Shown here: positions 1 to 64,000 of the stretch, piece by piece
How the letters are laid out: every line of letters starts with the position of its first letter
How positions within the stretch are numbered: the stretch's first letter is position 1
Origin: Acidobacteriota bacterium
GTDB lineage: Bacteria; Acidobacteriota; Thermoanaerobaculia; Multivoradales; Multivoraceae
DNA length: 64,000 nt
NCBI GenBank assembly: GCA_028875725.1
Contig: JAPPCR010000006.1
Location: forward strand, 751,786 to 815,785
Direction of reading: 5' to 3'
Program-made: the position numbers and the translations under genes
The notes under the pieces: model-generated
The model's input: only the letters and a program-made list of their open reading frames with translations
Database searches by the model: none
What the model was told of the DNA's origin: nothing

Positions 1-941
1 TGGACCGGGAACGCGAGGCGGAGGTCAAGGCCGAGTATCCTGCTTTCCGGGCACGCAACAGGCAGATGCCGGCCGGGCTCGGCGCCGACATGAACCTGAT
101 GCACGACGAGTTCGCGGAGGTATCCCCGGAGGAACGGCGGCGGCGCCTGGAAGAGCGCTGGGAGTACGGCGGCTTCTCGTTCATGGGCTCCTTCGCCGAC
201 ATGCTGATGAGCCAGGAGGCGAACGACGCCGCCGCCGCGTTCGTGCGCGAGAAGATCCGGGGCATCGTCGACGATCCCGGGGTTGCCGATCTGCTGAGCC
301 CGGACAACGTGATCGGCTGCAAGCGGATCTGCCTCGACAGCGGCTACTTCGAGACGTTCAACCGGCCCAACGTCACCCTGGTCGACGTCAGCTCCGCGCC
401 GATCGAGAAGATCACGAAGACGGGGCTCCGCACCGGCGGCCGGGACGTCGAGCTGGACGCGATTGTCTTCGCGACCGGCTTCGACGCGATGACCGGTGCG
501 CTCGCCCGCATCGACATCCGCGGCCGCGGCGGCCGGACCCTGCGCTCGAAGTGGGAAGACGGCCCCCGCGCCTACCTCGGTCTTGGCGTGGCGGGATTCC
601 CTAACCTGTTCGTGATCACTGGCCCCGGGAGCCCTTCCGTGCTCTCCAACATGCTGCCGTCGATCGAGCAGCACGTGGACTGGATCGCCGACTGCGTGGC
701 CTGGATGCGGGATCGCGGACACGCGGCGATCGAAGCGACGCCGGAGGCCGAGGACGAGTGGGTCGCTCACGTCGGCGAGGTCGCCGCCGCGACTCTCTAT
801 CCCACCTGCAACTCCTGGTATCTGGGGGCCAACGTGCCGGGCAAGCCGCGAGTATTCATGCCCTACCTGGGCTTTCCTCCCTACGTGGAGAAGTGCGACG
901 CCGTCGCAGCCAACGACTATGAGGGGTTCGAATTGTCATGA
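1..941 (+). CDS. Flavin-containing (Baeyer-Villiger-type) monooxygenase, C-terminal part
   Basis: The gene is open from the left edge (reading frame begins at base 3), so the N-terminus with the first FAD-binding motif lies outside the window. The visible part has the family's ATGFDAMTG motif near residue 160 of the fragment, followed by the GPGSPSVLSNM segment and a C-terminal region typical of cyclohexanone- or steroid-type Baeyer-Villiger monooxygenases (NADPH + O2, FAD cofactor, ketone to ester). Substrate cannot be told from this fragment. The stop codon overlaps the next start by 4 nt (ATGA), so the two genes are probably co-translated. Family assignment is firm; calling it a Baeyer-Villiger enzyme rather than another class B flavin monooxygenase is inference. 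Confidence 0.85.
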   Translation, partial: DREREAEVKAEYPAFRARNRQMPAGLGADMNLMHDEFAEVSPEERRRRLEERWEYGGFSFMGSFADMLMSQEANDAAAAFVREKIRGIVDDPGVADLLSPDNVIGCKRICLDSGYFETFNRPNVTLVDVSSAPIEKITKTGLRTGGRDVELDAIVFATGFDAMTGALARIDIRGRGGRTLRSKWEDGPRAYLGLGVAGFPNLFVITGPGSPSVLSNMLPSIEQHVDWIADCVAWMRDRGHAAIEATPEAEDEWVAHVGEVAAATLYPTCNSWYLGANVPGKPRVFMPYLGFPPYVEKCDAVAANDYEGFELS

Positions 942-2686
942 AGTGCAGAACCTGCCTCGTTCCTGTTTCCGTGCTGGCACTCCTGGTCGCGGTGCCGGCC
1001 GTCACCGCCCAGCAACAGACTGAGCCCACAGCCGGCGCCATCCAGGAGACCGTCGACGTCGAGATCGTGAACATCGACGTCCACGTCACCGATCGGCGGG
1101 GCGCGCCGGTCACCGGCCTCGAACTCTCCAACTTCCAGGTGTTCGAGAACGGCGAACGGGTCCAGCCCGTCAACTTCTACGAGGTCGTCCGCGAAGACCC
1201 GGACGCCGACGCGCCGATCTGGCTCGTCCTCTACTTCGATCAGCACAACATGCTGTCCCCGAACCGCGACCGGGCGCTGACGGAGCTGGAGGTCGACCTG
1301 CCGACCGTGCTGGAGGATCGCCGCGTACGGATCATGATCGCCGCGCACGATCAGGAGCCGCGGGTAGTCCAGGGCTTCACCCGGAACTGGGGGGCGATCC
1401 GGACCGCCCTTAACGGTCTGAAGGGTCAGCAGACGGTCGGAGACCAGAGGGACGGCCTCCGGCAGAGCGCTCAGCTCTCCGTCACGGACATCTTCCACCG
1501 GATGCGCAGCCGAGATCGGCTCGACCGCCAGAACGCGGGCCTCGCGATCGACGCCCTGCTGGGCGAGATGAGGACGTACGCCCGCGAGGTCTACAACGAC
1601 TCCGAGGCCAGCTTCGAAGCGCTCGGGAACTTCGTGCGCACGCTGGCCTGGCTCGAGGGCCGCAAGGCGCTCGTCTTCGTCTCCGACGGCGTGGCCGAGC
1701 GACCCCTGGGCACGCTGATGGAGCACATCCAGGACCTGCTCACCGGTGGCGCCAGCGATGCCGGCGCGCTGGTCGAGAGGGCGGGCGGCGGCCAGGCCGG
1801 CGGTGCGCCGGGCACGGGCGGCCCGTTCGACCGCGATGCGAGCATGGAGGTGGGCCGCCTGCAGCAGGAGGTGGAGCAGTTCCGGGCGACCGCGACGATT
1901 CAGGCCATCGTCGCCGAGGCGAACACTTACGGTGTCACGCTGTTCGCGGCGAAGCCGCCGCCGGGCGACGCCGCGACGAGCGCCAGGCGCTCCAAGGGCC
2001 GCGGCGCGCTGATGGAGGTCTCGGACCGCCGGGAAGCGCTGCACAACCTGGCCGAAGGAACCGGCGGATTCGGTCGCACCGGCGGGGGAAACCTGACCGG
2101 GGTGCTGGCCCAGGCCGTCGGTGGTATGCAGTCGTACTACTCGCTCGGGCTCTCGTCGGAGAACAAGGTCGAGGGCGAGTTCACGTCGATCGAGGTAAGG
2201 GTGCGCGGAGTGAGGGGCGCGTCGGCCGACTACCGCCGGAGCTACGTCAAGAAGGGGGTCCGCTCGCGCATTTCGGAGCGGGCGCTGGCGGCCGCGTACG
2301 TCGGTGAGAGCGACAACCCGCACCGGATGGAGGTCAACGTCGACGCGATCATGCCCGTCGAAGGCGAGGACCTCTACGACGTGCAGATGTGGATCGAGTT
2401 TCCGATCAGGAGTGTGCAACTCGTCGAGATCGACGGCGTTCACCGGTCCGCTACGCGACTGGTCGTCGTGGCCATGGACGACGACGACGAGTTGACCGCG
2501 GCGCAGCACCTGGAAGTGCCGCTCGAGATACCCGCGGAAGCGCTCGCGAACGCACTGGAAAGCCACTACCGGGCCGGCCTGAGAATCCGTCTGCCCGAGG
2601 GTCGCCAGCGAATCGCGCTCGGTCTCTGGGACCAGACGGCGCGGTCCGGATCCGTACTGACCGACGCCTTGACCGTGGGGGGATAG
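938..2686 (+). CDS. Exported VWFA-related domain protein (acidobacterial type)
   Basis: A 582-residue protein with a clear signal peptide (about residues 1-24, ending before QQQ). It follows the pattern of the acidobacterial VWFA-related family (TIGR03436-like): an N-terminal beta-sandwich region with [14 protein letters not shown] and FQVFENGE, then a von Willebrand A-like core with LVLYFDQHN in place of the classical DxSxS MIDAS, and [11 protein letters not shown] further on. A Gly/Ala-rich loop interrupts the core near residue 280. Function in this family is unknown; binding or scaffolding in the periplasm is usually assumed. It is preceded by GAGGGG and overlaps the monooxygenase gene by 4 nt. 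Confidence 0.85.
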
Positions 2687-2688
2687 CG

Positions 2689-3459
2689 ATGAAGAACCTG
2701 TTCGACGTGTCCGGCAAGGTGGCGGTGGTCACCGGGGGTTCCCGAGGTATCGGGGCGATGATCGCCCGCGGTTACGTCGAGAACGGAGTGCGCACCTACA
2801 TCAGCTCCCGGAAAGCTGCAGTCTGCGACGCGATGGCCGAGGAGTTGTCCGTCCACGGCGAGTGCGTCTCGTTGCCGAACGACCTGTCGACGATCGAAGG
2901 GGTGGAGCGTTTCTGCGCCGAGCTGCGGGAGCGCGAGGACCGGCTGCACATCCTCGTGAACAACGCCGGCGCCGCCTGGGGAGCGCCGCTCGAGGAGTTC
3001 CCTGAGTCCGGCTGGGACAAGGTGATGGACATCAACCTGAAGGGCCCCTTCTACCTGACCGTCAAGCTGCTCCCCGAGCTGCGCGCCGCGGCCACGGAAG
3101 ATGACCCGGCGCGGGTGATCAACATCGCCTCGATCGACGGCCTGCACGTGAACCCGCAGGAGCACTATCCCTACAGCGCCAGCAAGGCCGGCATGATCCA
3201 CCTGACCCGGGCCCTCGCCCGGCGCCTCGCGCCCGAGGACATCACGGTGAACGCCGTCTGTCCGGGCCCGTTCGAAAGCAAGATGATGGAGTACAACCTG
3301 CGGAAGTTCGGCGACGAGATCCGCGCCCGCAACCCGCGCAAGCGGATCGGTACGCCGGAGGACATGGCCGGCGTCTCGATCTACCTGGCGTCCCGCGCCG
3401 CCGCCTACGTCACCGGCGCCGCCATCCCGGTCGACGGCGGCATCTTCGCGGTGAGCTGA
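2689..3459 (+). CDS. SDR family NAD(P)-dependent oxidoreductase
   Basis: A 256-residue classical short-chain dehydrogenase. Visible motifs are TGGSRGIG at residues 15-22 (dinucleotide binding), NNAGAA, INIAS with the catalytic Ser, Y162-SAS-K166 as the catalytic Tyr/Lys pair, and the C-terminal VTGAAIPVDGG that ends many FabG-like SDRs. I chose the ATG at 2689 because the reading frame extends far upstream inside the previous gene without homology, while this start lies 2 nt after that gene's stop and behind a G-rich ribosome site. Placement after a Baeyer-Villiger monooxygenase suggests alcohol/ketone interconversion on the same substrate, which is inference. Confidence 0.92.
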   Translation: MKNLFDVSGKVAVVTGGSRGIGAMIARGYVENGVRTYISSRKAAVCDAMAEELSVHGECVSLPNDLSTIEGVERFCAELREREDRLHILVNNAGAAWGAPLEEFPESGWDKVMDINLKGPFYLTVKLLPELRAAATEDDPARVINIASIDGLHVNPQEHYPYSASKAGMIHLTRALARRLAPEDITVNAVCPGPFESKMMEYNLRKFGDEIRARNPRKRIGTPEDMAGVSIYLASRAAAYVTGAAIPVDGGIFAVS

Positions 3460-3474
3460 GGGCGTCGGTCTGCT

Positions 3475-3885
3475 TCAGTCCTCGTCGCCGCCGAGGCTGC
3501 ACATCCCGTTGCCCTTGGCGGCGATGTAAAGGAACACGAAGCAGAAGAGAACGGCGGCTTCGCCCCGATTCACCAGCGGTAGCAGGTAGTGCCAAACGCT
3601 GGGGTCCTCGACCGGCCGGAACACATGGCCGATGAAGTAGGCGAAGGCCATCAGGCCGCTGGCGAGGAAGGCGACCGGGCGGGTGAACAGGCCGACCATG
3701 ATCAGTGCGCCGCCGATCAGCTCGATCGGCCCGGCGATGTAGAGGATGAAGCTCGGGGCGCCTTCGGGAGTCGGAAGCGGGAAGCCCAGGAGTTTCTGCG
3801 CACCGTGCCAGAGGAAGAGAAAGCCGGCGACGATTCGCATCGCGGCGTAGGTCTGGGGCTGGCAGTTCTTGAGCGCGTCGAACAT
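3475..3885 (-). CDS. DoxX family membrane protein
   Basis: A 136-residue protein with four predicted membrane helices. The N-terminal AAMRIVAGFLFLWHGAQKLLG is the typical DoxX opening, and PIELIGGALIMVGLFTRPVAFLASGLMAFAYF forms helices two and three. DoxX proteins are associated with quinone-linked or thiosulfate redox complexes in some organisms, but most have no assigned role. A GGGAGGA ribosome site precedes the ATG. It lies 36 nt downstream of the methyltransferase gene on the same strand, so the two are probably one transcript. It ends 15 nt from the convergent SDR. Confidence 0.9.
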   Translation of the reverse strand: MFDALKNCQPQTYAAMRIVAGFLFLWHGAQKLLGFPLPTPEGAPSFILYIAGPIELIGGALIMVGLFTRPVAFLASGLMAFAYFIGHVFRPVEDPSVWHYLLPLVNRGEAAVLFCFVFLYIAAKGNGMCSLGGDED

Positions 3886-3921
3886 CGCGTTCCTCCCTGG
3901 GCTGTTGGTTGTGGGCCTAGC

Positions 3922-4737
3922 CTAGCGCCCGGCCCGCTGCCCCAACGGGTTCAGGAGTTCTTCTTCGCGGCAGGCGATCAGCAGGCGGTGGGGCCGGTCC
4001 TTGATCAGGCTGCGCTCGAACGGGACGATGCGGAAGGCCCAGTTCCGGAGCGCCGGGAACTCCTCGAAGTTCCGGTGGATCGTGAAGATGCCGACTGTCT
4101 GGCGGTGGGAGATCGCCCCGAACTCGCTCCAGAAGTCGGCGAGCGACCAGTGGAAGCCGGCGGCGTAGAACGAGTAGACGAGGTCGTAGGGGCCGGGCAG
4201 CGCGTCCAGGCGGTGGTTCAGTTCGTGGGCGTCGAAGATGCGGAAGTTCGCGATGTCGTTGTACTCCAGCACCTGGCGCAGCGTTCCGAGGTCGCCGCAG
4301 AAGGAACGGTCGGTGCGTTCTCCACTGCGGGGATAGTCGATCCGTGGGCCGTCGCCGTCGTAGAGGTGGAACTCGGTATCGTCCCAGCCGAGCGCACTCC
4401 GGAAGAAGGCGGTCGACCGGCCGAGCCCGCAGCCGATGTCGAGCGCTTTGGCTGGCGGCGCCATCGAGCGAAGAACGGGCTCCGCGGCGTCGAACTCGCC
4501 CCAGCAGGATCCGTTCTGGGTGAGTTCCCAGAACGACCGCGAGGACTCTCCGGCTTCGAGGTGGAACTGGGGCGACAGGCGGGAGATCGCCGTCACCATC
4601 TCCGCCGTCATCGGCGGAGACCGGAAGTGCCGTTCGCGGTGCCTGAAGCGCGGACGGATGTCGGCTGCGGAGAGTTCGCGTCCGGTGCGCTTGCGCCACT
4701 CGGCGCGCAGGCGAGGTAGCAGGAAGGAAAGGTCCAT
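3922..4737 (-). CDS. Class I SAM-dependent methyltransferase, possibly of the sugar O-methyltransferase type
   Basis: A 271-residue protein without signal peptide. The SAM-binding motif I is visible as ALDIGCGLGRST around residues 98-109, followed by an acidic motif (EFHLYDGDG) and a DLVYSFYAAGFHW post-motif. The N-terminal half with WRKRTGRELSAADIRPRF and the GSCWGEFDAAEPVL segment resembles putative sugar O-methyltransferases. The C-terminus is Arg/Lys rich. It is the middle gene of a minus-strand run (protease, methyltransferase, DoxX). The methyl acceptor is unknown. Confidence 0.75.
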   Translation of the reverse strand: MDLSFLLPRLRAEWRKRTGRELSAADIRPRFRHRERHFRSPPMTAEMVTAISRLSPQFHLEAGESSRSFWELTQNGSCWGEFDAAEPVLRSMAPPAKALDIGCGLGRSTAFFRSALGWDDTEFHLYDGDGPRIDYPRSGERTDRSFCGDLGTLRQVLEYNDIANFRIFDAHELNHRLDALPGPYDLVYSFYAAGFHWSLADFWSEFGAISHRQTVGIFTIHRNFEEFPALRNWAFRIVPFERSLIKDRPHRLLIACREEELLNPLGQRAGR

Positions 4738-4804
4738 TGGATGCTCCGACGCTTCGGCTGTCGGTGCGCCGGCCTTCTGGCCGGCATCCGGCTTGCGCTT
4801 CCGG

Positions 4805-7800
4805 CTAACGACGCACCCGGATCGGGAAGGGCGGTTTCGCGGGTTCGGCGGGCGGGTTCGACTCCAGTTGCTCGAGGACGATCTCGATCGCCTTCTCGAG
4901 CTGCGGGTCGCGGCCGGCGATGATGTCCGCGGGCCACTGCTCGACGTCGACGTCGGGCGGCACGCCGACGTTCTCGACCACGAAGCCGTCCTCGGTCCAG
5001 ATCGCCAGGTTCGGGGCGGTCACGAATCCGCCGTCCATCAGGATGGGGAAGCCGAGCGTGCCGACCAGACCGCCCCAGGTCCGCTTGCCGACCAGGGGGC
5101 CGAGGCCGAGCTTGCGGAACATCCAGGGCAGCAGGTCGCCGCCGGAGCCGGCGGTCTCGTCGATGATCATGACCTTCGGCCCGAGGATGGCCGCGCTCGG
5201 GGTGCGGAAATCGGCCCCGTAGCGGGTAGCCCAGTGGCTGATGTACGGGCGCCGCAGGTGGTCGATGTAGTAGTCCGCGACCTGGCCGCCGCCGTTGAAT
5301 CGCTCGTCGACGATCAGGGCCTGCTTGTGGACCTGCGGGAAGAAGTAGCGCTTGAAGTAGGTGTGCCCGAGGGTGGTCGTGTTCGGCACGTAGACGTAGG
5401 CCACCCGGCCGTCCGTGGCCTCGTCGACCTTGGCCAGGTTGCCCTCGACCCACTCCCGGTTGCGGAGCGCCGACTCGTTCGGGATCGGGACGACGGAAAC
5501 GGTGCGCGAGCCGGAACCGTCGGCGTTCGGACCGACCGTGATGTCCGTGATCTTGCCGGCGGTGTTCTCGAAGCGCGCGAAGACGTTGTCCGCAGCTTCG
5601 AGGTCGACGCCGTTGACGGCAAGCAGGTACTCGCCGGCGGAAACGGAAACGCCCGGCTCGGTGAGCGGCGCCCGCAGTTCGGGGTTCCAGTTCAGGCCCC
5701 CCAGCACGTGGGCGAAACGGTAGCGGCCGTCGGCGATCTCGAAGTCGGCGCCGAGCAGACCCCCGCCCACTCGCTCCGGATCGGCTCGCCGGTCGCCGCC
5801 GCCGACGCGGTGGTGGCCGACCGCGATCTCGCTGCACATCCAGCGCAGCACCTTGTTCAGGTCGGCGCGGGTGGCGACGTCGGCCAGGAAGCCGCTGTAC
5901 TTCTCGGCCATTGCCGGCCAGTCGGCTCCATGCATGCCCGGGTCGTAGAAGTAGTCGCGGTTGATCCGCCAGACCTCGTCGTAGATCTGCCTCCACTCGG
6001 CGCGCGGGTCGATGCGGACGGTGAGCTTGTCGACCGCCATGGCGCTTTGCGCCCGGTCGATCTTGCCGCCGGCGTTCGCGATGCCGAAGTCGTTCTGGCC
6101 GGCGTAGAGCAGCTTCTTGCCGTCGGCGCTCAGCGAGAAGCCTCCGACGCCGGAGAGCAGCACCGTTTCCTCGCGATCCTCCAGGTTGAAGAGGACGAGA
6201 TCGCCGCCACCCCCGCCGAACCGGCCCGCGGGCTGCGAGCGGAGGTAGTAGAGCTTGCCTGCTTCGCCGGCTTCCAGGTTGCTGTAGCCGCCGGCCTGGA
6301 CGGGCAGGGCGAGGATGCGCTGGTTGAGGCCCTCGAAATCGATCTCGACCCGTGGCCCTTCGGCGTCTTCACCGTCGCTGTCGGCTTCCGCTTCGGTGTC
6401 GTTGCCTTCCTCGGCCTCCGCGTCGCCTTCGTCGGATTCCACGGCCTCCTCGTCGCTCTCCGCGGCAAGCGGCGATTCGCCGTCCTGGCGCAGGACCGCG
6501 AGATAGATCGCGCTCGACAGTTCCATGTCCGCGTTCGACATGGCGAACCAGTGCTTGACCGGTCCGGCGTCGGTCGAGGCGCGGAAGTACAGATAGTCGC
6601 CGCTCCGGTCGAAGACGGGTTCGCCGACCTCGCTCAGCCCGTCGGTCACCGGGTGGGATGTCTCTGCTTCCACGTCGTAAACGAACACTTGCTGCATGTA
6701 GGAGCGGGTGTTCAACGTGTAGGCGACGTACCGTGAGTCCGGCGCCCAGGAGTGGCCGGGCCGGGGCGGGAAGGAGGGGCCGTAGTAGTACTCGCTCGCC
6801 ACCTTCGCTACGTCGCCGTCATCGAGATCGATGACGAACAGGGTCATCGAGTTGTCGACGTAGCTGATCTTGTCGCCGTCGGGCGACCACTCGGGGCCGT
6901 GGTAGAAGCCGCTGCCGCCGCGTTCGCCGCCCAGCTCGTAGCGGCGGACCTCGCCGCTCTGCTGATCGCGGACGTGGAGTCCGTACTCGCCGCCCTCGTC
7001 CGAGAAGAAAGCGATGCTGGCGCCGTCGGGCGACCAGGCCGGGTCGCGCTCGTGGACGCCGGGCGTCCGGGTCAGGTTGCGAGCATCACCCTTCTTGGCC
7101 GGCAAGGTCAGCACCTCACCCCGATAGCCGAACGCGGCGCGGGCGCCAGTGGGAGAGATGGACGCGCTGCGGATGTTCTCCGGCCCTTCGACCCAGCGGG
7201 ACCTGGTCTCGGTCAGGTCGGCCGCCACGCCGATCCGCAGGCGCTCATGCCGATCAGAGGCGGGATCGTAGACGTGCAGGTAGCCGGCCTGCTCGTAGAT
7301 CACCGTGTCGGTGGAACCCGAGAGATCCTCGACGTGGAAGTCCTCGAAGTCGGAGTGCCGGACGATCTCGCCGCTGCCCGTGTCGAAGGAGAACAGGTTG
7401 AACTCGCCATCCCGGTCGGAGCGGAAGAAGACCCGGTTGCCGATCCAGGTCGGGTTCGTGTCGTTGGAGCGGCCTTCGGGCTGGGGGATCGTCTGCACCG
7501 AGTGGTCCCCGGTGTCGTAGATCCAGATCCGTGACGTTGTCCCGCCGCGGTAGTTCTTCCACTGCTGGAAGCGCTCGGGCGTCGGGATGTAGGCGATGCG
7601 GCGGCCGTCGGACGAAAAGCTGGCGCGCAGCCCGTGCGGGATCGGCAGCTTCGTGGGCAGGCCACCGGTCAGCGGCACGGTGAAGAGCTGGAAGTGGCGG
7701 TTCGTGAACATGCTGCGCTGGGAAGCGAACAGCACGGCCGAACCGTCGACGGTGAAGCCCTGGGCCAGATCGGCGCCCGGGTGCCAGGTGAGCCGCGTCG

Positions 7801-8128
7801 GCTCACCGCCCGCGGCGGGCATGACGAAGACATCGATGTTGCCGTCGTACTCGGCGCTGAACGCCACCAGAGTGCCGTCGGGAGAGAAGCGGGGACCCGT
7901 CTCCGTCCCCTCGTGGGAGGTCAGCCGCCGCGGACTGGAGCCGTCGCGGCCGGCGATCCAGAGGTCGCCGGCATAGGCGAACGCCACGTGGTCCGCGCTC
8001 ACTGCGGGCTGGGACAGCAGTCTCGTGTCCGTGACGTCGATCGCGTGAAGGGCGGGTGCCAGCGTGCCGGTCGCGATGGCGACGATGGCAGGGGTCAGTA
8101 AACGGATCCTGTGCGCGGTTGCTTGCAT
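4805..8128 (-). CDS. Exported S41 family peptidase, Tricorn protease homolog
   Basis: A 1107-residue protein, the usual size for bacterial Tricorn homologs. It starts with a signal peptide (about residues 1-29). Two seven-bladed-propeller-like regions follow (repeated SPDG and WSPDG blades such as PRFSPDGTLVAFSAEYDG), then an acidic linker, a PDZ-like domain and the C-terminal serine peptidase domain with GSGGD, whose Ser is about residue 995. The SEIAVGHH segment probably carries the catalytic His. The role is processive degradation of peptides, here outside the cytoplasm. I chose the ATG at 8128 because a GAGGGA ribosome site lies just upstream and the signal peptide begins there; the frame is open further upstream but reads through the divergent gene. 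The acidic linker of about 45 residues, rich in Glu, Asp and Ser, is unusual. Confidence 0.93.
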   Translation of the reverse strand: MQATAHRIRLLTPAIVAIATGTLAPALHAIDVTDTRLLSQPAVSADHVAFAYAGDLWIAGRDGSSPRRLTSHEGTETGPRFSPDGTLVAFSAEYDGNIDVFVMPAAGGEPTRLTWHPGADLAQGFTVDGSAVLFASQRSMFTNRHFQLFTVPLTGGLPTKLPIPHGLRASFSSDGRRIAYIPTPERFQQWKNYRGGTTSRIWIYDTGDHSVQTIPQPEGRSNDTNPTWIGNRVFFRSDRDGEFNLFSFDTGSGEIVRHSDFEDFHVEDLSGSTDTVIYEQAGYLHVYDPASDRHERLRIGVAADLTETRSRWVEGPENIRSASISPTGARAAFGYRGEVLTLPAKKGDARNLTRTPGVHERDPAWSPDGASIAFFSDEGGEYGLHVRDQQSGEVRRYELGGERGGSGFYHGPEWSPDGDKISYVDNSMTLFVIDLDDGDVAKVASEYYYGPSFPPRPGHSWAPDSRYVAYTLNTRSYMQQVFVYDVEAETSHPVTDGLSEVGEPVFDRSGDYLYFRASTDAGPVKHWFAMSNADMELSSAIYLAVLRQDGESPLAAESDEEAVESDEGDAEAEEGNDTEAEADSDGEDAEGPRVEIDFEGLNQRILALPVQAGGYSNLEAGEAGKLYYLRSQPAGRFGGGGGDLVLFNLEDREETVLLSGVGGFSLSADGKKLLYAGQNDFGIANAGGKIDRAQSAMAVDKLTVRIDPRAEWRQIYDEVWRINRDYFYDPGMHGADWPAMAEKYSGFLADVATRADLNKVLRWMCSEIAVGHHRVGGGDRRADPERVGGGLLGADFEIADGRYRFAHVLGGLNWNPELRAPLTEPGVSVSAGEYLLAVNGVDLEAADNVFARFENTAGKITDITVGPNADGSGSRTVSVVPIPNESALRNREWVEGNLAKVDEATDGRVAYVYVPNTTTLGHTYFKRYFFPQVHKQALIVDERFNGGGQVADYYIDHLRRPYISHWATRYGADFRTPSAAILGPKVMIIDETAGSGGDLLPWMFRKLGLGPLVGKRTWGGLVGTLGFPILMDGGFVTAPNLAIWTEDGFVVENVGVPPDVDVEQWPADIIAGRDPQLEKAIEIVLEQLESNPPAEPAKPPFPIRVRR

Positions 8129-8174
8129 GTCGGTCCCTCGTGTCTTCGGGTCTGTTGGCCGTTTCGGCGGCTGG

Positions 8175-8180
8175 TACTCT
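8175..8180 (+). promoter_or_regulatory. -10-like hexamer for the TIM-barrel gene
   Basis: TACTCT lies 6 nt before the ATG at 8187, and no Shine-Dalgarno sequence is present. The spacing would put the transcription start at or next to the ATG, so a leaderless mRNA is likely. No convincing -35 box at 17 nt. Confidence 0.4.
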
Positions 8181-8186
8181 GCCACG

Positions 8187-9146
8187 ATGCGTAACAAGAC
8201 AGTCGGTTCTCCTGATACTGGCCGGATTCCGCGCCGGCAGTTCCTCGCCGGGGGCGCTACGGCGGCAACCGCGCTTGCCGTCGGCGCGGTTCCCGGAGCG
8301 TCCGCGGCGCGTGCCGCCCAGCCTGCAGACGGAGGCGCATTCCAGCTCAAGTACGCGCCCCACTTCGGGATGTTCCGGCACCACGCGGGCGACGACCACA
8401 TCGACCAGCTCCGCTTCATGCACGACGAGGGGTTCCGCGCCCTCGAGGACAACGGCATGGGCGGTCGCGAGCCGGCGCTCCAGGAGAAGATCGCCGCGGA
8501 GCTGGACCGCCTGGGAATGGAGATGGGCGTCTTCGTGGCCCACACGTCCTGGGGCGGCGTGAGTTTCGCCTCCTCCGACTCCTCGGTCCGCGAGGCGATC
8601 GAGGCCGACATGAAGAAGGCGGTCGAAATCGGCAAGAGGGTGAACGCGACCTGGTGCACCGTCGTCCCCGGCCAGCTCGATCCGGGCCTCGAGTGGGAGT
8701 ACCAGACCGCCAACGTGGTCGAGAACCTGAAACGGGCCGCTGCGATCCTGGAGCCGGCCGGCCTCGTGGCGGTGCTCGAGCCGCTCAATCACTGGACGAA
8801 CCATCCGGGCGTGTTCCTGACGGGTATCCCGCAGGCGTACCAAGTCTGCAAGGCCGTCGGCTCGCCCTCGGTCAAGATCCTCGACGATCTCTACCATCAG
8901 CAGATCACGGAAGGGAACCTGATCCCGAACCTCGACCGGGCCTGGGATGAGATCGCCTACATCCAGGTCGGCGACAACCCGGGGCGCAAGGAACCGACGA
9001 CGGGCGAGATCAACTACCTCAACGTGTTCCGGCACCTGAAGAGCAAGGGCTTCGACGGCATCGTGGGCATGGAGCACGGAAACTCGAAGCCGGGCCGGGA
9101 AGGCGAGCGGGCGGTGATCGACGCTTACCGGGAGTGCGACGCCTGA
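8187..9146 (+). CDS. Tat-exported sugar phosphate isomerase/epimerase-like TIM barrel (hydroxypyruvate isomerase family)
   Basis: A 319-residue protein. The N-terminus has a twin-arginine signal (RRQFLAGGATAATALAVGA), so it is exported folded. The rest is an AP-endonuclease-2-type TIM barrel similar to hydroxypyruvate isomerases: likely metal and catalytic residues sit in VLEPLNHW, ILDDLYHQQ and the C-terminal GIVGMEHG. The substrate is probably a small keto-sugar or hydroxy acid, but is not determined. The ATG at 8187 fits the start of the Tat signal and a TACTCT element 6 nt upstream; the frame is open further upstream but that part overlaps the divergent protease gene. The last 13 nt overlap the next gene. 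Confidence 0.85.
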   Translation: MRNKTVGSPDTGRIPRRQFLAGGATAATALAVGAVPGASAARAAQPADGGAFQLKYAPHFGMFRHHAGDDHIDQLRFMHDEGFRALEDNGMGGREPALQEKIAAELDRLGMEMGVFVAHTSWGGVSFASSDSSVREAIEADMKKAVEIGKRVNATWCTVVPGQLDPGLEWEYQTANVVENLKRAAAILEPAGLVAVLEPLNHWTNHPGVFLTGIPQAYQVCKAVGSPSVKILDDLYHQQITEGNLIPNLDRAWDEIAYIQVGDNPGRKEPTTGEINYLNVFRHLKSKGFDGIVGMEHGNSKPGREGERAVIDAYRECDA

Positions 9147-10147
9147 GGAACGGTGCCCCGCTCAGCGGCTTCGCCGCGCTGTTCGCAATGCTCGCCTTGC
9201 TCTGGCCGGCGACGGGCGTCGCGCAGCCGCGGACGCCTTGGGGAGATCCTGATCTCCAGGGGACCTGGACGAGCGCCACACTGACTCCGCTCGAACGTCC
9301 GGAGGCGATGGCCGGTCGTGAGTCGCTGAGCGAGTCGGAGGTGTCAGACCTGGAGCGGACCACGGTCGAGAACCGGATTGCCGCCGACGGCACTTCCCGG
9401 CCGGGTGAGGTAGGCGGCTACAACCTGGTCTGGTTGGACGCGTCGACCCGGGTGGACGCGGATCGCCGCACCTCGCTCATCGTCGATCCGCCGGACGGCC
9501 GGATCCCGTGGACGGAGGCGGCGCGCGAGGCGAGCAGGGTGGAGCTGGCGCGCTACGGCAACGGGCCGTACCTGGACCACACCGATCTGGACACCGGCGA
9601 GCGCTGCATCACGGACGGCCTGCCGCTGATGGTCCCGATCCAGCCCTACAACATGAACTTCCTGATCCTGCAGACCCCGGACGCGGTGGTCATGCTGCAC
9701 GAGATGTACCACGAGCTCCGCATCGTGCCGCTCGATAGCCGGCCGCGCCTGTCGGAGGCGATCGGGCTCTGGCTGGGCGACTCCCGCGGCCGCTGGGAGG
9801 GCGACACCCTGGTCGTCGAGACGACGAACATCGCCGACAAGACGGAGTACCACTGGAGCCGCCTGTGGCGGGCGGCGCGGCCGACGTTGCGGCTCGTCGA
9901 GCGCTTCAGGCGCATCGACGAGCGGACGATCGACTACCGGTTCACGGTCGAGGATCCGACGATGTTCACGGCCGCCTGGACGGTGTCGGCGCCGCTGACG
10001 AACGACCAGGCGTCACGGGGAGTGACCGTCGGCGGGCTGTTCGAGTTCGCCTGCCACGAGGGCAACCGGGCGGTCACGAACGTGCTGAGTGGCGCCCGGG
10101 CCGAAGAGACCCGGGCCGAAGAGACCCGGGCCGCCGCGGAGAACTGA
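9134..10147 (+). CDS. Exported protein of the PDLxGxW/TPLERP family (copy 1 of 5)
   Basis: A 337-residue protein beginning with a signal peptide that ends before QPRTPWGDPDL. It belongs to a family with no assigned function that recurs five times in this window. Shared motifs in order are PWGDPDLQGTW, TPLERPEAM, GGYNLVW, RRTSLIVDPPDGR, ERCIT, RGRWEGDTLVVETTN, VERFRR, DYRFTVEDP and FACHEGNRAVTNVLSGAR. The GTG at 9134 overlaps the preceding gene by 13 nt; an ATG at 9188 would cut into the signal peptide, so I prefer the GTG. The C-terminus carries a short tandem repeat encoding RAEET. Likely periplasmic; the aromatic-rich beta pattern suggests binding, but that is inference. Confidence 0.8.
   Translation: MRRLRNGAPLSGFAALFAMLALLWPATGVAQPRTPWGDPDLQGTWTSATLTPLERPEAMAGRESLSESEVSDLERTTVENRIAADGTSRPGEVGGYNLVWLDASTRVDADRRTSLIVDPPDGRIPWTEAAREASRVELARYGNGPYLDHTDLDTGERCITDGLPLMVPIQPYNMNFLILQTPDAVVMLHEMYHELRIVPLDSRPRLSEAIGLWLGDSRGRWEGDTLVVETTNIADKTEYHWSRLWRAARPTLRLVERFRRIDERTIDYRFTVEDPTMFTAAWTVSAPLTNDQASRGVTVGGLFEFACHEGNRAVTNVLSGARAEETRAEETRAAAEN
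10095..10133 (+). repeat. 15-bp tandem direct repeat at the end of the TPLERP copy 1 gene
   Basis: The unit CCCGGGCCGAAGAGA occurs at 10095-10109 and 10110-10124 and again partly at 10125-10133. It keeps the reading frame and encodes repeated RAEET, a likely slippage tract in a non-conserved C-terminal tail. Confidence 0.85.
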
Positions 10148-10159
10148 GACAGGCGAGAC

Positions 10160-10768
10160 CTACTGGCCGACGCCGAAGGGCAGGACGCCCATCTGGTTGT
10201 CCCAGATGACGACGATCGCGCCGCCGGCCTCCGAGACGTCGGAGAACAGGATCGTCATCTGGTCGACGGCGAACTCCTCGGTCGAGGTCATCATCGGCGC
10301 GCGGACGACATCGTGCTCTGCGTTGTAGCCGTAGGCGCCCCAGGTCAGGCCTTCCGCCATCTTGGCCTGGTCGAAGGTCTCCATGTAGCCCTGCTTCGAG
10401 ATGATCGCGGTCCAGGCGCCGTCCTTCAGATCGATGAACAGGCTGTACTCGCCTGCGGGGACCGTCGTGCCGCCGATCGACAGGTCGGCCTCGGTGTTGA
10501 TCCGGGTCGTCACGTTCGCGCCGGCGCGCCAGACGGGACCGCCCGCGAGAAGCGTCTGCCCGTACTCTTCGCCGGAGCCGAAGATGCCGGTGCGGCCACG
10601 CAGGATGGGCCGGCTGTAGGTGATGTCGATCCAGGCGTCGCCAATCTGCGTCGAGGCGGCACCCTCGGGGCTGGCGGGCCGTTCGCCCTGGGCCGCGGCG
10701 GGTGCGAAGCCGATCACCGCGAGGCACAGGCTGAGAATGAGAACGCGGCAGGCAGTCTGTCGGTACAT
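10160..10768 (-). CDS. Exported DUF2911 domain protein
   Basis: A 202-residue protein with a signal peptide (about 1-26). The DUF2911 hallmarks are visible: ITYSRPILRGRTGIFG, GPVWRAGANVTTRI, GTTVPAGEYSLFI, and the C-terminal FSDVSEAGGAIVVIWDN. The fold is an all-beta domain whose function is unknown; the family is common in Bacteroidota and Acidobacteriota. An AGGAGA ribosome site precedes the ATG. The gene ends 12 nt from the convergent TPLERP gene and is divergent from the cytochrome gene at 10903, with a 134-nt gap between them in which I see no convincing promoter pair. Confidence 0.9.
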   Translation of the reverse strand: MYRQTACRVLILSLCLAVIGFAPAAAQGERPASPEGAASTQIGDAWIDITYSRPILRGRTGIFGSGEEYGQTLLAGGPVWRAGANVTTRINTEADLSIGGTTVPAGEYSLFIDLKDGAWTAIISKQGYMETFDQAKMAEGLTWGAYGYNAEHDVVRAPMMTSTEEFAVDQMTILFSDVSEAGGAIVVIWDNQMGVLPFGVGQ

Positions 10769-10902
10769 TGTCGCTGGGTCTCCTGAAGTTTGGGACAGCT
10801 GGTTCTTTAGCGAACGCGGACTCTAGCAGCCCTTGACGGCAGCCGTGCCGCGTCTAGCCAACAGGGTGTGAAGTAGTCTTCGATGGGTCAGATGAGGCCG
10901 TC

Positions 10903-12204
10903 ATGATGCGCTCGTTTCCGATCGTTTCGTTTCGCCGCCGAGCCGTCCGGATGGTGGCGGCCACCCTGGTCGCGTCCTTCTCCTCGACTGCGTTCGCCGC
11001 CCCCGCCGCGGCCGCCGACAGCGACGCGGTGGTCTTCAGCCGCGACGTGGCGCCGATCCTGATGCGCCACTGCGTCGGCTGCCACCGGCCTGGCGAAATC
11101 GCGCCGATGTCGCTCCTGACCTACCGGGAGGCGCGGCCCTGGGCCCGCTCGATCCGGCGCGTCGTCGTCAACGGCGAAATGCCGCCGTGGTTCGCGAACC
11201 CGGAGCACGGCGTCTGGGCGAACGACGCTCGGCTGAGCAAGGACGAGATCGAGACGATCGTTGCCTGGGTCGATGGCGGCGCTACGCCCGGCGATCCGGC
11301 GCTGATGCCCGAGCCGCCTCGGTTCAGGGATGGCTGGCAGGTGGGCGAGCCGGACCACGTGATCGAATTGCCGCCGGTAACCGTGCCGGCGAACGGGCCG
11401 GACCTGGCTCCCACACAGCTCGTGCGGCTGGACCTCCCGGAGCGTCGCTGGGTGCGGGCCGTGGAGTTCCAGCCCGGCGACCGCACCGTGAATCACCACC
11501 AGATCGTCTTCAGGGGTGGATTCAGCGGGACGGGTTCGCCTGGCGGCGAGGAGCGGCCGGTCGGTGACCGGCAGCGCGGGAAAGCCGGCACCGTCGACGT
11601 GAACATCTTCGCGGTCTGGGCGGCCGGGGCGGCGCCGACCGTGTTCCCTGACGGCGCCGGACGCTGGGTGGACCCCGGGGAACTGCTGATGATCAACCAG
11701 CACTACCATCCGAACGGCGACTCGGAACGTACCGACAGGACCCGGATCGGCCTCTACTTCGGCGAGGGTCCGCTGGAGATCGAGGTGGAGGCGATCTTCG
11801 CGAGCAGGATGGACTTCACGATCCCGGCCGGCGCCCCGAACCATCGAATCGTGACCCGCCACGAACTCGGGAAGGACTCGCGGATCGTGTCCTACTTCCC
11901 GCACATGCACATGCGCGGCCGGGCGATGTCGTTCATCGCGGTCTACCCGGACGGCCGCCGCGAGATCCTCCTCGACGTGCCGGAGTTCGACTTCGACTGG
12001 CAACTCTTCTACTACCCGGAGGCGCCGCATCTGCTGCCGGCGGGGAGCGTGGTGGAGGTCGTGGCGCACTACGACAACTCGGCGGCGAACCCCTACAACC
12101 CGGATCCGACCCGCGATGTCGGCTTCGGCTTTCGGTCGACGGACGAGATGATGGTCGGCATCTTCGAGCTGATCGAAGTCGGTCTGGAGGAGAGCGGGGA
12201 GTGA
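10903..12204 (+). CDS. Exported heme c protein with copper type II monooxygenase-like domain (copy 1 of 2)
   Basis: A 433-residue exported protein. After the signal peptide there is a single heme c site, CVGCH at residues 57-61, in a cytochrome-like domain (FSRDVAPIL to VAWVDGGA). The rest resembles the PHM/DBM fold of ascorbate-dependent copper monooxygenases: H198-H199 in VNHHQ, H267/H269 in QHYHP, H334/H336 in PHMHMRG, and M416/M417 as a possible fourth ligand. If these bind copper, the heme could deliver electrons. This would be an oxidase or hydroxylase of the periplasm, substrate unknown. A second copy lies at 21747-23387. GAGG precedes the ATG. It overlaps the VOC gene by 4 nt (GTGA). 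Confidence 0.82.
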   Translation: MMRSFPIVSFRRRAVRMVAATLVASFSSTAFAAPAAAADSDAVVFSRDVAPILMRHCVGCHRPGEIAPMSLLTYREARPWARSIRRVVVNGEMPPWFANPEHGVWANDARLSKDEIETIVAWVDGGATPGDPALMPEPPRFRDGWQVGEPDHVIELPPVTVPANGPDLAPTQLVRLDLPERRWVRAVEFQPGDRTVNHHQIVFRGGFSGTGSPGGEERPVGDRQRGKAGTVDVNIFAVWAAGAAPTVFPDGAGRWVDPGELLMINQHYHPNGDSERTDRTRIGLYFGEGPLEIEVEAIFASRMDFTIPAGAPNHRIVTRHELGKDSRIVSYFPHMHMRGRAMSFIAVYPDGRREILLDVPEFDFDWQLFYYPEAPHLLPAGSVVEVVAHYDNSAANPYNPDPTRDVGFGFRSTDEMMVGIFELIEVGLEESGE

Positions 12205-12710
12205 CCGTCGCCGGCCAGACCGTCGGCGTCAACGGGATCGCGCATATCCAGTTGACGGTCCGGGATCCGGAACGGTGCCTGCCGTTCTGGGAGGGGCTCT
12301 GCAACTTCCTGGAGATGAAGACCCTGATCCGCGGTGAGGACGTGCTGTACTGCATCGGCAGCCGGACCGGCATCCTGGTCCGCGCCGCTCCGCCGGACAA
12401 GCGCGACCGGCCGTTCGACCAGGACCGACCCGGGCTCCATCACCTCTGCTTCCGGGCCCGCAGCCGCGAGGATGTCGACTCGATCTACCGCTTCATCGAG
12501 TCGGAACTCGAGGCGAAGATCATCCACGGCCCCGAGGAAGGCTCACGGTTCGCGCCGGGCTACTACTCGATCCTGGTCGAGGACCCGGACGGCATCCGGG
12601 TCGAAGTGAACCACGTGCCGGGCAAGGGGCACTTCGGCGAAGGCGGCCGGTTGGGGCCTGGCGGGACGGGGGCGGCCACGACGTACGGCGACCACGGGTT
12701 GGGGGACTAG
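12201..12710 (+). CDS. VOC family (glyoxalase/dioxygenase-fold) protein
   Basis: A 169-residue protein of the vicinal oxygen chelate superfamily: two beta-alpha-beta-beta-beta units, the first opening with GIAHIQLTVRDPERCLPFWEGL and the second with GLHHLCFRARS and ending SILVEDPDGIRVEVNHVPG. Metal-ligand candidates are His in GIAHIQ, His in GLHHL and Glu in RVEVN. This arrangement suits glyoxalase I, a dioxygenase or an epimerase; I cannot choose. The GTG start overlaps the previous stop (GTGA), implying coupled translation with the heme/copper protein. The tail overlaps the convergent propeller gene by 4 nt. Confidence 0.85.
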   Translation: MTVAGQTVGVNGIAHIQLTVRDPERCLPFWEGLCNFLEMKTLIRGEDVLYCIGSRTGILVRAAPPDKRDRPFDQDRPGLHHLCFRARSREDVDSIYRFIESELEAKIIHGPEEGSRFAPGYYSILVEDPDGIRVEVNHVPGKGHFGEGGRLGPGGTGAATTYGDHGLGD

Positions 12711-14353
12711 TCGAGGTCGATGACGTAGACGGTGTTCGCGGCGTCGCCGGCGACCCAGGCGGTTGAGCCGTCCGTGGCGATGCCGTTGAACAGCATCGTG
12801 TTCGGGAAGGCGCCGCTGGCCGGCACGTGCAGCTCGAGCTCTTCGGCGACGGTCGTCGACTCGCCGCTCGCCGGGTCGACGGCGACGACCCGGCCGGCGC
12901 CGGCCTCGACGACGTAGATCGAACCGTTGGCGGTCGCGAGACCTTCCGGCTGGTCGAGGCCTTCGGCGACCGTCTCGACACCGTCGTCGCCGATGCGCAG
13001 CACGGTGCCCGCGAGGTTGTCGGTGACGTAGAGGGTACCGTCCGCCGCGGTCAGGCCGGCCGGTCCCTGGAGGCCCTCGGCCAGGACCCGTTTCTCCTCG
13101 GGATTCCCGGGAGAGAAGGCGATGACGTTGCCGGCGCCCCACTGGCTGGCGACGATGTCGCCCTCGAACTGGATCGCGTCGATCGGGGCGGCCAGTTCGC
13201 CGAAAATCTGGACCAGAGCATCGGCAGCGGGATCCCATAGCCGCACCGCGTTGTCGAACCAGCTCGAAAGGACGAGCTGGCCGTCGTGCGTGGCATGGAC
13301 CGACATCGATGTGCCGATGTCCGAGAAGCCGATCACGTCTCGCACGACGCCGAGCTCGTCGCCGGTCGCCGGATCGAGCTGGCGCAGGGCGAAGAAGTCG
13401 GCGACGACGAGACGGGTCGCGTCGCCGCTGCCGATGAGGGCGACGCCACCCGGCATGTTGAGTCCGCCCTCGAGCACCATGCGGTTCTCCTCGGGCGACA
13501 GGGCCTCGACGATGAAGCCGTCGGCGAAGCTCGAGATGAAGAGCCGGTCTTCCGCGTCGAAGGCGAAGTTGTCGAGGCCGGGCTGGATGCGGGCGACGAC
13601 CTCCTTGCCGCCGTCGTCGCCCAGCCGTACGACCTCGCCCCGCAGGGAGTCGAGCACGTGGAGCACGCCTTCGCTGTTGAACTTCACGGCCGCCGGCACC
13701 TCGAAGCCGCTGGCGACCGTCTCCAACTCGCCGCTGTCGACGTCGACGCGGACGACCTCGCCGCGGAACCAGCGCGGGCCGTAGAGCCTGCCGTCGGCGG
13801 AACCCCAGTCCATGCCGTTAAGGCCGCAGCCGGGCCCGAGATCGTCGCGAATCACGCGCGGCTCGGCTTCGCCCGCCGGGTCGAGCTCGAAGAGGTTCGT
13901 GTCCATGAAGCACTGGGAGACGAACAGCCGGCCATCGTCCGAGAAGGTGATCGGGTTGACCCCGACCCCCGGCGAAGCGACGACGCGAGCTTCGCCTTCC
14001 GGCGTACGCATGCCGACTTCGCCGTTGCTGATGTCGGTCCAGTAGACCGAGCCGTCGGGGCCAAAGGCCAAATCGTCGGGCGACTTGGAACCGTCCTCGA
14101 GACCCCAGTTCTCCAGGATCTCGCCGCTCTCCGGGTCGATTCGCGCGAGCGCCGGGGTCACGACGGAAGTCAGGTAGAGGTCGCCGTCCGGCCCGAAGAG
14201 AATCCCGTTGATGCCGCGGAAGCTGGCGCTCTGGCCGATCGTTCGGACGCCTTCGGCGCCCGTTTCCTCCACCTGGGCGTCCGGGGCATCGCAGCCGGCC
14301 AGCAGGGCCAGCGCACAGAGGCATGCAGTGCTGAAGGTCAGTCGTAGAGACAT
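12707..14353 (-). CDS. NHL/SMP-30-like beta-propeller lipoprotein
   Basis: A 548-residue lipoprotein with a lipobox ending LALLAGC. The rest consists of repeated propeller blades with the pattern GPDGSVYWTD, DDGRLFVSQ, SADGRLYGPRW, AADGTLYVTDN and ANGSIYVVEAGAGRVVAVDPASGE, enough for two six-bladed propellers or one large one. Similar proteins bind or hydrolyse small ligands, but no catalytic residues stand out. GAGGAG precedes the ATG. It lies upstream of no minus-strand gene but follows the Nramp pair (9 nt gap), so it is probably the last gene of that transcript and perhaps a ligand- or metal-binding partner. Confidence 0.82.
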   Translation of the reverse strand: MSLRLTFSTACLCALALLAGCDAPDAQVEETGAEGVRTIGQSASFRGINGILFGPDGDLYLTSVVTPALARIDPESGEILENWGLEDGSKSPDDLAFGPDGSVYWTDISNGEVGMRTPEGEARVVASPGVGVNPITFSDDGRLFVSQCFMDTNLFELDPAGEAEPRVIRDDLGPGCGLNGMDWGSADGRLYGPRWFRGEVVRVDVDSGELETVASGFEVPAAVKFNSEGVLHVLDSLRGEVVRLGDDGGKEVVARIQPGLDNFAFDAEDRLFISSFADGFIVEALSPEENRMVLEGGLNMPGGVALIGSGDATRLVVADFFALRQLDPATGDELGVVRDVIGFSDIGTSMSVHATHDGQLVLSSWFDNAVRLWDPAADALVQIFGELAAPIDAIQFEGDIVASQWGAGNVIAFSPGNPEEKRVLAEGLQGPAGLTAADGTLYVTDNLAGTVLRIGDDGVETVAEGLDQPEGLATANGSIYVVEAGAGRVVAVDPASGESTTVAEELELHVPASGAFPNTMLFNGIATDGSTAWVAGDAANTVYVIDLD

Positions 14354-14362
14354 CGTTGCTCC

Positions 14363-15760
14363 TCAGTTGAGAATAGGCTCGAGTGCCACGTAGCGGATGA
14401 CGAGCCCGGCCAGGGCCAGCTCGACCAGGAAGATGGCCCAGATCCCGGCGCGGATCCCCCGGCCCGGGCGCATGCGGGGGTCCATCCGCTTCTTCTGAAG
14501 CCAGAGCACGGCGCCGCTCTGAATCGGCAGCAGCATCCCGGCGACCAGGGCGCCGATCGTGATCAGCAGTCGCGGGTTCTGGATCCACATGTAGACGGTG
14601 AAACAGAAGATCGGGACGATCGTGCAGTAGCCGCGGATCCAGGATCTCCGGGCGGCCAGGTTCTGCCGCTTCAGGTAGCCCAGCTCCATGATGTAGTCGG
14701 GGATGTAGCGGGCCTCGCCGGCGATGAACGAGATCATCGTCGAGAACAGGATGCAGAATGCGCCGGCGCCGAACAGCCACAGCGACCAGGGGCCCAGGGT
14801 CTGGGTGAACATCTCGGACAGCATGGAGATCGTCTCCAGGCCGTCGGGCTCCTTGCCGAGTTTCTTCAGCACGCCGGCGCCGAGCAGGTAGAAGGGCACG
14901 GTCGCGCAGGTCAGCAGGACCAGCGTGACCCAGGCGTCCGTCTGCATGACCTTGATCCAGCCCCGGGCGCGCGTCTCCCACCCCGGTGCATCGCTGCGGC
15001 CGATGAAGTTCGGGTAGCCCTTCTCGACGCACCAGTACTGGTAGGCGGATGTTTCCGCTGAGTTGACGCCCGAGTAGCCGTAGACGGCCATGGCGGCGAC
15101 GATGAACTCGGGCGGAAAGCTGAACGTGAAGCCGGACGCGAGTTCGGCCCGGGTGACGGCGAACTCCGTGCCCTGCATCAGGATCGCGCACACCAGCGTG
15201 GCGCCGGTGAAGATGATGACCAGCGCAAGCATCACGTTCTCCAGGATCCGGTAGGAGCCCGTGGTCAGGACGGCAATGGTGATCACGGCCAGCAGTCCGG
15301 CGGCGAGGGTCGACGGCACGGCCGGGACCAGCAGGGTCAGAGCCTGGCCGGCGCCGCCGATGATGCCGCCCATACCCAGCAGTGCGGGAACCAGGGCGAT
15401 CAGGGTGATGGCGACCGCGAAGCTGACGTGGCCGCGGCCGATCCGGATGCGGAAGGGGAGACGGTTTATCGCCCGCACGTAGGTGTCGCCCGAAACCAGC
15501 GTGTAGCGGGCGAGTTCCGCCTGGATCAGGGACTTGATCCAGCAGGAAAGCAGCACCCACCACAGCATGACGAAGCCGGCCGCGGCGCCCAGGCCCGAGG
15601 TGAGAATCATCTCGCCCGAACCGACGATCGCGCCGGAGATGACGACGCTCGGACCGAGATGGCGCAGCCGCTTGCGCCAGCTCGTTGGCGGTGGGGCCGC
15701 GCCGCCCTCGCGGACGGTGTAGGGATCGCTCTTCTGTTCGACGCAGGTGCCTGAGGACAT
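14363..15760 (-). CDS. Nramp-like divalent metal transporter (tandem copy 2)
   Basis: A 465-residue membrane protein with eleven or twelve helices, recognisably of the Nramp (LeuT-fold) family: GPSVVISGAIVGSGEMILTS in helix 1 and GYSGVNSAETSAYQYW in helix 6. The canonical DPGN of helix 1 and MPH of helix 6 are not visible, so the transported ion (Mn, Fe, Mg or something else) is uncertain. The ATG at 15760 gives an N-terminus matching the sister copy; a GTG at 15787 is the alternative. It follows copy 1 by about 40 nt and the two proteins are closely similar along their whole length, indicating a tandem duplication. Confidence 0.85.
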   Translation of the reverse strand: MSSGTCVEQKSDPYTVREGGAAPPPTSWRKRLRHLGPSVVISGAIVGSGEMILTSGLGAAAGFVMLWWVLLSCWIKSLIQAELARYTLVSGDTYVRAINRLPFRIRIGRGHVSFAVAITLIALVPALLGMGGIIGGAGQALTLLVPAVPSTLAAGLLAVITIAVLTTGSYRILENVMLALVIIFTGATLVCAILMQGTEFAVTRAELASGFTFSFPPEFIVAAMAVYGYSGVNSAETSAYQYWCVEKGYPNFIGRSDAPGWETRARGWIKVMQTDAWVTLVLLTCATVPFYLLGAGVLKKLGKEPDGLETISMLSEMFTQTLGPWSLWLFGAGAFCILFSTMISFIAGEARYIPDYIMELGYLKRQNLAARRSWIRGYCTIVPIFCFTVYMWIQNPRLLITIGALVAGMLLPIQSGAVLWLQKKRMDPRMRPGRGIRAGIWAIFLVELALAGLVIRYVALEPILN

Positions 15761-15802
15761 TGGACCTGGTGTGTCCGCGGTCTGCACTCCCCGGTCGAGA
15801 AA

Positions 15803-17182
15803 TCAGCCGAAGACCCCGTAGCGGACGACGAACCAGACCATCCCGAGTTCGAACAGGAAGATGCCCCAGATCGCGAGCCGGATCCACCGGCCCGGGCGGA
15901 TCCGTGGGTCCATGCGGTTCTTCTGGAACCACAGCACTGCTCCGCTCTGGATCGGCAGCAGCATGGCCAGGGTCAGGGCCCCGATCGTGACCAGGAGTCT
16001 CGGGTTCGGAATCGTCATGTAGATGACGAAGGCGACGAGCGGAATCAACAGGCAGTATCCGCGGATCCAGTTCCGGCGGGCGGTCAGGTTCTGCCGGTCG
16101 AGGTAGCCGAGTTCCATGATGTAGTCGGGGATGAAGCGGGCCGCGCCGCCCACGGCGGAGAGCATGGTCGAGAACAGGATGCAGAAGGCGCCGATGCCGA
16201 ACAGCCACAGCGACCAGGGACCGAGTGTCTCGGTGAACATCTCGGACAGCATGGAGATCGTCTCGAGGCCGTCCGGCACCTTGCCCCGGGCGCGCAGCAC
16301 GCCGGCGCCCAGTATGTAGAAGGGCAGCGTGGCGCAGGTCAGAAGCGCCAGCGTGACCCAGACGTCGGTCTGGAGCACCTTGATCCAGCCGCGGGCTCTG
16401 GCCTCCCAGCCCGGCGCGTCGCTGCGGCCGATGAAGTTCGGGTAGCCCTTCTCGACGCACCAGTACTGGTAGGCCGACGTCTCCGACGCATTGACGCCGG
16501 TGTAGCCGTAGACGGCGATGGCGGCGACCAGGTACTCAGGCGGGAAGCTGAACGTGAGGCCCGAGAACAGGTCGGCGCGGGTCACCGCGTACTGCGTGTT
16601 CTGCATGAGGAAGGCACATACCAGGGTAGCGGCGGTGAAGATCATCACCAGCGCCAGCATGGCGTTCTCCAGCACCTTGTAGGAGCCGGTGACCAGCAGC
16701 GCGATCGTGACCACGGCGATCAGGCCGGCAGCCCAGACCGACGACACCTCCGGCACCAGGAGCGTCAGCGCCTGTCCGGCGCCGCCGATGATCCCGCCCA
16801 GTCCCATCACACCCGGGACGATGGCGATCAGGGCGATGACGACGGGAAAGCTGATCAGCCCCCGGCCCAGCGGGATCTTGCCGGGCAGCCGGTTCATGGC
16901 GCGGACGTAGGTGTCTCCCGAAACCAGGATGTAGCGGCTCAACTCCGCCTGGATCAGGGACTTGATCCAGCACGAGAGGAGCACCCACCACAGCATGACG
17001 AAGCCAGCGGCGGCGCCCAGGCCCGAGGTCAGGATGATCTCGCCCGAGCCGACGATCGACCCCGAGATGACGATGCTGGGGCCTAGGTAGCGGAACCGGG
17101 CCCGCCAGTTCGTGGGCGGCTCGACCGCGCCGCCTTCGCGGACGGTGTAGGGATCGCTCCGCGGAGAAGGGGAGTCGCTCAT
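15803..17182 (-). CDS. Nramp-like divalent metal transporter (tandem copy 1)
   Basis: A 459-residue membrane protein and close paralog of the gene at 14363-15760. Both share SDPYTVREGG near the N-terminus, GSGEIILTSGLGAAAGFVM in helix 1, SGDTYVRAMNRLP after helix 3, and SAYQYWCVEKGYPNFIGRS after helix 6. As in the sister gene, canonical Nramp metal-binding motifs (DPGN, MPH) are not seen. I chose the ATG at 17182 to match the paralog; a GTG at 17221 extends the N-terminus by 13 residues. No good ribosome site is visible for either. It diverges from copC, 125 nt away, so the region between probably holds promoters for both. Confidence 0.85.
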   Translation of the reverse strand: MSDSPSPRSDPYTVREGGAVEPPTNWRARFRYLGPSIVISGSIVGSGEIILTSGLGAAAGFVMLWWVLLSCWIKSLIQAELSRYILVSGDTYVRAMNRLPGKIPLGRGLISFPVVIALIAIVPGVMGLGGIIGGAGQALTLLVPEVSSVWAAGLIAVVTIALLVTGSYKVLENAMLALVMIFTAATLVCAFLMQNTQYAVTRADLFSGLTFSFPPEYLVAAIAVYGYTGVNASETSAYQYWCVEKGYPNFIGRSDAPGWEARARGWIKVLQTDVWVTLALLTCATLPFYILGAGVLRARGKVPDGLETISMLSEMFTETLGPWSLWLFGIGAFCILFSTMLSAVGGAARFIPDYIMELGYLDRQNLTARRNWIRGYCLLIPLVAFVIYMTIPNPRLLVTIGALTLAMLLPIQSGAVLWFQKNRMDPRIRPGRWIRLAIWGIFLFELGMVWFVVRYGVFG

Positions 17183-17307
17183 CGGGGGTGAAGGCGCGAC
17201 TCTACACCGTTGCGCGGCCACGCTGGCGCGGGCGGCACTGGTACGCTCGCTACTCCTTGCGCGCTGGTACCGGCGCCGGCGTTTCGAACCGCATGGAGAT
17301 GCCAGTG

Positions 17308-17691
17308 ATGAAGGAAAGAGACCGCTCCCGCAGCACCAGGACGTTCGGCAGTGTCGCCCTGCTGCTGCTCCTCGCCACGGCCGCGTTCGCCCACCTGAAA
17401 GTGTCGAACACGAGCCCCGAGGACGGCGCGAAACTGAGCGGCCCGGTGCGTACCCTTCGGGTCTGGTTCAACCAGGAACCGGACCTGCCGCTGAGCAAGC
17501 TGGAACTGACGGGTCCGACCGGTCCGCTGAACGTCGAGGGCCTTCACACGATGGGCGAGAAGGACCTGATGGCCAGGGTCTCGGGGCGTATGCCGGACGG
17601 TTCGTACACCGCCAAGTGGCAGACCGCGGGCGATGACGGCCACGTCCGGACCGGCGAATGGACCTTCACGATCGACCGCGGCGGTCGCTGA
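17308..17691 (+). CDS. copC: CopC-type periplasmic copper-binding protein
   Basis: A 127-residue protein with a signal peptide cleaved after AFA, leaving His (residue 29) as the first mature residue. CopC proteins bind Cu(II) through this N-terminal His together with an Asp and His of a C-terminal DxH motif, seen here as DDGHVRTGEWTF. The methionine-rich Cu(I) loop of Pseudomonas CopC is missing, so this is a Cu(II)-only type. Family beta-sandwich signatures include SNTSPEDGAKLSGPV and LRVWFNQEP. The ATG at 17308 has GGAG 8 nt upstream; two upstream in-frame ATGs (17188, 17293) are less likely. It precedes the CopD gene by 34 nt. Confidence 0.88.
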   Translation: MKERDRSRSTRTFGSVALLLLLATAAFAHLKVSNTSPEDGAKLSGPVRTLRVWFNQEPDLPLSKLELTGPTGPLNVEGLHTMGEKDLMARVSGRMPDGSYTAKWQTAGDDGHVRTGEWTFTIDRGGR

Positions 17692-17725
17692 GACGCTGGA
17701 TCCGGATTCGTCACTGAGCTGGGAG

Positions 17726-18595
17726 ATGGCCGGCCGCTGGGCCGTCTATCCGCCGCTGCTTCTGGTTTGCGGCGCGACCGGCATGCGCCTTCTGGAGGCG
17801 ATGGGTCCACGCGACCTGGCGGTTCGCGACCTGCGGGCCGAGCTGGCTCGACTTGCGCTGCTGTCGTCCCTGCTGCTGTTGGCGGCGCTCCTGCTGCGCG
17901 CCCTGTTCCAGTCGATCGAGGTCTGGGGAGCGGGCGAGGCTCTCGCGCTCGACAACTTGCGAGGCGTGGCGCTGGAGAGCCGTTGGGGAGGTCGATGGCG
18001 CTGGCAGGTCGCGGCCGCGATGGTCGCGATGCTTGGTTCCCTTGCGGCCTGGAGGTTGCCCGGGGTTGGCCTGACGATCACCGGGGCCGGGGCCCTGGGG
18101 CTGGCGGCGACGCTGCCCATGACGGGCCACGCGTTCGGCAACCCTCTTGCGTGGACCGCGCAGAGCGTTCATGTGCTGGGCGCCGGATTCTGGATCGGCA
18201 CGTTGATCGTCATCCTCGTTCTTCCGCTGATGGTCCCAGGGACATCGGTTGCGGAAGCGGCGTCGATGCGCCGGTTCTGGCTGGGCGCCTTCTGGCCGCT
18301 TGCGATCGTCGCCGCGACGCTCCTGGTGTTGAGCGGGGTCGTGCTGGCGATCCTCTACCTGCCGGCCTGGAACACCCTCTGGACCGAGGCGTATGGCCGA
18401 ATCCTGCTGGCCAAGGTGGCGGGGAGTGTGGGCGTCCTGTTCCTGGGCGCCGTGAACCACCTCCGGATGAACTTCCGCCCCGATGCCCACACGGATCCGG
18501 TGCCGTTGACTGTCGCCCTCGAGGTGGCCTTCGCGCTGGTCGTGCTCGCGGCCACGGGGATGCTCACGAGCACCGCGCAGCCGGACATGCACTGA
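17726..18595 (+). CDS. copD: CopD family copper-transport membrane protein
   Basis: A 289-residue protein with about eight membrane helices. The family's characteristic histidines are seen in GHAFGNPLAWTAQSVHVLGAGFWIGTL (helices 4-5) and in GAVNHLRMNF. CopD is thought to pass copper from CopC across the inner membrane, here perhaps supplying the copper enzymes encoded nearby. I chose the ATG at 17726 because the residues upstream are low-complexity and overlap copC; the GGGAG is very close to this ATG, so the exact start is unsure. It ends before a strong hairpin. Confidence 0.83.
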   Translation: MAGRWAVYPPLLLVCGATGMRLLEAMGPRDLAVRDLRAELARLALLSSLLLLAALLLRALFQSIEVWGAGEALALDNLRGVALESRWGGRWRWQVAAAMVAMLGSLAAWRLPGVGLTITGAGALGLAATLPMTGHAFGNPLAWTAQSVHVLGAGFWIGTLIVILVLPLMVPGTSVAEAASMRRFWLGAFWPLAIVAATLLVLSGVVLAILYLPAWNTLWTEAYGRILLAKVAGSVGVLFLGAVNHLRMNFRPDAHTDPVPLTVALEVAFALVVLAATGMLTSTAQPDMH

Positions 18596-18652
18596 CTAGC
18601 GCCCCGAAACTCCTCGCAGACTCGGTGTTTCGGCCCATCCCGTCCGCACGGC

Positions 18653-18701
18653 GGCGCCTGCGCCCCGAACTTGCTTCGCTGCGTTCCGGAGCGCAGGCGC
18701 C
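18653..18701. terminator. Bidirectional hairpin terminator between copD and the TonB receptor gene
   Basis: Perfect 11-bp arms GGCGCCTGCGC (18653-18663) and GCGCAGGCGCC (18691-18701), with the pairing continuing inward through CCCGAAC/GTTCCGG to a 12-nt loop. It separates two convergent genes and touches the last base of the receptor stop codon. A smaller hairpin, CCGAAAC with GTTTCGG, lies just upstream at 18604-18633. No U-tract follows, so a Rho-independent mechanism is not certain. Confidence 0.7.
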
Positions 18702-21121
18702 TAGAAGCTGATCCGGCTGCTCACTCCGATCGTTCGCGGCTGGTTCGTCAGGTAACCGACGCGCGCGCGCGTGCCCCGTTCCTGGTCGAGTGCCAGCAGG
18801 GCCCGCTCATCGAACGCGTTGTTGACGAAGAGTGCGATGTCCCAGCGCTCGTTCAGGAAGCCGAGTCGCAGGTTCAGGAGGTCATAGGCTGGCAGCTCGG
18901 GGTCGAAGCGAAAGGTGGTTTGCGTCAGTGGTCCGCCGACCGGATTCGTTGCGGAGAGAGCCAGCAGGTCGACGGTGCCGAAACCCGGAGCGTGATCGCC
19001 GATCTGAGTGAAGCGGGAACCGACGTGCTGGAACGCGGAGGAGAGGTAGCCGGCCCAATCGCCGGCCTCCCAGCGCCAGGTCGCGGCCACGGCGGCCTGG
19101 AACCTGGGCACCGTCGGCAGGCGGTTTCCCTTCTCGATGCCGGAGACCACGCTGGTCGTCCCGTCGGCCGCCGTCGAGGTCAGGGTCGACCCGAGCTCGG
19201 AGTCCGCGTAGCTGGCCGAGATCGCGAAGTCAAAGACCGCCGATGGCTGAGCCGTTAGTTCGAGCTCCAGGCCTGTGCTGCGAGCGTTCGGCACGTTGAA
19301 GACGAGTCGGGACGAGCAGGAGCCGGCGGTGACGGTTGTCTGCAGGTTCGAGATGTCCATCGTGAACGCCGCTACGTTGAACGTGCCGCGGCCGCCCATG
19401 ATGGTGGACTTCGAGCCGATCTCGACGTTCCAGAGCTCCTCGTCCGCCCAGGAGTCGCGGCCGCTGAAGGTCGCGAGATCTTCCGGGGTACAGACGGGCA
19501 CGTTCAGCGGATCGTTGATGCCGCCGAGACGGAAGCCCTTGGAGACCTGGGCGTTGAGCTGTGTGTTCTCGGTCGCTTCGAAGCTGGCGATGAAGCGCGG
19601 CGCCACGCCGTCGGCGCTGGTTTCGCCCTCGGTCGGTCCCGGATCCGCGAACAGACCGTCGAAGACCTGGCTGCGCGTTTCCTCGTAGTCGTACCAGCGG
19701 GCGCCCGCCGTCAGGTCGAGCCGTTCGCCGGCGGTCCAGGTGATCTCGAAGAACGCGGCGGTCTGATCGAAGTCGTAGTTCAGGTCGGAGTAGAAGAGCT
19801 CGTCGGCGGCGGCGCCGAAAGCGCCCGCGGTGGGGATGCCGGTCATCGCTTCGAAGCCGGTGACGGGAAGACTCTGGCCGTAGTCCCGTTCGCTGGTGCC
19901 GTAGAAGAGACCGAGCACCCAGTGCGTGTACTCGTCGCCGCTCGCCAGCCGCAGCTCCTGCGTCAGGCCCTTGGCGGTCGTCGCGTCGATGAGAGGCGCG
20001 TCCAGCGTGTAGACCGCCTCCGGAAGGCCGATCGTGGCGCCGGCGACGCTGGCGTAGAGGGCTGTCGAGTCACGAACGACGAGTACGTCGCGGTCGGTGG
20101 CCGAGGTGATGGAGGTGAAGTAGTAGCCATCGGGGAGATCGACCACGACCTTGAGGTCGGCGAGCAGGAACTCGTCGGTGTAGGGCTCCTCGAACTGCGT
20201 GAAGAGCTGGCGCGCGCCGAGGTCGACGGCGGGCCGGGTCGTCGTGTACGGATTGGCCAGGATGTTGAAGTCGTCGATCCGGTTCCAGCCGTCCATCTCG
20301 ACTTCCTGGTAGAGGAGGCGCGGCGTGACCGTCACGTTTTCCGACGGCTCCAGGCGCAGCGCCCAGCGGGCGCCGGTGCGTTCGCCGGAGTTCACGTCCT
20401 CGTTCACGCTGAGGTCGGGCTGTACGGCGTCCATGAACCCGCCGAACGAGGTGTGGTAGGCGGTGACCCGCATCGCCGAGGTGTCGCCCACCGGTACGTT
20501 GACGGCGACCTTTGCCTGGCCGCCCATGCCGCCGTCAGCAACCGAGGAGAGCGAGAACTCGCCGAAACCGTCCGAGACTCCCAGTTCCGGCGGGTTCGTG
20601 ATGTAGCGGACCGTGCCGGCGAGCGACCCGGATCCGAAGAGGGTCCCCTGCGGGCCGCGCAGGACCTCGACGCGCGACATGTCGAAGAGGTCGATGTCCG
20701 GCGTGAACAGGGAGAGGGAGATCACCGATTCGTCGAGGTAGATGCCGACCTGTTCCTTCACCCCGGGCTGGTCGCGGACGATCTGCCCGGAGGCGACGCC
20801 GCGCATGGCCACCTGGCTCTGGCCGGGGCCGAGGTTCTGGACGGTGAATCCGGCCACGTTGGTCGCGACCTCTTCCAGGTTGTCCACCCCCCGGTTCCGC
20901 AGCACCTCCTCACTCGGGGCGACGACGGAGAAGGGGACTTCCTGCAGGTTCTCCTCGCGCTTGCGTGCGGTGACGGTGAGTTCTTCGGAGAAGGTCTGGC
21001 CCGGCATCGTGCGGGCCTCGTCGCCGTCGGCTTCCTGCGCTGCGGTCGGAGTGGCGATCCCGCACCAGAGAATGGCGAGGGCGGACACGAGCGAGGGTCC
21101 GTGGGGAGAGGTTCGAGTCAT
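18701..21121 (-). CDS. TonB-dependent outer-membrane receptor
   Basis: An 806-residue receptor. It has a signal peptide (to about TAAQE), a TonB-box-like stretch (EELTVTARKREENLQ), a plug domain with NLEEVATNVAGF, VAMRGVASG and RVEVLRGPQGTLFGSGSLAGTVRY, and a 22-strand barrel ending in aromatic Phe (SSRISF). The plug sequence resembles the FecA-like/OMR subfamily that takes up siderophores or complex carbohydrates and lignin-type compounds; the ligand is unknown. The ATG at 21121 with AAGG 8 nt upstream is preferred over a TTG at 21145. It is followed by no other gene on its strand and ends in the shared terminator. Confidence 0.92.
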   Translation of the reverse strand: MTRTSPHGPSLVSALAILWCGIATPTAAQEADGDEARTMPGQTFSEELTVTARKREENLQEVPFSVVAPSEEVLRNRGVDNLEEVATNVAGFTVQNLGPGQSQVAMRGVASGQIVRDQPGVKEQVGIYLDESVISLSLFTPDIDLFDMSRVEVLRGPQGTLFGSGSLAGTVRYITNPPELGVSDGFGEFSLSSVADGGMGGQAKVAVNVPVGDTSAMRVTAYHTSFGGFMDAVQPDLSVNEDVNSGERTGARWALRLEPSENVTVTPRLLYQEVEMDGWNRIDDFNILANPYTTTRPAVDLGARQLFTQFEEPYTDEFLLADLKVVVDLPDGYYFTSITSATDRDVLVVRDSTALYASVAGATIGLPEAVYTLDAPLIDATTAKGLTQELRLASGDEYTHWVLGLFYGTSERDYGQSLPVTGFEAMTGIPTAGAFGAAADELFYSDLNYDFDQTAAFFEITWTAGERLDLTAGARWYDYEETRSQVFDGLFADPGPTEGETSADGVAPRFIASFEATENTQLNAQVSKGFRLGGINDPLNVPVCTPEDLATFSGRDSWADEELWNVEIGSKSTIMGGRGTFNVAAFTMDISNLQTTVTAGSCSSRLVFNVPNARSTGLELELTAQPSAVFDFAISASYADSELGSTLTSTAADGTTSVVSGIEKGNRLPTVPRFQAAVAATWRWEAGDWAGYLSSAFQHVGSRFTQIGDHAPGFGTVDLLALSATNPVGGPLTQTTFRFDPELPAYDLLNLRLGFLNERWDIALFVNNAFDERALLALDQERGTRARVGYLTNQPRTIGVSSRISF

Positions 21122-21181
21122 GCCAGTGCCTTGTACGCTAGACAATCCGCTCGGGTTCAGCTCCGGTCGCTGAACGCTCGG

Positions 21182-21706
21182 TCAGGGTCGGAGGTGAGGT
21201 GCGAGCAGCCTGCTCCACTGCTTGCCGTAGGGATGGACGCTCTCCGCCTCCTTGCCGTCGCGGTAGACGGGTCGGCCCGAGTTGGCCCACTCGAAGATCG
21301 AACCTTCGAGGTTCCAGACCCGATCGCCGATCTCCGGGTCGTTCAACTGGATCAGGTCGGCGACGGCGGCGGACGATCGATAGCCGACGGAGCAGTAGAG
21401 AACGATCGGCCGGTCCGCGTCCGTCTCGGCGATCAGGTCGGCGATGTCGTCGCCCTGAGCGTGGACCGCGCCCGGCAGATGGCTGACTTCGTACTCGAAG
21501 GGTTCCCGGACGTCGATGATCAGCGGTGGCGTCTTGTCCTCGAGCCGGCGATCGAGTTCCTGGATGCTCATCTGCGGAACGCCCGGAAAACTGGCCCGCA
21601 CCAGGGCCTTGAACTGGGACATGCTCGCCCCGCCGCACGCCACGGCAAGCAAGAGCGCGATGGGCCAGATCGTTGCCGCAAGCGTTGCTGGAGCCCGGCC
21701 CCTCAT
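21182..21706 (-). CDS. Rhodanese-like lipoprotein
   Basis: A 174-residue protein. The N-terminus looks like a lipoprotein signal (LLLAVAC). The rhodanese domain runs from about residue 45 with LIIDVREPFEYEVSHLPGAVH and has the catalytic cysteine in VLYCSVGYRSS. Single-domain rhodaneses transfer sulfane sulfur; the loop CSVGYRS is of normal length. An envelope rhodanese beside heme c and copper proteins might act in sulfur or thiol handling, which is inference. If translation began at the internal Met 29 it would be cytoplasmic. It sits between the cytochrome gene and the TonB receptor on the same strand. Confidence 0.85.
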   Translation of the reverse strand: MRGRAPATLAATIWPIALLLAVACGGASMSQFKALVRASFPGVPQMSIQELDRRLEDKTPPLIIDVREPFEYEVSHLPGAVHAQGDDIADLIAETDADRPIVLYCSVGYRSSAAVADLIQLNDPEIGDRVWNLEGSIFEWANSGRPVYRDGKEAESVHPYGKQWSRLLAPHLRP

Positions 21707-21746
21707 CGTGGCCCGGTTTCGCTCGCGTCCTCGTGTGCCGCCGTCG

Positions 21747-23387
21747 TCACTCTCCTGCCGCGGCGCCGGTGGCTTCGGTCGACGTGACGCGGCCGGCGGG
21801 CTGGCCGACCATCTTCATCTCGGACGGCCGCTCCGTGTCGGCCCCTATCGTGATCGTGCCCTGGAGCGCCCCCTGCGCGTCGAGTTCCGCTTCGATCACC
21901 GTCGTGATCGCCGACGCCTCGGGCGTGGGGAACTGGGTCGTCACCCGCAGATGGTCACCCGACCAGGAGAAGTCGTCGAGGGTGATCGTGAACATCTGCA
22001 GGCCGGATGCGACGTAGAGGATGCCCTCGCCCTCCTGTGGCGCCCAGAACGCGATCGGCAGGAAACCGTCGGCCAAGAAGGAGGTGCCCCGGGGGTGCCG
22101 GGAGATCAGCTCCGTCAACTTGTCGACGTTCTTCTTCGGCCGGTGGTAGCCGCCATCCTTGCGGACGATCTCCATGAAGCCGACGAACATCTCGTTGAAC
22201 ACGTCGCCGCGGTAGATGATCTCGCGGGCCGGATCGGGGTTGGCCGGGTTGTCCTCCGAGTTGTCCCACACGGCCGTGACCTCGATGCGGCTGTCCGCCG
22301 GCAGGTCGACCGGCTCGGTGGGGTAGTAGAGCCACTGCCAGTTGTAGTCGTACTTCGGCACGTCGAGCAGCGTCTCGGATGTGCCGTCGGCATGGACGAT
22401 GCGGTAGGTCATCGCCTTGCCGCGGACATGCATGTGGGGGCTGAAGGCGAGGATCTGCATGTCGTCGTCGGGCTGGAAGAATCCCTCCTCGGCGTGGTGA
22501 CCGGCGCCCGGCGGAATGCGGATGCCGGTGTTGGCGACCGAGACGGTCGCCACTTCCCGCTCCAGTGCGCCTTCGCCGAAGTAGATGCCGATGCGGGTGA
22601 TGTCCGATGTCGCTTCGCCGAACGGGTGGTAGTGGGAGTCCATCGTGATCGTCGTGCCCGGGCCGAGGACGCGGCCGGTGCCCTCAGGGAAGACGTAAGG
22701 AGGCATGCCCGCGGTCCAGATCCCGAAGACGCCGCTGCCGCCGGCGCCCTCGCTCACCCTCTCGCCGGAGCCGATCGGGCCGCCGCTCTCGCGCCGCGGC
22801 GTCGTGTACGTGGCCTGGAAGTGGTGAGTGGCGCGGCGGTCGCCGGGGAGGAACTCGATCGCCTGCACCCAGCGTTCTTCATCCAGCTCCAGCTCGATAC
22901 GCTGCTTGGGAAAGAGGTCCGGGCCTTCGGCCGGCACGTCGACCCGGTCGAGCGTCAGCACGTAGTCCGGTTCGCCCAGCGTCCAGCCTTCGGCGAAGGT
23001 GGGTGTCGGCGGCAGGTCGGCCGGGTCGCCCTCGGGCGCCCCGACTGCGGCCCAGCCCGTGATCGTGGCGATCTGGTCGGCAGAAAGGGAGAGGTCGTTG
23101 CGAAACACGACCTGTTCCGACTCGCCGCTCCAGGGCGGCATGTCGCGGTTCTCGACCGCGCGCGCCATGCCGCGCGCCCAGGGGCGCGCCTCCCGGTAGG
23201 AGAGCAGTGACATCGGCGCGGCCTGGTTCGGGCGGTGACACTGGACGCACTTCTCGAACAGGATGGGCGCCACGTCGCGGCTGAAGGTCGGCGTGTCCGC
23301 CGCGTCGGCGGCTGTTGCCGAGAGCAGAAGGACGGCCGGGATGAACGCCACAAGTGCATGCGGGCGGGGGTGGGTCGGTCGTCTCAT
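21747..23387 (-). CDS. Exported heme c protein with copper type II monooxygenase-like domain (copy 2 of 2)
   Basis: A 546-residue paralog of the protein at 10903-12204. It has a signal peptide (to about residue 29), a heme c site CVQCH at residues 47-51 in FSRDVAPIL...RPNQAAPMSLLSYREARPWARG, and copper-ligand candidates H188/H189 (THHFQ), H252/H254 (DSHYHP) and H318/H320 (SPHMHVRG). It is 110 residues longer than copy 1: after the copper domain there is an extra C-terminal beta domain from about residue 430, with QPAGRV near the end. GGAGAACCAGGCG precedes the ATG. The upstream gap to the divergent gene at 23524 (136 nt) must hold both promoters. Confidence 0.82.
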   Translation of the reverse strand: MRRPTHPRPHALVAFIPAVLLLSATAADAADTPTFSRDVAPILFEKCVQCHRPNQAAPMSLLSYREARPWARGMARAVENRDMPPWSGESEQVVFRNDLSLSADQIATITGWAAVGAPEGDPADLPPTPTFAEGWTLGEPDYVLTLDRVDVPAEGPDLFPKQRIELELDEERWVQAIEFLPGDRRATHHFQATYTTPRRESGGPIGSGERVSEGAGGSGVFGIWTAGMPPYVFPEGTGRVLGPGTTITMDSHYHPFGEATSDITRIGIYFGEGALEREVATVSVANTGIRIPPGAGHHAEEGFFQPDDDMQILAFSPHMHVRGKAMTYRIVHADGTSETLLDVPKYDYNWQWLYYPTEPVDLPADSRIEVTAVWDNSEDNPANPDPAREIIYRGDVFNEMFVGFMEIVRKDGGYHRPKKNVDKLTELISRHPRGTSFLADGFLPIAFWAPQEGEGILYVASGLQMFTITLDDFSWSGDHLRVTTQFPTPEASAITTVIEAELDAQGALQGTITIGADTERPSEMKMVGQPAGRVTSTEATGAAAGE

Positions 23388-23523
23388 CGCCTGGTTCTCC
23401 CCATGTGACGGCTGGGTCCGAGCGGTGGCTGTAGTCTACCAGCGGACGGGCCGTCAGCAGGCCGGTGCGGTAGGCTCGATGACACGTTGAAAAGTCCGTG
23501 CAGACCGTAGCGGAGGACACTTC

Positions 23524-24603
23524 ATGCGCGCCGAACGAGCCGTCTTCGCCCTCATCGTGATCATCGCCGCCGCGGTGGTGATCGTGGCTCCGGCCATGGC
23601 GGCCGGCGACGACATTCCACGCACGGCGAGTGGCAAGCCCGACCTGACGGGTCGTTACAACATCGCGAGTTCGACGCCGTTCGAACGGGATGCGCGCTTC
23701 GGCGACAAGAAGTACATGGCCGTCGAGGAGGCCCAGCGCATCATGGCGGCTACTGCGGCGCGGATGGCCCAGGCCAACGCCGCTAGCGATCCCGACCGGT
23801 CGGCGCCTCCCGCCGGGGGTGATGGTTCCGGCGGTCCCGCGGGTGCGGTAGGCGGGTACAACGCCTTCTGGACGGACAGCGGCAGTACGCGCCACGCGAT
23901 CGACGGCCAGTTCCAGACCTCGATCCTCACCGAGCCGGCGAACGGCCGCATGCCGGAGCTTTCGGAAGCGGGCAAGGCGCGGCGCGCGGACCTGCATCCG
24001 TACGCCTACGAGAACACCGGCGACGCCTGGTGGATCGAAACCGGCGACGATCCCTATGACGGGCCGGAGACGCTGTCGATTCTCGACCGTTGCCTGTACC
24101 TCAGCGCGGCGGCGACGCCTGCCCGGCCGATCCTCTACAACAACCTGAAGACGATCACCCAGACCGAAGACCACGTCGTCATCCTGGTGGAGTGGATGCA
24201 CTGGGCGAAGGTCGTGCGGCTCAACGCCGAGCACTTGCCGGCGGAAGTGCGTTCCCTGGGAGGCGATTCGATCGGCTGGTGGGAGGACGACACCCTGGTG
24301 GTCGAGACGACGAACTTCCTGGACAAGCCGGGCGTGCCGCGCGAGGGCCTCAAGGTGATCGAGCGTTTCACCAGGCAGAGCGCCGACGCGCTCCTGTACC
24401 AGTTCACCGTTCACGATCCCGACTACTCCGCGCCCTACGGCGGTGAGTTCCTCTGGCCGCAGACCGAGGAGCTGAACTACGAGTACGCCTGCCACGAGGG
24501 CAACTACGCGATGGGTAACATCCTCCGCGGTGCGCGGCTGCTCGAGCGGGAGTACCTCGAGCGGAAGGGCCAGTCGGGCAGCACGGGCTCGGGGGACGAG
24601 TAG
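23524..24603 (+). CDS. Exported protein of the PDLxGxW/TPLERP family (copy 2 of 5)
   Basis: A 359-residue exported protein of the same unknown family as 9134-10147. Motifs visible here are GKPDLTGRYNI (variant of PDLxGxW), STPFERD (variant of TPLERP), GGYNAFW, FQTSILTEPANGRMP, DRCLY, IGWWEDDTLVVETTNF, IERFTR, LYQFTVHDP and YEYACHEGNYAMGNILRGAR. The N-terminal anchor is a signal peptide (to about AMAAGDD). GGAGGACACTTC precedes the ATG. It is followed 13 nt later by the DUF547-radical SAM gene, an unusual neighbour for a secreted protein. Confidence 0.8.
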   Translation: MRAERAVFALIVIIAAAVVIVAPAMAAGDDIPRTASGKPDLTGRYNIASSTPFERDARFGDKKYMAVEEAQRIMAATAARMAQANAASDPDRSAPPAGGDGSGGPAGAVGGYNAFWTDSGSTRHAIDGQFQTSILTEPANGRMPELSEAGKARRADLHPYAYENTGDAWWIETGDDPYDGPETLSILDRCLYLSAAATPARPILYNNLKTITQTEDHVVILVEWMHWAKVVRLNAEHLPAEVRSLGGDSIGWWEDDTLVVETTNFLDKPGVPREGLKVIERFTRQSADALLYQFTVHDPDYSAPYGGEFLWPQTEELNYEYACHEGNYAMGNILRGARLLEREYLERKGQSGSTGSGDE

Positions 24604-24616
24604 CCCCGGGGCGTCG

Positions 24617-26161
24617 ATGGAGGCGTTCTCCTACGCGGCCTGGGACCGCCTGCTGGCCGAGGTCGTCACTGAGGACGGCAAGATCGACTACGAGGGCCTG
24701 GCCGCGCGCCGGCCGCTGCTGGAGGAGTTCATAGCCGGACTCGGCGAGACGTCGCCGGACAGCCGCCCGGACCTGTTCGCGAGCGAGGAGGACGGCCTCG
24801 CCTACTGGATCAACGCCTACAACGCGTTCACCCTGCACGCGATCGCGGAGGAGTACCCGATCCGGTCCGTCTGGAAGACGCGCGACGGACGGTTCTTCCA
24901 GCGGCGGCGACACATCGCCGGCGGTTCAGCGGTCAGCCTCGACGACATCGAGCACCAGATCCTCCGGTCGGACTACGCCGAGCCGCGCATCCACTTCGCG
25001 ATCAACTGCGGCGCGAACGGCTGCCCGGCGTTTCGCCCGACTGCCTACCGGGGCGACGGCCTCCGCGACACGCTGCGCCAGGCGACCGAGGCGTTCCTGG
25101 CGAACCGCTGGAACTGCCGCGTCGACCACGAAGCGGAGCGGATCCACGTCTCCCGCATCTTCCGGATGTACGCCGAAGACTTCGCCGCCGGCGCGGGAAC
25201 GCGAGAGGAGTACCGCAGCGGCGTGCTCGGCTTCGTCGCCGAGCACGCGGGCCTGGACCTGGAGCAGGTCGCCGGCTACGAAATCGTCTACAACACGTAC
25301 GACTGGGGTCTCAACGACACGCACCGCGATCCGAACATCGGCCCGATTACATTCCACGAGCCGGTCGAGCACTTCTCCGCGGCCGACGGCGAACTCCGGG
25401 AACTCCATCTCTACGAGGGCAACTTCTGCAACCGGGCCTGCTCCTGGTGCACGATCAACGGCTCGCCCGAGGGCTGGTACGAGCGCTACACGCCCGAGGT
25501 CCTCGACCAGGCGCTGCGCACGCTTGCCGCGAACGGCAACCTGAAGTTCTACGGCGGCGAACCGACGCTGCACACGCGGGAGATCGTCGCCGCCATGCGC
25601 TACGTCCGCGAGCGCGGGTTCACGGGCCTTATCACCGTCTTCTCGAACGGCATCCAGGCGGAGAAGCTGATTTCGATCCTCAAGTCCGACCCGAAGAGCG
25701 AGGCGGTGCTCAACTACTCGATCTACCACGGCCGGGACGCCGATCCGATGCCGCCCTACGCGCGCGAGCGCCTTGAGGACTGGGCGCGCGCGAACCCGAA
25801 CCGCATCTTCCAGGGCTACAAGGTGCTCTTTCACGCCGGCGCCGGCGCCGGGCAGGAGTTCGCGCGCGACCGGGAGTCGGAGTACCACGGCATGGGCAAC
25901 CGTTGCGTGCGCTGCTTCCCGGTGCTGACCACGAAGGGCCGGTTCCACGCCTGTCCCTTCGCCGCGGAGATCGACTCGCCGCACTTCGACCTCGGCGCCG
26001 GCGGCTCGGACTCCGGAACCGTGTTCGAGAACTACCGCACCTTCCTGCAGTGGGTGGACGACGAGCTCGATCCCGCGGCGGCGACGAAAGGTGTCTCGAG
26101 CTGCGAGATGTGTCACAAGCATCTCGGCGAACTGCCGGTTCCCGAGTTCACGGCGGGTTGA
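24617..26161 (+). CDS. DUF547-radical SAM fusion protein with SPASM-like cysteines
   Basis: A 514-residue cytosolic protein (no signal peptide) made of two complete parts. Residues 1-232 are a DUF547 domain: YWINAYNAFTLHAI, the HFAINCGANGCP motif (C131, C136) and the closing YDWGLN. Residues 255-514 are a radical SAM domain: CNRACSWC at 271-278 (CX3CX2C for the 4Fe-4S cluster), FYGGEPTLHT (GGE-type SAM contact at 313-316), then C430, C433, C446, C496 and C499, which look like ligands for auxiliary clusters as in SPASM/Twitch enzymes. Such enzymes often modify peptides or proteins. I know of no characterised protein with this fusion. The ATG at 24617 is 13 nt after the previous stop; an in-frame ATG further upstream would add a low-complexity stretch that overlaps the previous gene. 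Stop and next start overlap (TTGA). Confidence 0.85.
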   Translation: MEAFSYAAWDRLLAEVVTEDGKIDYEGLAARRPLLEEFIAGLGETSPDSRPDLFASEEDGLAYWINAYNAFTLHAIAEEYPIRSVWKTRDGRFFQRRRHIAGGSAVSLDDIEHQILRSDYAEPRIHFAINCGANGCPAFRPTAYRGDGLRDTLRQATEAFLANRWNCRVDHEAERIHVSRIFRMYAEDFAAGAGTREEYRSGVLGFVAEHAGLDLEQVAGYEIVYNTYDWGLNDTHRDPNIGPITFHEPVEHFSAADGELRELHLYEGNFCNRACSWCTINGSPEGWYERYTPEVLDQALRTLAANGNLKFYGGEPTLHTREIVAAMRYVRERGFTGLITVFSNGIQAEKLISILKSDPKSEAVLNYSIYHGRDADPMPPYARERLEDWARANPNRIFQGYKVLFHAGAGAGQEFARDRESEYHGMGNRCVRCFPVLTTKGRFHACPFAAEIDSPHFDLGAGGSDSGTVFENYRTFLQWVDDELDPAAATKGVSSCEMCHKHLGELPVPEFTAG

Positions 26162-27756
26162 GAGTCCGGCGTAGAGCAGCACCGGCGCTGCTCGCCCTGG
26201 CCGCGCTCGCCTGCTGCGGCCTGTTCGCCGCCAACTCGCTGTTTCGCGTCCGCACGTTCACCGCGGACTCGATGAACTACGTCGATGTCGCGCGTCGGAT
26301 AGCCGCCGGGGACGGGCTGGTGCAGTCGACCGGAGGCTTCAACCAGCCCTTCTACTTGTCAGGGGATCTGGACCTTCCGGCCGCCTTCACGGCGCAACCA
26401 CCCGGGTATCCGCTGGCGATCACCTTCGTGTCGAGGTTCGGCGTGAACGCGGCGGATGCGGCGCTGGTCGTTTCCGCCCTGGCTTACACCGCGATCCTGG
26501 GGTTGGTCTACCTGCTCGGGCAGCGGATCGGCGGCACTCGGGCAGGCATCGTTGCGCTCGGCGGAGCGCTCGTTTTCGTACCGCTTGCCCACCTTGGACG
26601 GTCGGCTCTCAGCGAATGTCTGGCGGTCTCCGTTGTGCTCCTGTTCTTCCTGCTGGTGGAGCGGTACCGCGTGAGTTCGTGCGGGCACCCGCTGCTTGCG
26701 GTTCTCGGTCTGGGCCTGCTCGCCGGTACGGCGTTCAGCGTCCGTTACGCCCTGTGGCCCTTGTCGCTTGTCGGTTTCGCCGCGCTTTGGCTCACCCGCG
26801 CCGACCGCTCTGGTCCCCGTGTTGCGGGACCTTACGACTCCGCCGCGTTCGCAGCCGGAGCTCTGGCGCCGATGGCCGCGATTCTGGCCCGCAACGTGGC
26901 TGTGGAAGGGGGCCTGTTGCCCGCGGCGATGCCGGCCGTGCGTTCGCTTGGCGAGAACCTGAGTCTCGCCGTCACGGCGCTCCTCGGTGGCTGGCGCTCG
27001 ACCACGGTCGGGAACTGGCTGGACGCTGTTCTCCTCATCGTCGCGCTGTCGATTCTGGTGGCGCTCGCTGCTCGCGATAGAGCTTCTTCGCTTCCTTGGC
27101 GGCGTCTACCCCTGCTGATCGGTGTCTGGGCGTTCCTCTACCTTACGGCCGTCGTCTGGCGCGGCACCCAGGCCAACTTCGACCCGATCGGCGCTCGGCT
27201 GGCCTTGCCCGCGACCGTTCCCCTCATCCCGGTGTTCGGCGCCCTGCTTGCCGGGGCCCTGCCGCGAGAACGTCGATTCGCCTGGCTACCCGCCGCGCTC
27301 CTCGTTCTCTGCGCGGGCGCCGCGTTCACGCGTGAAGCCTCCCTCTGGTCCAGCGGCCGGGACGCCCGCGCCCTGGAGTTCCGGAGCGAACGCCAGCAGT
27401 GGCTGCGAGACCACACCGGCCCCGGCGATCTGGTCGTAGGCGGCGGCACGATGGACGTGCCCTTCCTCTTTTCCGGCCGGTTCGCCATCTCCTACGCCGG
27501 CCTTCCCTACACCGAAGTTCTCACCTACCCGACGCTTGAACGCGTCGCCGACCGCCACTGCCCCGACTTCGACCGCCTCCTCCTCGTTGTCCGCCCAACC
27601 GTCCAGCTCGGCGGCACCCGCTCCGACGAAGACCCCAGCAACTGGCTCGGCCCCTTCATCGCCGATATCCGCGCCGGCCACCATGAGCCCTACCCGCTAC
27701 TCGAACCCCTCGCCGCGCTCAACGAAGCCCGGATCTACAACGTCACCTGTTCCTGA
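26158..27756 (+). CDS. Glycosyltransferase family 39-like integral membrane protein
   Basis: A 532-residue protein with about ten to twelve membrane helices. The first extracytoplasmic loop, after helix 1, has the acidic motif FTADSMNYVDVARRIAAGDG, and later QPPGYPLAI; both match the ArnT/PMT-type GT-C glycosyltransferases, which use polyprenyl-phosphate sugars. The C-terminal about 130 residues form a soluble domain. I took the TTG at 26158 because the stop of the upstream gene overlaps it by 4 nt (TTGA) and the N-terminal helix starts there. It may glycosylate a product of the upstream fusion protein or a surface polymer; no target is visible. Confidence 0.75.
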   Translation: MRVRRRAAPALLALAALACCGLFAANSLFRVRTFTADSMNYVDVARRIAAGDGLVQSTGGFNQPFYLSGDLDLPAAFTAQPPGYPLAITFVSRFGVNAADAALVVSALAYTAILGLVYLLGQRIGGTRAGIVALGGALVFVPLAHLGRSALSECLAVSVVLLFFLLVERYRVSSCGHPLLAVLGLGLLAGTAFSVRYALWPLSLVGFAALWLTRADRSGPRVAGPYDSAAFAAGALAPMAAILARNVAVEGGLLPAAMPAVRSLGENLSLAVTALLGGWRSTTVGNWLDAVLLIVALSILVALAARDRASSLPWRRLPLLIGVWAFLYLTAVVWRGTQANFDPIGARLALPATVPLIPVFGALLAGALPRERRFAWLPAALLVLCAGAAFTREASLWSSGRDARALEFRSERQQWLRDHTGPGDLVVGGGTMDVPFLFSGRFAISYAGLPYTEVLTYPTLERVADRHCPDFDRLLLVVRPTVQLGGTRSDEDPSNWLGPFIADIRAGHHEPYPLLEPLAALNEARIYNVTCS

Positions 27757-27854
27757 CTCCGTCACGGATTCTGGTACGACTGCCTCGCCGAGCAATCGTC
27801 GCGCTGCCCGATGACCCTGGCCGGCGGGCGCCCGCGCCGCTACGCCCGCGCCGG

Positions 27855-28913
27855 CTACGCCGTCGCCTCGGCTACACCGGATGACTTGGCGCCTCCCCAG
27901 CGGTTGAAGCCCAGTTCGCCGCGGACGTCGGCGGTGCGCTCCAGCATCATTGCGTCGCTGGGAATGCCGGTCGAGTCGGCGACGCGGACGAGGCCGTTGA
28001 AGATACCGACGGTGGCGGCCGCCTCGACGAACTTCTCGGGTCCGAGGGTTTCGAGGGCCCGGGTGCGGGCCGCGTCGAGGTCGTTCGTGGCCCGGACGAC
28101 CGCTTCCGCGAACGCGGTCAACACGGCGCCGTCCTCCACGCCGCCATCGGCGGCGTCCTCAACCGCCGCGCTCAGGTCGACTTCGGCTCCGACGGCGTCG
28201 CTGCTCGCCCGGAGCAGCATGGTGTGGGCGGTCGTTCAGTAGAAGCACTGGTTGAGGGCCGAGACCCTGGCCGCGAGGAGCTCGACCTGGGGGCGGGCGA
28301 GCGGGCGGTGGTCCCAGACCATCTTCTCGAAGTCGGTAGCCGTTCCCGAGTACATGGCCGCGACGATGCGGAAGAAGGTGCGCACGCCCTCCGGCACCAG
28401 GCTCATCGCGCGCGCCACGTTGGCGCGCTTCCAGTCGATGACCTGGACCGGCACCCAGGCGCCGATGTCGCCCATGCCGTCCGGGCGTTCACGGGTCGGT
28501 TCGCCGGCCTCGGGTTCGGGAAGCGGTTCGTGGTCGATGCCCATCGCCTCGCAGAAGGCGTCGGCGGCGGCCGTCGTCACGACGACCGAGGCGAGTTCGA
28601 CGTAGTGCGAGTCGCCGATCTCGGCAATCACGCCGCTGGCCCATTCGCGGTCGAGGTGGGACGGATCCGCTCCGATCTTGCGGGCTGCCTCCACTGCCTT
28701 CTCCTGCAGCGGCTCGCTCGGCTCGTCGCGGTCACGGCTCCACGGCGGTTCGTTGCGCTGGACGCGCTCGGCGCGGGCGAGAGCGGCGATCGCGACACGT
28801 TCGGGGCCGGTCCACCAGGTGCCGGAGCGGCCGATGTCGGCCCACGACCTGCGCAGGGCGGTAGCCATGTCCTCACGGACGGGAACGGGGAAGCGGCCGG
28901 CGGCGAAGCTCAT
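27855..28913 (-). CDS. AhpD-like (carboxymuconolactone decarboxylase family) protein with in-frame UGA, probable selenoprotein
   Basis: Reading straight through a single TGA at 28238-28236 gives one 352-residue protein. Before the TGA the sequence is ALNQCFY and after it TTAHTMLLRAS; AhpD-like enzymes have CxxC here (QCFYCTTAHT), so UGA replaces the second cysteine and gives CxxU at residues 223-226. Both sides are in the same frame and both match the family. A first AhpD-like domain (about 30-140) has no CxxC (IGDSHYVELASVVV at its place). A bacterial-SECIS-like hairpin lies just 3' of the UGA. Role is inferred as thiol- or selenol-dependent peroxidase/disulfide chemistry. The start ATG 28913 has GAGG overlapping the upstream TPLERP gene's stop, 7 nt away. 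Automatic annotation would give two proteins (225 and 121 residues). Selenocysteine genes (selA-selD) are not in the window, so a pseudogene or a sequencing error (TGC to TGA) is not excluded. Confidence 0.8.
28200..28218 (-). promoter_or_regulatory. SECIS-like hairpin downstream of the UGA codon
   Basis: On the mRNA strand the hairpin is GCUGCUC-CGGGC-GAGCAGC: a perfect 7-bp stem (extendable by a U-G pair) with a 5-nt loop. The loop begins 24 nt after the UGA and has G at its second position. This agrees with the bacterial SECIS consensus, namely a stem-loop with a guanosine among the first two loop bases and 16-37 nt from the UGA. Lies within the coding sequence, as bacterial SECIS elements do. 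Confidence 0.75.
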
Positions 28914-28920
28914 CGTGTCC

Positions 28921-29913
28921 TCAGTACCTTTCGCCCGCCGTCACCTTCTCCAGGTGACGAGCGCCGCTCAGCGTGTTCGTGACCGCCCAGTTTCCTTCGT
29001 GGCAGGCGTACTCGAACATCTCGTTGTCCGGATCGAAGTAGAGCGGGATGTTCACCGTCCAGGTGTCCGTGTAGTTCACCGGATCGTCGATCGTGACCGT
29101 CCAGTCCACCGTGTGCTCGCCAACGCGCGTGAAGCGCTCCACGGAGACGAGTTCGGTGCTGACCGGGATCCCTTTGATCCGACCCTGGGAGCCGCTGGTC
29201 GCGATCCAGCCCTTGTCGGAGAAGTTCTTCGTTTCGACGACCAGGGTGTCTCCCTCCCAGTGGCCGCGGGAGTCGCCGTTCCAGAGGTGGAGGTCCTCCG
29301 GGATCCGCTCCCGGCCGTCGACGGGGATGAAGCGGACGTCGTTGATCATCTCGGAGTAGATGACCACGTACTCCGGCGTCTGCGCGATCCGGTAGTTGTT
29401 GTTGTAGCCGGCCGGGAACAGGTGCCCGGGGACGCCGCGGGTGATGCAGCGGTCCCAGACGCTCATGTACTCGTACGAGTCGAACATCTTCACCAGGTTG
29501 TCGGCGCGGACCTGCTGCGCCGCGGGCCGCACCGGCACGCGGCCGCTCGGGGGATCCACGACCAGGGAGGTCCGCCGGCTGCCGACGATCCTGGTGCCCA
29601 ACTCGAGCCAGTGCAGGTTGTAGGCGCCGACGTTCTGGCCGGCTTCCGCTTTCTGCGCGGGCTGGTCGGCGCGATTCTGGATCATGGCCTGACGAGCGGC
29701 CTCCGCCTGGGCGACCTCTTCCTCGGTGAGGAAGGCCTTGTCGCCCATCTCGATGGGCCGTTCGAAGGGCGTGAGCGTGGTGTTCGTCCACAGGCCCTGG
29801 AGGTCGGGATGCCCCCAGGGGGTCCGGGGCGTCTTCCAGTCGTCGGCTGCGAGGGCAGGCGCCGCGAGCAGCACCGTCGCCACGGCGAGAGCGAGCGTGG
29901 TACGTCCGATCAC
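28921..29913 (-). CDS. Exported protein of the PDLxGxW/TPLERP family (copy 3 of 5)
   Basis: A 330-residue exported protein of the same unknown family. The signal peptide ends before DDWKTPRTPWGHPDL. Family motifs are all present: PWGHPDLQGLW, TLTPFERPIEMGDKAFLT, GAYNLHW, RRTSLVVDPPSGRVP, DRCIT, SRGHWEGDTLVVETKNFSDK, VERFTR, DWTVTIDDP and FEYACHEGNWAVTNTLSGAR. The GTG at 29913 has GGAGGA 6-7 nt upstream. It is directly upstream of the AhpD-like selenoprotein gene (7 nt) on the same strand, so the two are almost certainly transcribed together. Confidence 0.82.
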   Translation of the reverse strand: MIGRTTLALAVATVLLAAPALAADDWKTPRTPWGHPDLQGLWTNTTLTPFERPIEMGDKAFLTEEEVAQAEAARQAMIQNRADQPAQKAEAGQNVGAYNLHWLELGTRIVGSRRTSLVVDPPSGRVPVRPAAQQVRADNLVKMFDSYEYMSVWDRCITRGVPGHLFPAGYNNNYRIAQTPEYVVIYSEMINDVRFIPVDGRERIPEDLHLWNGDSRGHWEGDTLVVETKNFSDKGWIATSGSQGRIKGIPVSTELVSVERFTRVGEHTVDWTVTIDDPVNYTDTWTVNIPLYFDPDNEMFEYACHEGNWAVTNTLSGARHLEKVTAGERY

Positions 29914-29969
29914 AGGTCTTCCTCCGTAAGGGGTTCGGTGCTCGCGACGCTATCAAGTCGGCCGGCGAC

Positions 29970-30983
29970 TCAGTCCTCGTTCATCAGCGCCTGCGCCCGT
30001 CGCCAGCGCTCGACGATCCGGTCCTCCCGCTCGTAGTCGAAACGGCCCGTGCCGGCGGCGTAGAGATCCTTCTCGTCGGGCGGGTTGTCGTGGAGGTGAC
30101 GGGCCGTGGCGCGCGTGGCGGTCTCCGGATCGACCACGTCGCGATAGCCGAGCAGGTTCCGGGCCTTCGACATGTCGAGAAGCTGGTTGGACTTCTCGGC
30201 GAGCGGAAAGACGCCGCGGCAGAAGGGCGCCGGCACGCCGATCAGCTCCATCCCGGCGTCGAGTTCGTCGATGATGACCTCCGCCACGGCGCGGCAACTG
30301 ATCACCCGTTCGTCGCCTGCGTTGAACGCCTCTCCCGCGGCTTCGGGCCGGGTGGAGGCGAGGTAGACGAGCCGGGCCAGGTTCTCCGCGTAGCCGCGCT
30401 GGAAGTAGGTCACGCCGTCGTGAGGGAGGATCATGAAGGGCCGCCGGTCGAGGATGCGCCTGATCACCGCCCACTCGTGGTTCATCGGCGTGCGCGGGCC
30501 GTAAACGCCTGGATAGCGCAGGATGACGACCTCGAAGTCGCCTCGGCCGTGCTGCTCGAAGAGCTGGTCCTCGCCTGCCGCCACCTTGCCGGTGTAGTTC
30601 TTGGCGTCGTACTGGCGGGGGGCGAACTCGGGTATGGGCAGCGGAATGCGGCCCTCCGGCGTCGGCGGCTGCGAGCCCATGTAGACGGGCTGGCCGGTGA
30701 TGCCCACGAGGCGCCTCGTCTTCCCGGCGAGTTCATCGGCCAGAGTGCGCAGCCGGCCGTACATGCACACCGCGATGTCCCACTCGCGTGACGCGAGCTT
30801 GGCGCGGATGTCGTCGCGGTCGCGGGCGTTGCCGAGGATGCGCTCCACCGGACCGTCGAACTCGACCGGGTGACGGCCGGAGTGGAAGATCGAGACCTCG
30901 AAACCGGCATGGAGGAAGTTGCGTACGATGGGCGGACCGGTGGGACCGGTGCCTCCAACAACCAGAACTCTGAGCGCCGTCAT
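29970..30983 (-). CDS. NAD-dependent epimerase/dehydratase family protein
   Basis: A 337-residue extended SDR. LRVLVVGGTGPTGPPIV at residues 4-20 is the Rossmann nucleotide motif (GGTGxTG). The middle has YDAKNYTGKVAAGEDQLF, where a Tyr-X3-Lys-type active site seems modified, and HEWAVIRRILDRRPFMILPHDGVTYFQRGYAENLARLV, typical of isoflavone-reductase or RNA-binding-type epimerases. No sugar-nucleotide specificity can be read. The ATG at 30983 begins the Rossmann strand; longer in-frame starts add residues without homology. The first 23 bases of the coding sequence form one arm of an inverted repeat. Confidence 0.85.
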   Translation of the reverse strand: MTALRVLVVGGTGPTGPPIVRNFLHAGFEVSIFHSGRHPVEFDGPVERILGNARDRDDIRAKLASREWDIAVCMYGRLRTLADELAGKTRRLVGITGQPVYMGSQPPTPEGRIPLPIPEFAPRQYDAKNYTGKVAAGEDQLFEQHGRGDFEVVILRYPGVYGPRTPMNHEWAVIRRILDRRPFMILPHDGVTYFQRGYAENLARLVYLASTRPEAAGEAFNAGDERVISCRAVAEVIIDELDAGMELIGVPAPFCRGVFPLAEKSNQLLDMSKARNLLGYRDVVDPETATRATARHLHDNPPDEKDLYAAGTGRFDYEREDRIVERWRRAQALMNED

Positions 30984-31019
30984 GGCACGTTGTGCTGCGA
31001 CGGCGCGCAGAGTTCTGGT
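30961..31019. promoter_or_regulatory. Imperfect inverted repeat spanning the epimerase start codon
   Basis: The 20-bp arms at 30961-30980 and 31000-31019 match at 19 of 20 positions (core ACCAGAACTCTG/CAGAGTTCTGGT) around a 19-nt spacer that holds the start codon (30983). In the mRNA of the epimerase the 5' leader would pair with codons 2-8 and place the AUG in the loop. May be translational control, an operator, or a chance result of an inverted duplication. Confidence 0.6.
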
Positions 31020-31034
31020 GAGGTGGGGGCTGGG

Positions 31035-31064
31035 GCCAAACTCCGACCCTGGGAGGAGTTTGGC
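31035..31064. promoter_or_regulatory. 10-bp perfect inverted repeat upstream of the cytochrome-PQQ dehydrogenase gene
   Basis: GCCAAACTCC (31035-31044) pairs with GGAGTTTGGC (31055-31064) over a 10-nt spacer. The right arm overlaps a purine-rich GGAGGAG, so in an mRNA starting upstream it would sequester a ribosome site; if the transcript starts near 31081 it would instead lie over the -35 region as an operator. Confidence 0.55.
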
Positions 31065-31069
31065 GGCGC

Positions 31070-31075
31070 TAGGAT
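31070..31075 (+). promoter_or_regulatory. -10-like hexamer for the cytochrome-PQQ dehydrogenase gene
   Basis: TAGGAT lies 7 nt before the ATG at 31083. Same arrangement as at several other genes of this window without a close ribosome site. Confidence 0.35.
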
Positions 31076-31082
31076 GCGTGCC

Positions 31083-33239
31083 ATGGCGCGGAGTGTACGT
31101 GGATTCTCGGCAGGAATGGCGCTCCTGGCGGCGGCCGCCGCGGCTGCCGGGGCGCAACAGCAGCCGGAACCGGTGCGAGTCTTCACCGCCGAGCAGGCGG
31201 AGCGTGGACGGGCGCTCTATGAGGGAATCTGCGTCGAATGCCACCTCTCGAGCCTGGCCGGCGCGAACGAGGCGCCTCCTCTGCTCGGCGCGGACTTTCT
31301 CAACGCCTGGGGAGCCGGCGCCGTGGTCGATCTCGCGGACACGATCCGGGTCACGATGCCGCCCGAGAACCGGAACTCCCTGACGCCGCAGCAGACCTTC
31401 GACCTCGCAGCCTTCGTGCTGCTACGGAATGGGGCGGCCCCCGGCGACGAAGCGCTGATACCGGACAGCTCCGGTCTCGCCGTGTCACTGGGCGGGCTGG
31501 GGTTGGGGGGCGCAGCCGCCTCTTCGAGCGACTCAGCCGTGATCGCGGAACGCGCCGTCGGCGCTCCTGCCGAAGCGGAGGAGGAGCTCGTCACGCCGTC
31601 TGGGGAACGGGAGATCGAGGACTTCGAACCGGTGACGACCGGGATGCTGCTCGACCCGGACCCCGGCGACTGGCTGATGTTCCGACGCACCTACGACGGC
31701 CAGGGCCACAGCCCGCTCGATCAGATCGACTCCGGCAACGTCAGCGGGCTGCGCCTGGCCTGGTCGTGGGCGATGGCCGACGGCGTGAACCAGCCGACGC
31801 CGCTGGTCTACGACGGCGTCATGTACCTCGCTAACCCGCGCAACATCATCCAGGCGCTGGAGGCCGACACGGGCACCTTGATCTGGGAGTACCGGCGCTC
31901 CCTCGAGGGCGATCTGGCGCGCGGCTTCAACCAGCTTCGTAACCTCGCGATCTGGGGCGACAGGATCTTTGTCGCCACGAAGGATGCGGCCATGCTCGCG
32001 CTCGACGCCCGCAGCGGGCGGCCGCTCTGGGAGACGCAGATTGCCGATCCGGCGAAGCGCTACCGGAACACGAGCGGTCCGATCGTGGTCGATGGGCTCG
32101 TGGTCAACGGCATCAACGGTTGTATCCGCTACTACGAAGACAGTTGCTTCATCACCGCCCACGATGCCGAAACCGGCGAAGAGCGGTGGCGCACGTACAC
32201 CATCGCCCGTCCCGGGGAGCCCGGAGGCGACACCTGGGGCGATCTGCCGCTCATGCTGCGCGGCGGCGGCGACTCCTGGATTCCCGGTAGCTACGACCCC
32301 GAGTTACAACTCATCTACTGGCCGGTGGCGCAGGCCAAGCCCTGGGTGCCGGCGAGCAGGGGCCTGACGATCGACCACGAGGTGCTGTACACGAACTCGA
32401 CCCTTGCGTTGCGACCCGGGGACGGGGAGATCGTCTTCTACCGGCAGCACGTGCCCGGCGAGGCCCTCGACCTCGACGAGGCCTTCGAGCAGGTCCTGGT
32501 CGACCGCGGTGGACGGAAGCTCCTGCTTACGTCCGGCAAGCACGGCATCCTGTGGAAGCTCGACCGCACGGATGGCTCCTTCGTCGCGCTCGAGGAAATG
32601 GTGTTCCAGAACGTCTTCGACCACATCGACCGCGAGACCGGCGAAGTCCGTTACCGCGAGGACATCGCGTCGGCCGAAGTCGGGGAGTGGGTCTCGGTCT
32701 GTCCCAGCACAGCCGGAGGCCACAACTGGCAGGCCTCCTCCTACAGCCCCGCGCACGGGTTGCTCGTCGTGCCGCTGAGCCAGAGCTGCCTCGACATCTC
32801 CGGCCGCGAGCCGCGCTTCGAAGAGGGGGCGGGGGGCGAGGGGGCAGACCGCAAGTGGTTCGAGATGCCCGGCACGGAGGGGCGGCTCGGCAAGCTCGCG
32901 GCCTACGACGTGGACTCGATGGAGGAGGTCTGGAGTGTCGAGCAGCGGCCGGCCTTCCTGACCGCGGCGCTGACGACAGGCGGCGGTGTCGTTTTCGCCG
33001 GGGACATCGACCGGCGGTTCCGCGCCTGGAACGTCGCAACGGGTGAAGAACTCTGGGGCACCCGTCTGCCGACTTCCGTGCAGGGCTTCCCGGTCAGCTA
33101 CGAGGTAGACGGTGTCCAGTACGTGGCGGTATCGACGGGGCTCGGAGGCGGCAGTCCGCGCTTCGTTCCAGCCCGAGTCAGCCCGGAGATCCGCTACCCG
33201 CAAAGCGGCAACGGCCTGTTCGTGTTCCGCCTCCCGTAG
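31083..33239 (+). CDS. PQQ-dependent dehydrogenase with N-terminal cytochrome c domain
   Basis: A 718-residue exported protein. The signal peptide is followed by a cytochrome c domain with CVECH (residues 50-54) and a Met-ligand candidate in VTMPPENRNSLT, then a linker, then an eight-bladed PQQ propeller starting at GDWLMFRRTYDGQGHSPLDQI and with blade motifs such as LEADTGTLIWEYRR and WNVATGEELWGTRLP. Quinohemoprotein alcohol dehydrogenases usually carry the cytochrome at the C-terminus; here it is N-terminal. It oxidises an alcohol, aldose or similar substrate in the periplasm, passing electrons to the heme. Starts at 31074 or 31083 are both possible; I chose 31083 for its distance to the TAGGAT element. 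Genes for PQQ synthesis are not in the window. Confidence 0.88.
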   Translation: MARSVRGFSAGMALLAAAAAAAGAQQQPEPVRVFTAEQAERGRALYEGICVECHLSSLAGANEAPPLLGADFLNAWGAGAVVDLADTIRVTMPPENRNSLTPQQTFDLAAFVLLRNGAAPGDEALIPDSSGLAVSLGGLGLGGAAASSSDSAVIAERAVGAPAEAEEELVTPSGEREIEDFEPVTTGMLLDPDPGDWLMFRRTYDGQGHSPLDQIDSGNVSGLRLAWSWAMADGVNQPTPLVYDGVMYLANPRNIIQALEADTGTLIWEYRRSLEGDLARGFNQLRNLAIWGDRIFVATKDAAMLALDARSGRPLWETQIADPAKRYRNTSGPIVVDGLVVNGINGCIRYYEDSCFITAHDAETGEERWRTYTIARPGEPGGDTWGDLPLMLRGGGDSWIPGSYDPELQLIYWPVAQAKPWVPASRGLTIDHEVLYTNSTLALRPGDGEIVFYRQHVPGEALDLDEAFEQVLVDRGGRKLLLTSGKHGILWKLDRTDGSFVALEEMVFQNVFDHIDRETGEVRYREDIASAEVGEWVSVCPSTAGGHNWQASSYSPAHGLLVVPLSQSCLDISGREPRFEEGAGGEGADRKWFEMPGTEGRLGKLAAYDVDSMEEVWSVEQRPAFLTAALTTGGGVVFAGDIDRRFRAWNVATGEELWGTRLPTSVQGFPVSYEVDGVQYVAVSTGLGGGSPRFVPARVSPEIRYPQSGNGLFVFRLP

Positions 33240-33251
33240 CCTGGCCTTCGC

Positions 33252-33257
33252 TATAGT
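33252..33257 (+). promoter_or_regulatory. -10-like hexamer for TPLERP copy 4
   Basis: TATAGT lies 8 nt before the ATG at 33266, which has no Shine-Dalgarno sequence. The good match to TATAAT supports a near-leaderless transcript starting within the gap after the PQQ dehydrogenase gene. Confidence 0.5.
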
Positions 33258-33265
33258 CCGCCATC

Positions 33266-34084
33266 ATGAAAAAGCACAGTTCGGCCGTGTCGCTGCCGGC
33301 GATGCTGCTTCTCGTGGTGTCTGCGACGGCGCAGGCACAGGACGGCGCGTACCAGGCGCCGCGGACGCCTGATGGCGATCCGGATCTGAACGGCATCTGG
33401 CAGGCGATGAACAGCGCGCACTGGGACCTCGAAGCTCACCATGCCCGGCGCACGCCGGTACCCGAGTACGGTGCCCTGGGGGCGATTCCGGCCGGGCTGA
33501 GCGTGGTCGAGGGCGGGGAGATTCCCTACCAGGACTGGGCGCTCGAGCACCGAAACGCGAACCGGGCGGACTGGTTGAACCTGGACCCGGCGGCGAAGTG
33601 CTTCATTCCAGGCATTCCGCGAGCCAACTACATGCCGTTGCCGTTCCAGATCGTGCAGACGCCGAAGTCGGTCTTCTTCGCCTACGAGTGGGGCGGCAAC
33701 AGCCGCGCGGTCCGTCTCGACCGCCCGGGCACGAGGGCGGTACTGCCGTCCTGGATGGGCTACTCGCTCGGGCACTGGGAGGGCGACACCCTGGTGGTCG
33801 AGGTCACGGACCAGGTCGCCGACACCTGGTTCGACGCCTCGGGCAACTTCCACAGCGAGGAGCTCCAGGTCGTCGAACGCTACACGCGCACCGGACCGGA
33901 CTCGATGCACTACGAGGCGACGATCACCGACCCGAACGTGTTCACGGAGCCGTGGACGATCAGCATGCCGCTCTACCGGCGCCTCGAAGAGAACGCGCGC
34001 CTGCTCGAGTTCAAGTGCATTCCGCTCGGAGGAGAGGACGCGGCCTACGGCCATCTGCGCCGCGGGGCGACGCCACAGCAGTAG
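33266..34084 (+). CDS. Exported protein of the PDLxGxW/TPLERP family (copy 4 of 5, short variant)
   Basis: A 272-residue exported protein (signal peptide ending at AQAQ). It is the most divergent and shortest member of the family: GDPDLNGIWQAM is present, but the TPLERP block is replaced by a short GALGAIPAGLSVVEGG region. The second half keeps the family pattern with GHWEGDTLVVEVTDQ, VERYTRTGPDSMHYEATITDP and LEFKCIPLGGEDAAYGHLRR in place of the usual CHEGN. It is followed 14 nt later by another copy. Function unknown. Confidence 0.78.
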   Translation: MKKHSSAVSLPAMLLLVVSATAQAQDGAYQAPRTPDGDPDLNGIWQAMNSAHWDLEAHHARRTPVPEYGALGAIPAGLSVVEGGEIPYQDWALEHRNANRADWLNLDPAAKCFIPGIPRANYMPLPFQIVQTPKSVFFAYEWGGNSRAVRLDRPGTRAVLPSWMGYSLGHWEGDTLVVEVTDQVADTWFDASGNFHSEELQVVERYTRTGPDSMHYEATITDPNVFTEPWTISMPLYRRLEENARLLEFKCIPLGGEDAAYGHLRRGATPQQ

Positions 34085-34098
34085 GAGGAGTCGAAGTC

Positions 34099-35169
34099 AT
34101 GAAGCACCGACCGTCTGCAAGCACCGTCAGTTTCGTCGTCGCGATCCTGGTTGTCGCCGGGAGCCTGTACGCCGAGGATGAGAAGCTCGTCACGTCCTGG
34201 GGCGTTCCGGACCTGCAGGGCACCTGGGACTACCGCTCGATCACGCCGCTCGAACGGCCAGCCGCCTTCGGTGACAAGGCAACCCTGACCGCCGAAGAGG
34301 CGGCCGAGTGGGAAGAACGGCGCCGCCAGGAGCGTGCCGCACGGGCAACGTCGGGAGTACAGGACGTTGACCCCAGCCAGGGCGACGTCGACGTCGGCTA
34401 CAACTCCTTCTGGCTCGACCTCGGTGACAAGGTTTCGGGCACGATGCGGACGTCCCTGGTGATCGATCCGCCGAACGGCCGGTTGCCGAAGATGACGGAC
34501 GGGGCGATCCGTAGGGTGAACGAACGCTACGCCCTCTGGGGCCAGCCTCCGGCGGGTCCGGAAGAGCGGAACTCGTACGAGCGCTGCATCATCGGCTTCA
34601 ATGCCGGCCCGCCGATGACCCCGGGCGCCTACAACAACATGATGGAGATCTTCCAGTCGCCGGGCTACGTCGCGATCATGACCGAGATGATTAACGATCA
34701 CCGGGTCATCCCCACCGACGGCCGGGAGCACGCCGACGAGAGCATGCGCTTCTGGAAGGGCGACTCGTCAGGTGTCTGGGACGGTGACACGTTCGTCGTG
34801 ACGACGAAGAACTACACCGACGAAACCGCGTACCGCGGTACCGGCGCGAACCTGGTCCTGACCGAGCGCTTCACCCGCACCGGCCCCGACGCCCTGCTCT
34901 ACGAGTACACCGTCGACGACCCCGAGTCCTTCGAAGCTCCCTGGACGAGCGCCCTCGAGATGCGGCGGAGCGACGACCCGGTCCTCGAGTACGCCTGCCA
35001 TGAAGGCAACCGCGCGATGACGCTCATGCTTCGCGGCGCCCGCCACCGCGAGCAGCAGGGCACCGCCGAAGACGGCAAGGACTGGCTGGCTAGCTGGTAT
35101 GGCGGGCAGAACCGCGTCGACGCCGCCCGGGAGGCGCTGGAGGCGGCGAAGGAGGAGCAGGACCAGTGA
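34099..35169 (+). CDS. Exported protein of the PDLxGxW/TPLERP family (copy 5 of 5)
   Basis: A 356-residue exported protein of the same family. After the signal peptide the motifs are SWGVPDLQGTWDY, ITPLERPAAFGDKATLT, VGYNSFWLDLG, MRTSLVIDPPNGRLP, ERCIIG, SGVWDGDTFVVTTKNYTDE, TERFTRTGPDALLYEYTVDDP and LEYACHEGNRAMTLMLRGARH. The C-terminus is a charged, Glu/Ala-rich helix. AGGAGGAG 8 nt before the ATG is one of the strongest ribosome sites in the window. The stop codon overlaps the start of a 39-residue membrane protein gene (GTGA). Confidence 0.82.
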   Translation: MKHRPSASTVSFVVAILVVAGSLYAEDEKLVTSWGVPDLQGTWDYRSITPLERPAAFGDKATLTAEEAAEWEERRRQERAARATSGVQDVDPSQGDVDVGYNSFWLDLGDKVSGTMRTSLVIDPPNGRLPKMTDGAIRRVNERYALWGQPPAGPEERNSYERCIIGFNAGPPMTPGAYNNMMEIFQSPGYVAIMTEMINDHRVIPTDGREHADESMRFWKGDSSGVWDGDTFVVTTKNYTDETAYRGTGANLVLTERFTRTGPDALLYEYTVDDPESFEAPWTSALEMRRSDDPVLEYACHEGNRAMTLMLRGARHREQQGTAEDGKDWLASWYGGQNRVDAAREALEAAKEEQDQ

Positions 35170-35285
35170 CTGATTTCGAGTTCTTCATCCTGCTGGCCGT
35201 GGTCTTCATCGGCCTGGAGGTTGTTGCCTCCTTCGGCGTGCTGGACGACGACGAGGAACCGAGCCAGGCCACCAGCGACGGCTGA
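35166..35285 (+). CDS. Small single-span membrane protein (39 residues)
   Basis: A GTG at 35166 overlaps the stop of the previous gene by 4 nt and opens a 39-residue frame: MTDFEFFILLAVVFIGLEVV begins the protein, one hydrophobic helix of about 18 residues, followed by an acidic tail (DDDEEP). It is shorter than usual gene-calling limits, but the coupled start and the clean membrane profile support it. It could be a subunit or anchor for the exported TPLERP protein or for the PQQ dehydrogenase. No family recognised. Confidence 0.55.
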   Translation: MTDFEFFILLAVVFIGLEVVASFGVLDDDEEPSQATSDG

Positions 35286-35351
35286 CCCCGCGAGCAACCC
35301 CGGGTTATCCGAATCCGCTAAAGCCGGGTAACTTCCCGATAACTCGGCGCG

Positions 35352-35798
35352 CTACTGCTCGGTCGGGTCGGCGCCGTCGCGCGGCGCGCCGGTGCCGGAG
35401 GAACCCATGAACAGGCTGCGGCCGTCGGGAAGCTTCATGTCACGGCCGCTGCCGCGGCAGTTCGGCGTGCAGAGCTGGTCCTTGCTCTGGTAGCCGCGGA
35501 CGACGACTTCCGTGCCGGGTCTGAGCAGGGTGCGGGTCAGGCCGCGGCGGACCAGCGTGTTCGGCGTCCCGGCCTCGAGTTCCCAGGTCTCGGTTTCGCC
35601 GTTGTCGAGCGTGATCTCGACGTGGACCCAGGCGTGGGGGTTGATCCACTCGACCTTGGTAATCGTGCCCTCGATCGTGATCGGCAGGTTGGCGTCGAAC
35701 TCGGCCGAGAAGGCGTGGTGGGCGGCGGATGGGCCGGTCGCGCTCAGGGTCAGCGCGAGGACGGCCACGGGCAGGACTGGGCGGACTCGTCTGGACAT
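35352..35798 (-). CDS. Exported DUF6152-like protein
   Basis: A 148-residue exported protein with signal peptide (to about SAAHHAFSAEF). It shows the DUF6152 pattern: HHAFSAEFDANLPITIEGTITKVEWINPHAWVHVEI, then WELEAGTPNTLVRRGL and a final VVVRGYQSKDQLCTPNCRGSGRDM. Conserved His residues near the mature N-terminus could bind a metal. The family is abundant in the same genomes as the TPLERP proteins and is of unknown function. AGGAGG lies 6 nt before the ATG at 35798; the frame is open further upstream to 35975 but those residues have no homology. Confidence 0.82.
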   Translation of the reverse strand: MSRRVRPVLPVAVLALTLSATGPSAAHHAFSAEFDANLPITIEGTITKVEWINPHAWVHVEITLDNGETETWELEAGTPNTLVRRGLTRTLLRPGTEVVVRGYQSKDQLCTPNCRGSGRDMKLPDGRSLFMGSSGTGAPRDGADPTEQ

Positions 35799-35964
35799 CT
35801 GGGACCTCCTCTTGGGCGTTGATCTTAGTGGAGAGCGCTTCTCCCAGTTGGGAGTATCATTGTTCGCACAGGCCCTCCCGTAGCTCGCGGTCCGGTTGGT
35901 AGGTCGACGCTTGCCAGACGACGAGCCGCTCACGCATTGCCGGAACCCAGAGTATGGAGGCGAC

Positions 35965-38900
35965 ATGCACGCCAAATCCCTGTTGATCCTGTTGATAGCC
36001 CTCCTTGTGGCCCTTGGAGGAACCGCCTTCGCTGCCGGCGACGAGGACGAGGCCGCGGCGCCGGAAGCATCTCCGGTTTCGCCAGTCGACAGGCCCCCGC
36101 CCCAGGAAGATGAGGAGCGCGACGACGAAGACCAGGACGACGAGGACGACGTCCTCGACTTCCAGGCTCACGACGTAGTCATCGTGACTGGCTCGGCGAT
36201 CGAGGAGCCGGCCGTCGACCTCCCCTTCGCCGTCGAGGTGTTGAACCGGGAGATGCAGAAGGAGCAGGGCTCGCTTCAGGCGGTCGATCTGATGAAGAGC
36301 CTGACCGCCTCTTCCGGTGTCATCGGCGAGGCGAACAGCTGGTACAACGACCAGGGGACGGCGGTGCCCGAGAACGTCGCCAACGTGAACCTCCGGGGCC
36401 TTGGGGCGTCGCGGACCCTGGTGCTGCTCAACGGCAAGCGTCAGGTACCGCTGCCGGCGCGGCTGTTCGGCGGCCGCTTCGTCGACGTCAACGCCTTCCC
36501 CTCGCTTGCCATCGACCGCATCGAGGTGCTGAAGGAGGGCGCGGCCGCGATCTACGGTTCGGACGCCGTGGCCGGTGTCGCCAACTTCGTTACCCGTGAC
36601 GAGTTCACCGGCTTCGAGGTCTCGCTCTCCCACGAGAGCATGGACGGCGCCGGCGACTCTTCGGCGGGCGCCATCTGGGGCGGCAAGCTGGGTGATTCGG
36701 AACATCACCTCGTGTTCTCGCTCGAGCGCACGGAGCGCTCGCATCTCGGTGCCCGGGAGCGGGCGTACACGCTCCAGGACCGCGCCACCGGCTGGTTCTG
36801 GGGTTGGTCCAACACCGGCAATCCCGGCATCTTCCTGCAACCGAATCTCACGGGCGGCGAGAGTTCCTCCGCGTTCGTCGAGGAGCTGGCCCGGGCACGC
36901 AATGGCACTGCCGGCACGGACTACTTCGTCGATCCCGCGTGTAACGGCCTCGGCGGCTACGACCGGGGCTGGACCTGCGCCTTCCGCTATCAGCCGTGGG
37001 ACAGCCTGATCGAGGCGACCGAGACGAACCGCTTCTTCGCCGAGTTGAACGGTCCGCTGGCTGAGGGCACGACGTACCACGTGGAGGCACTCTTCGCGGA
37101 GTCGAACATCCCCAACTACGTGACCACGCCTTCCTTCCCGCCGGTGTCGTTGCTGGACGGCCTGCAGTTGATCTCCAACGACCACCCGGGGCGCCAGGAG
37201 TTCTGCAACAGCTCCCCCGGAATGGGCGGCTTCGCCACCGGGGAAGACTGCCTGCAGGACGACTGGTACTTCTACGGTCGCCTGGTCGGCAATGCGGGTC
37301 CCGGCCGCGGCCTGGAGCGGGGCACGGAGACGACCCGAATCGCAGCGAACATCGACCACGATCTGTCGATCGGCGGCAAGGCGGCCAACCTGGATGTCGG
37401 GGTGAACTACTCGCGTGCGACGGGCAACATGAACCACCCGGCGGAGTTCGCGTACCGCAAGTTCCTCGCCTTTCGCGGCTTCGGCGGTCCGAACTGCGGC
37501 GTCGGCGTGGTGGCCGACGACACGAGCCCTTCGGGGATGCGGCTCGGGAACACGGGTTCGGCCCAGCCGGGCGCCGGCGATTGCACGTACTACAAGCCGT
37601 TCGGCAACGCGATCGAGTTCTCCGCCCAGCCGGGTGCGCCATGGGAGAACAGCGCGAATCCCATGTACGTCGCGGGCCTGGAGAACAACCGGGCAATGCT
37701 CGACTGGATCAACGAACAGGTGAACGTCGAGAACGAGGCGGAACTCGTCGTGGCCGAGGCGACGTTGTCGGGCAACTGGCTGCCTCAGAAGCTCGACTAC
37801 GCGTTCGGTTACCAGTATCGCCACCTCGATGTCAGCGCGATCCCGAACGCGGTCGGCAACTACGCCCTGAATCCCTGCGTCGTGCCGGGCGACCGGTCCT
37901 GCGTCGACCCGGTCACCGGCAGACAGACCGGGGCACGCGCCGGAGCCTTCACGTTCACGTCGGGTTACTACCCCTACGGCGACTCCCAGGCCGTTCACCG
38001 GGTGTTCGGCGAGCTGTCGCTCAACGCGCTCCGGGGCGACATGCAGTTCGCGGCGAACTACGAGCTCCACGACGAGATCGACAGTTTCGATCCGAAGTTC
38101 TCGGGCCGTTGGCAGCTCTCGGCGGGCGAAGATCACGTGCTGGCGTTCCGCACTTCGGTCCAGACCACGTTCCGCGCGCCCTCGGTCGACGATCTGAACG
38201 AGGAGATTCGCACGACGCTCGAGTACCTGAACACGGTCGGTGTCTACAAGGCGGTCGACGCGTTCGGTAGCCGGGCGCTGAAGCCGGAGCAGGCGTTCAC
38301 CTACAACCTGGGTCTGGTGCTCTTCGCCTCGCCCGGAATCGACGTGACGCTGGACTACTGGAGCTACGACTTCGACGACGTGATCGCCCTGCTGCCACAG
38401 CAGGAGGTGGTGCGGCTCTACGCGGAAGGCTACGGCGGCAGCCAGGCGGCGCTCAACGCGGTCATGGGCAGAGTCGTCTGCCCCGGTGGGGTAACGGACG
38501 GTTCCTGCGTTCCCGGCGACATCGAAAGGGTGCGGATCGACCTGATCAACTGGCCGGGCATCAAGACCTCGGGCTTCGACTTCCACCTGCACGGCAACGT
38601 GGACGCGGGGCCTGGGGAGCTCTCCTTCGGTGTGGACAGCACGTACACGCAGAGCTACGAGCTGAAGAAACTCGAACTTGACGGCGTCGTCTACCGCGAG
38701 CAGAAGGACGTCGTCGGTCTCCTGAACCGGGATACGCCGATCGCACCGCCGCTGCCGGAGATGAAGACGCGGGCCTCGCTCGGCTATCGCTGGGGCGACT
38801 ACAGTCTGATCGGTTGGGCGAACCACATCTCGTCTTACGAGGACAGCAACGTGGCCTGGACACCGCCCGAACTGCTGCCGATCGACGAGTGGCTCACGTT

Positions 38901-39078
38901 CGATCTGACGTTCCTGTGGCGCTTCCCGCGGCTCGGGTTCGATCTCGCGCTGTCGGCGATCAACCTGACCGACGAGGATCCGCCTCTCGTCTTCTTCGAG
39001 CAGTCCTTCGACGCCCTGACAGCGAACCCGAAGGGCCGTCGCCTGAAGGCGGTCATGAGCTACCGCTTCGGCAACTAG
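35965..39078 (+). CDS. Large TonB-dependent receptor with acidic N-terminal extension
   Basis: A 1037-residue outer-membrane receptor. After the signal peptide comes an unusual acidic stretch (residues 25-70, rich in Asp and Glu, with DDEDQDDEDD), then the plug domain (VIVTGSAIEEP, VANVNLRGLGASRTLVLLNGKR, RIEVLKEGAAAIYGSDAVAGVANF) and a long barrel ending in YRFGN. It is of the large type associated with uptake of peptides, carbohydrates or other oligomers. The barrel has cysteine-containing loops (CNGLGGYDRGWTC, CSNPG-like) that could form disulfides. Start 35965 follows GGAGG by 5 nt; the frame is open further upstream without homology. No partner SusD-like gene lies nearby. Confidence 0.92.
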   Translation: MHAKSLLILLIALLVALGGTAFAAGDEDEAAAPEASPVSPVDRPPPQEDEERDDEDQDDEDDVLDFQAHDVVIVTGSAIEEPAVDLPFAVEVLNREMQKEQGSLQAVDLMKSLTASSGVIGEANSWYNDQGTAVPENVANVNLRGLGASRTLVLLNGKRQVPLPARLFGGRFVDVNAFPSLAIDRIEVLKEGAAAIYGSDAVAGVANFVTRDEFTGFEVSLSHESMDGAGDSSAGAIWGGKLGDSEHHLVFSLERTERSHLGARERAYTLQDRATGWFWGWSNTGNPGIFLQPNLTGGESSSAFVEELARARNGTAGTDYFVDPACNGLGGYDRGWTCAFRYQPWDSLIEATETNRFFAELNGPLAEGTTYHVEALFAESNIPNYVTTPSFPPVSLLDGLQLISNDHPGRQEFCNSSPGMGGFATGEDCLQDDWYFYGRLVGNAGPGRGLERGTETTRIAANIDHDLSIGGKAANLDVGVNYSRATGNMNHPAEFAYRKFLAFRGFGGPNCGVGVVADDTSPSGMRLGNTGSAQPGAGDCTYYKPFGNAIEFSAQPGAPWENSANPMYVAGLENNRAMLDWINEQVNVENEAELVVAEATLSGNWLPQKLDYAFGYQYRHLDVSAIPNAVGNYALNPCVVPGDRSCVDPVTGRQTGARAGAFTFTSGYYPYGDSQAVHRVFGELSLNALRGDMQFAANYELHDEIDSFDPKFSGRWQLSAGEDHVLAFRTSVQTTFRAPSVDDLNEEIRTTLEYLNTVGVYKAVDAFGSRALKPEQAFTYNLGLVLFASPGIDVTLDYWSYDFDDVIALLPQQEVVRLYAEGYGGSQAALNAVMGRVVCPGGVTDGSCVPGDIERVRIDLINWPGIKTSGFDFHLHGNVDAGPGELSFGVDSTYTQSYELKKLELDGVVYREQKDVVGLLNRDTPIAPPLPEMKTRASLGYRWGDYSLIGWANHISSYEDSNVAWTPPELLPIDEWLTFDLTFLWRFPRLGFDLALSAINLTDEDPPLVFFEQSFDALTANPKGRRLKAVMSYRFGN

Positions 39079-39089
39079 GAAACTGGTGC

Positions 39090-39123
39090 GCGGGTCCTCC
39101 GACCCGCTGCCGCCGAAGGCGGC
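39090..39123 (+). terminator. Tandem hairpins after the large TonB receptor gene
   Basis: Two hairpins lie side by side 11 nt after the stop codon: GCGGGTC-CTCC-GACCCGC (39090-39107) and GCCGCC-GAA-GGCGGC (39109-39123). Strong GC stems without a following T-run. Position fits transcription termination. Confidence 0.6.
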
Positions 39124-39203
39124 CGGAATGGCGCGCCGACCGTCAGGCCGGCTCCGCCTAATAGGATGGCGGGGCAGAGGCCCCGCAGGAGATTCCGTCG
39201 ACG

Positions 39204-39791
39204 ATGCCCAACACCCCGCTCGCGGTGGGCGCCCTGGTCATCGTTCTCCAGGCGTTGTCCGTGGCGGCACAGGAGGTCGGCGACGACCCGCGGGCCGAAC
39301 CCTCGTCGAGTGAAACCGGCGACCGCGTGCAAGCAGACGTCGACGAGACCTCGCTCCGCTGGCTCGGCATCGCGCGGGTCCGGTACTCGATTCCTCTTGA
39401 CTTCTCGGCAGGTGCCGGAGCCGTTCTGGCGCGGATGCCCGCCAGCTACGACTGCACCACGTTCTGCGAGTACCGCGGGTTCGTCGCGCAGATTGAACCA
39501 GGTTCCGCGGGAGGACAGCTCGGCGTTGGCTATGCGCGCGTGATTGCCACGCACAAGCCGCGTTCCGCCTTCCTGAACAACGTCTACGTCGGCTGGAGCG
39601 CTCGCGCCGTCCTGGTCCGCACCTGGGGAGACTCCGAACTCGATCCGGCGCGACAGACGCTGGCCGGCTTCGAAGGGCAGTTCGCGCTGCCTCGCATCAC
39701 GTTCAACCTGGGCGTCCTGCGGCGGATCAGCTCCGCTCACGAGGACGCCGACCGCTACGTGTACACCGCCGGCATCGGCTGGGGGTTCTGA
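39204..39791 (+). CDS. Exported protein, possible outer-membrane beta-barrel
   Basis: A 195-residue protein with a signal peptide (ending before QEVGDDP). The mature part alternates polar and hydrophobic residues in a way seen in small outer-membrane barrels and ends in Phe (GIGWGF). Examples of strand-like segments are LGIARVRYSIPLDFSAGAG and VGYARVIATH. Two cysteines (CTTFC) may form a disulfide. CAGGAGA lies about 12 nt before the ATG. No family recognised. It overlaps the next gene by one base (TGATG), so the two are translated in tandem. Confidence 0.6.
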   Translation: MPNTPLAVGALVIVLQALSVAAQEVGDDPRAEPSSSETGDRVQADVDETSLRWLGIARVRYSIPLDFSAGAGAVLARMPASYDCTTFCEYRGFVAQIEPGSAGGQLGVGYARVIATHKPRSAFLNNVYVGWSARAVLVRTWGDSELDPARQTLAGFEGQFALPRITFNLGVLRRISSAHEDADRYVYTAGIGWGF

Positions 39792-40798
39792 TGCCAGGAA
39801 CGGCGCGACCGGCATCCCCGCGTTTCGGACTCGCCGCCGTGGTCTTGGCGTTGCTTCCCGGACTCGGGGGCGCCGGGGCCGCGTCGGGTCTCGAAACGGA
39901 CCAGTTCTTCGCCTGGGGCCGCCACCTCGAGGACATGACCGAGGTGCTGAACGCCCGGGTCAACCTGGAACTCGAGCGCCTGGTCGCCGAGCTGAACCGG
40001 GAGGGCAGGGACCGGCGGTGCCAGAAGGTACGGTTCCGGTTCTTCAAGCGTCATCGCATGCTGTTCTTCGACGGCTTCGAGACCTGGTCGGTGAACTCGC
40101 CGCTGGTCAGCCGCTCGCCGTCCGGCCCCGAAGAGATGCGGGAGTTCGAGCAGAAGTACCTCTACGGCGGAACGTCGCCGCTGTTCGACACCGGACGCTG
40201 GATGCCGCCGAGTCCGACGGTGGAGATCAACGGCGTACGGCTCGGCACGGACAAGCTGACGCATCTGCTGGGAACCGCCTGGTACTACCACCGCTGGTAC
40301 CGCAAGGCGACTCTGCGGGGCGCGACGCCCGCCGAAGCTGAGGATCGGGCGGTGCGTCGGGGCCTCCAGCATGAGATCACGATTCTCGGCAGGGCCGTCT
40401 CGGGCGTTCTCTCCCTGGCCGACCTGGAGGCGAACTACGAGGGGATGTGGTTCTACGAGCACCTCTGCGCCGGCGACGATCCCAACATCGTCTACGACAC
40501 GGGCGTGTGGCGCCTCCGCAGGCCGTTCGATCTGCGCGACTACGTGACGCCTGAATGGGACGAGTCCTACCAGCCGAACATCTACGTGCGGCGGAAGTGG
40601 GAGAAAGTGAAGCAGAGGATGCTGGGATACTGTTCGATGCTTGAGCACCCGCAGGTGAGGGCGAGGCGTCAGGAGTATGCGAAGAGGGACCGGGTCACGG
40701 AGACGGAGAAGCTGATCGATGAGATGGTCGCTGCTGGAAAACTGCCGGACCCGTCAGGGTTCTCGATCAAGAGCGTGTGTCGTGAAGCTGCGAACTGA
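39791..40798 (+). CDS. Exported protein of unknown function
   Basis: A 335-residue protein with an N-terminal signal peptide or anchor (LAAVVLALLPGLGGAGA). The region LGTDKLTHLLGTAWYYHRWYRK, with Asp and His in a DKxTH pattern, resembles the membrane-associated DUF2279/YfiM-type core, but the similarity is short. A stretch EDRAVRRGLQHEITILGRAVSG follows, and the C-terminal third is highly charged (KWEKVKQRM, RARRQEYAKRDR). Probably periplasmic. It shares the start TGATG with the upstream barrel gene and overlaps the PhoD-like gene by 17 nt, so all three are one unit. Confidence 0.6.
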   Translation: MPGTARPASPRFGLAAVVLALLPGLGGAGAASGLETDQFFAWGRHLEDMTEVLNARVNLELERLVAELNREGRDRRCQKVRFRFFKRHRMLFFDGFETWSVNSPLVSRSPSGPEEMREFEQKYLYGGTSPLFDTGRWMPPSPTVEINGVRLGTDKLTHLLGTAWYYHRWYRKATLRGATPAEAEDRAVRRGLQHEITILGRAVSGVLSLADLEANYEGMWFYEHLCAGDDPNIVYDTGVWRLRRPFDLRDYVTPEWDESYQPNIYVRRKWEKVKQRMLGYCSMLEHPQVRARRQEYAKRDRVTETEKLIDEMVAAGKLPDPSGFSIKSVCREAAN

Positions 40799-41858
40799 GG
40801 CGCTCCTCGCGGCCGCGCTGCTGGCTCTGGCCTGCGGCGCTTCGGCCCCGGAACCGGCCGCGGAGACCGAAGCCGCCGCGGTCGAGCCGGCGCTCGAGCG
40901 AATTGGCCTCGGTTCCTGCCTGAGGCAGGACCTGCCGCAGCCGATCTTCGACGCGATTCTCGACGACGACTTCGAACTCTTCGTGTTCCTCGGCGACAAC
41001 GTCTACGGCGACGTCGAGTCCGAGGACCTGCGTGAGTTGCGGGACGCCTACGCGATGCAGGCGGAAGCCGAGGGCTTCAGCCGGCTGCGACAGGCGGGAG
41101 TGCCGCTCGCCGCCACCTGGGACGACCATGACTATGGTCTGAACGACGCCGGCGCCGACTTCTTCGGCCGCGAAGAGGCGCAGCGGATCTTCGAGGACTT
41201 CTGGGACGTGCCGCCGGATTCAGAGCGTGCCTCGCGGCCGGGGGTCTACGACGCCGTGACCTACGGCCCGCCGGGTCAGCGTGTTCAGCTCATCCTGCTC
41301 GACACGCGGTACTTTCGCTCCCCGCTACGGCTGACCGACGAGCGCGGTGCGCCGGGCAAGGAGCGCTACATGCCGGATCCTGATCCATCGAAGACGATGC
41401 TGGGCGAGGAGCAGTGGGCGTGGCTTGGCGAGGTGCTCCAGGAGGAGGCGGATCTGCGCATCCTCGCGTCGTCGATCCAGGTGATCGCCGATGGACACGG
41501 TTACGAAGCGTGGAAGCAGATGCCGGCCGAGCGTGATCGCCTCTTCGCCCTCCTGCGCGAGACGGGCGCGAACGGCGTGGTGATCATCTCCGGCGACCGC
41601 CACCGCGGCGGCATCTACCGTCGCGACGACGCGCTCGGCTATCCGCTTCTGGAACTCACCGCGAGTTCCCTCAACTCGGCGTTCGCCAGCGAGGAAGAGG
41701 CCGGGCCGTACCGGGTGGGTCCGACCTATCGGCCGGAGAACTACGGTGCGCTGTCCATCGACTGGACTTCCCGTTCGGTGACGCTGGAAGTCCGCGGCAT
41801 GGACGGCGAGCCGGCCCTCGGAGAAACGCTCGGTCTGGATGACCTGCGAGCCGAGTGA
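40782..41858 (+). CDS. PhoD family metallophosphatase-like lipoprotein
   Basis: A 358-residue lipoprotein: the N-terminus KLRTEALLAAALLALAC ends in a lipobox Cys. The PhoD/alkaline-phosphatase-D pattern is clear: GSCLRQDLPQPIFDAIL, FVFLGDNVYGD, ATWDDHDYGLND, LLDTRYFRSP, ILASSIQV, VVIISGDRHRGG and the final ELTASSLNS. These supply metal ligands for a phosphodiesterase or phosphatase acting outside the inner membrane. I took the GTG at 40782, which begins the signal peptide; the upstream ATG at 40719 would add a hydrophilic stretch. It overlaps the previous gene by 17 nt. Confidence 0.85.
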   Translation: MKLRTEALLAAALLALACGASAPEPAAETEAAAVEPALERIGLGSCLRQDLPQPIFDAILDDDFELFVFLGDNVYGDVESEDLRELRDAYAMQAEAEGFSRLRQAGVPLAATWDDHDYGLNDAGADFFGREEAQRIFEDFWDVPPDSERASRPGVYDAVTYGPPGQRVQLILLDTRYFRSPLRLTDERGAPGKERYMPDPDPSKTMLGEEQWAWLGEVLQEEADLRILASSIQVIADGHGYEAWKQMPAERDRLFALLRETGANGVVIISGDRHRGGIYRRDDALGYPLLELTASSLNSAFASEEEAGPYRVGPTYRPENYGALSIDWTSRSVTLEVRGMDGEPALGETLGLDDLRAE

Positions 41859-41872
41859 GAGGAGACAGCAAG

Positions 41873-43417
41873 GTGACGACACAGGAGCTCGAGCCCCAGG
41901 AGATCAACGGCGTTTCGCGGCGTCAGGTGATTCACGCCCTGTCCCTGGCCGGCGCCGCCGGCTTGCTCGCCGGTTGCAACGGCGATGCGACGACTGCCGC
42001 GGATAGCGCCGCCGATGTGGCCGCCGGGCCGATGCCCGACGACCTGTGGCGCGCCGGCGCCCGCGAACTCGCGGCGGCCATCCGCCGCGGCGAGGTCTCG
42101 AGCGTCGAAGTGATCGAGTCGCACCTGGCCCGCGTGGAGGCGGTGAACGGCCACCTGAATGCCGTCGTGCGCGTGCTGGCCGACGAGGCCCGCGCCGCCG
42201 CTCAGGCCGCCGACGAGGCGGTGGCGGCGGGTGCCGAACTGGGTCCGCTGCACGGCGTGCCGATCTCGGTGAAGGACAACATCGCCGTCGCCGGCACTCC
42301 GACCACGAACGGCGTGCCGGCGAACGAGAACCTGATTGCGGAGAGAGACGATCTGATCGTGGCGCGGCTCAGGAACGCGGGCGCCATCGTTCTGACGCGG
42401 ACGAACCTGCCCGATCTCGGACTACGCGTTCACACCGACAGCTTTCTCTACGGCCTGACCCGGAATCCATGGGCAGCGGACCGCAACGTGGGCGGCTCTA
42501 GCGGAGGCGAAGGCTCGGCGCTTGCGAGCGGCATGAGTTGCCTGGGGCTCGGCAACGACATTGGCGGTTCGCTCCGTATCCCGGCCCAGTGCAACGGCAT
42601 CGCGTCGCTCAAGCCGACGCTGGGGCGTATCGCGAGCCCTTTCGTCGGCGAGTTGTCGAGTCAGTTGATGGCCGTGAACGGTCCCATGGCGCGCCGCGTC
42701 TCCGATCTCCGTACCGCGTACGAGCTGATTGGGCGTTACCACAGGAGCGATCCCTGGTCGATGCCGGTTCCGCTCGACCTGGACCGGCCCAGCGAGCCGA
42801 TCAAGGTTGCGCTCGTGCCTGAGCCCAGCGGCGGTTCGACGCACCCGGACGTGGCGGCGGGGGTGCGCTCCGCCGGTGAGGCGCTCGCGGCTGTCGGCTA
42901 CGCGGTCGAAGAGATCGAACCGCCCCTGGCGGCCGAGGCACGGCGAGCGTGGGAGGTCTTCCTCGGCTACGAGCTGCACCTGGCGCGGCAGGTGCTCGAA
43001 CAGATCATGTCGCCGGACGCCTACGAGTTCCTCATGCGGGGGCTCGAGGTGTTCGACGCCGAATCTCCTACCGAGTACGTCGGGATGTTCGCCCAGCGTC
43101 ACCGCGTCGCCACCGCCTGGCAGGAGTTCCAGGAGGACTACCCGATCACGCTGGCTCCGATCATGACCCAGCCGCCCTTCGTCATCGGCTACGACCTGCA
43201 GGAACCCGGCGACGTTCTCGACCAGATGCGCTTCGAGGTCGCCCTGAACCTGCTCGGGCTGCCTGCCGTCTGCGTACCGACCGGTGTAGCCAACGGTCTG
43301 CCCCAGGTAGTCGAGGTGATCGGCGGCCGCTACCGCGAGGGTCTGTGCCTCGAGGCGGCCCAGGCGCTCGAGGACGCGCTCGGCATCATCACGCCGATCG
43401 ATCCCGTGATGGCCTGA
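41873..43417 (+). CDS. Exported amidase (amidase signature family)
   Basis: A 514-residue enzyme. The N-terminus has a Tat-like signal with lipobox character: SRRQVIHALSLAGAAGLLAGC. The amidase signature Ser-cis-Ser-Lys triad is present: ISVKDN (Lys), GGSSGGEGSALASG (glycine-rich region with the cis-Ser) and GNDIGGSLRIPAQ (nucleophilic Ser). Likely hydrolyses an amide, or is a carbamoyl or peptide amidase, in the periplasm. The GTG at 41873 has GAGGAG about 8 nt upstream and lies 14 nt after the PhoD stop; a GTG at 41855 (overlapping that stop) is an alternative. Probably last gene of the 39204-43417 unit. Confidence 0.87.
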   Translation: MTTQELEPQEINGVSRRQVIHALSLAGAAGLLAGCNGDATTAADSAADVAAGPMPDDLWRAGARELAAAIRRGEVSSVEVIESHLARVEAVNGHLNAVVRVLADEARAAAQAADEAVAAGAELGPLHGVPISVKDNIAVAGTPTTNGVPANENLIAERDDLIVARLRNAGAIVLTRTNLPDLGLRVHTDSFLYGLTRNPWAADRNVGGSSGGEGSALASGMSCLGLGNDIGGSLRIPAQCNGIASLKPTLGRIASPFVGELSSQLMAVNGPMARRVSDLRTAYELIGRYHRSDPWSMPVPLDLDRPSEPIKVALVPEPSGGSTHPDVAAGVRSAGEALAAVGYAVEEIEPPLAAEARRAWEVFLGYELHLARQVLEQIMSPDAYEFLMRGLEVFDAESPTEYVGMFAQRHRVATAWQEFQEDYPITLAPIMTQPPFVIGYDLQEPGDVLDQMRFEVALNLLGLPAVCVPTGVANGLPQVVEVIGGRYREGLCLEAAQALEDALGIITPIDPVMA

Positions 43418-43432
43418 GCGCTCGCCGCCGAC

Positions 43433-44131
43433 TCAGTGGATCTCCGCCGCCTCGCCCCAGGCGGCCTTCAGCTTCTCGAAGCTGAAGTCCGGCTGTTTGG
43501 CCGCGTCGATGATGACCCGTTCGCGGCGGGCGATCAGGTCGGCCGCCGCTTCGACCTGGTCGGCCACATCGGCGGGGATGACGACCGCGCCGTGCTGGTC
43601 GGCGTGGATCAGGTCGCCGTCCGAGACGGCCATGCCCGCGACGGTTACCGGGCCGCCGTAGTCGACCACGTGGACGAAGGCGTGTGAGGGTCCGACCCGG
43701 CCGGCGAGCAACTGGAATCCCTCGGCGACGTCGTCCAGGTCGCGGATGCTGCCGTCCGTGATCACGCCGAGGCAGCCCAGGCCGCGGTGGATGTTGGAGT
43801 TGACTTCGCCCCAGAAGGCGCCGTAGCCGCGGGTGCCGTCGTCGACGTCCTGGATCACCGTGATCGTCGGGCCGTCGCCGGAAGCCAGGTACTCGTAGTA
43901 GCCGACGGAGGTGCGGCGGGCCTGCTTGGGATCGGCCGCGTTCGGGTGCTGGGCGCGGATACGGGCGGTCCGCGCGAAGCCAACGATTGGCGGCAGGTCG
44001 GGCCGCGCGCACACCAGCGGATCGACGGTGTAGCCGTGGCCGCGCCGCTTGGGCGCGACAACCTCCAGGGCGTTGCAGACGGTGGGCGTGTCGAGGGAAC
44101 GGAGCGCGTCGAGAACGGCGGAAGAAGTCAT
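43433..44131 (-). CDS. RraA-like/HMG-CHA aldolase family protein
   Basis: A 232-residue protein of the RraA/4-hydroxy-4-methyl-2-oxoglutarate aldolase family: LDTPTVCNALEVVAPKRRGHGYT in the N-terminal part and the family core GLGCLGVITDGSIRDLDDV, with Asp and Arg residues placed as in the class II metal-dependent aldolases (Gly-X20-Arg-Asp-X2-Asp pattern). Both RNase-E regulators and aldolases share this fold; in an organism outside the gammaproteobacteria the aldolase role is more likely. Start at 44131; the frame is open upstream to 44254 but without homology. It ends 15 nt from the convergent amidase gene. Confidence 0.82.
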   Translation of the reverse strand: MTSSAVLDALRSLDTPTVCNALEVVAPKRRGHGYTVDPLVCARPDLPPIVGFARTARIRAQHPNAADPKQARRTSVGYYEYLASGDGPTITVIQDVDDGTRGYGAFWGEVNSNIHRGLGCLGVITDGSIRDLDDVAEGFQLLAGRVGPSHAFVHVVDYGGPVTVAGMAVSDGDLIHADQHGAVVIPADVADQVEAAADLIARRERVIIDAAKQPDFSFEKLKAAWGEAAEIH

Positions 44132-44184
44132 GGGCGCGCAGTCTAGCTTGCAACGGTGTTGACGCGGCGGAGGATCACGTGTAA

Positions 44185-44201
44185 TGTTGACATCGTCAAC
44201 A
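44185..44201. promoter_or_regulatory. Palindromic operator-like site between divergent genes
   Basis: TGTTGAC-ATC-GTCAACA is a 7+3+7 inverted repeat in the 86-nt gap between the RraA-like gene and the DUF5671-like gene. It includes a TTGACA-like -35 and sits just upstream of the GGAGGAG ribosome site of the latter. A second TGTTGAC half-site lies about 28 nt upstream (44157-44163). Resembles the binding site of a dimeric regulator; none is encoded next to it. Confidence 0.6.
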
Positions 44202-44217
44202 ACACGGAGGAGAAACC

Positions 44218-45309
44218 GTGAACGAGGAACTGAGCCGGTTCGTACGAGAAGCACTGTCGCGGGGCGCGAGCCGCGAGGAGATCCGGGAGGCGCTCGCCGA
44301 TGCGAGTTGGCGACAGGCCGACATCGACAAGGCGCTGAGCGCCTGGGTGGACCGGGACTTCGTGGCGCCGATCCCGCGGCCGCGTCCCTATCTCGGCGCT
44401 CGGGAGGCTTTTCTCTACCTGGTCCTCTTCGCCGCGCTGTATACGGCGGCGATCAGCTTCGGCAACGTGATGTTCGTGCTGATCAACCGGGCCTTCGCCG
44501 ATGTGGCGTTCACTCTTCCGGCGGCAGCTTCCGCCGAGATGCTGCGCTGGGGGCTGGCGTACCTCGTCATTTCCTTCCCGGCGTTTCTGCTGATTCAACG
44601 GATGGTGCGACGCACGCTGCGCAGCGATCCGGACCTGCGCTCGTCGCGGATCAGGAAGTGGCTCACGTTCCTGACGTTGTTCGTCGCCGCGGGCGTGCTG
44701 GCCGGCGACCTGATCGCCCTGGTGTTCTTCGGTCTGGGCGGTGAACTGGCCGTACGGTTTCTTCTGAAGGTCGGCGTCGTGGCGGTGATTGCCGGCAGCG
44801 TGTTCGGCTACTACTTCTGGGATCTCCGCCAGGATGACGTGGAAGCGGCCGAAGGCGGTCGGGCGCCGAAGCTGCCGACCGTCTTCGCAGGCGTGTCGGC
44901 GGTTGCTGTCCTCCTGGCGGTCGTCCTGGGACTGGTTGCCGTCGGTTCGCCCGGGAAGGCGCGGGAGCGCGGGCTGGATGTCGCCCGCGTAGGAAACCTG
45001 CGGGACATCGTTCGAGGCGTCGACATCTACTGGGAGCGGAACGGCTCCCTGCCCGCGGGCCTGGAATCCCTCAGTGGCGAGCGGGACATCAACATCGCGT
45101 CGATCGTCGACCCGGAAAGCCGGGAGCCGTACACGTTCAGGGCTGCGGGGGACAAGGCGTACGAACTCTGCGCGACGTTCAGCCTCGATGCGCCCACCGA
45201 TCAGGCGTCGCTACGGATGTACCCCTACCGGGAGCGGTTCTGGAGGCACCCCGCCGGTTACCACTGCTTCGACCTCGAAGCGATCGAGCCCGACGCGCGG
45301 CGCTGGTGA
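44218..45309 (+). CDS. DUF5671-like multi-pass membrane protein
   Basis: A 363-residue protein. The N-terminal about 50 residues form a soluble helical region (SRGASREEIREALADASWRQADIDKAL), followed by five or six membrane helices (FLYLVLFAALYTAAISFGNV, LRWGLAYLVISFPAFLLIQ, KWLTFLTLFVAAGVLAGDLI, VGVVAVIAGSVFGYYFW, VFAGVSAVAVLLAVVLGLVA) and a C-terminal domain of about 120 residues facing one side. The middle resembles DUF5671 proteins. The C-terminal part (RDIVRGVDIYWERNGSLPAGLESL) looks like a type-IV-pilin-like/prepilin fold. GTG start at 44218 with GGAGGAG upstream. Role unknown. Confidence 0.65.
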   Translation: MNEELSRFVREALSRGASREEIREALADASWRQADIDKALSAWVDRDFVAPIPRPRPYLGAREAFLYLVLFAALYTAAISFGNVMFVLINRAFADVAFTLPAAASAEMLRWGLAYLVISFPAFLLIQRMVRRTLRSDPDLRSSRIRKWLTFLTLFVAAGVLAGDLIALVFFGLGGELAVRFLLKVGVVAVIAGSVFGYYFWDLRQDDVEAAEGGRAPKLPTVFAGVSAVAVLLAVVLGLVAVGSPGKARERGLDVARVGNLRDIVRGVDIYWERNGSLPAGLESLSGERDINIASIVDPESREPYTFRAAGDKAYELCATFSLDAPTDQASLRMYPYRERFWRHPAGYHCFDLEAIEPDARRW

Positions 45310-45324
45310 TCCGGTTGGCGTCTC

Positions 45325-46491
45325 CTAGACGGCGACCTGGACCTGAACCCGCTGCGACAGCCGCGCACCGAGGAGGTGCGAAGCGTCCGCGACCATCTCG
45401 TGCAGGATCTCGCTGGCCGGGCGAGCCTTTTGCAGCATGCCGGAGGCCTGGCCGGCGGCGTTCATCAGCAGGTCGTCCCGTCCGGCCGTGCGGATGGAGT
45501 GGAGCAGGTCGCGGGTGAGCACGCCCTGGAGCCCCATCGGCAGCGCCCGGATGCCGCTGGCTTCCCAGGCCTGGATCAGCGGATTCGTGATGTTCCGCAT
45601 CGTCTTGCCGCTGTAGAGACGGGTGACCACCGTGTCCTCGGTGGCGGCTTCCAGGATGCGCTGCTTCTGCAGCGCGGGCTGGTTCGCCTCGTTCGAAACC
45701 AGGAAAGCAGTGCCGCACCAGGCGCCTATCGCGCCCGCCGCGATGACCGCCGCCAGGCCGCGGCCGTCGGCGACGCCGCCCGCGGCAACGACCGGGATCG
45801 GCGCGACTGCGTCCATGACCTGGGGCAGGAGCGCCAGGGTGCCGATCTTGCCGGTGTGACCGCCGGCTTCCGTGCCCTGGGCGACGACGATGTCGGCGCC
45901 GCCCTCGGCGACCCGGCGCGCGGCGCGGGCGTTGCCCACGAGGGAGACGATCTTGATGCCGGCGTCCTTGAGCGCTCTCGAGAAGGGTGCCGGGGAACCG
46001 AGGCCGGAGGCGAACACCGGTATCTTCTCTTCCAGCAGGACTTCCATCTGGGCGCCGGCGTAGCTCTGGCCTTCGGGCACCGGCCAGCTCGGGGCCGGGG
46101 GCGGCGCCTCGAGCCAATCGATGCCCAGGCTCTCGGCCATCTTCCTGAGCGCGTCGCGCGTTTCCGCCGGCACCAGGTCGCGGGTCGGCACCGTCGCCGA
46201 GATCGGTCCGCTGCCCGCCTTCTCGAGGAAGTTCGAAGCCAGCAGCAGGTCGACCCCGAACGGCTTGTCCGTCTTCGCGCGCACCTTGTTGATCTCAGCC
46301 CGCAGGTCCTCGGGGCTGTAGGCAACGCCTCCGATCACGCCCAGGCCTCCTGCCTCGGAAACGGCGGCCACCAGGTCGGCCCTGGCGACGGGTTCCGCGC
46401 CGCCCGCCACTGGTCCCATGCCGGCGGAGAACACGGGATACTCGATCCCGAGCATGTCGCAGAGTTCGGTGCGCAGGAAGGGACGGGACAT
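45325..46491 (-). CDS. Nitronate monooxygenase family protein (2-nitropropane dioxygenase type)
   Basis: A 388-residue FMN-dependent TIM-barrel protein. Typical elements are YPVFSAGMGPVAGG near the start, GGLGVIGGVAY, the FMN phosphate region VVAAGGVADGRGLAAVIAAGA, and GTEAGGHTGKIG with the catalytic His. It oxidises nitronates or similar small carbanionic substrates to aldehydes/ketones in the family's known members. The ATG at 46491 has GAGGAG 5 nt upstream. It ends 15 nt from the convergent DUF5671-like gene. The longer start at 46527 is unlikely. Confidence 0.88.
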   Translation of the reverse strand: MSRPFLRTELCDMLGIEYPVFSAGMGPVAGGAEPVARADLVAAVSEAGGLGVIGGVAYSPEDLRAEINKVRAKTDKPFGVDLLLASNFLEKAGSGPISATVPTRDLVPAETRDALRKMAESLGIDWLEAPPPAPSWPVPEGQSYAGAQMEVLLEEKIPVFASGLGSPAPFSRALKDAGIKIVSLVGNARAARRVAEGGADIVVAQGTEAGGHTGKIGTLALLPQVMDAVAPIPVVAAGGVADGRGLAAVIAAGAIGAWCGTAFLVSNEANQPALQKQRILEAATEDTVVTRLYSGKTMRNITNPLIQAWEASGIRALPMGLQGVLTRDLLHSIRTAGRDDLLMNAAGQASGMLQKARPASEILHEMVADASHLLGARLSQRVQVQVAV

Positions 46492-46611
46492 GGCGGCTCC
46501 TCTCGATTCTGAGACCGGCAGCGCCAAGGGGCGCCGAGGTCGGCTGCAGTGCGGACGGTTGACGGTTGGATTCGTTGTTCGGCCCGCGAGTATACGCGTG
46601 CGGCTCGTGAC

Positions 46612-47175
46612 TCAGAGCAGGTCGAGCTGGGGAATGCGAAGCTGGTTCGCGACCGCTTCCTCGACCGTATCGAGCCAGCCGTCGCGATCCTCCCGCTGGA
46701 GGACCAGGACTCCGATGCGACGGTCCTCCAGCTCGTTCCAGAGGCGGTCGTCGATCTGCTGCCGGAAGGCGGGGTCGATGGCGCGGACGCCGTCGGGTTG
46801 CGCCTCGCTGCCGTGCAGGATCGGAACGTAGACCTTCAGGTCGTACGTCGTGCACCAGGACTCGATCAGGGGTTCCAGGGCCGGCTGGCGGCCACGGGCG
46901 AACAGGAGGTAGACGTAGTTATCGAGGACGCTGCGGTCGCAGATCACGACCGGCGAACGGGCCTCGGCGGCCAGTTCGTCGGCGATCTGGGAATGGAGGA
47001 TCCACGACTGCGCCTCCAGGGTCGTTCCCTCGTTGAGCGGCAGCGGGCAACGGCGCGCCACTTCGACCACGACGTCCAGGTTGATATCGCGGCGTTTCAG
47101 GCGCGCGGCGAGCCCGTAGGCGAGGGTCGTCTTGCCGACGCCGTGGGTGCCGATGAAAGCGATCTTGTAGGACAT
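46612..47175 (-). CDS. P-loop NTPase (NadR/AAA_28-like)
   Basis: A 187-residue protein with the Walker A motif GTHGVGKTT at residues 9-17, a Walker B-like region (VICDRSVLDNYVYL) and a C-terminal helix. This layout matches the AAA_28/NadR-like ATPase domain, which includes nicotinamide riboside kinases and other small-molecule kinases. The substrate pocket cannot be assigned. It is separated from its neighbours: 121 nt from the nitronate monooxygenase start downstream, 53 nt from the divergent metallohydrolase gene. Upstream of the ATG is TAGTCT at 12 nt, but no strong ribosome site. Confidence 0.82.
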   Translation of the reverse strand: MSYKIAFIGTHGVGKTTLAYGLAARLKRRDINLDVVVEVARRCPLPLNEGTTLEAQSWILHSQIADELAAEARSPVVICDRSVLDNYVYLLFARGRQPALEPLIESWCTTYDLKVYVPILHGSEAQPDGVRAIDPAFRQQIDDRLWNELEDRRIGVLVLQREDRDGWLDTVEEAVANQLRIPQLDLL

Positions 47176-47228
47176 TGGACAGCGTTCAGACTACAGCCGT
47201 TGCCGCCGGTCGTGAGAGGATCCAGGGG

Positions 47229-49274
47229 ATGCTTCGTTTCCGAGTCGTGGCGGTCCTGCTTCTGCTTGTGGCCGCGTGCGCGCCCGCGCCGGAAGAGTCC
47301 CTCGACGGAGACTGGCCTGATCGTTCGCCCCGGTTCGACGTAGTCGAGGAACTGCGCGCCGACCTGCTGCGGCCGCGTTCGGCCGCCGACGGCGGCGGCA
47401 CCGCCACCGTCGAGGCCCTGAGGGGCCCGGCGGTCGCGGGCAGTACGGGAAGCTGGCGGATCGTCTACAGGGCAGGGCCGGCGGGCGTAGCGGTCGGAGG
47501 GACCGTCCACCTCCAGGTGTCCCCCTTCTGGGGCTGGAGCACGCCGCAGACGGAACGTCGGGAGGCGTTGGGCTACACGACGATCGAGACGGCCGCCGCC
47601 GGTGTCGAGCTCTCGGCCGAAACGCTGGATCAGCAGTTGCTCGCGATCAGCGTCGGCGGCCGGCCGCTTGCGGCAGGAGAAGAGGTGGCGATCACGTACG
47701 GAGCCGGCCCGGCGGGCGCGCTGGCCGACCGGTACGCCGAGCGCGAGTCGCGCTTCTGGGTCGCAGTCGACGGCGACGGCGACGGAGTGCGGGAACTGGT
47801 CGGGGAGTCGCCCGTCGTGGATGTGATGCCGGGGCTGCCGGCGCGGTTGCTGCTTCATGTGCCTTCGACCGCCCGGCCGGCCGATCGCGTCGAGCTCACG
47901 GCGGCGCTGGTTGACTCCGCGGGGAACGGCTGGCCGGCGGCATCCGGGACGCTGGAGCTTCGCCTGCCTGCCGGCATCGACCTGATGGACTCGAAGGACG
48001 ATTCCGCGGCGGAAGTGGAGCGGGTCGTCTCCCTGGCCCTCGCCCTCGAGGATCGAGGCCGGCTCGTCGTTCCGCTTCGGCTTTCCGCGCAGGCCGGCGG
48101 CGTGATCAGGGTGCGTGGCCGACTGGCGGGCGATGGGCCGGAACCCGGGTTCGAAGCGGAGAGCAACCCGCTGGTTGTAGCGCCGGCCGGCCGGCGCATC
48201 CTGTGGGCCGATCTCCAGAACCACTCCGGCCTCTCCGACGGTTCGGCGACGCCGGACGATCTGCTGCGCTACGCGCGGGAGGTGGCCGGCCTCGACGCCG
48301 CGGCGGTAACCGACCACGACCACTGGGGCATGCGGTTCATGGACGGTGAGCCGTCGATCTGGCGGCGCACGCTGGATGCGGCCGACACCCGCAACGAACC
48401 GGGACGCTTCGTCGCGCTGGCCGGTTACGAGTGGACCAACTGGATCGAGGGCCATCGCCATGTCGTCTTCTTCGAGCCGACGGCCGAGGCCGCGGCGGGC
48501 CTGCTTCTCAGCTCGATCGACGAGCGATACGACGAGCCGCACGAACTATGGGCCGGCCTCGAGGACGTGCGGGCGCTGACCTTCGCCCACCATTCGGCCG
48601 GGGCTCCGATCGCCACCGACTGGTCTTCGCCGCCGCCGGCCAGACTCGAACCCGTCACCGAGGTCGTGTCCGTCCACGGGTCGAGCGAGGCTGCCGATTC
48701 ACCGGGCATGGTCGTCCGGAACGCCCTGGCCGGCAACTTCGTCCGCGACGCTCTCGATCGAGGCTACCGGCTTGGATTCGTCGGCTCGAGCGACGGCCAC
48801 GACGGTCATCCGGGCCTGGGTCACTTGGCGTCGCCGAGCGGTGGCGTGGCGGCGATCCTGAGTGACGAAGTGACCCGGGAGGGGATCTACGAGGCGCTGC
48901 TCACGCGTCGCACCTACGCAACGAACGGCCCCCGGATCGTGGTCCGCGCGAGCTACGCGGGATGGCCGATCGGGGCCGACATTCCCGCCGCCGCGGCCGC
49001 CGCGGGCACCGTCGGCCCGATCGCCGGCGTGCCGCAAACGACGCTGGTCGTGCGGGCGGTTGCACCCGGAGAGATCGCACGCATTGAAGTGGTCAGCCGC
49101 CAGGGCGCCACCGGCGCGGGCGCCCTGACGGGCGAGGCGCTATGCGGGGAAGGTGAGCGGGAGTGCAGCCTGACCGTGCCGCTGCCAGGGTTTCAGACTG
49201 GCGGCTATCTCTACCTTCGCGTGGTCCAGGAAGACGGCGGCGCCGCCTGGACCAGCCCGTTCTTCTTCGAGTAG
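47229..49274 (+). CDS. CehA/McbA or DUF3604-type PHP-domain metallohydrolase lipoprotein
   Basis: A 681-residue lipoprotein (lipobox VAAC). The N-terminal half (residues 30-330) is beta-rich with no clear family. The C-terminal half is a PHP-type hydrolase: WADLQNHSGLSDGSATPDDLL (two His near the start), AVTDHDHWG, HRHVVFF, LTFAHHSAG and SSDGHDGHPGLG, together the metal-binding set of PHP domains. It ends with SGGV and Ig-like strands. CehA/McbA members hydrolyse aryl carbamates; a phosphoesterase role is also possible. The ATG at 47229 starts the signal peptide; an upstream ATG at 47175 is less likely. Its end lies 5 nt from the convergent DUF4399 gene. Confidence 0.85.
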   Translation: MLRFRVVAVLLLLVAACAPAPEESLDGDWPDRSPRFDVVEELRADLLRPRSAADGGGTATVEALRGPAVAGSTGSWRIVYRAGPAGVAVGGTVHLQVSPFWGWSTPQTERREALGYTTIETAAAGVELSAETLDQQLLAISVGGRPLAAGEEVAITYGAGPAGALADRYAERESRFWVAVDGDGDGVRELVGESPVVDVMPGLPARLLLHVPSTARPADRVELTAALVDSAGNGWPAASGTLELRLPAGIDLMDSKDDSAAEVERVVSLALALEDRGRLVVPLRLSAQAGGVIRVRGRLAGDGPEPGFEAESNPLVVAPAGRRILWADLQNHSGLSDGSATPDDLLRYAREVAGLDAAAVTDHDHWGMRFMDGEPSIWRRTLDAADTRNEPGRFVALAGYEWTNWIEGHRHVVFFEPTAEAAAGLLLSSIDERYDEPHELWAGLEDVRALTFAHHSAGAPIATDWSSPPPARLEPVTEVVSVHGSSEAADSPGMVVRNALAGNFVRDALDRGYRLGFVGSSDGHDGHPGLGHLASPSGGVAAILSDEVTREGIYEALLTRRTYATNGPRIVVRASYAGWPIGADIPAAAAAAGTVGPIAGVPQTTLVVRAVAPGEIARIEVVSRQGATGAGALTGEALCGEGERECSLTVPLPGFQTGGYLYLRVVQEDGGAAWTSPFFFE

Positions 49275-49279
49275 CGGGC

Positions 49280-49810
49280 CTACTCGGTCGCCGCCCCCTC
49301 CTCCACGTGCACCATGATGTACTGCGACAGGCCCGGCTCGTCGAGCGTGCGGTGCTCGCCGTCGCCGATCTGCAGGCAGAGGTAGTGCTCGCCGGGGCTG
49401 AGTTCGAGCTCGATCGAGTCTGAGCCGTCTCCGAAGTGGATCCACGGATCCGCTGTCGGGATCACGATGCCCGGCTCGAGACATTCTCCGTCGATCGCGA
49501 TGTGGTAGTGGCCTGCGCCCTCGTTGATCGCGCCGTCGCCCACCGGTTCGATGATGAAGTTCTCGGCCGCGAACTGCAGGTTGATCAGGCTGGGGATCGT
49601 GGCGTGGTTTTCCAGCCCCACGAAGTAGACGCGCGGCGCGCCGTCGTCGGCCGCTTCTTCGGCGTGGTCCATGTCGCCTTCCGTGTGGCCATGGTCCGCG
49701 TGCTCGTCGTCGGAGCCGGCGGTGCCGCCTCCGCATGCGCCAAGCGGGAGCAGCAGCAGCGCTGCCGCCAGAGTCATTGAGTGCCGGTTCCTGGCGAGAT
49801 CGAGGAGCAT
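49280..49810 (-). CDS. DUF4399 lipoprotein
   Basis: A 176-residue lipoprotein with lipobox LLPLGAC. The N-terminal mature part is His/Asp/Glu-rich (DEHADHGHTEGDMDHAE), which could bind metal such as copper or zinc. The DUF4399 domain follows: VYFVGLENHATIPSLINLQF, EGAGHYHIAID, GDGSDSIELELSPGEHYLCLQIGDGEHRTL. The start ATG at 49810 has GGAGG 8-9 nt upstream; residues before it (frame open to 49882) are not conserved. A copper-handling role would fit the copC-copD and copper-enzyme context of the wider region, which is inference. Confidence 0.85.
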   Translation of the reverse strand: MLLDLARNRHSMTLAAALLLLPLGACGGGTAGSDDEHADHGHTEGDMDHAEEAADDGAPRVYFVGLENHATIPSLINLQFAAENFIIEPVGDGAINEGAGHYHIAIDGECLEPGIVIPTADPWIHFGDGSDSIELELSPGEHYLCLQIGDGEHRTLDEPGLSQYIMVHVEEGAATE

Positions 49811-49965
49811 GTCGGGTGCCTCCGTCGGAAGACCGGGCCGGGGCCCGGGAAGTGACGATTCAGTGAAGGCAGACGTTAGCACGCTGGCGTGTGAGGGTCC
49901 GGTAGGGCAGGCGCTTCCCCGTTGCCGCGGCGGGCGGTTCCGGCGCTTGAGGAGACCTGCCGGGC

Positions 49966-49994
49966 TTGCCCATCCGGGGCCGGTCGGCTAGATT
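49966..49994 (+). promoter_or_regulatory. Putative sigma-70 promoter for the 50005 gene
   Basis: TTGCCC (49966-49971) and TAGATT (49989-49994) are separated by exactly 17 nt; the start codon follows 10 nt after the -10. The best-spaced promoter in the window, each box 4 of 6 to consensus. Confidence 0.45.
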
Positions 49995-50004
49995 CTCGCT
50001 CGCC

Positions 50005-50346
50005 ATGTTGAAGAACTTCCTCTTTGCGATCGCTTACCTTCTCGGCGCTGGCTGGTGGGCCAGCCAGGCCATGGTCGACGCCGCCGCCGGCTCCTGGTGG
50101 AACCTGCTTGCTTTCTTCGCCGTGCTGACCTTCTTCCTGGTCCGTATTGGCTGCATGGGAGGCAGCGAGGAAGATGCCCAGAAGATGGGGAACGTCTTCT
50201 CGATACTGACCGCGGTGGCGCTCCTCGTCCTCGCGGTGATGGGCCTGATGGGCGAGAACGGCGGCATCGCGAACCTGGTCTTCGCGCTGCTGTTCGCGGT
50301 GGTAGCCGGGCTCGGTGTGCGCGCCACCGCCACGGCCCACGCGTAG
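50005..50346 (+). CDS. Small membrane protein, three helices
   Basis: A 113-residue protein with about three or four membrane helices: NFLFAIAYLLGAGWW, WWNLLAFFAVLTFFLVRIG, FSILTAVALLVLAVMGLMG and ANLVFALLFAVVAGLGV. No signature of a known family. A short Gly-rich loop (GCMGGSEED) links helices two and three. The ATG at 50005 lies 10 nt after a TAGATT element and has no ribosome site, so it may be leaderless. Longer in-frame starts from 49966 are improbable. Confidence 0.6.
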   Translation: MLKNFLFAIAYLLGAGWWASQAMVDAAAGSWWNLLAFFAVLTFFLVRIGCMGGSEEDAQKMGNVFSILTAVALLVLAVMGLMGENGGIANLVFALLFAVVAGLGVRATATAHA

Positions 50347-50412
50347 CGCCAGTCAAGGCGCCGCCACCGACACGCCGCACACGCTTGACGCGAGCCCGCC
50401 CTGTGCGGGCCG

Positions 50413-51708
50413 CTACAGCGCCGCCACTTCCAGTTCCAGCGCCTCGGCGTACTTCTCGAACGCCGCCTGCCGCAGCTTGGGCAGGTGCGTCGTCGGGAAG
50501 AGGTCGTCCGTGCCCGCGTACTCGCGGAGGATCTGCCTGGCCACCGTGATCTTGTGGACCTCGGTCGGTCCGTCGGCCAGGGCCATGTGGAAGGAGTCGA
50601 CGACGCCCGCCGAGAAGGTCATCTCGTTCGAGACGCCGAGCGAGCCGTGAATCATCAGCGCTCTCGAGAAGACGTCGAGGTAGACCTTCGGCATGACCGC
50701 CTTGACGGCCGAGATGTCCTTGCGGACCATCCGGTAGTCCTTGTACTTGTCGATCTTCCAGGCGGTCTGCAGAACGAACAGACGGAACTGCTCGATCTGC
50801 GCCCAGGAGTCGGCGATCTTCTCCTGGACGAGCTGCTTCTGCGCAAGCAGTTCACCCTGCGTTTCCCGGGACAGCACCCGTTCGCACATCTGGTCGAAGG
50901 CGGTGCGGACCTTGGCGATCGTGCGCATTGCGTGGTGGATGCGGCCGCCGCCGAGCCGGGTCTGGGCGACCACGAAGCCCTGGCCGCGCTGGCCCAGGAG
51001 GTGGTCCTTGGGCACGCGCACGTCCGTGTAGCGGACGTAGCCGTGTGAGCCGTCCTCGTTGCCGGTGCCGACGGCGACGTTGCGGATGATCTTGACGCCC
51101 GGCGTGTCCTTCGGCACCAGGAACATCGACATCTTGTTGTAGGGCGGCGCGTCCGGGTCGGTGACCACCATGACGACCAGCAGGGAGGCGTATCGGGCGT
51201 TCGAGGAGAACCACTTCTCGCCGTTGATCACCCACTCGTCTCCGTCGAGGACGGCGCGGGTCGTAAACACCTTCGGATCCGAGCCGCCGTGCGGCTCCGT
51301 CATCGAGTAGGCGGAGACCATCTTGTTGTCGAGCAGGGGTTGCAGGTAGCGGGCCTTCTGCTCGTCCGTGCCGTAGTGGGCGATGATCTCCGCGTTGCCC
51401 GAGTCCGGCGCCTGGCAGCCGAACACGATCGGCGCGTGCGGCGAGCGGCCGAGGATCTCGTTCATCAGCGCCAGCTTGACCTGGCCGTAACCCTGGCCAC
51501 CGAGATTCGGACCCAGGTGGCAGGCCCAGAGCTTGCGCTTCCTGACCTCTTCCTGGAGCGGCGGAATCAGCTTCTGGCGCTTGGGGCACGACAGATCGTA
51601 CGGACTGCCGAGGACGAAGCGCAGCGGTTCGATTTCGTTGGTGACGAACTCGTCCATCCAGTCCAGCTTGTCCTGGAATTCAGGGTCTGTTTCGAAGTCC
51701 CAAGCCAT
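50413..51708 (-). CDS. Acyl-CoA dehydrogenase family protein
   Basis: A 431-residue FAD-dependent enzyme. The N-terminal helical domain is followed by the substrate/FAD region YSMTEPHGGSDPKVFTTRAV and INGEKWFSSNA (beta domain), then RLGGGRIHHAMRTIAKVRTAFDQMCERV and GSLGVSNEMTF in the C-terminal helical domain. The catalytic Glu position cannot be assigned with certainty; the family uses either an internal Glu or a loop Glu. It likely dehydrogenates a medium or branched-chain acyl-CoA. GAGGAGAAGAGCACA precedes the ATG. It diverges from the PQQ lipoprotein gene at 51781. Confidence 0.9.
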   Translation of the reverse strand: MAWDFETDPEFQDKLDWMDEFVTNEIEPLRFVLGSPYDLSCPKRQKLIPPLQEEVRKRKLWACHLGPNLGGQGYGQVKLALMNEILGRSPHAPIVFGCQAPDSGNAEIIAHYGTDEQKARYLQPLLDNKMVSAYSMTEPHGGSDPKVFTTRAVLDGDEWVINGEKWFSSNARYASLLVVMVVTDPDAPPYNKMSMFLVPKDTPGVKIIRNVAVGTGNEDGSHGYVRYTDVRVPKDHLLGQRGQGFVVAQTRLGGGRIHHAMRTIAKVRTAFDQMCERVLSRETQGELLAQKQLVQEKIADSWAQIEQFRLFVLQTAWKIDKYKDYRMVRKDISAVKAVMPKVYLDVFSRALMIHGSLGVSNEMTFSAGVVDSFHMALADGPTEVHKITVARQILREYAGTDDLFPTTHLPKLRQAAFEKYAEALELEVAAL

Positions 51709-51768
51709 TGTGCTCTTCTCCTCTAGCCTCTTGTTTCTGAAGGCCGCATAGCGTACAGGATCGCCACG

Positions 51769-51774
51769 TAGACT
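51769..51774 (+). promoter_or_regulatory. -10-like hexamer for the PQQ lipoprotein gene
   Basis: TAGACT lies 6 nt before the ATG at 51781, which has no Shine-Dalgarno sequence; likely leaderless. Confidence 0.45.
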
Positions 51775-51780
51775 CGCCGG

Positions 51781-53802
51781 ATGCTCCCCAACGACGTTCT
51801 CTCACTGGGTGCGCCGGCGTCCTCGCCGGCATCCGCTTCCCGCTTGGCCCCGGTCGCCCGGTCGCTCCTTCTGCTTCTGGCCGCCGGCTGCGGCAGCGCC
51901 CCCCACGCGAGCGACCAGGCACCGATCGGCGAATGGCGCCACTACGCCGCCGACCGCGCCTCGACCAAATACTCGCCGCTCGACCAGATCGACCCCTCGA
52001 ACGTCGACCGACTGCGCGAGGTCTGGCGCTGGACCTCGGTGGAGACCGAGGCCGACACGGAGCACCGCGGCGGCATGTACAAGAGCACGCCGCTCTATAT
52101 CGACGGCGTCCTCTACATCACCACGTCGCTCAGCCAGGTGGCGGCGATCGACCCGGGCACGGGCGAGACGCTCTGGGTCTACGACCCGAAGAGCTACGAG
52201 GCCGGCCGCCCGGCCAATGCGGGCTTCCAGCATCGGGGACTCGAGTACTGGAGCGGGGAGATCGACGGCGAACCCGTCGAGCGTCTGATCTACGCCGCCC
52301 ACCACCGCCGGCTGATTTCGCTGGACCGCCTGACCGGCGAGCCGGACCCGGCTTTCGGCGACGGCGGCATGGTGAACACAGCCCTCGGCCTGGGCCGTGA
52401 GATCAACGAGGGCCAGTACACCCACTCGGCGCCGCCGATCGTCTGCGCCGACGTGATCGTGCTCGGTTCGGTCATCTCGGATGGTCCGCGCGGACCGAAG
52501 ATGCCCCCCGGCCACGTACGCGGCTACGACGTGCGCACCGGCGGGCAACGCTGGATCTTCCACACGATTCCGCGACCCGGCGAGTTCGGCAACGACACCT
52601 GGCTCGACGGGTCCTGGGAGTACTCAGGTAACACGAACGTGTGGACGATGATGAGCTGCGACGACGAGCTCGGCTTCGTCTACCTGCCGGTGTCGACGCC
52701 GACGAACGACTGGTACGGCGGCCACCGGCGCGGCGACAACCTGTTCGCCGAGAGCCTGGTGGCGTTGGACGCCCGCACCGGCGAGCGGAAGTGGCACTTC
52801 CAGGCCGTTCGCCACGGCCTTTGGGACTACGACCTGGCCTCGGCTCCGAACCTGGTCGATGTCACCGTGGACGGCCGTGAGATCAAGGCGGTGGCTCAGG
52901 TCAGCAAGCAGGGCCTCACGTACGTGTTCGACCGGGAGACGGGCGAGCCCGTGTGGCCGATCGACGACCTCCCGGTGCCGCAGACGACGGTGCCCGGTGA
53001 GTGGAGTTCCCCGACCCAGCCGATGCCGACGAAGCCTGTGCCCTTCGAACGGCTCGGCATCACCGAGGACGACCTGATCGACTTCACGCCGGAACTGCGC
53101 GCCGAGGCGCTCGAGATCGTCGAGGACTACGTGCTGGGGCCGATCTACACGCCGCCGCTCGAGGTCAAGGAGGGCGGCAAGCTCGGCGTGCTGACGCTGC
53201 CGTCCGCCGCCGGAGGAGCGAACTGGCGGGGCGCCGCGGTCGATCCCGAAGGGGGTGTGCTCTACGTGCCGTCGATGACCAAGGTGATGAGCTTCGGCGT
53301 GCGGCCGGCCGACCCGGCCCGCTCCGAGTTCCGCTACGTCGATGCCCTTGGCCTCCTGGAGGGGCCGCGCGGTCTTCCCCTGGTCAAGCCGCCCTACAGC
53401 CGGATCACCGCGATCGACCTGAACACGGGCGAGCACGTGTGGCAGGTTGCCCACGGCCCGGGCCCGAAGGACCATCCCGCGATCGCACACCTCGATCTGC
53501 CCGATCTGGGCAGTGCTTCCCACGGCATCCTCTCGAACGGCGGTCTGGTGCTGACCAGGGGCCTGATCTTCATCATCCAGGCCGACTACGACCCGAGCCG
53601 GATGACCTTCATGGGCAACGCCGGACACATTCGCGCCTACGACAAGCGGGACGGTGCGAAGCTCTGGGAACACCGCGTCGAGCCCACGCCGCACGGCACG
53701 CCGATGACCTATCTCCACGAGGGCCGGCAATACGTGGCCTTTACCGTTGGTGCCGGCCGCGGGGAACAAATCCCGGCCCTGGTGGCGTTGGCGCTGGAGT
53801 AA
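51781..53802 (+). CDS. PQQ-dependent dehydrogenase-like lipoprotein (quinoprotein glucose dehydrogenase type)
   Basis: A 673-residue lipoprotein (lipobox LLAAGC, residue 36 region). The body is an eight-bladed PQQ propeller: GEWRHYAADRASTKYSPLDQI, LWVYDPKS, GERKWHFQAVRHGLWDYDLASAP, YVFDRETGEPVWPI, AAGGANWRGAAVDPEGGVLYVPS and GHIRAYDKRDGAKLWEHRV. The HGLWDYDLASAP block is characteristic of membrane-type glucose dehydrogenases. No cytochrome domain is attached, unlike the other PQQ gene of the window at 31083. Electrons may go to a quinone or to the heme c proteins encoded elsewhere. It is followed 26 nt later by another lipoprotein gene. Confidence 0.9.
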   Translation: MLPNDVLSLGAPASSPASASRLAPVARSLLLLLAAGCGSAPHASDQAPIGEWRHYAADRASTKYSPLDQIDPSNVDRLREVWRWTSVETEADTEHRGGMYKSTPLYIDGVLYITTSLSQVAAIDPGTGETLWVYDPKSYEAGRPANAGFQHRGLEYWSGEIDGEPVERLIYAAHHRRLISLDRLTGEPDPAFGDGGMVNTALGLGREINEGQYTHSAPPIVCADVIVLGSVISDGPRGPKMPPGHVRGYDVRTGGQRWIFHTIPRPGEFGNDTWLDGSWEYSGNTNVWTMMSCDDELGFVYLPVSTPTNDWYGGHRRGDNLFAESLVALDARTGERKWHFQAVRHGLWDYDLASAPNLVDVTVDGREIKAVAQVSKQGLTYVFDRETGEPVWPIDDLPVPQTTVPGEWSSPTQPMPTKPVPFERLGITEDDLIDFTPELRAEALEIVEDYVLGPIYTPPLEVKEGGKLGVLTLPSAAGGANWRGAAVDPEGGVLYVPSMTKVMSFGVRPADPARSEFRYVDALGLLEGPRGLPLVKPPYSRITAIDLNTGEHVWQVAHGPGPKDHPAIAHLDLPDLGSASHGILSNGGLVLTRGLIFIIQADYDPSRMTFMGNAGHIRAYDKRDGAKLWEHRVEPTPHGTPMTYLHEGRQYVAFTVGAGRGEQIPALVALALE

Positions 53803-53828
53803 GCCTTGTAACAGGGAGGTCCAGCCCC

Positions 53829-54950
53829 ATGACGCGGTGGATTGCGCCCGGCGGCGCCGTCCTGGGTTCGTTGCTTCTTTGCGGGTGCTCGGCGGTCGGC
53901 ATGCCCGAGCCCGCCTGCCGCCCGTTGGAGGTCGCCGAGTTTCCCCTGCTCGGTGGCATCCGGGGTACCTGGATGGACGACCAGCGGTTCGTGCTTACGG
54001 ATCTGCATCAGTCGCGATTGCTTGTCTACAGCACGTCCGAGGGACTGGTACGCGTCGTCAACGGTTGGGAGACAGAGGACCTGGCGCTCAACTTCGTGTC
54101 GCCGATGGACGTGGAGCCCTGGGGGCGGGGCTACGTACTGGCTGACTCGGACGTAAGCCGGCCAGATCGGCTGCTCGAACTCGGTCGTGACTTGAGGCCC
54201 CGGCAGCTTCTGTGGGAGGGCGATATCCGACGAGTTGCGGACGGATGGAGCGGCAAGGAACTCTTCAATGTCGGCGAGTTGGTCGCCTGGCGAAGCAGGC
54301 TCTACGTACGGGGCGGCCGGCGGAGTGGTCCGCAGGACGCCAACCGGGAGTACGCCGAGTTCGGAAGCGAACCGGTGGCCGGCCGGGGATCGGGCGCTCT
54401 TCGCGAGACCTCCGCGTGGCCCGGCTATACGGGTGAGCTGGACGCCGGTGGCATGGCGTTCAGCCACTTAGCGGCGGTAAGTGCTTCGGACCATTCGGTG
54501 TTTGCGCTCCGCTACTCCCCCGCAGTGTTCATTCAGGAACTCGTGGGCGAGGGTCGGAGCTTGAAGGCGTTTCCGGAACTGCCAACGCCGTTGCCGACGC
54601 TGCCTCAAGCAAGCCAGGACCGAATGGCTGAGTTCTACGCGGCTTTGGAGGCGTCCAGCTATCCGGCTGGTCTCTACGGTGACGAGGACAGCCTGTACGT
54701 CCTGATGCGGGACGCGACAAGTGGTGCTCCGGTCTGGGACCTGCACCGGATCGACCCGCGACGGGACGAGGTCATCGGCAAGGTCCGCTTGCCGACCAAG
54801 GCTGCGCACGTGAGTCTGCTGCCTGGTCGCAGGTATTGGGTGCTTGAGGAGGCCAGCAGCGGTCTGGAGGGTTTGTTCCGACCGCCGGTCCGGTTTCTGT
54901 TGCTGAGTTCGGCCGCGCTTCGCGCCGGGGAGGTTCCATCATGCGATTGA
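53829..54950 (+). CDS. Propeller-type lipoprotein of unknown function
   Basis: A 373-residue lipoprotein with lipobox LLLCGC (residue 20). The rest shows a six-bladed-propeller-like alternation (RGTWMDDQRFVLTDLHQSRLLVYST, DVEPWGRGYVLADSDVSRPDRLLEL, EDSLYVLMRDATSGAPVWDLHRID) typical of 6-bladed beta-propeller 6-phosphogluconolactonase or BACON-like proteins; no catalytic residues found. The ATG at 53829 has AGGGAGG 9 nt upstream. Its end overlaps the next gene by 10 nt, pointing to a shared operon of three lipid-anchored/exported proteins (51781, 53829, 54941). Confidence 0.65.
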   Translation: MTRWIAPGGAVLGSLLLCGCSAVGMPEPACRPLEVAEFPLLGGIRGTWMDDQRFVLTDLHQSRLLVYSTSEGLVRVVNGWETEDLALNFVSPMDVEPWGRGYVLADSDVSRPDRLLELGRDLRPRQLLWEGDIRRVADGWSGKELFNVGELVAWRSRLYVRGGRRSGPQDANREYAEFGSEPVAGRGSGALRETSAWPGYTGELDAGGMAFSHLAAVSASDHSVFALRYSPAVFIQELVGEGRSLKAFPELPTPLPTLPQASQDRMAEFYAALEASSYPAGLYGDEDSLYVLMRDATSGAPVWDLHRIDPRRDEVIGKVRLPTKAAHVSLLPGRRYWVLEEASSGLEGLFRPPVRFLLLSSAALRAGEVPSCD

Positions 54951-57589
54951 GTTCCGTTGTCGTCTGCCTTGCCGTTCTGCAAGCACTTGGCGCAGCCGCG
55001 GCGGCGCAGCAGGCGCCGGCCCCCGTGCCAGGCCAGATTGTTGTGCTGGGAGCGGACGGCCAGCCCGCGCGCGGGGCATCGGTCACGGTGTTGCTGCCAG
55101 GGCGTGGGGGTGTCTCGCCGGCGGACGAGATTCTCGTTCGGAGCGGAACGGCGGAGAATGGCGCCATCGAGAATGCCGTGCCGCGTCTGCACGGCCTGAT
55201 GCTCGTCGTCGATCATCCGGCCCACCTGCCGTTTGTTGGCCAGTACCCGAAGCAGCCACCACCCAGTGAGATCCGGCTGCAGGCTGGGCGGACGGCGGAG
55301 GGCGTCGTGCACGAGGCGGACGGCGGGCGAACGGTAGCTGGAGCCCAGGTCTGCACAGTGTGGCGGGACCCCAACCTGCCCGACTGGTTCGGAACCTTGC
55401 GGCGCTGCGCGGAAAGCGGGGTGCGGGGCACGTTCGAGCTGGCGGGTCTTCCGGCCGGCAACCTCCGCGCGACGGCCGATGCGGCCGGCTTCGAGACGGA
55501 CTCCCGGACCATCGAGCAGGGGCGGCGGGCCCCGCGTGTCGTCTTCGAACTCGTTGCCAGCGAAGAACCGGCCACCGAGGCGGAAACGGCGCCCACCGGC
55601 GCCGGCGAAGTGCGCGTCGAACTTGTCGGCGCCGCCGGAGAACCGATCCGCAACTTCACGATGCGGACGAACGCCGTCGGCCGGATGGGCGGCGCCTCCC
55701 ATGACGTTGGGGATGCCGAGGGTCCGGTGCTGGTGCCGATCAGCCCTTCCTTCGGCGTCGATACGACGGTCGACCTCTCGTTCCGGGCCGAGAACTACCT
55801 CGAGTCTTCGCTCATCCGCGTCGCGCCCATACCCGGCGGCGAGATCGAGCTCGGCCTGATCGCCCTCGAGACCGGGGCGGTGGTACAGGGGCGGCTCTTC
55901 GACGCGGTGGGCGCGGAACCCGCCGCCGGCTGCCTGGTCGAGCTGCTTCCCCCCGGCGCGGGCGCCGTCGCGGCCCTGATGTTGCGCCAGCGCCACGTGA
56001 CTGTCTCCGATCCGGAAGGCGGTTACATGCTCGGCGGCCTGCGGGCAGGCCGCTACCACCTGCGTCTGCAGTGCCCGGAGGTACCGGTCACGGATCGGCT
56101 GATCGTGCTCGGCGCGAACGAACGTGCCGACCAGGGCGAATCCTGGCTGGATTCCGGCCGCCCGGTCGCCGTGCAGGTCGTGGGGGTCGATGGCGGGACG
56201 GTTCGCTTGCTGGACCGGTTCCGGGAGGTCGAGGCGCCGATCGTCCAGGCGATCTTGCACGTGCCGCCGGAAGCGGAGGCGAAGCTGCGCCGTGGCGAGG
56301 ACTCCAGAGTGCGAGCGGACTTCAAGGCGGCCCCCGATGTCTATCGACTGGAGGTCCTGGACGCTTCGGGCAGGCTTCGCGTTTCGCAGGAGGTAGCGGT
56401 CGAGGAAGGCCCGGCCGAGGTGCAGACGATCGGCGTCGCGACAGCGACTCGGGTCATCCAGAGCATCCTGGTCATGGACGGTCGCCCGGTGACCGGCGGC
56501 CACGTCTCCTTCAGCCGGGTGTTCGAACCGTCGAGAAGCTCCGGGAAGCTCCAGATCGTGTCGCAACGCCCTGGCGGGTCCCGGCAGCAGCGTGTGCTGG
56601 GCATCCCGCCCCAGGCAGTGGGTGGCGCCGTAGGCCCGGACGGGGCCTTCGAGGTGGCGGGAGCACCGACCGACCTGCTGTGGATGACCTGGCGTGCCGA
56701 GGGCGGCAACGTCGGACGGTTGTGGCCCGAAGGCTCGCTGCCGCGGATGGATTTGAACGGCGTTCGGGTGACGGGCGAACTGCTCGACGTGAACGGCGCG
56801 CCGATCGGTGGCCAAGTGTCGCTGATCGGGGATGTCGGGCGTACTGTCGCCTACGCGGAGGCCGGCGACGATGGCCGCTTCGAGTTACCGCCGGCGCCGC
56901 CGGGTCCGTACCGCCTCAAGGCGTCTGCGGGAGTGTCGCCGACCCGTGTGAGGGAGGGCAGGAGTAGCCTGGCTGGAACCGTGGTCCAGGATCTCGCGCT
57001 CGGCACCGAGCCGCCGCCACACCTGGTGTTGCGTGTTCAAGACGCGGAGACCGGCGTACTCGATGTCGAACTCCAGCGCACCGACGGCAGTCCGGCTGCA
57101 GGTGCGTGGCTTCACTTCGTTGACGCCTTTGGCGACATGGTGAACACCAGCCTGGCGTCGGCGGCCGGGCAGGCCAGCCGGAATCTGCCCGCCGGTGACA
57201 TCTCGCTGGTCTGGAACGATGGCGCAGCCTGCACTGGCGGCCTTGGGGTGAACGTTGGGGCGGGCCGCACGGCCACGGTGCGGGAATCGCTGCCGATTGG
57301 CCGCCTGCTCGAGCTGCGGTGCGCAGCCGCGGACTGCGGTGGCGAATCCCTCTCCTTCCTCAGCGTGACGACCGAGTCGGGCGCCGAGATCGCGAGCCAT
57401 CTGACCGGCGCCCGCGAGGCCGTGCGTTTTTCCGAGTCCGGACGGCTCGGCCTCGGCTGCGTGACGCCGGGCTCCTACAACGTCTCGTTCTGGGCCGCTG
57501 GCCGCCGCTGGGGCGCGGAGATCAATGTCGGGAGCGTAGGGAACCTGGAGGAGCCGGTGGTCGTGAGCGGTCGGGCCGCCGGGCTCTAG
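54941..57589 (+). CDS. Large exported protein with carboxypeptidase-regulatory-like repeats
   Basis: An 882-residue exported protein with signal peptide (ending at AAAQQ). It contains several beta-sandwich units of the carboxypeptidase regulatory-like type, recognisable by GQIVVLGADGQPARGASVTVLLPG, RTAEGVVHEADGGRTVAGAQVC, FELAGLPAGNLRATADAAGF, AVVQGRLFDAVGAEPAAGCLVELLPPG, GGYMLGGLRAGRYHLRL and FELPPAPPGPYRLKASAG, each ending in an L-P/R-A-G turn. Such proteins are envelope scaffolds or sensors; no enzyme motif seen. It starts 10 nt inside the previous gene and ends 10 nt from the convergent thioredoxin-fold gene. Confidence 0.75.
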   Translation: MRLSSVVVCLAVLQALGAAAAAQQAPAPVPGQIVVLGADGQPARGASVTVLLPGRGGVSPADEILVRSGTAENGAIENAVPRLHGLMLVVDHPAHLPFVGQYPKQPPPSEIRLQAGRTAEGVVHEADGGRTVAGAQVCTVWRDPNLPDWFGTLRRCAESGVRGTFELAGLPAGNLRATADAAGFETDSRTIEQGRRAPRVVFELVASEEPATEAETAPTGAGEVRVELVGAAGEPIRNFTMRTNAVGRMGGASHDVGDAEGPVLVPISPSFGVDTTVDLSFRAENYLESSLIRVAPIPGGEIELGLIALETGAVVQGRLFDAVGAEPAAGCLVELLPPGAGAVAALMLRQRHVTVSDPEGGYMLGGLRAGRYHLRLQCPEVPVTDRLIVLGANERADQGESWLDSGRPVAVQVVGVDGGTVRLLDRFREVEAPIVQAILHVPPEAEAKLRRGEDSRVRADFKAAPDVYRLEVLDASGRLRVSQEVAVEEGPAEVQTIGVATATRVIQSILVMDGRPVTGGHVSFSRVFEPSRSSGKLQIVSQRPGGSRQQRVLGIPPQAVGGAVGPDGAFEVAGAPTDLLWMTWRAEGGNVGRLWPEGSLPRMDLNGVRVTGELLDVNGAPIGGQVSLIGDVGRTVAYAEAGDDGRFELPPAPPGPYRLKASAGVSPTRVREGRSSLAGTVVQDLALGTEPPPHLVLRVQDAETGVLDVELQRTDGSPAAGAWLHFVDAFGDMVNTSLASAAGQASRNLPAGDISLVWNDGAACTGGLGVNVGAGRTATVRESLPIGRLLELRCAAADCGGESLSFLSVTTESGAEIASHLTGAREAVRFSESGRLGLGCVTPGSYNVSFWAAGRRWGAEINVGSVGNLEEPVVVSGRAAGL

Positions 57590-57598
57590 TTTCGTTAG

Positions 57599-58417
57599 CT
57601 AGCGCGCGCCGGCGAGGACGGCGTGCAGCACCTGTGCAGGCTGGGCGAACTCGTTCGCCCCGCCGAAGCGACCGACCTCCTGGCCGTTGCGATAGACGAT
57701 CGCCATCGGCAGGCCCGTCACTTCGTTGCCCTTGACTTCCGGGTCTTCCCAGCCGGCCGGAGGCGAAGCCAGTCCGTAGTACTCGAAGGTGACCTGCGTG
57801 CCTTCGAGTCCGGCGTTTACCTCGAGGAGGTTCGGCAGCACCTGTTTGCAGACGCCGCACCAGGAGCCAAAGAAGACCCTGACCCGTGTCGCTTCGGTGT
57901 CGCGGAGTGCCTCCATGGCAGCAGCGTTCGGCTGGAAGGCGTCCATGCCGGCGCGATAGCCGGGGGAGTGTTCGAGCAACTCGCCCAGGGTGCGGTCGCC
58001 GACCAGGGGAGGTCGTGGCAGGACCTTCACGTCCCGGCCCTCGATGGGCAGAACGATCGTCGTCTGGTCCGGTCTGGCCTCGCCGATGTAGGACTTGTCC
58101 GGTTCGGCAACCACGTCGTAGCCGGGCCCGGACACCAGGAGGTCGGCGTCCTGGAGCCGGTCCACCGCCATACTGCGGGCCCACAGCAGGATTGGCTCGC
58201 CCAGGGAGTCGCTGAGGATCAGCATCGAGGCCGCCCGTTGGGAGAGGTAGAGCCTGGCGCCGGTGTCGGCTTCACCGTCGATCTCGAGGATGTAGTCGTC
58301 GATGGGCGCGAAGCCGCTCAGCACCGGGTGCGCGGTCTGGGCCGGAAGCTGCGCGGCGACAGCCGCCAGCATGGCTGGCAGAGCACAGAGCGTTGACGCG
58401 ATCCGTCGGGTCGTCAC
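57599..58417 (-). CDS. Exported thioredoxin-fold protein
   Basis: A 272-residue protein. It starts with a signal peptide (MTTRRIASTLCALPAMLAAVAAQ) and has a thioredoxin domain in the second half: VFFGSWCGVCKQVLPNLLEVN (CGVC active site) and GLPMAIVYRNGQEVGRFGGANEF. The first half (residues 40-150) is an all-beta region with no clear family. Role: periplasmic thiol-disulfide exchange, possibly cytochrome or copper-enzyme maturation. The GTG at 58417 has TAGGAT 8 nt upstream and no other ribosome site; the stop is a TAG. It is preceded by the oxidoreductase gene on the same strand (28 nt gap). Confidence 0.83.
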   Translation of the reverse strand: MTTRRIASTLCALPAMLAAVAAQLPAQTAHPVLSGFAPIDDYILEIDGEADTGARLYLSQRAASMLILSDSLGEPILLWARSMAVDRLQDADLLVSGPGYDVVAEPDKSYIGEARPDQTTIVLPIEGRDVKVLPRPPLVGDRTLGELLEHSPGYRAGMDAFQPNAAAMEALRDTEATRVRVFFGSWCGVCKQVLPNLLEVNAGLEGTQVTFEYYGLASPPAGWEDPEVKGNEVTGLPMAIVYRNGQEVGRFGGANEFAQPAQVLHAVLAGAR

Positions 58418-58425
58418 GGCGGGGG

Positions 58426-58431
58426 ATCCTA
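58426..58431 (-). promoter_or_regulatory. -10-like hexamer for the thioredoxin-fold gene
   Basis: TAGGAT (minus strand) lies 8 nt before the GTG start at 58417. Same pattern as other genes listed here. Confidence 0.35.
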
Positions 58432-58445
58432 GCGCGGTCGCCGCT

Positions 58446-61400
58446 TCAGGCGACCCTGGAGCCAGCAGGCTCTTCGTCGAGCTGGCGCTGGAGCTGCCTG
58501 GCCCGCGACCTGGCCGAGGTGACCGTGCGCTCCTTGACGCCCTCGTAGCCGCGGATGGAGTCGGGAAGTTCCGCCAGCTCGACGACCGCCGGCGCGGCGT
58601 TCGAGTCGAGCCGTTCGAGGGCACCCTGGACCAGGCCGCGGTACCAGTCGAACAGGCCGCGCTCCAGGCGGCGATGCCTGGTCGCTCCGAAGATGTCGAG
58701 CGCCGTGCCGCGAAGCCCGCGGGCCGCGTACAGCAACCGGAACAGCGAGCGCGACCAGGCTCCCAGGCGGATCTTCCGCTTCCAGCCGAACCGGCGAAGG
58801 GTCGGCGGGTGGAGCAGGACCTGGCGGCTGAGCGAGCCGTCGTAGTCGCGGGAGACCTGGTCCCAGGTCGGGTCCTGGATCCACAGGCGGGCGACTTCGT
58901 ACTCGTCCTTGACCGCCAGCAGCTTGAAGCCGTAGCGGGCCGCCGCTTCGCGTACGGCGGTGTGCCCCGGCAGCTTCGACTCCTCGGCGTCGGCGACCTC
59001 GCCGACGAAGCCGAGATAGCGCTCGGCGAAGCCGCCGCCGTAGAGCAGCAGGTCGGCGACGCGGCCGGGCAGGAGGCGGTCGAGCGACCCTCCCCGCGGC
59101 GCGGCGGCGAGGAGCCGGTCGAGCTGCGGCCCGAGCTTCGGCGCCCAGCGCTCGAGGCGCTCGCGGGCGGCGTCCACCGCCGCGGCCGCGGTCGGCGCCT
59201 CTGGCTCGGCGAGTCCGGCGGCGCGCCGGAACCGCTCCGGATCGGCGACGGACAGGCGGCCGTAGCGGAAGGCCTGGATGTTGTCTTCGACAGCAACGCC
59301 GTTTGCCACCAGCGCCCGCTCGATGAAGCGCGCCTGGAGCGGCAGCAGGCCCTGCTGGTAGGCGGCGCCGACCAGGAAGATGTTGCCGGTGACGCTGTTG
59401 CCGAGCAGGCGCTCGGTGGCGGCCTCGGCGTCGACGAAGTAGCTGCGGTCGCTGTCGGTGAACAGGGCAAGTCGCTTGCGCAGCTCGTCGAGCGGGGGCA
59501 TGCGGGCGGCGCTGTCCGTGATCACGGCCGCCGGGCTGATGCCGGCGGTGTTGCCGACCACGGCCGTCGTGTCCTGTGAGAACCGCTTCAGGTTGTCGGG
59601 AGCGATCGTGGCCAGCAGGTCGAAGGAAAGCGCCAGGTCGGCTTCGCCGTCGCCGAGCTTGTTGGCCCGGGGGATCGGCCCGCGGCTGAGCAGCAGGTTC
59701 GATACGACGGCGCCGCCTTTCTGCGCCAGGCCAGTCTGGTCGAGGTGGACCGCGTACCGGCCCTCCATGAGGGCCGCGGTGACGAGGATCGCGTCGACAG
59801 TCACTACGCCGGTGCCGCCGATGCCCACGAGCAGCGCCCGGAAGGTGGCGTCGTCCGGCAGTTGACGGACGGGTTCCGGCGTCTCGTCCTCGGCGAGCGG
59901 CGCCGCGGCGGCGCGCCGGACCGGCTTCGTCCCATCGCCCAGTTCGACGGTCATGAAGGCGGGGCAGTCCCCCTCGATGCAGGAGTAGTCCAGGTTGCAA
60001 GACGACTGGTGAATCTGGGTCTTTCGGCCGTACTCCGTTTCGAGGGGCGCCACGGACAGGCAGTTCGACTTCGCCGCGCAGTCGCCGCAGCCTTCGCAGA
60101 CGGCCGGGTTGATGTAGACCCGCTGCTTCGGCGTCTCCTGGATGCCGCGCTTGCGCTCGCGCCGTTTTTCGGCCGCGCACTGCTGGTCGTAGACCACGGC
60201 CGTCGGGCCCTTGATAGCCCGCAGTTCCTTGAGGACCTGGTCGTAGTCACGACGGTGCCGGATCTCGACCCCGCTGTCGTCCCGGTGGGGGAAGCGCTCC
60301 AGATCCTCGGTCACCAGGACGACCCGCTTCATGCCCTGGAGCTGAAGCTGCCTGGCGACGCCCATCGAACTGAGCAGCCCCACCGCGTCCTGACCTCCCG
60401 TCATGGCGACGGCGGAGTTGTAGAGGATGCGGAAGGTCATGTGGAGGTCCGCGGCGATGCAGGCCTCGATCGCCTTGCTGGCGGAGTGGGCGTAGGTGCC
60501 GTCGCCGACGTTCTGGAACACGTGCTCCTGTTCGGTGAAGGGCGCCAGACCGATCCAGCAGGCGCCCTCGCCGCCCATCTGCGGCAGCCAGCTCACGCCT
60601 CGGTCCATCCACATCGCCATCGCGTGGCAGCCGATGCCGCCGCCCGCGACGTCCGAGCCCTCGGGAAGCTGGGTCGAGGTGTTGTGGGGGCAGCCGCTGC
60701 AGAAGTAGGGCGTGCGCGGCAGCGCGGCGGGCAGCTTCGTGGCCAGTTCGGCGGACTCGGCGCCGGCCCGGAGATGCGCCAGCTTCTCGGCCGGTACGGC
60801 GCCCGGCAGGCGCCGTTCCAGGTAGGCACCGAGAATGCGCGCCATGTCGTGGCCTTCGAGTTCCCCGTGCATCGGGAACAGTGTCTCGCCGGCGGGCGTC
60901 TCCTTGCCACCGACCAGGGGCCGGTCGGGCAGGTTGTAAAGGACCTGGCGGATCTGCGTCTCGACGAAGCCGCGCTTGTCCTCGATGACGACGATCTCTT
61001 CGAGACCCTCGGCGAACTCGCGCAGGCGCCGCGGCTCGATCGGCGCGATGCAGCCGAGCTTGAGCACGCGGATGCCGTGGCGGTCCAGCGCGGCCTCGTC
61101 CAGGCCGAGCAGTTCGAGCGCCAGGCGCAGGTCGCGGTAGGGCTTTCCGGCCGCGACCAGGCCGATGCGATCGCCGGGGCTGGCGCAACGGACGCTGTCG
61201 AGGCCGTTCGCGTGGACGTACGCCAGGGCGGCTGCCGTGCGCTCGGAGAAGATCTGCCGCTCGAGCTCGATCGAGTAGGGGGGCAGGAGCCGCATGTCGA
61301 GCTGCTTCTCGAAGCGGCGGCCGCCGATGTCGAGGTCGGGCAGAACCGGTGGCCGGGGATGCGGCAGGTCGATCACGGCGCCGCCGTCGGCGACGTTGGT

Positions 61401-62000
61401 CACGATCTTGAGGGCGGTCCACAGGCCGGCGTACCGCGACAGGGCGATCCCGTGCAGGCCGAAGTCCAGCACCTCGGCCGGGTCGCCCGGATATAGCACC
61501 GGGATCGAGAGGTCGAAGAGACTGATCGTGCTGTCGCCGGGGATTGTCGAGCTCTTGCAGGCGGTGTCGTCGCCGGCCAGGACGAGGACGCCGCCGTGCT
61601 TGCCTGTACCGATGAAGTTGCCGTGGCGGAACGCGTCGCCGGTGCGGTCGACGCCGGGCGTCTTGCCGTACCAGATGCCGACTACGCCGTCGAAGCGTTC
61701 GTGGGGAAAACGTTCCAGGAGCTGGGCGCCGTAGATCGCGGTCGCCGCTGTCTCCTCGTTGATCGCGGGTCGGCAGACCACGTCGTGGTCCGCCAACAGC
61801 CGGTTCGCTCGCTGAAGCTGCTTGTCGTATTCACCCAGCGGCGATCCGGGATAGCCGCTGATGAAGGCGCCAACCCGCAGACCGGCTTCCCGGTCGCGGC
61901 GGTGCTGGTCCATCGGTAGCCGGACAAGAGCCTGGACACCGGTGATTGCGACGCGGCCTTCAGTGAGCGTGTATTTGTCGTCTAATGAGAAGGCCGTCAT
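58446..62000 (-). CDS. Indolepyruvate ferredoxin oxidoreductase family protein, fused subunits
   Basis: An 1184-residue enzyme combining the thiamine-pyrophosphate (alpha-like) and gamma domains. The first part has ISGYPGSPLGEYD and ETAATAIYGAQLLE. TPP binding is around GIGCHAMAMWMD and GEGACWIGLAPF. In the middle is a ferredoxin-like cluster region (CEGCGDCAAKSNCLSV, then SSCNLDYSCIEGDC). The gamma part contains VGIGGTGVVTVDAI, VHLDQTGLAQKGGAVVSNLL. It oxidatively decarboxylates aryl 2-oxo acids to acyl-CoA with ferredoxin. This belongs to amino acid degradation and would supply acyl-CoAs to the neighbouring enoyl-CoA hydratase. The ATG at 62000 has AAGGGG with TAGGCT upstream. Confidence 0.92.
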   Translation of the reverse strand: MTAFSLDDKYTLTEGRVAITGVQALVRLPMDQHRRDREAGLRVGAFISGYPGSPLGEYDKQLQRANRLLADHDVVCRPAINEETAATAIYGAQLLERFPHERFDGVVGIWYGKTPGVDRTGDAFRHGNFIGTGKHGGVLVLAGDDTACKSSTIPGDSTISLFDLSIPVLYPGDPAEVLDFGLHGIALSRYAGLWTALKIVTNVADGGAVIDLPHPRPPVLPDLDIGGRRFEKQLDMRLLPPYSIELERQIFSERTAAALAYVHANGLDSVRCASPGDRIGLVAAGKPYRDLRLALELLGLDEAALDRHGIRVLKLGCIAPIEPRRLREFAEGLEEIVVIEDKRGFVETQIRQVLYNLPDRPLVGGKETPAGETLFPMHGELEGHDMARILGAYLERRLPGAVPAEKLAHLRAGAESAELATKLPAALPRTPYFCSGCPHNTSTQLPEGSDVAGGGIGCHAMAMWMDRGVSWLPQMGGEGACWIGLAPFTEQEHVFQNVGDGTYAHSASKAIEACIAADLHMTFRILYNSAVAMTGGQDAVGLLSSMGVARQLQLQGMKRVVLVTEDLERFPHRDDSGVEIRHRRDYDQVLKELRAIKGPTAVVYDQQCAAEKRRERKRGIQETPKQRVYINPAVCEGCGDCAAKSNCLSVAPLETEYGRKTQIHQSSCNLDYSCIEGDCPAFMTVELGDGTKPVRRAAAAPLAEDETPEPVRQLPDDATFRALLVGIGGTGVVTVDAILVTAALMEGRYAVHLDQTGLAQKGGAVVSNLLLSRGPIPRANKLGDGEADLALSFDLLATIAPDNLKRFSQDTTAVVGNTAGISPAAVITDSAARMPPLDELRKRLALFTDSDRSYFVDAEAATERLLGNSVTGNIFLVGAAYQQGLLPLQARFIERALVANGVAVEDNIQAFRYGRLSVADPERFRRAAGLAEPEAPTAAAAVDAARERLERWAPKLGPQLDRLLAAAPRGGSLDRLLPGRVADLLLYGGGFAERYLGFVGEVADAEESKLPGHTAVREAAARYGFKLLAVKDEYEVARLWIQDPTWDQVSRDYDGSLSRQVLLHPPTLRRFGWKRKIRLGAWSRSLFRLLYAARGLRGTALDIFGATRHRRLERGLFDWYRGLVQGALERLDSNAAPAVVELAELPDSIRGYEGVKERTVTSARSRARQLQRQLDEEPAGSRVA

Positions 62001-62008
62001 TACCCCTT

Positions 62009-62014
62009 AGCCTA
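62009..62014 (-). promoter_or_regulatory. -10-like hexamer for the indolepyruvate oxidoreductase gene
   Basis: TAGGCT (minus strand) lies 8 nt before the ATG at 62000. The 8 nt between include AAGGGG, so a short leader with a ribosome site cannot be excluded. Confidence 0.3.
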
Positions 62015-62056
62015 TCGCGGGCCCCGGCCGGCATGCGGCCCGTCCCCGTCGAGTCG

Positions 62057-62761
62057 TCAGCCGGCGCGGAACTGAGCGAACCAGTCCCGACCGGAGGTTG
62101 CGGGCCGCCCGCCAAGGATCGTTCGCTTGATCGCCTGGACGCCCCGCGGGGGATAACCGGCGATGGTCGCGGAAAGTTCCCGGGCGCGGTCGAGCACGGC
62201 GTCGTCGGCGACGACCTCGGAGGCAACGCCCATTGCCGCAAGCTCTGGTCCCGGGTAGCGACGGCCGATGATCGCCAGCCGCGCCGCCACGCTCTCCGGG
62301 TGGCGCAGCCGCAGCCAGGCCATGTTCATCGGCGCCGCCATCCCCATCTGAATCTCGCCGACGTGCAGGAAAGCCTGCTCGCCGGCGACCAGCAGGTCGG
62401 CCGCGAGCGCCAGCGCCGAGCCCGCGTTGATCGCGAATCGCTCCAAGGCGACGACGATCGGCTTCGGACAGTCGTAGAGGGCCGCATGGACGTCGAGCCA
62501 CAGGCCGCTGAAGTCCGGCATCCAGTCCGGCGGCGGGTCGGCTCGGAACTCGCCGAGGTCGAGGCCGGAGCAGAAGGCCCCGCCGGCGCCGCGGATCAGC
62601 AGCACGGCGACCTCGTCGTCTTCGGTCGCCGCGACGACCTCCTCGTGCAGCCGCTTCGCCAGCGGCCCAGTCACAGCGTTGCGGCGGGCGGGCCGGTTCA
62701 GCACGATCTCGGCGACGCCGTCCTTCCGGCTCGAGACGACCGGGTCGCCGGACGCGGTCAC
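62057..62761 (-). CDS. Enoyl-CoA hydratase/isomerase family protein
   Basis: A 234-residue crotonase-fold enzyme. The oxyanion-hole loops are seen as RGAGGAFCSGLDLGEF and NAGSALALAADLLVA, followed by FLHVGEIQMGMAAP and GPELAAMGVASEVV. The two catalytic Glu of the classical hydratase (about residues 114 and 134 in the numbering of rat liver enzyme) cannot be assigned with confidence; GE in VGEIQMG is a candidate. Start is a GTG, 1 nt after the SDR stop. It probably acts in the same acyl-CoA pathway as the upstream SDR and the neighbouring ferredoxin oxidoreductase. Confidence 0.88.
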   Translation of the reverse strand: MTASGDPVVSSRKDGVAEIVLNRPARRNAVTGPLAKRLHEEVVAATEDDEVAVLLIRGAGGAFCSGLDLGEFRADPPPDWMPDFSGLWLDVHAALYDCPKPIVVALERFAINAGSALALAADLLVAGEQAFLHVGEIQMGMAAPMNMAWLRLRHPESVAARLAIIGRRYPGPELAAMGVASEVVADDAVLDRARELSATIAGYPPRGVQAIKRTILGGRPATSGRDWFAQFRAG

Positions 62762-62762
62762 G

Positions 62763-63599
62763 TCAGTTGCCCTGGGAATCGGTGAACCAGTCGCCGGGCA
62801 GTTGCCTGCCCTCGTAGAGCCGCCCCTGGAACCGCCGCATTCCGTGCAGCCAGCGGTCGATGTCGGTCGCCTTGCGCCGTACGTACTCGGCGACCTCGGG
62901 GTGGGGAAGTACCCAGAACCGCTCCGCGCGCACCGCCTCGATGCAGGCGTCGGCGGCCTGTTCGGAGGTCAACACGCCGTCTCCCGAAGCGACGCCGACG
63001 GACAGCGCGTCCCGGCGCTGCGGGTTCGGGCTGTTGGCCCCGATGTTCGTTCGCACCGCCTGCGGGCAGTGCACCGAGACCCGGATGCCCTGGTGGCCAT
63101 GAGTAATCGCGATCCACTCCGCCAGTGCCACCGCGGCGTGCTTGGTCAGCGAGTAGGCGAGCGATCCGAGCTGGGTCAGGAGCCCGGCTGCCGAGGCCGT
63201 GCTCATGATGTAGCCCTCGCCGCGCTCGATCATCGAGGGCAGGACGGCCCGCGCGGCGTAGACGTGGGACATCACGTGGACGTCCCACATGTCGTTGATC
63301 TCCTTGTTCGGCACCTCGAGCCCGCCGATCGTGACGTAGCCCGCGTTCGACATGAAGAGGTCGATCGGGCCAATGTTCGCCTGCGTCGCCGCGACCAGGT
63401 CGCGGACGGCTCCCTCGTCCGCCACGTCCAGGCCGACGCCGGTGCCGCCGATGGCCTCGGCGACTTCCTTGGCTCCGGTCTCGTCGCGGTCGGCGACGAC
63501 GACGTGCCGCGCGCCCTCGCGGTTGAACGCCTCGGCCAGCGCCTTGCCGATGCCGGAGGCGCCGCCGGTGACGACCATGATCCTGTTCGCTATGTCCAC
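62763..63599 (-). CDS. SDR family oxidoreductase
   Basis: A 278-residue classical SDR with VTGGASGIGKALAEAF (residues 10-25), SNAGYVTIGG, the catalytic STASAAGLL (Ser) and YSLTK (Tyr and Lys). A longer C-terminal region (about 60 residues after the SDR core, EYVRRKATDIDRWLHGMRR) is not typical of FabG and resembles 3-ketoacyl-type or steroid-related SDRs. The GTG at 63599 has AAGGAGA at 8 nt. It opens a minus-strand transcript with the enoyl-CoA hydratase and the indolepyruvate oxidoreductase. Confidence 0.9.
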   Translation of the reverse strand: MDIANRIMVVTGGASGIGKALAEAFNREGARHVVVADRDETGAKEVAEAIGGTGVGLDVADEGAVRDLVAATQANIGPIDLFMSNAGYVTIGGLEVPNKEINDMWDVHVMSHVYAARAVLPSMIERGEGYIMSTASAAGLLTQLGSLAYSLTKHAAVALAEWIAITHGHQGIRVSVHCPQAVRTNIGANSPNPQRRDALSVGVASGDGVLTSEQAADACIEAVRAERFWVLPHPEVAEYVRRKATDIDRWLHGMRRFQGRLYEGRQLPGDWFTDSQGN

Positions 63600-63744
63600 T
63601 GTGATTCTCCTTCTGCGTTGGGCGGTGGCCTCTGTTCTTGGCTGAGCGGCGGCAATCCTACGACTTGGTGTCGGGTGGCACTGACAGGCCGTGCCTTGAC
63701 GCCGGATGCCTTACCAGAATAGCCTCGACGGTAAGGAGATCGAG

Positions 63745-63987
63745 ATGATCGTCAAGATCACATCGAAACGTCAGGTCACGTTTCCGGCGCGAGTACTCGA
63801 CGCCCTCGGGGTGGGGCCTGGAGACCGGCTGGAGCTGATCGAAGGTTCAGATGGATTTCGGCTCCGCCCGCGCCGCATCCACCGAGATCGTCTGGCGCCG
63901 CTACGCGGCAAGCTGAAGAAGGGGGTCGGCCCCTTCGACCTTGAGTCGTTCCGCTCGCAAGCGCATGACCCGGCGCTTCGGGATTGA
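63745..63987 (+). CDS. AbrB/MazE/SpoVT-type antitoxin (VapB-like)
   Basis: An 80-residue protein. The first 45 residues have the swapped-hairpin AbrB fold: MIVKITSKRQVTFPARVLDALGVGPGDRLEL is the typical opening. The C-terminal half (RDRLAPLRGKLKKGVGPFDLESFR) would bind the toxin. AAGGAG precedes the ATG at 63745 by 7-9 nt; the upstream in-frame ATG at 63706 is unlikely. It overlaps the start of a PIN-domain gene by 23 nt, so it forms a VapBC-type toxin-antitoxin operon, which usually autoregulates through the antitoxin. Confidence 0.85.
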   Translation: MIVKITSKRQVTFPARVLDALGVGPGDRLELIEGSDGFRLRPRRIHRDRLAPLRGKLKKGVGPFDLESFRSQAHDPALRD

Positions 63988-64000
63988 CACCTCGGTCCTG
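63965..64000 (+). CDS. PIN-domain toxin (VapC-like), N-terminal fragment at window edge
   Basis: An ATG at 63965 opens a frame that runs off the window after 12 codons: MTRRFGIDTSVL. The GIDTSVL segment is the usual first strand and first catalytic Asp (residue 8) of PIN-domain ribonucleases. It starts within the antitoxin gene (23 nt overlap) in another frame, as usual for vapC. Only the first strand can be judged. Confidence 0.7.
   Translation, partial: MTRRFGIDTSVL

Follow-up and report, generated by a model that had tools for sequence, protein, structure and literature searches.

An AhpD-related selenoprotein gene of the NF041238 family, with a predicted CxxU centre in the second of two tandem repeats, in an uncultured Acidobacteriota genus

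Introduction

The Sargasso Sea hypothetical protein 1 family was described in 2005 from four sequences with a CXXU motif and a SECIS element (PMC1088965). A 2026 review equates it with NF041238, the "AhpD_rel_CFYUT alkylhydroperoxidase-related (seleno)protein" family, which likewise carries CxxU (PMC13188914). Among AhpD-type proteins, a proton relay has been assigned to Glu36/Cys48/Tyr50/Cys51/His55 in PA0269 and to Glu118/Cys130/His132/Cys133/His137 in Mycobacterium tuberculosis AhpD (PMC3141380). In Sestrin2, only the first cysteine of the motif remains and is catalytic (PMC4674687), so that the first Cys position can act alone in that protein.

The gene described here lies in a window of 64,000 nucleotides (the whole stretch of DNA that was analysed) from an Acidobacteriota genome that is 98% complete. 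Its product is an added member of a selenoprotein family known since 2005, and is less novel than the original prediction suggests because that family is already catalogued, both as NF041238 and as Sargasso Sea hypothetical protein 1. The nearest named records are metagenome-assembled Acidobacteriota genomes (Thermoanaerobaculia, some labelled Holophagales), one of them Candidatus Multivorans thiocomprendens. The host group goes unmentioned in the papers searched, and neither the organism name nor CFYUT led to a publication. The host genus is uncultured and, by inference, probably sponge-associated; the locus confirms the use of selenocysteine in such a genus.

The gene and its family

The gene occupies a single minus-strand frame, 352 codons long and closed by TAG, in which one TGA is the only interruption (Table 1). 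Translated as U, that TGA is codon 226 in the context SALNQCFY-U-TTAHTMLLRASS, which contains the motif CFYUT. Against the NCBIfam NF041238 profile the read-through protein scores 339.5 bits over residues 12-339, where the cut-off is 175, placing it within the family. The two halves taken separately score 195.7 and 105.3 bits against adjoining parts of the model in the same frame, and the CxYU-T-x-x-H context of the family is present as QCFYUTTAH. The Pfam CMD domain rises above its cut-off solely with both halves joined. TIGR01926 matches the C-terminal half with 39.2 bits, under its cut-off of 81.8, which leaves the protein outside that family.

The original prediction had described this frame, its 352 codons, the TGA in its CFYUT context and the lack of any further stop. 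It had also held that both flanks of the TGA belong to one family and frame, and that a perfect 7-bp hairpin with a G-containing 5-nt loop begins 17 nt after the codon; all of this is confirmed, and each half matches NF041238. An open frame downstream of a TGA is by itself weak evidence in this high-GC window, because the same crude filter yields seven other TGA codons there, none of which is a convincing further selenoprotein candidate. A family sequence-pattern search is not independent evidence either, the pattern having been derived from the family with this gene included. An Rfam scan of the window gave no match above gathering scores, and plasmid records gave no match. Ordinary annotation would split the gene in two; reading the TGA as selenocysteine rescues it.

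Table 1. Features of the selenoprotein locus (positions within the window).
Feature	Position	Strand	Basis
Selenoprotein gene	27855..28913	minus	NF041238 family; TGA=U translation; dN/dS either side of TGA
In-frame TGA (U226), second position of CxxU centre	28236..28238	minus	Conservation across genus and other classes; TGC in one exception
AhpD-type signature E211-x11-C223-x-Y225-U226-x3-H230	28224..28283	minus	Invariant in diverse alignment; AhpD spacing
Bacterial SECIS hairpin	28200..28218	minus	7-bp stem, 5-nt loop CGGGC (28207-28211), conserved loop G 28210
C-terminal AhpD-like repeat, residues 165-338, with CxxU	27900..28421	minus	PF02627, PDB sequence match, Foldseek
N-terminal degenerate AhpD-like repeat, residues 10-140	28494..28886	minus	hhalign, N-half versus C-half
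ERVQRNEPPWSRDRDEPS, residues 49-66; CxxC site of other members, centre absent here	28716..28769	minus	Family alignment
Upstream gene, 330 aa	28921..29913	minus	Apparent signal peptide; weak DUF7282 match below Pfam cut-off

Only 7 nt separate the upstream gene from the ATG of the selenoprotein gene. Of 14 congeneric loci examined, 12 have the two genes side by side in the same orientation, and in the remaining two a contig end interrupts the locus; the pair likely forms one operon. Across the genus the order is kept of an NAD-dependent epimerase-like gene, the 330-aa putatively secreted protein and the selenoprotein gene, an arrangement that offers no clear functional clue. The upstream protein is one of several related products in the window (23524-24603, 28921-29913, 33266-34084 and 33598-35169) with an N-terminus of the type T-P-x-G-x-P-D-L-x-G-x-W after the signal peptide; these lie near a PQQ dehydrogenase/cytochrome gene (30870-33239) and match essentially no Pfam family. 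Elsewhere in the window, a plus-strand ORF (24530-26161) that is 84-96% conserved in the genus combines two domains, DUF547 (92 bits) and radical SAM (34.2 bits).

Selenocysteine machinery and the SECIS hairpin

The host genome holds the complete set of genes by which a bacterial selenoprotein gene is judged. Its tRNA-Sec (74.1 bits) has a UCA anticodon, a long variable arm and an encoded CCA, and it is accompanied by selA (443 bits), selB (349.8 bits, covering the whole model) and selD (252.9 bits). The selD gene (L158, 2715-4949, minus strand of contig C6) encodes an Ndh-SelD fusion with an NADH dehydrogenase-like domain, and is of the Cys form, FCGGCAAK. UGA also serves as an ordinary stop in this genome, as the upstream gene ends in TGA.

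Published criteria for bacterial SECIS elements comprise a loop of 3-9 nt, a stem of 4-16 bp, a G in the first two loop positions, a UGA-to-loop distance of 16-37 nt and a minimum free energy at or below -7.5 kcal/mol (2026 review, PMC13188914). The hairpin downstream of codon 226, with the stem GCUGCUC/GAGCAGC, lies within every one of these limits: 7 bp, a 5-nt loop with G at position 2, a distance of 24 nt, and -12.4 kcal/mol for a fold of the UGA and 39 nt. All 39 distinct family sequences have the loop G, and with few exceptions they share the core GCUC-NG(G/U)NN-GAGC. In 32 of those sequences 88.8% of cells are paired, with changes on both sides at three pairs; the covariation score of 0.177 for this set, against at most 0.116 for slid controls, is supportive and modest, not decisive, because the hairpin core hardly varies. 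For the single sequence, the folding energy does not stand out from that of shuffled sequences (z of -0.44 in a 53-nt context and -1.67 for 42 nt), and in several distant members the minimum-energy structure differs from the hairpin.

Active site and two-repeat architecture

E211, C223, Y225, U226 and H230 are invariant across a diverse alignment of the family, and they reproduce the five-residue E/C/(H,Y)/C/H relay with AhpD spacing. Because that spacing is identical, U226 falls at the position of Cys133 in M. tuberculosis AhpD. The original prediction took this for the resolving-cysteine position, but U226 may equally be the attacking residue. The repeat that bears the relay matches PF02627 with 29.3 bits at residues 197-237 and, by sequence, the PDB entry 6k40 AhpD (E 5.9e-7). 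A profile of the N-terminal half aligns with that of the C-terminal half (hhalign probability 80%, E 1.3e-5, 101 columns), in such a way that the N-terminal CxxC column falls onto the C-terminal CxxU column. An AlphaFold model with modest confidence scores (pLDDT 68.5, pTM 0.74) gave no Foldseek match below E 0.001; AhpD-like structures come top by probability (0.9-0.99), with E above 0.1. The model of a member with an N-terminal CxxC reached a pLDDT of 51.6 and was set aside.

The CxxC of the first repeat occurs in most Alphaproteobacterial members, in a Deltaproteobacteria record and in other Acidobacteriota, and is absent from the genus studied here and from every Acidimicrobiia sequence examined. 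The lack of an N-terminal centre in this genus amounts to a modest variation on the family plan. In the tree, which is midpoint-rooted only, the genus groups with three Acidimicrobiia-class sequences (100/99) nested in a larger CxxC-bearing set; the topology suggests a secondary loss of the N-terminal CxxC, perhaps with transfer between phyla. A second NF041238 selenoprotein, diverged in sequence and with the N-terminal CxxC retained, occurs in two congeners (L098 in G009 and L099 in G020). The tandem-repeat build with its optional second redox centre makes function easier to test.

The chemistry proposed for the protein follows that of its relatives. SelB carrying Sec-tRNA would bind the mRNA hairpin, and selenocysteine would be inserted at UGA 226, as the machinery and signal present in the genome imply. 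The product would consist of two tandem AhpD-like repeats, the second with the full relay E211/C223/Y225/U226/H230 and the first, in this genus, without CxxC. In a likely hydroperoxide or disulfide reduction, the U226 selenolate would react, a U226-C223 selenenylsulfide would be the oxidised form, and a thioredoxin-like or lipoyl partner could reset it.

That the protein is a selenoprotein but no peroxidase is judged rather unlikely. It would then be a thiol-disulfide oxidoreductase, or else a sensor in which the degenerate N-terminal repeat serves to bind a ligand or partner, much as one sestrin repeat has lost its catalytic residues. In favour of such a reading, AhpD acts as the reducing adaptor of AhpC (PMC3141380), the N-terminal CxxC is absent, and Foldseek aligns whole Sestrin2 chains with the model, weakly (probability 0.57-0.66, TMq 0.44-0.45, E about 1). 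Against this stands the peroxidase relay, which is intact in the second repeat. A bolder proposal, and a decidedly long shot, is that the protein is a mirror image of the sestrins, with one repeat bearing Sec and the other, Cys-less, having taken on a new role, for instance in binding a ligand or partner. These Acidobacteriota and some Acidimicrobiia would then have the loss in common through inter-phylum transfer.

Conservation of the UGA codon

The TGA is found at the same place in 19 of 19 full-length orthologues of the genus, the window's own included. Among these congeners dN/dS is 0.152 upstream of the codon and 0.133 downstream, and both flanks are therefore under selection as protein. 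Upstream of the TGA, synonymous divergence stands at 0.345, and from codon +14 onward at 0.356; across codons +1 to +13 it drops to 0.059, and it reaches 0.00 over the hairpin codons +5 to +12, the lowest 8-codon window of the gene (median window 0.345). The unanimous TGA, the lack of synonymous change at the hairpin codons and the membership of both halves in one curated family put the feature beyond chance. One congener (G016) is without the gene yet retains tRNA-Sec, so the gene seems dispensable.

In 396 Acidobacteriota genomes, NF041238 members above cut-off carry the TGA in 14 of 14 cases. Outside that phylum, counting matches at E 1e-30 or better, a single TGA is present in 48 of 48 from the class of a Rhodospirillaceae record (G434) and in 49 of 50 from the class of an Acidimicrobiia record (G433). 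Many relatives within the order (G024-G057) have AhpD-like genes of shorter length; a single in-frame TGA is present in nearly all of these, which suggests that AhpD-like selenoproteins are widely used in these Acidobacteriota.

The sole member without TGA (L145 in G1066, of the Acidimicrobiia record's class) sits on a long branch and has CFYC encoded by TGC, so that Sec and Cys forms are paired at this position among the homologues. It is one continuous protein in which the SECIS hairpin core is absent. A search at E 1e-9 detected no tRNA-Sec in its genome and found one in all eight other genomes searched alongside it, an absence that is suggestive, because the G1066 genome may be incomplete. 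In the tree the sister of this Cys form is a TGA form (100/99, long branch), in keeping with a replacement of Sec by Cys. Across the family the protein is thus almost always a selenoprotein, and the single Cys form seen sits in a genome without detected tRNA-Sec.

These comparisons bear on three other readings of the codon. Were the TGA a true stop, the protein would end after 225 residues and a separate short ORF would start from the ATG at 28220; a 121-aa ORF does begin right past the TGA. This reading is very improbable and is rejected, since the NF041238 model runs across the TGA unbroken, the TTAHT between the TGA and that ATG is conserved as protein, invariant H230 included, and the Cys homologue is continuous. 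A pseudogene or sequencing error, in which a Cys TGC was mutated or misread, would take one base, in a genome that is probably a metagenome assembly like its named congeners; it is scarcely credible and is refuted by the sharing of the TGA among 19 congeneric genomes, each assembled separately, and some 100 members elsewhere, with purifying selection on both flanks. Recoding of UGA as another residue (Trp), or a variant genetic code, has a negligible chance and is rejected because the upstream gene terminates in TGA, the TGA-less homologue has Cys rather than Trp, and a canonical tRNA-Sec with a UCA anticodon is present.

The gene thus almost certainly encodes an NF041238 AhpD-related selenoprotein of two repeats, with hairpin-directed selenocysteine at U226 and, judging from its relatives, a likely role in hydroperoxide or disulfide reduction. 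The original prediction had inferred selenocysteine insertion, with CxxU in the second of two AhpD-like domains, and had proposed looking for selA, selB, selC (tRNA-Sec) and selD in the same genome, for a hairpin that satisfies a bacterial SECIS predictor and for homologues with Cys at residue 226. All four sel genes were found, the hairpin is conserved and satisfies the published bacterial model, and the rare Cys homologue is without the hairpin core, in a genome where no tRNA-Sec was detected; together with the conserved TGA, these results support the predicted insertion, and the half-against-half profile match supports the domain assignment.

Comparison with known systems

The protein matches NF041238 over its full length and shares with that family the CFYUT motif, the position of Sec and a SECIS element directly downstream, whereas its genus is without the N-terminal CxxC of most Alphaproteobacterial and several other members. 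The AhpD-like peroxidase-related selenoproteins of TIGR01926 also have a CxxU centre, and their model weakly matches the C-terminal half; that model, however, spans about 180 residues with one AhpD-like domain, and the present protein, with its two repeats, falls below the cut-off. M. tuberculosis AhpD and PA0269 have the E-x11-C-x-(H/Y)-C-x3-H relay with spacing identical to that seen here, but with Cys in place of Sec and a different chain layout. Sestrin2 likewise combines two tandem AhpD-like domains and keeps the catalytic motif in one only (PMC4674687). The catalytic repeat comes first in sestrin and second in the present protein, and the likeness between them is a weak Foldseek similarity.
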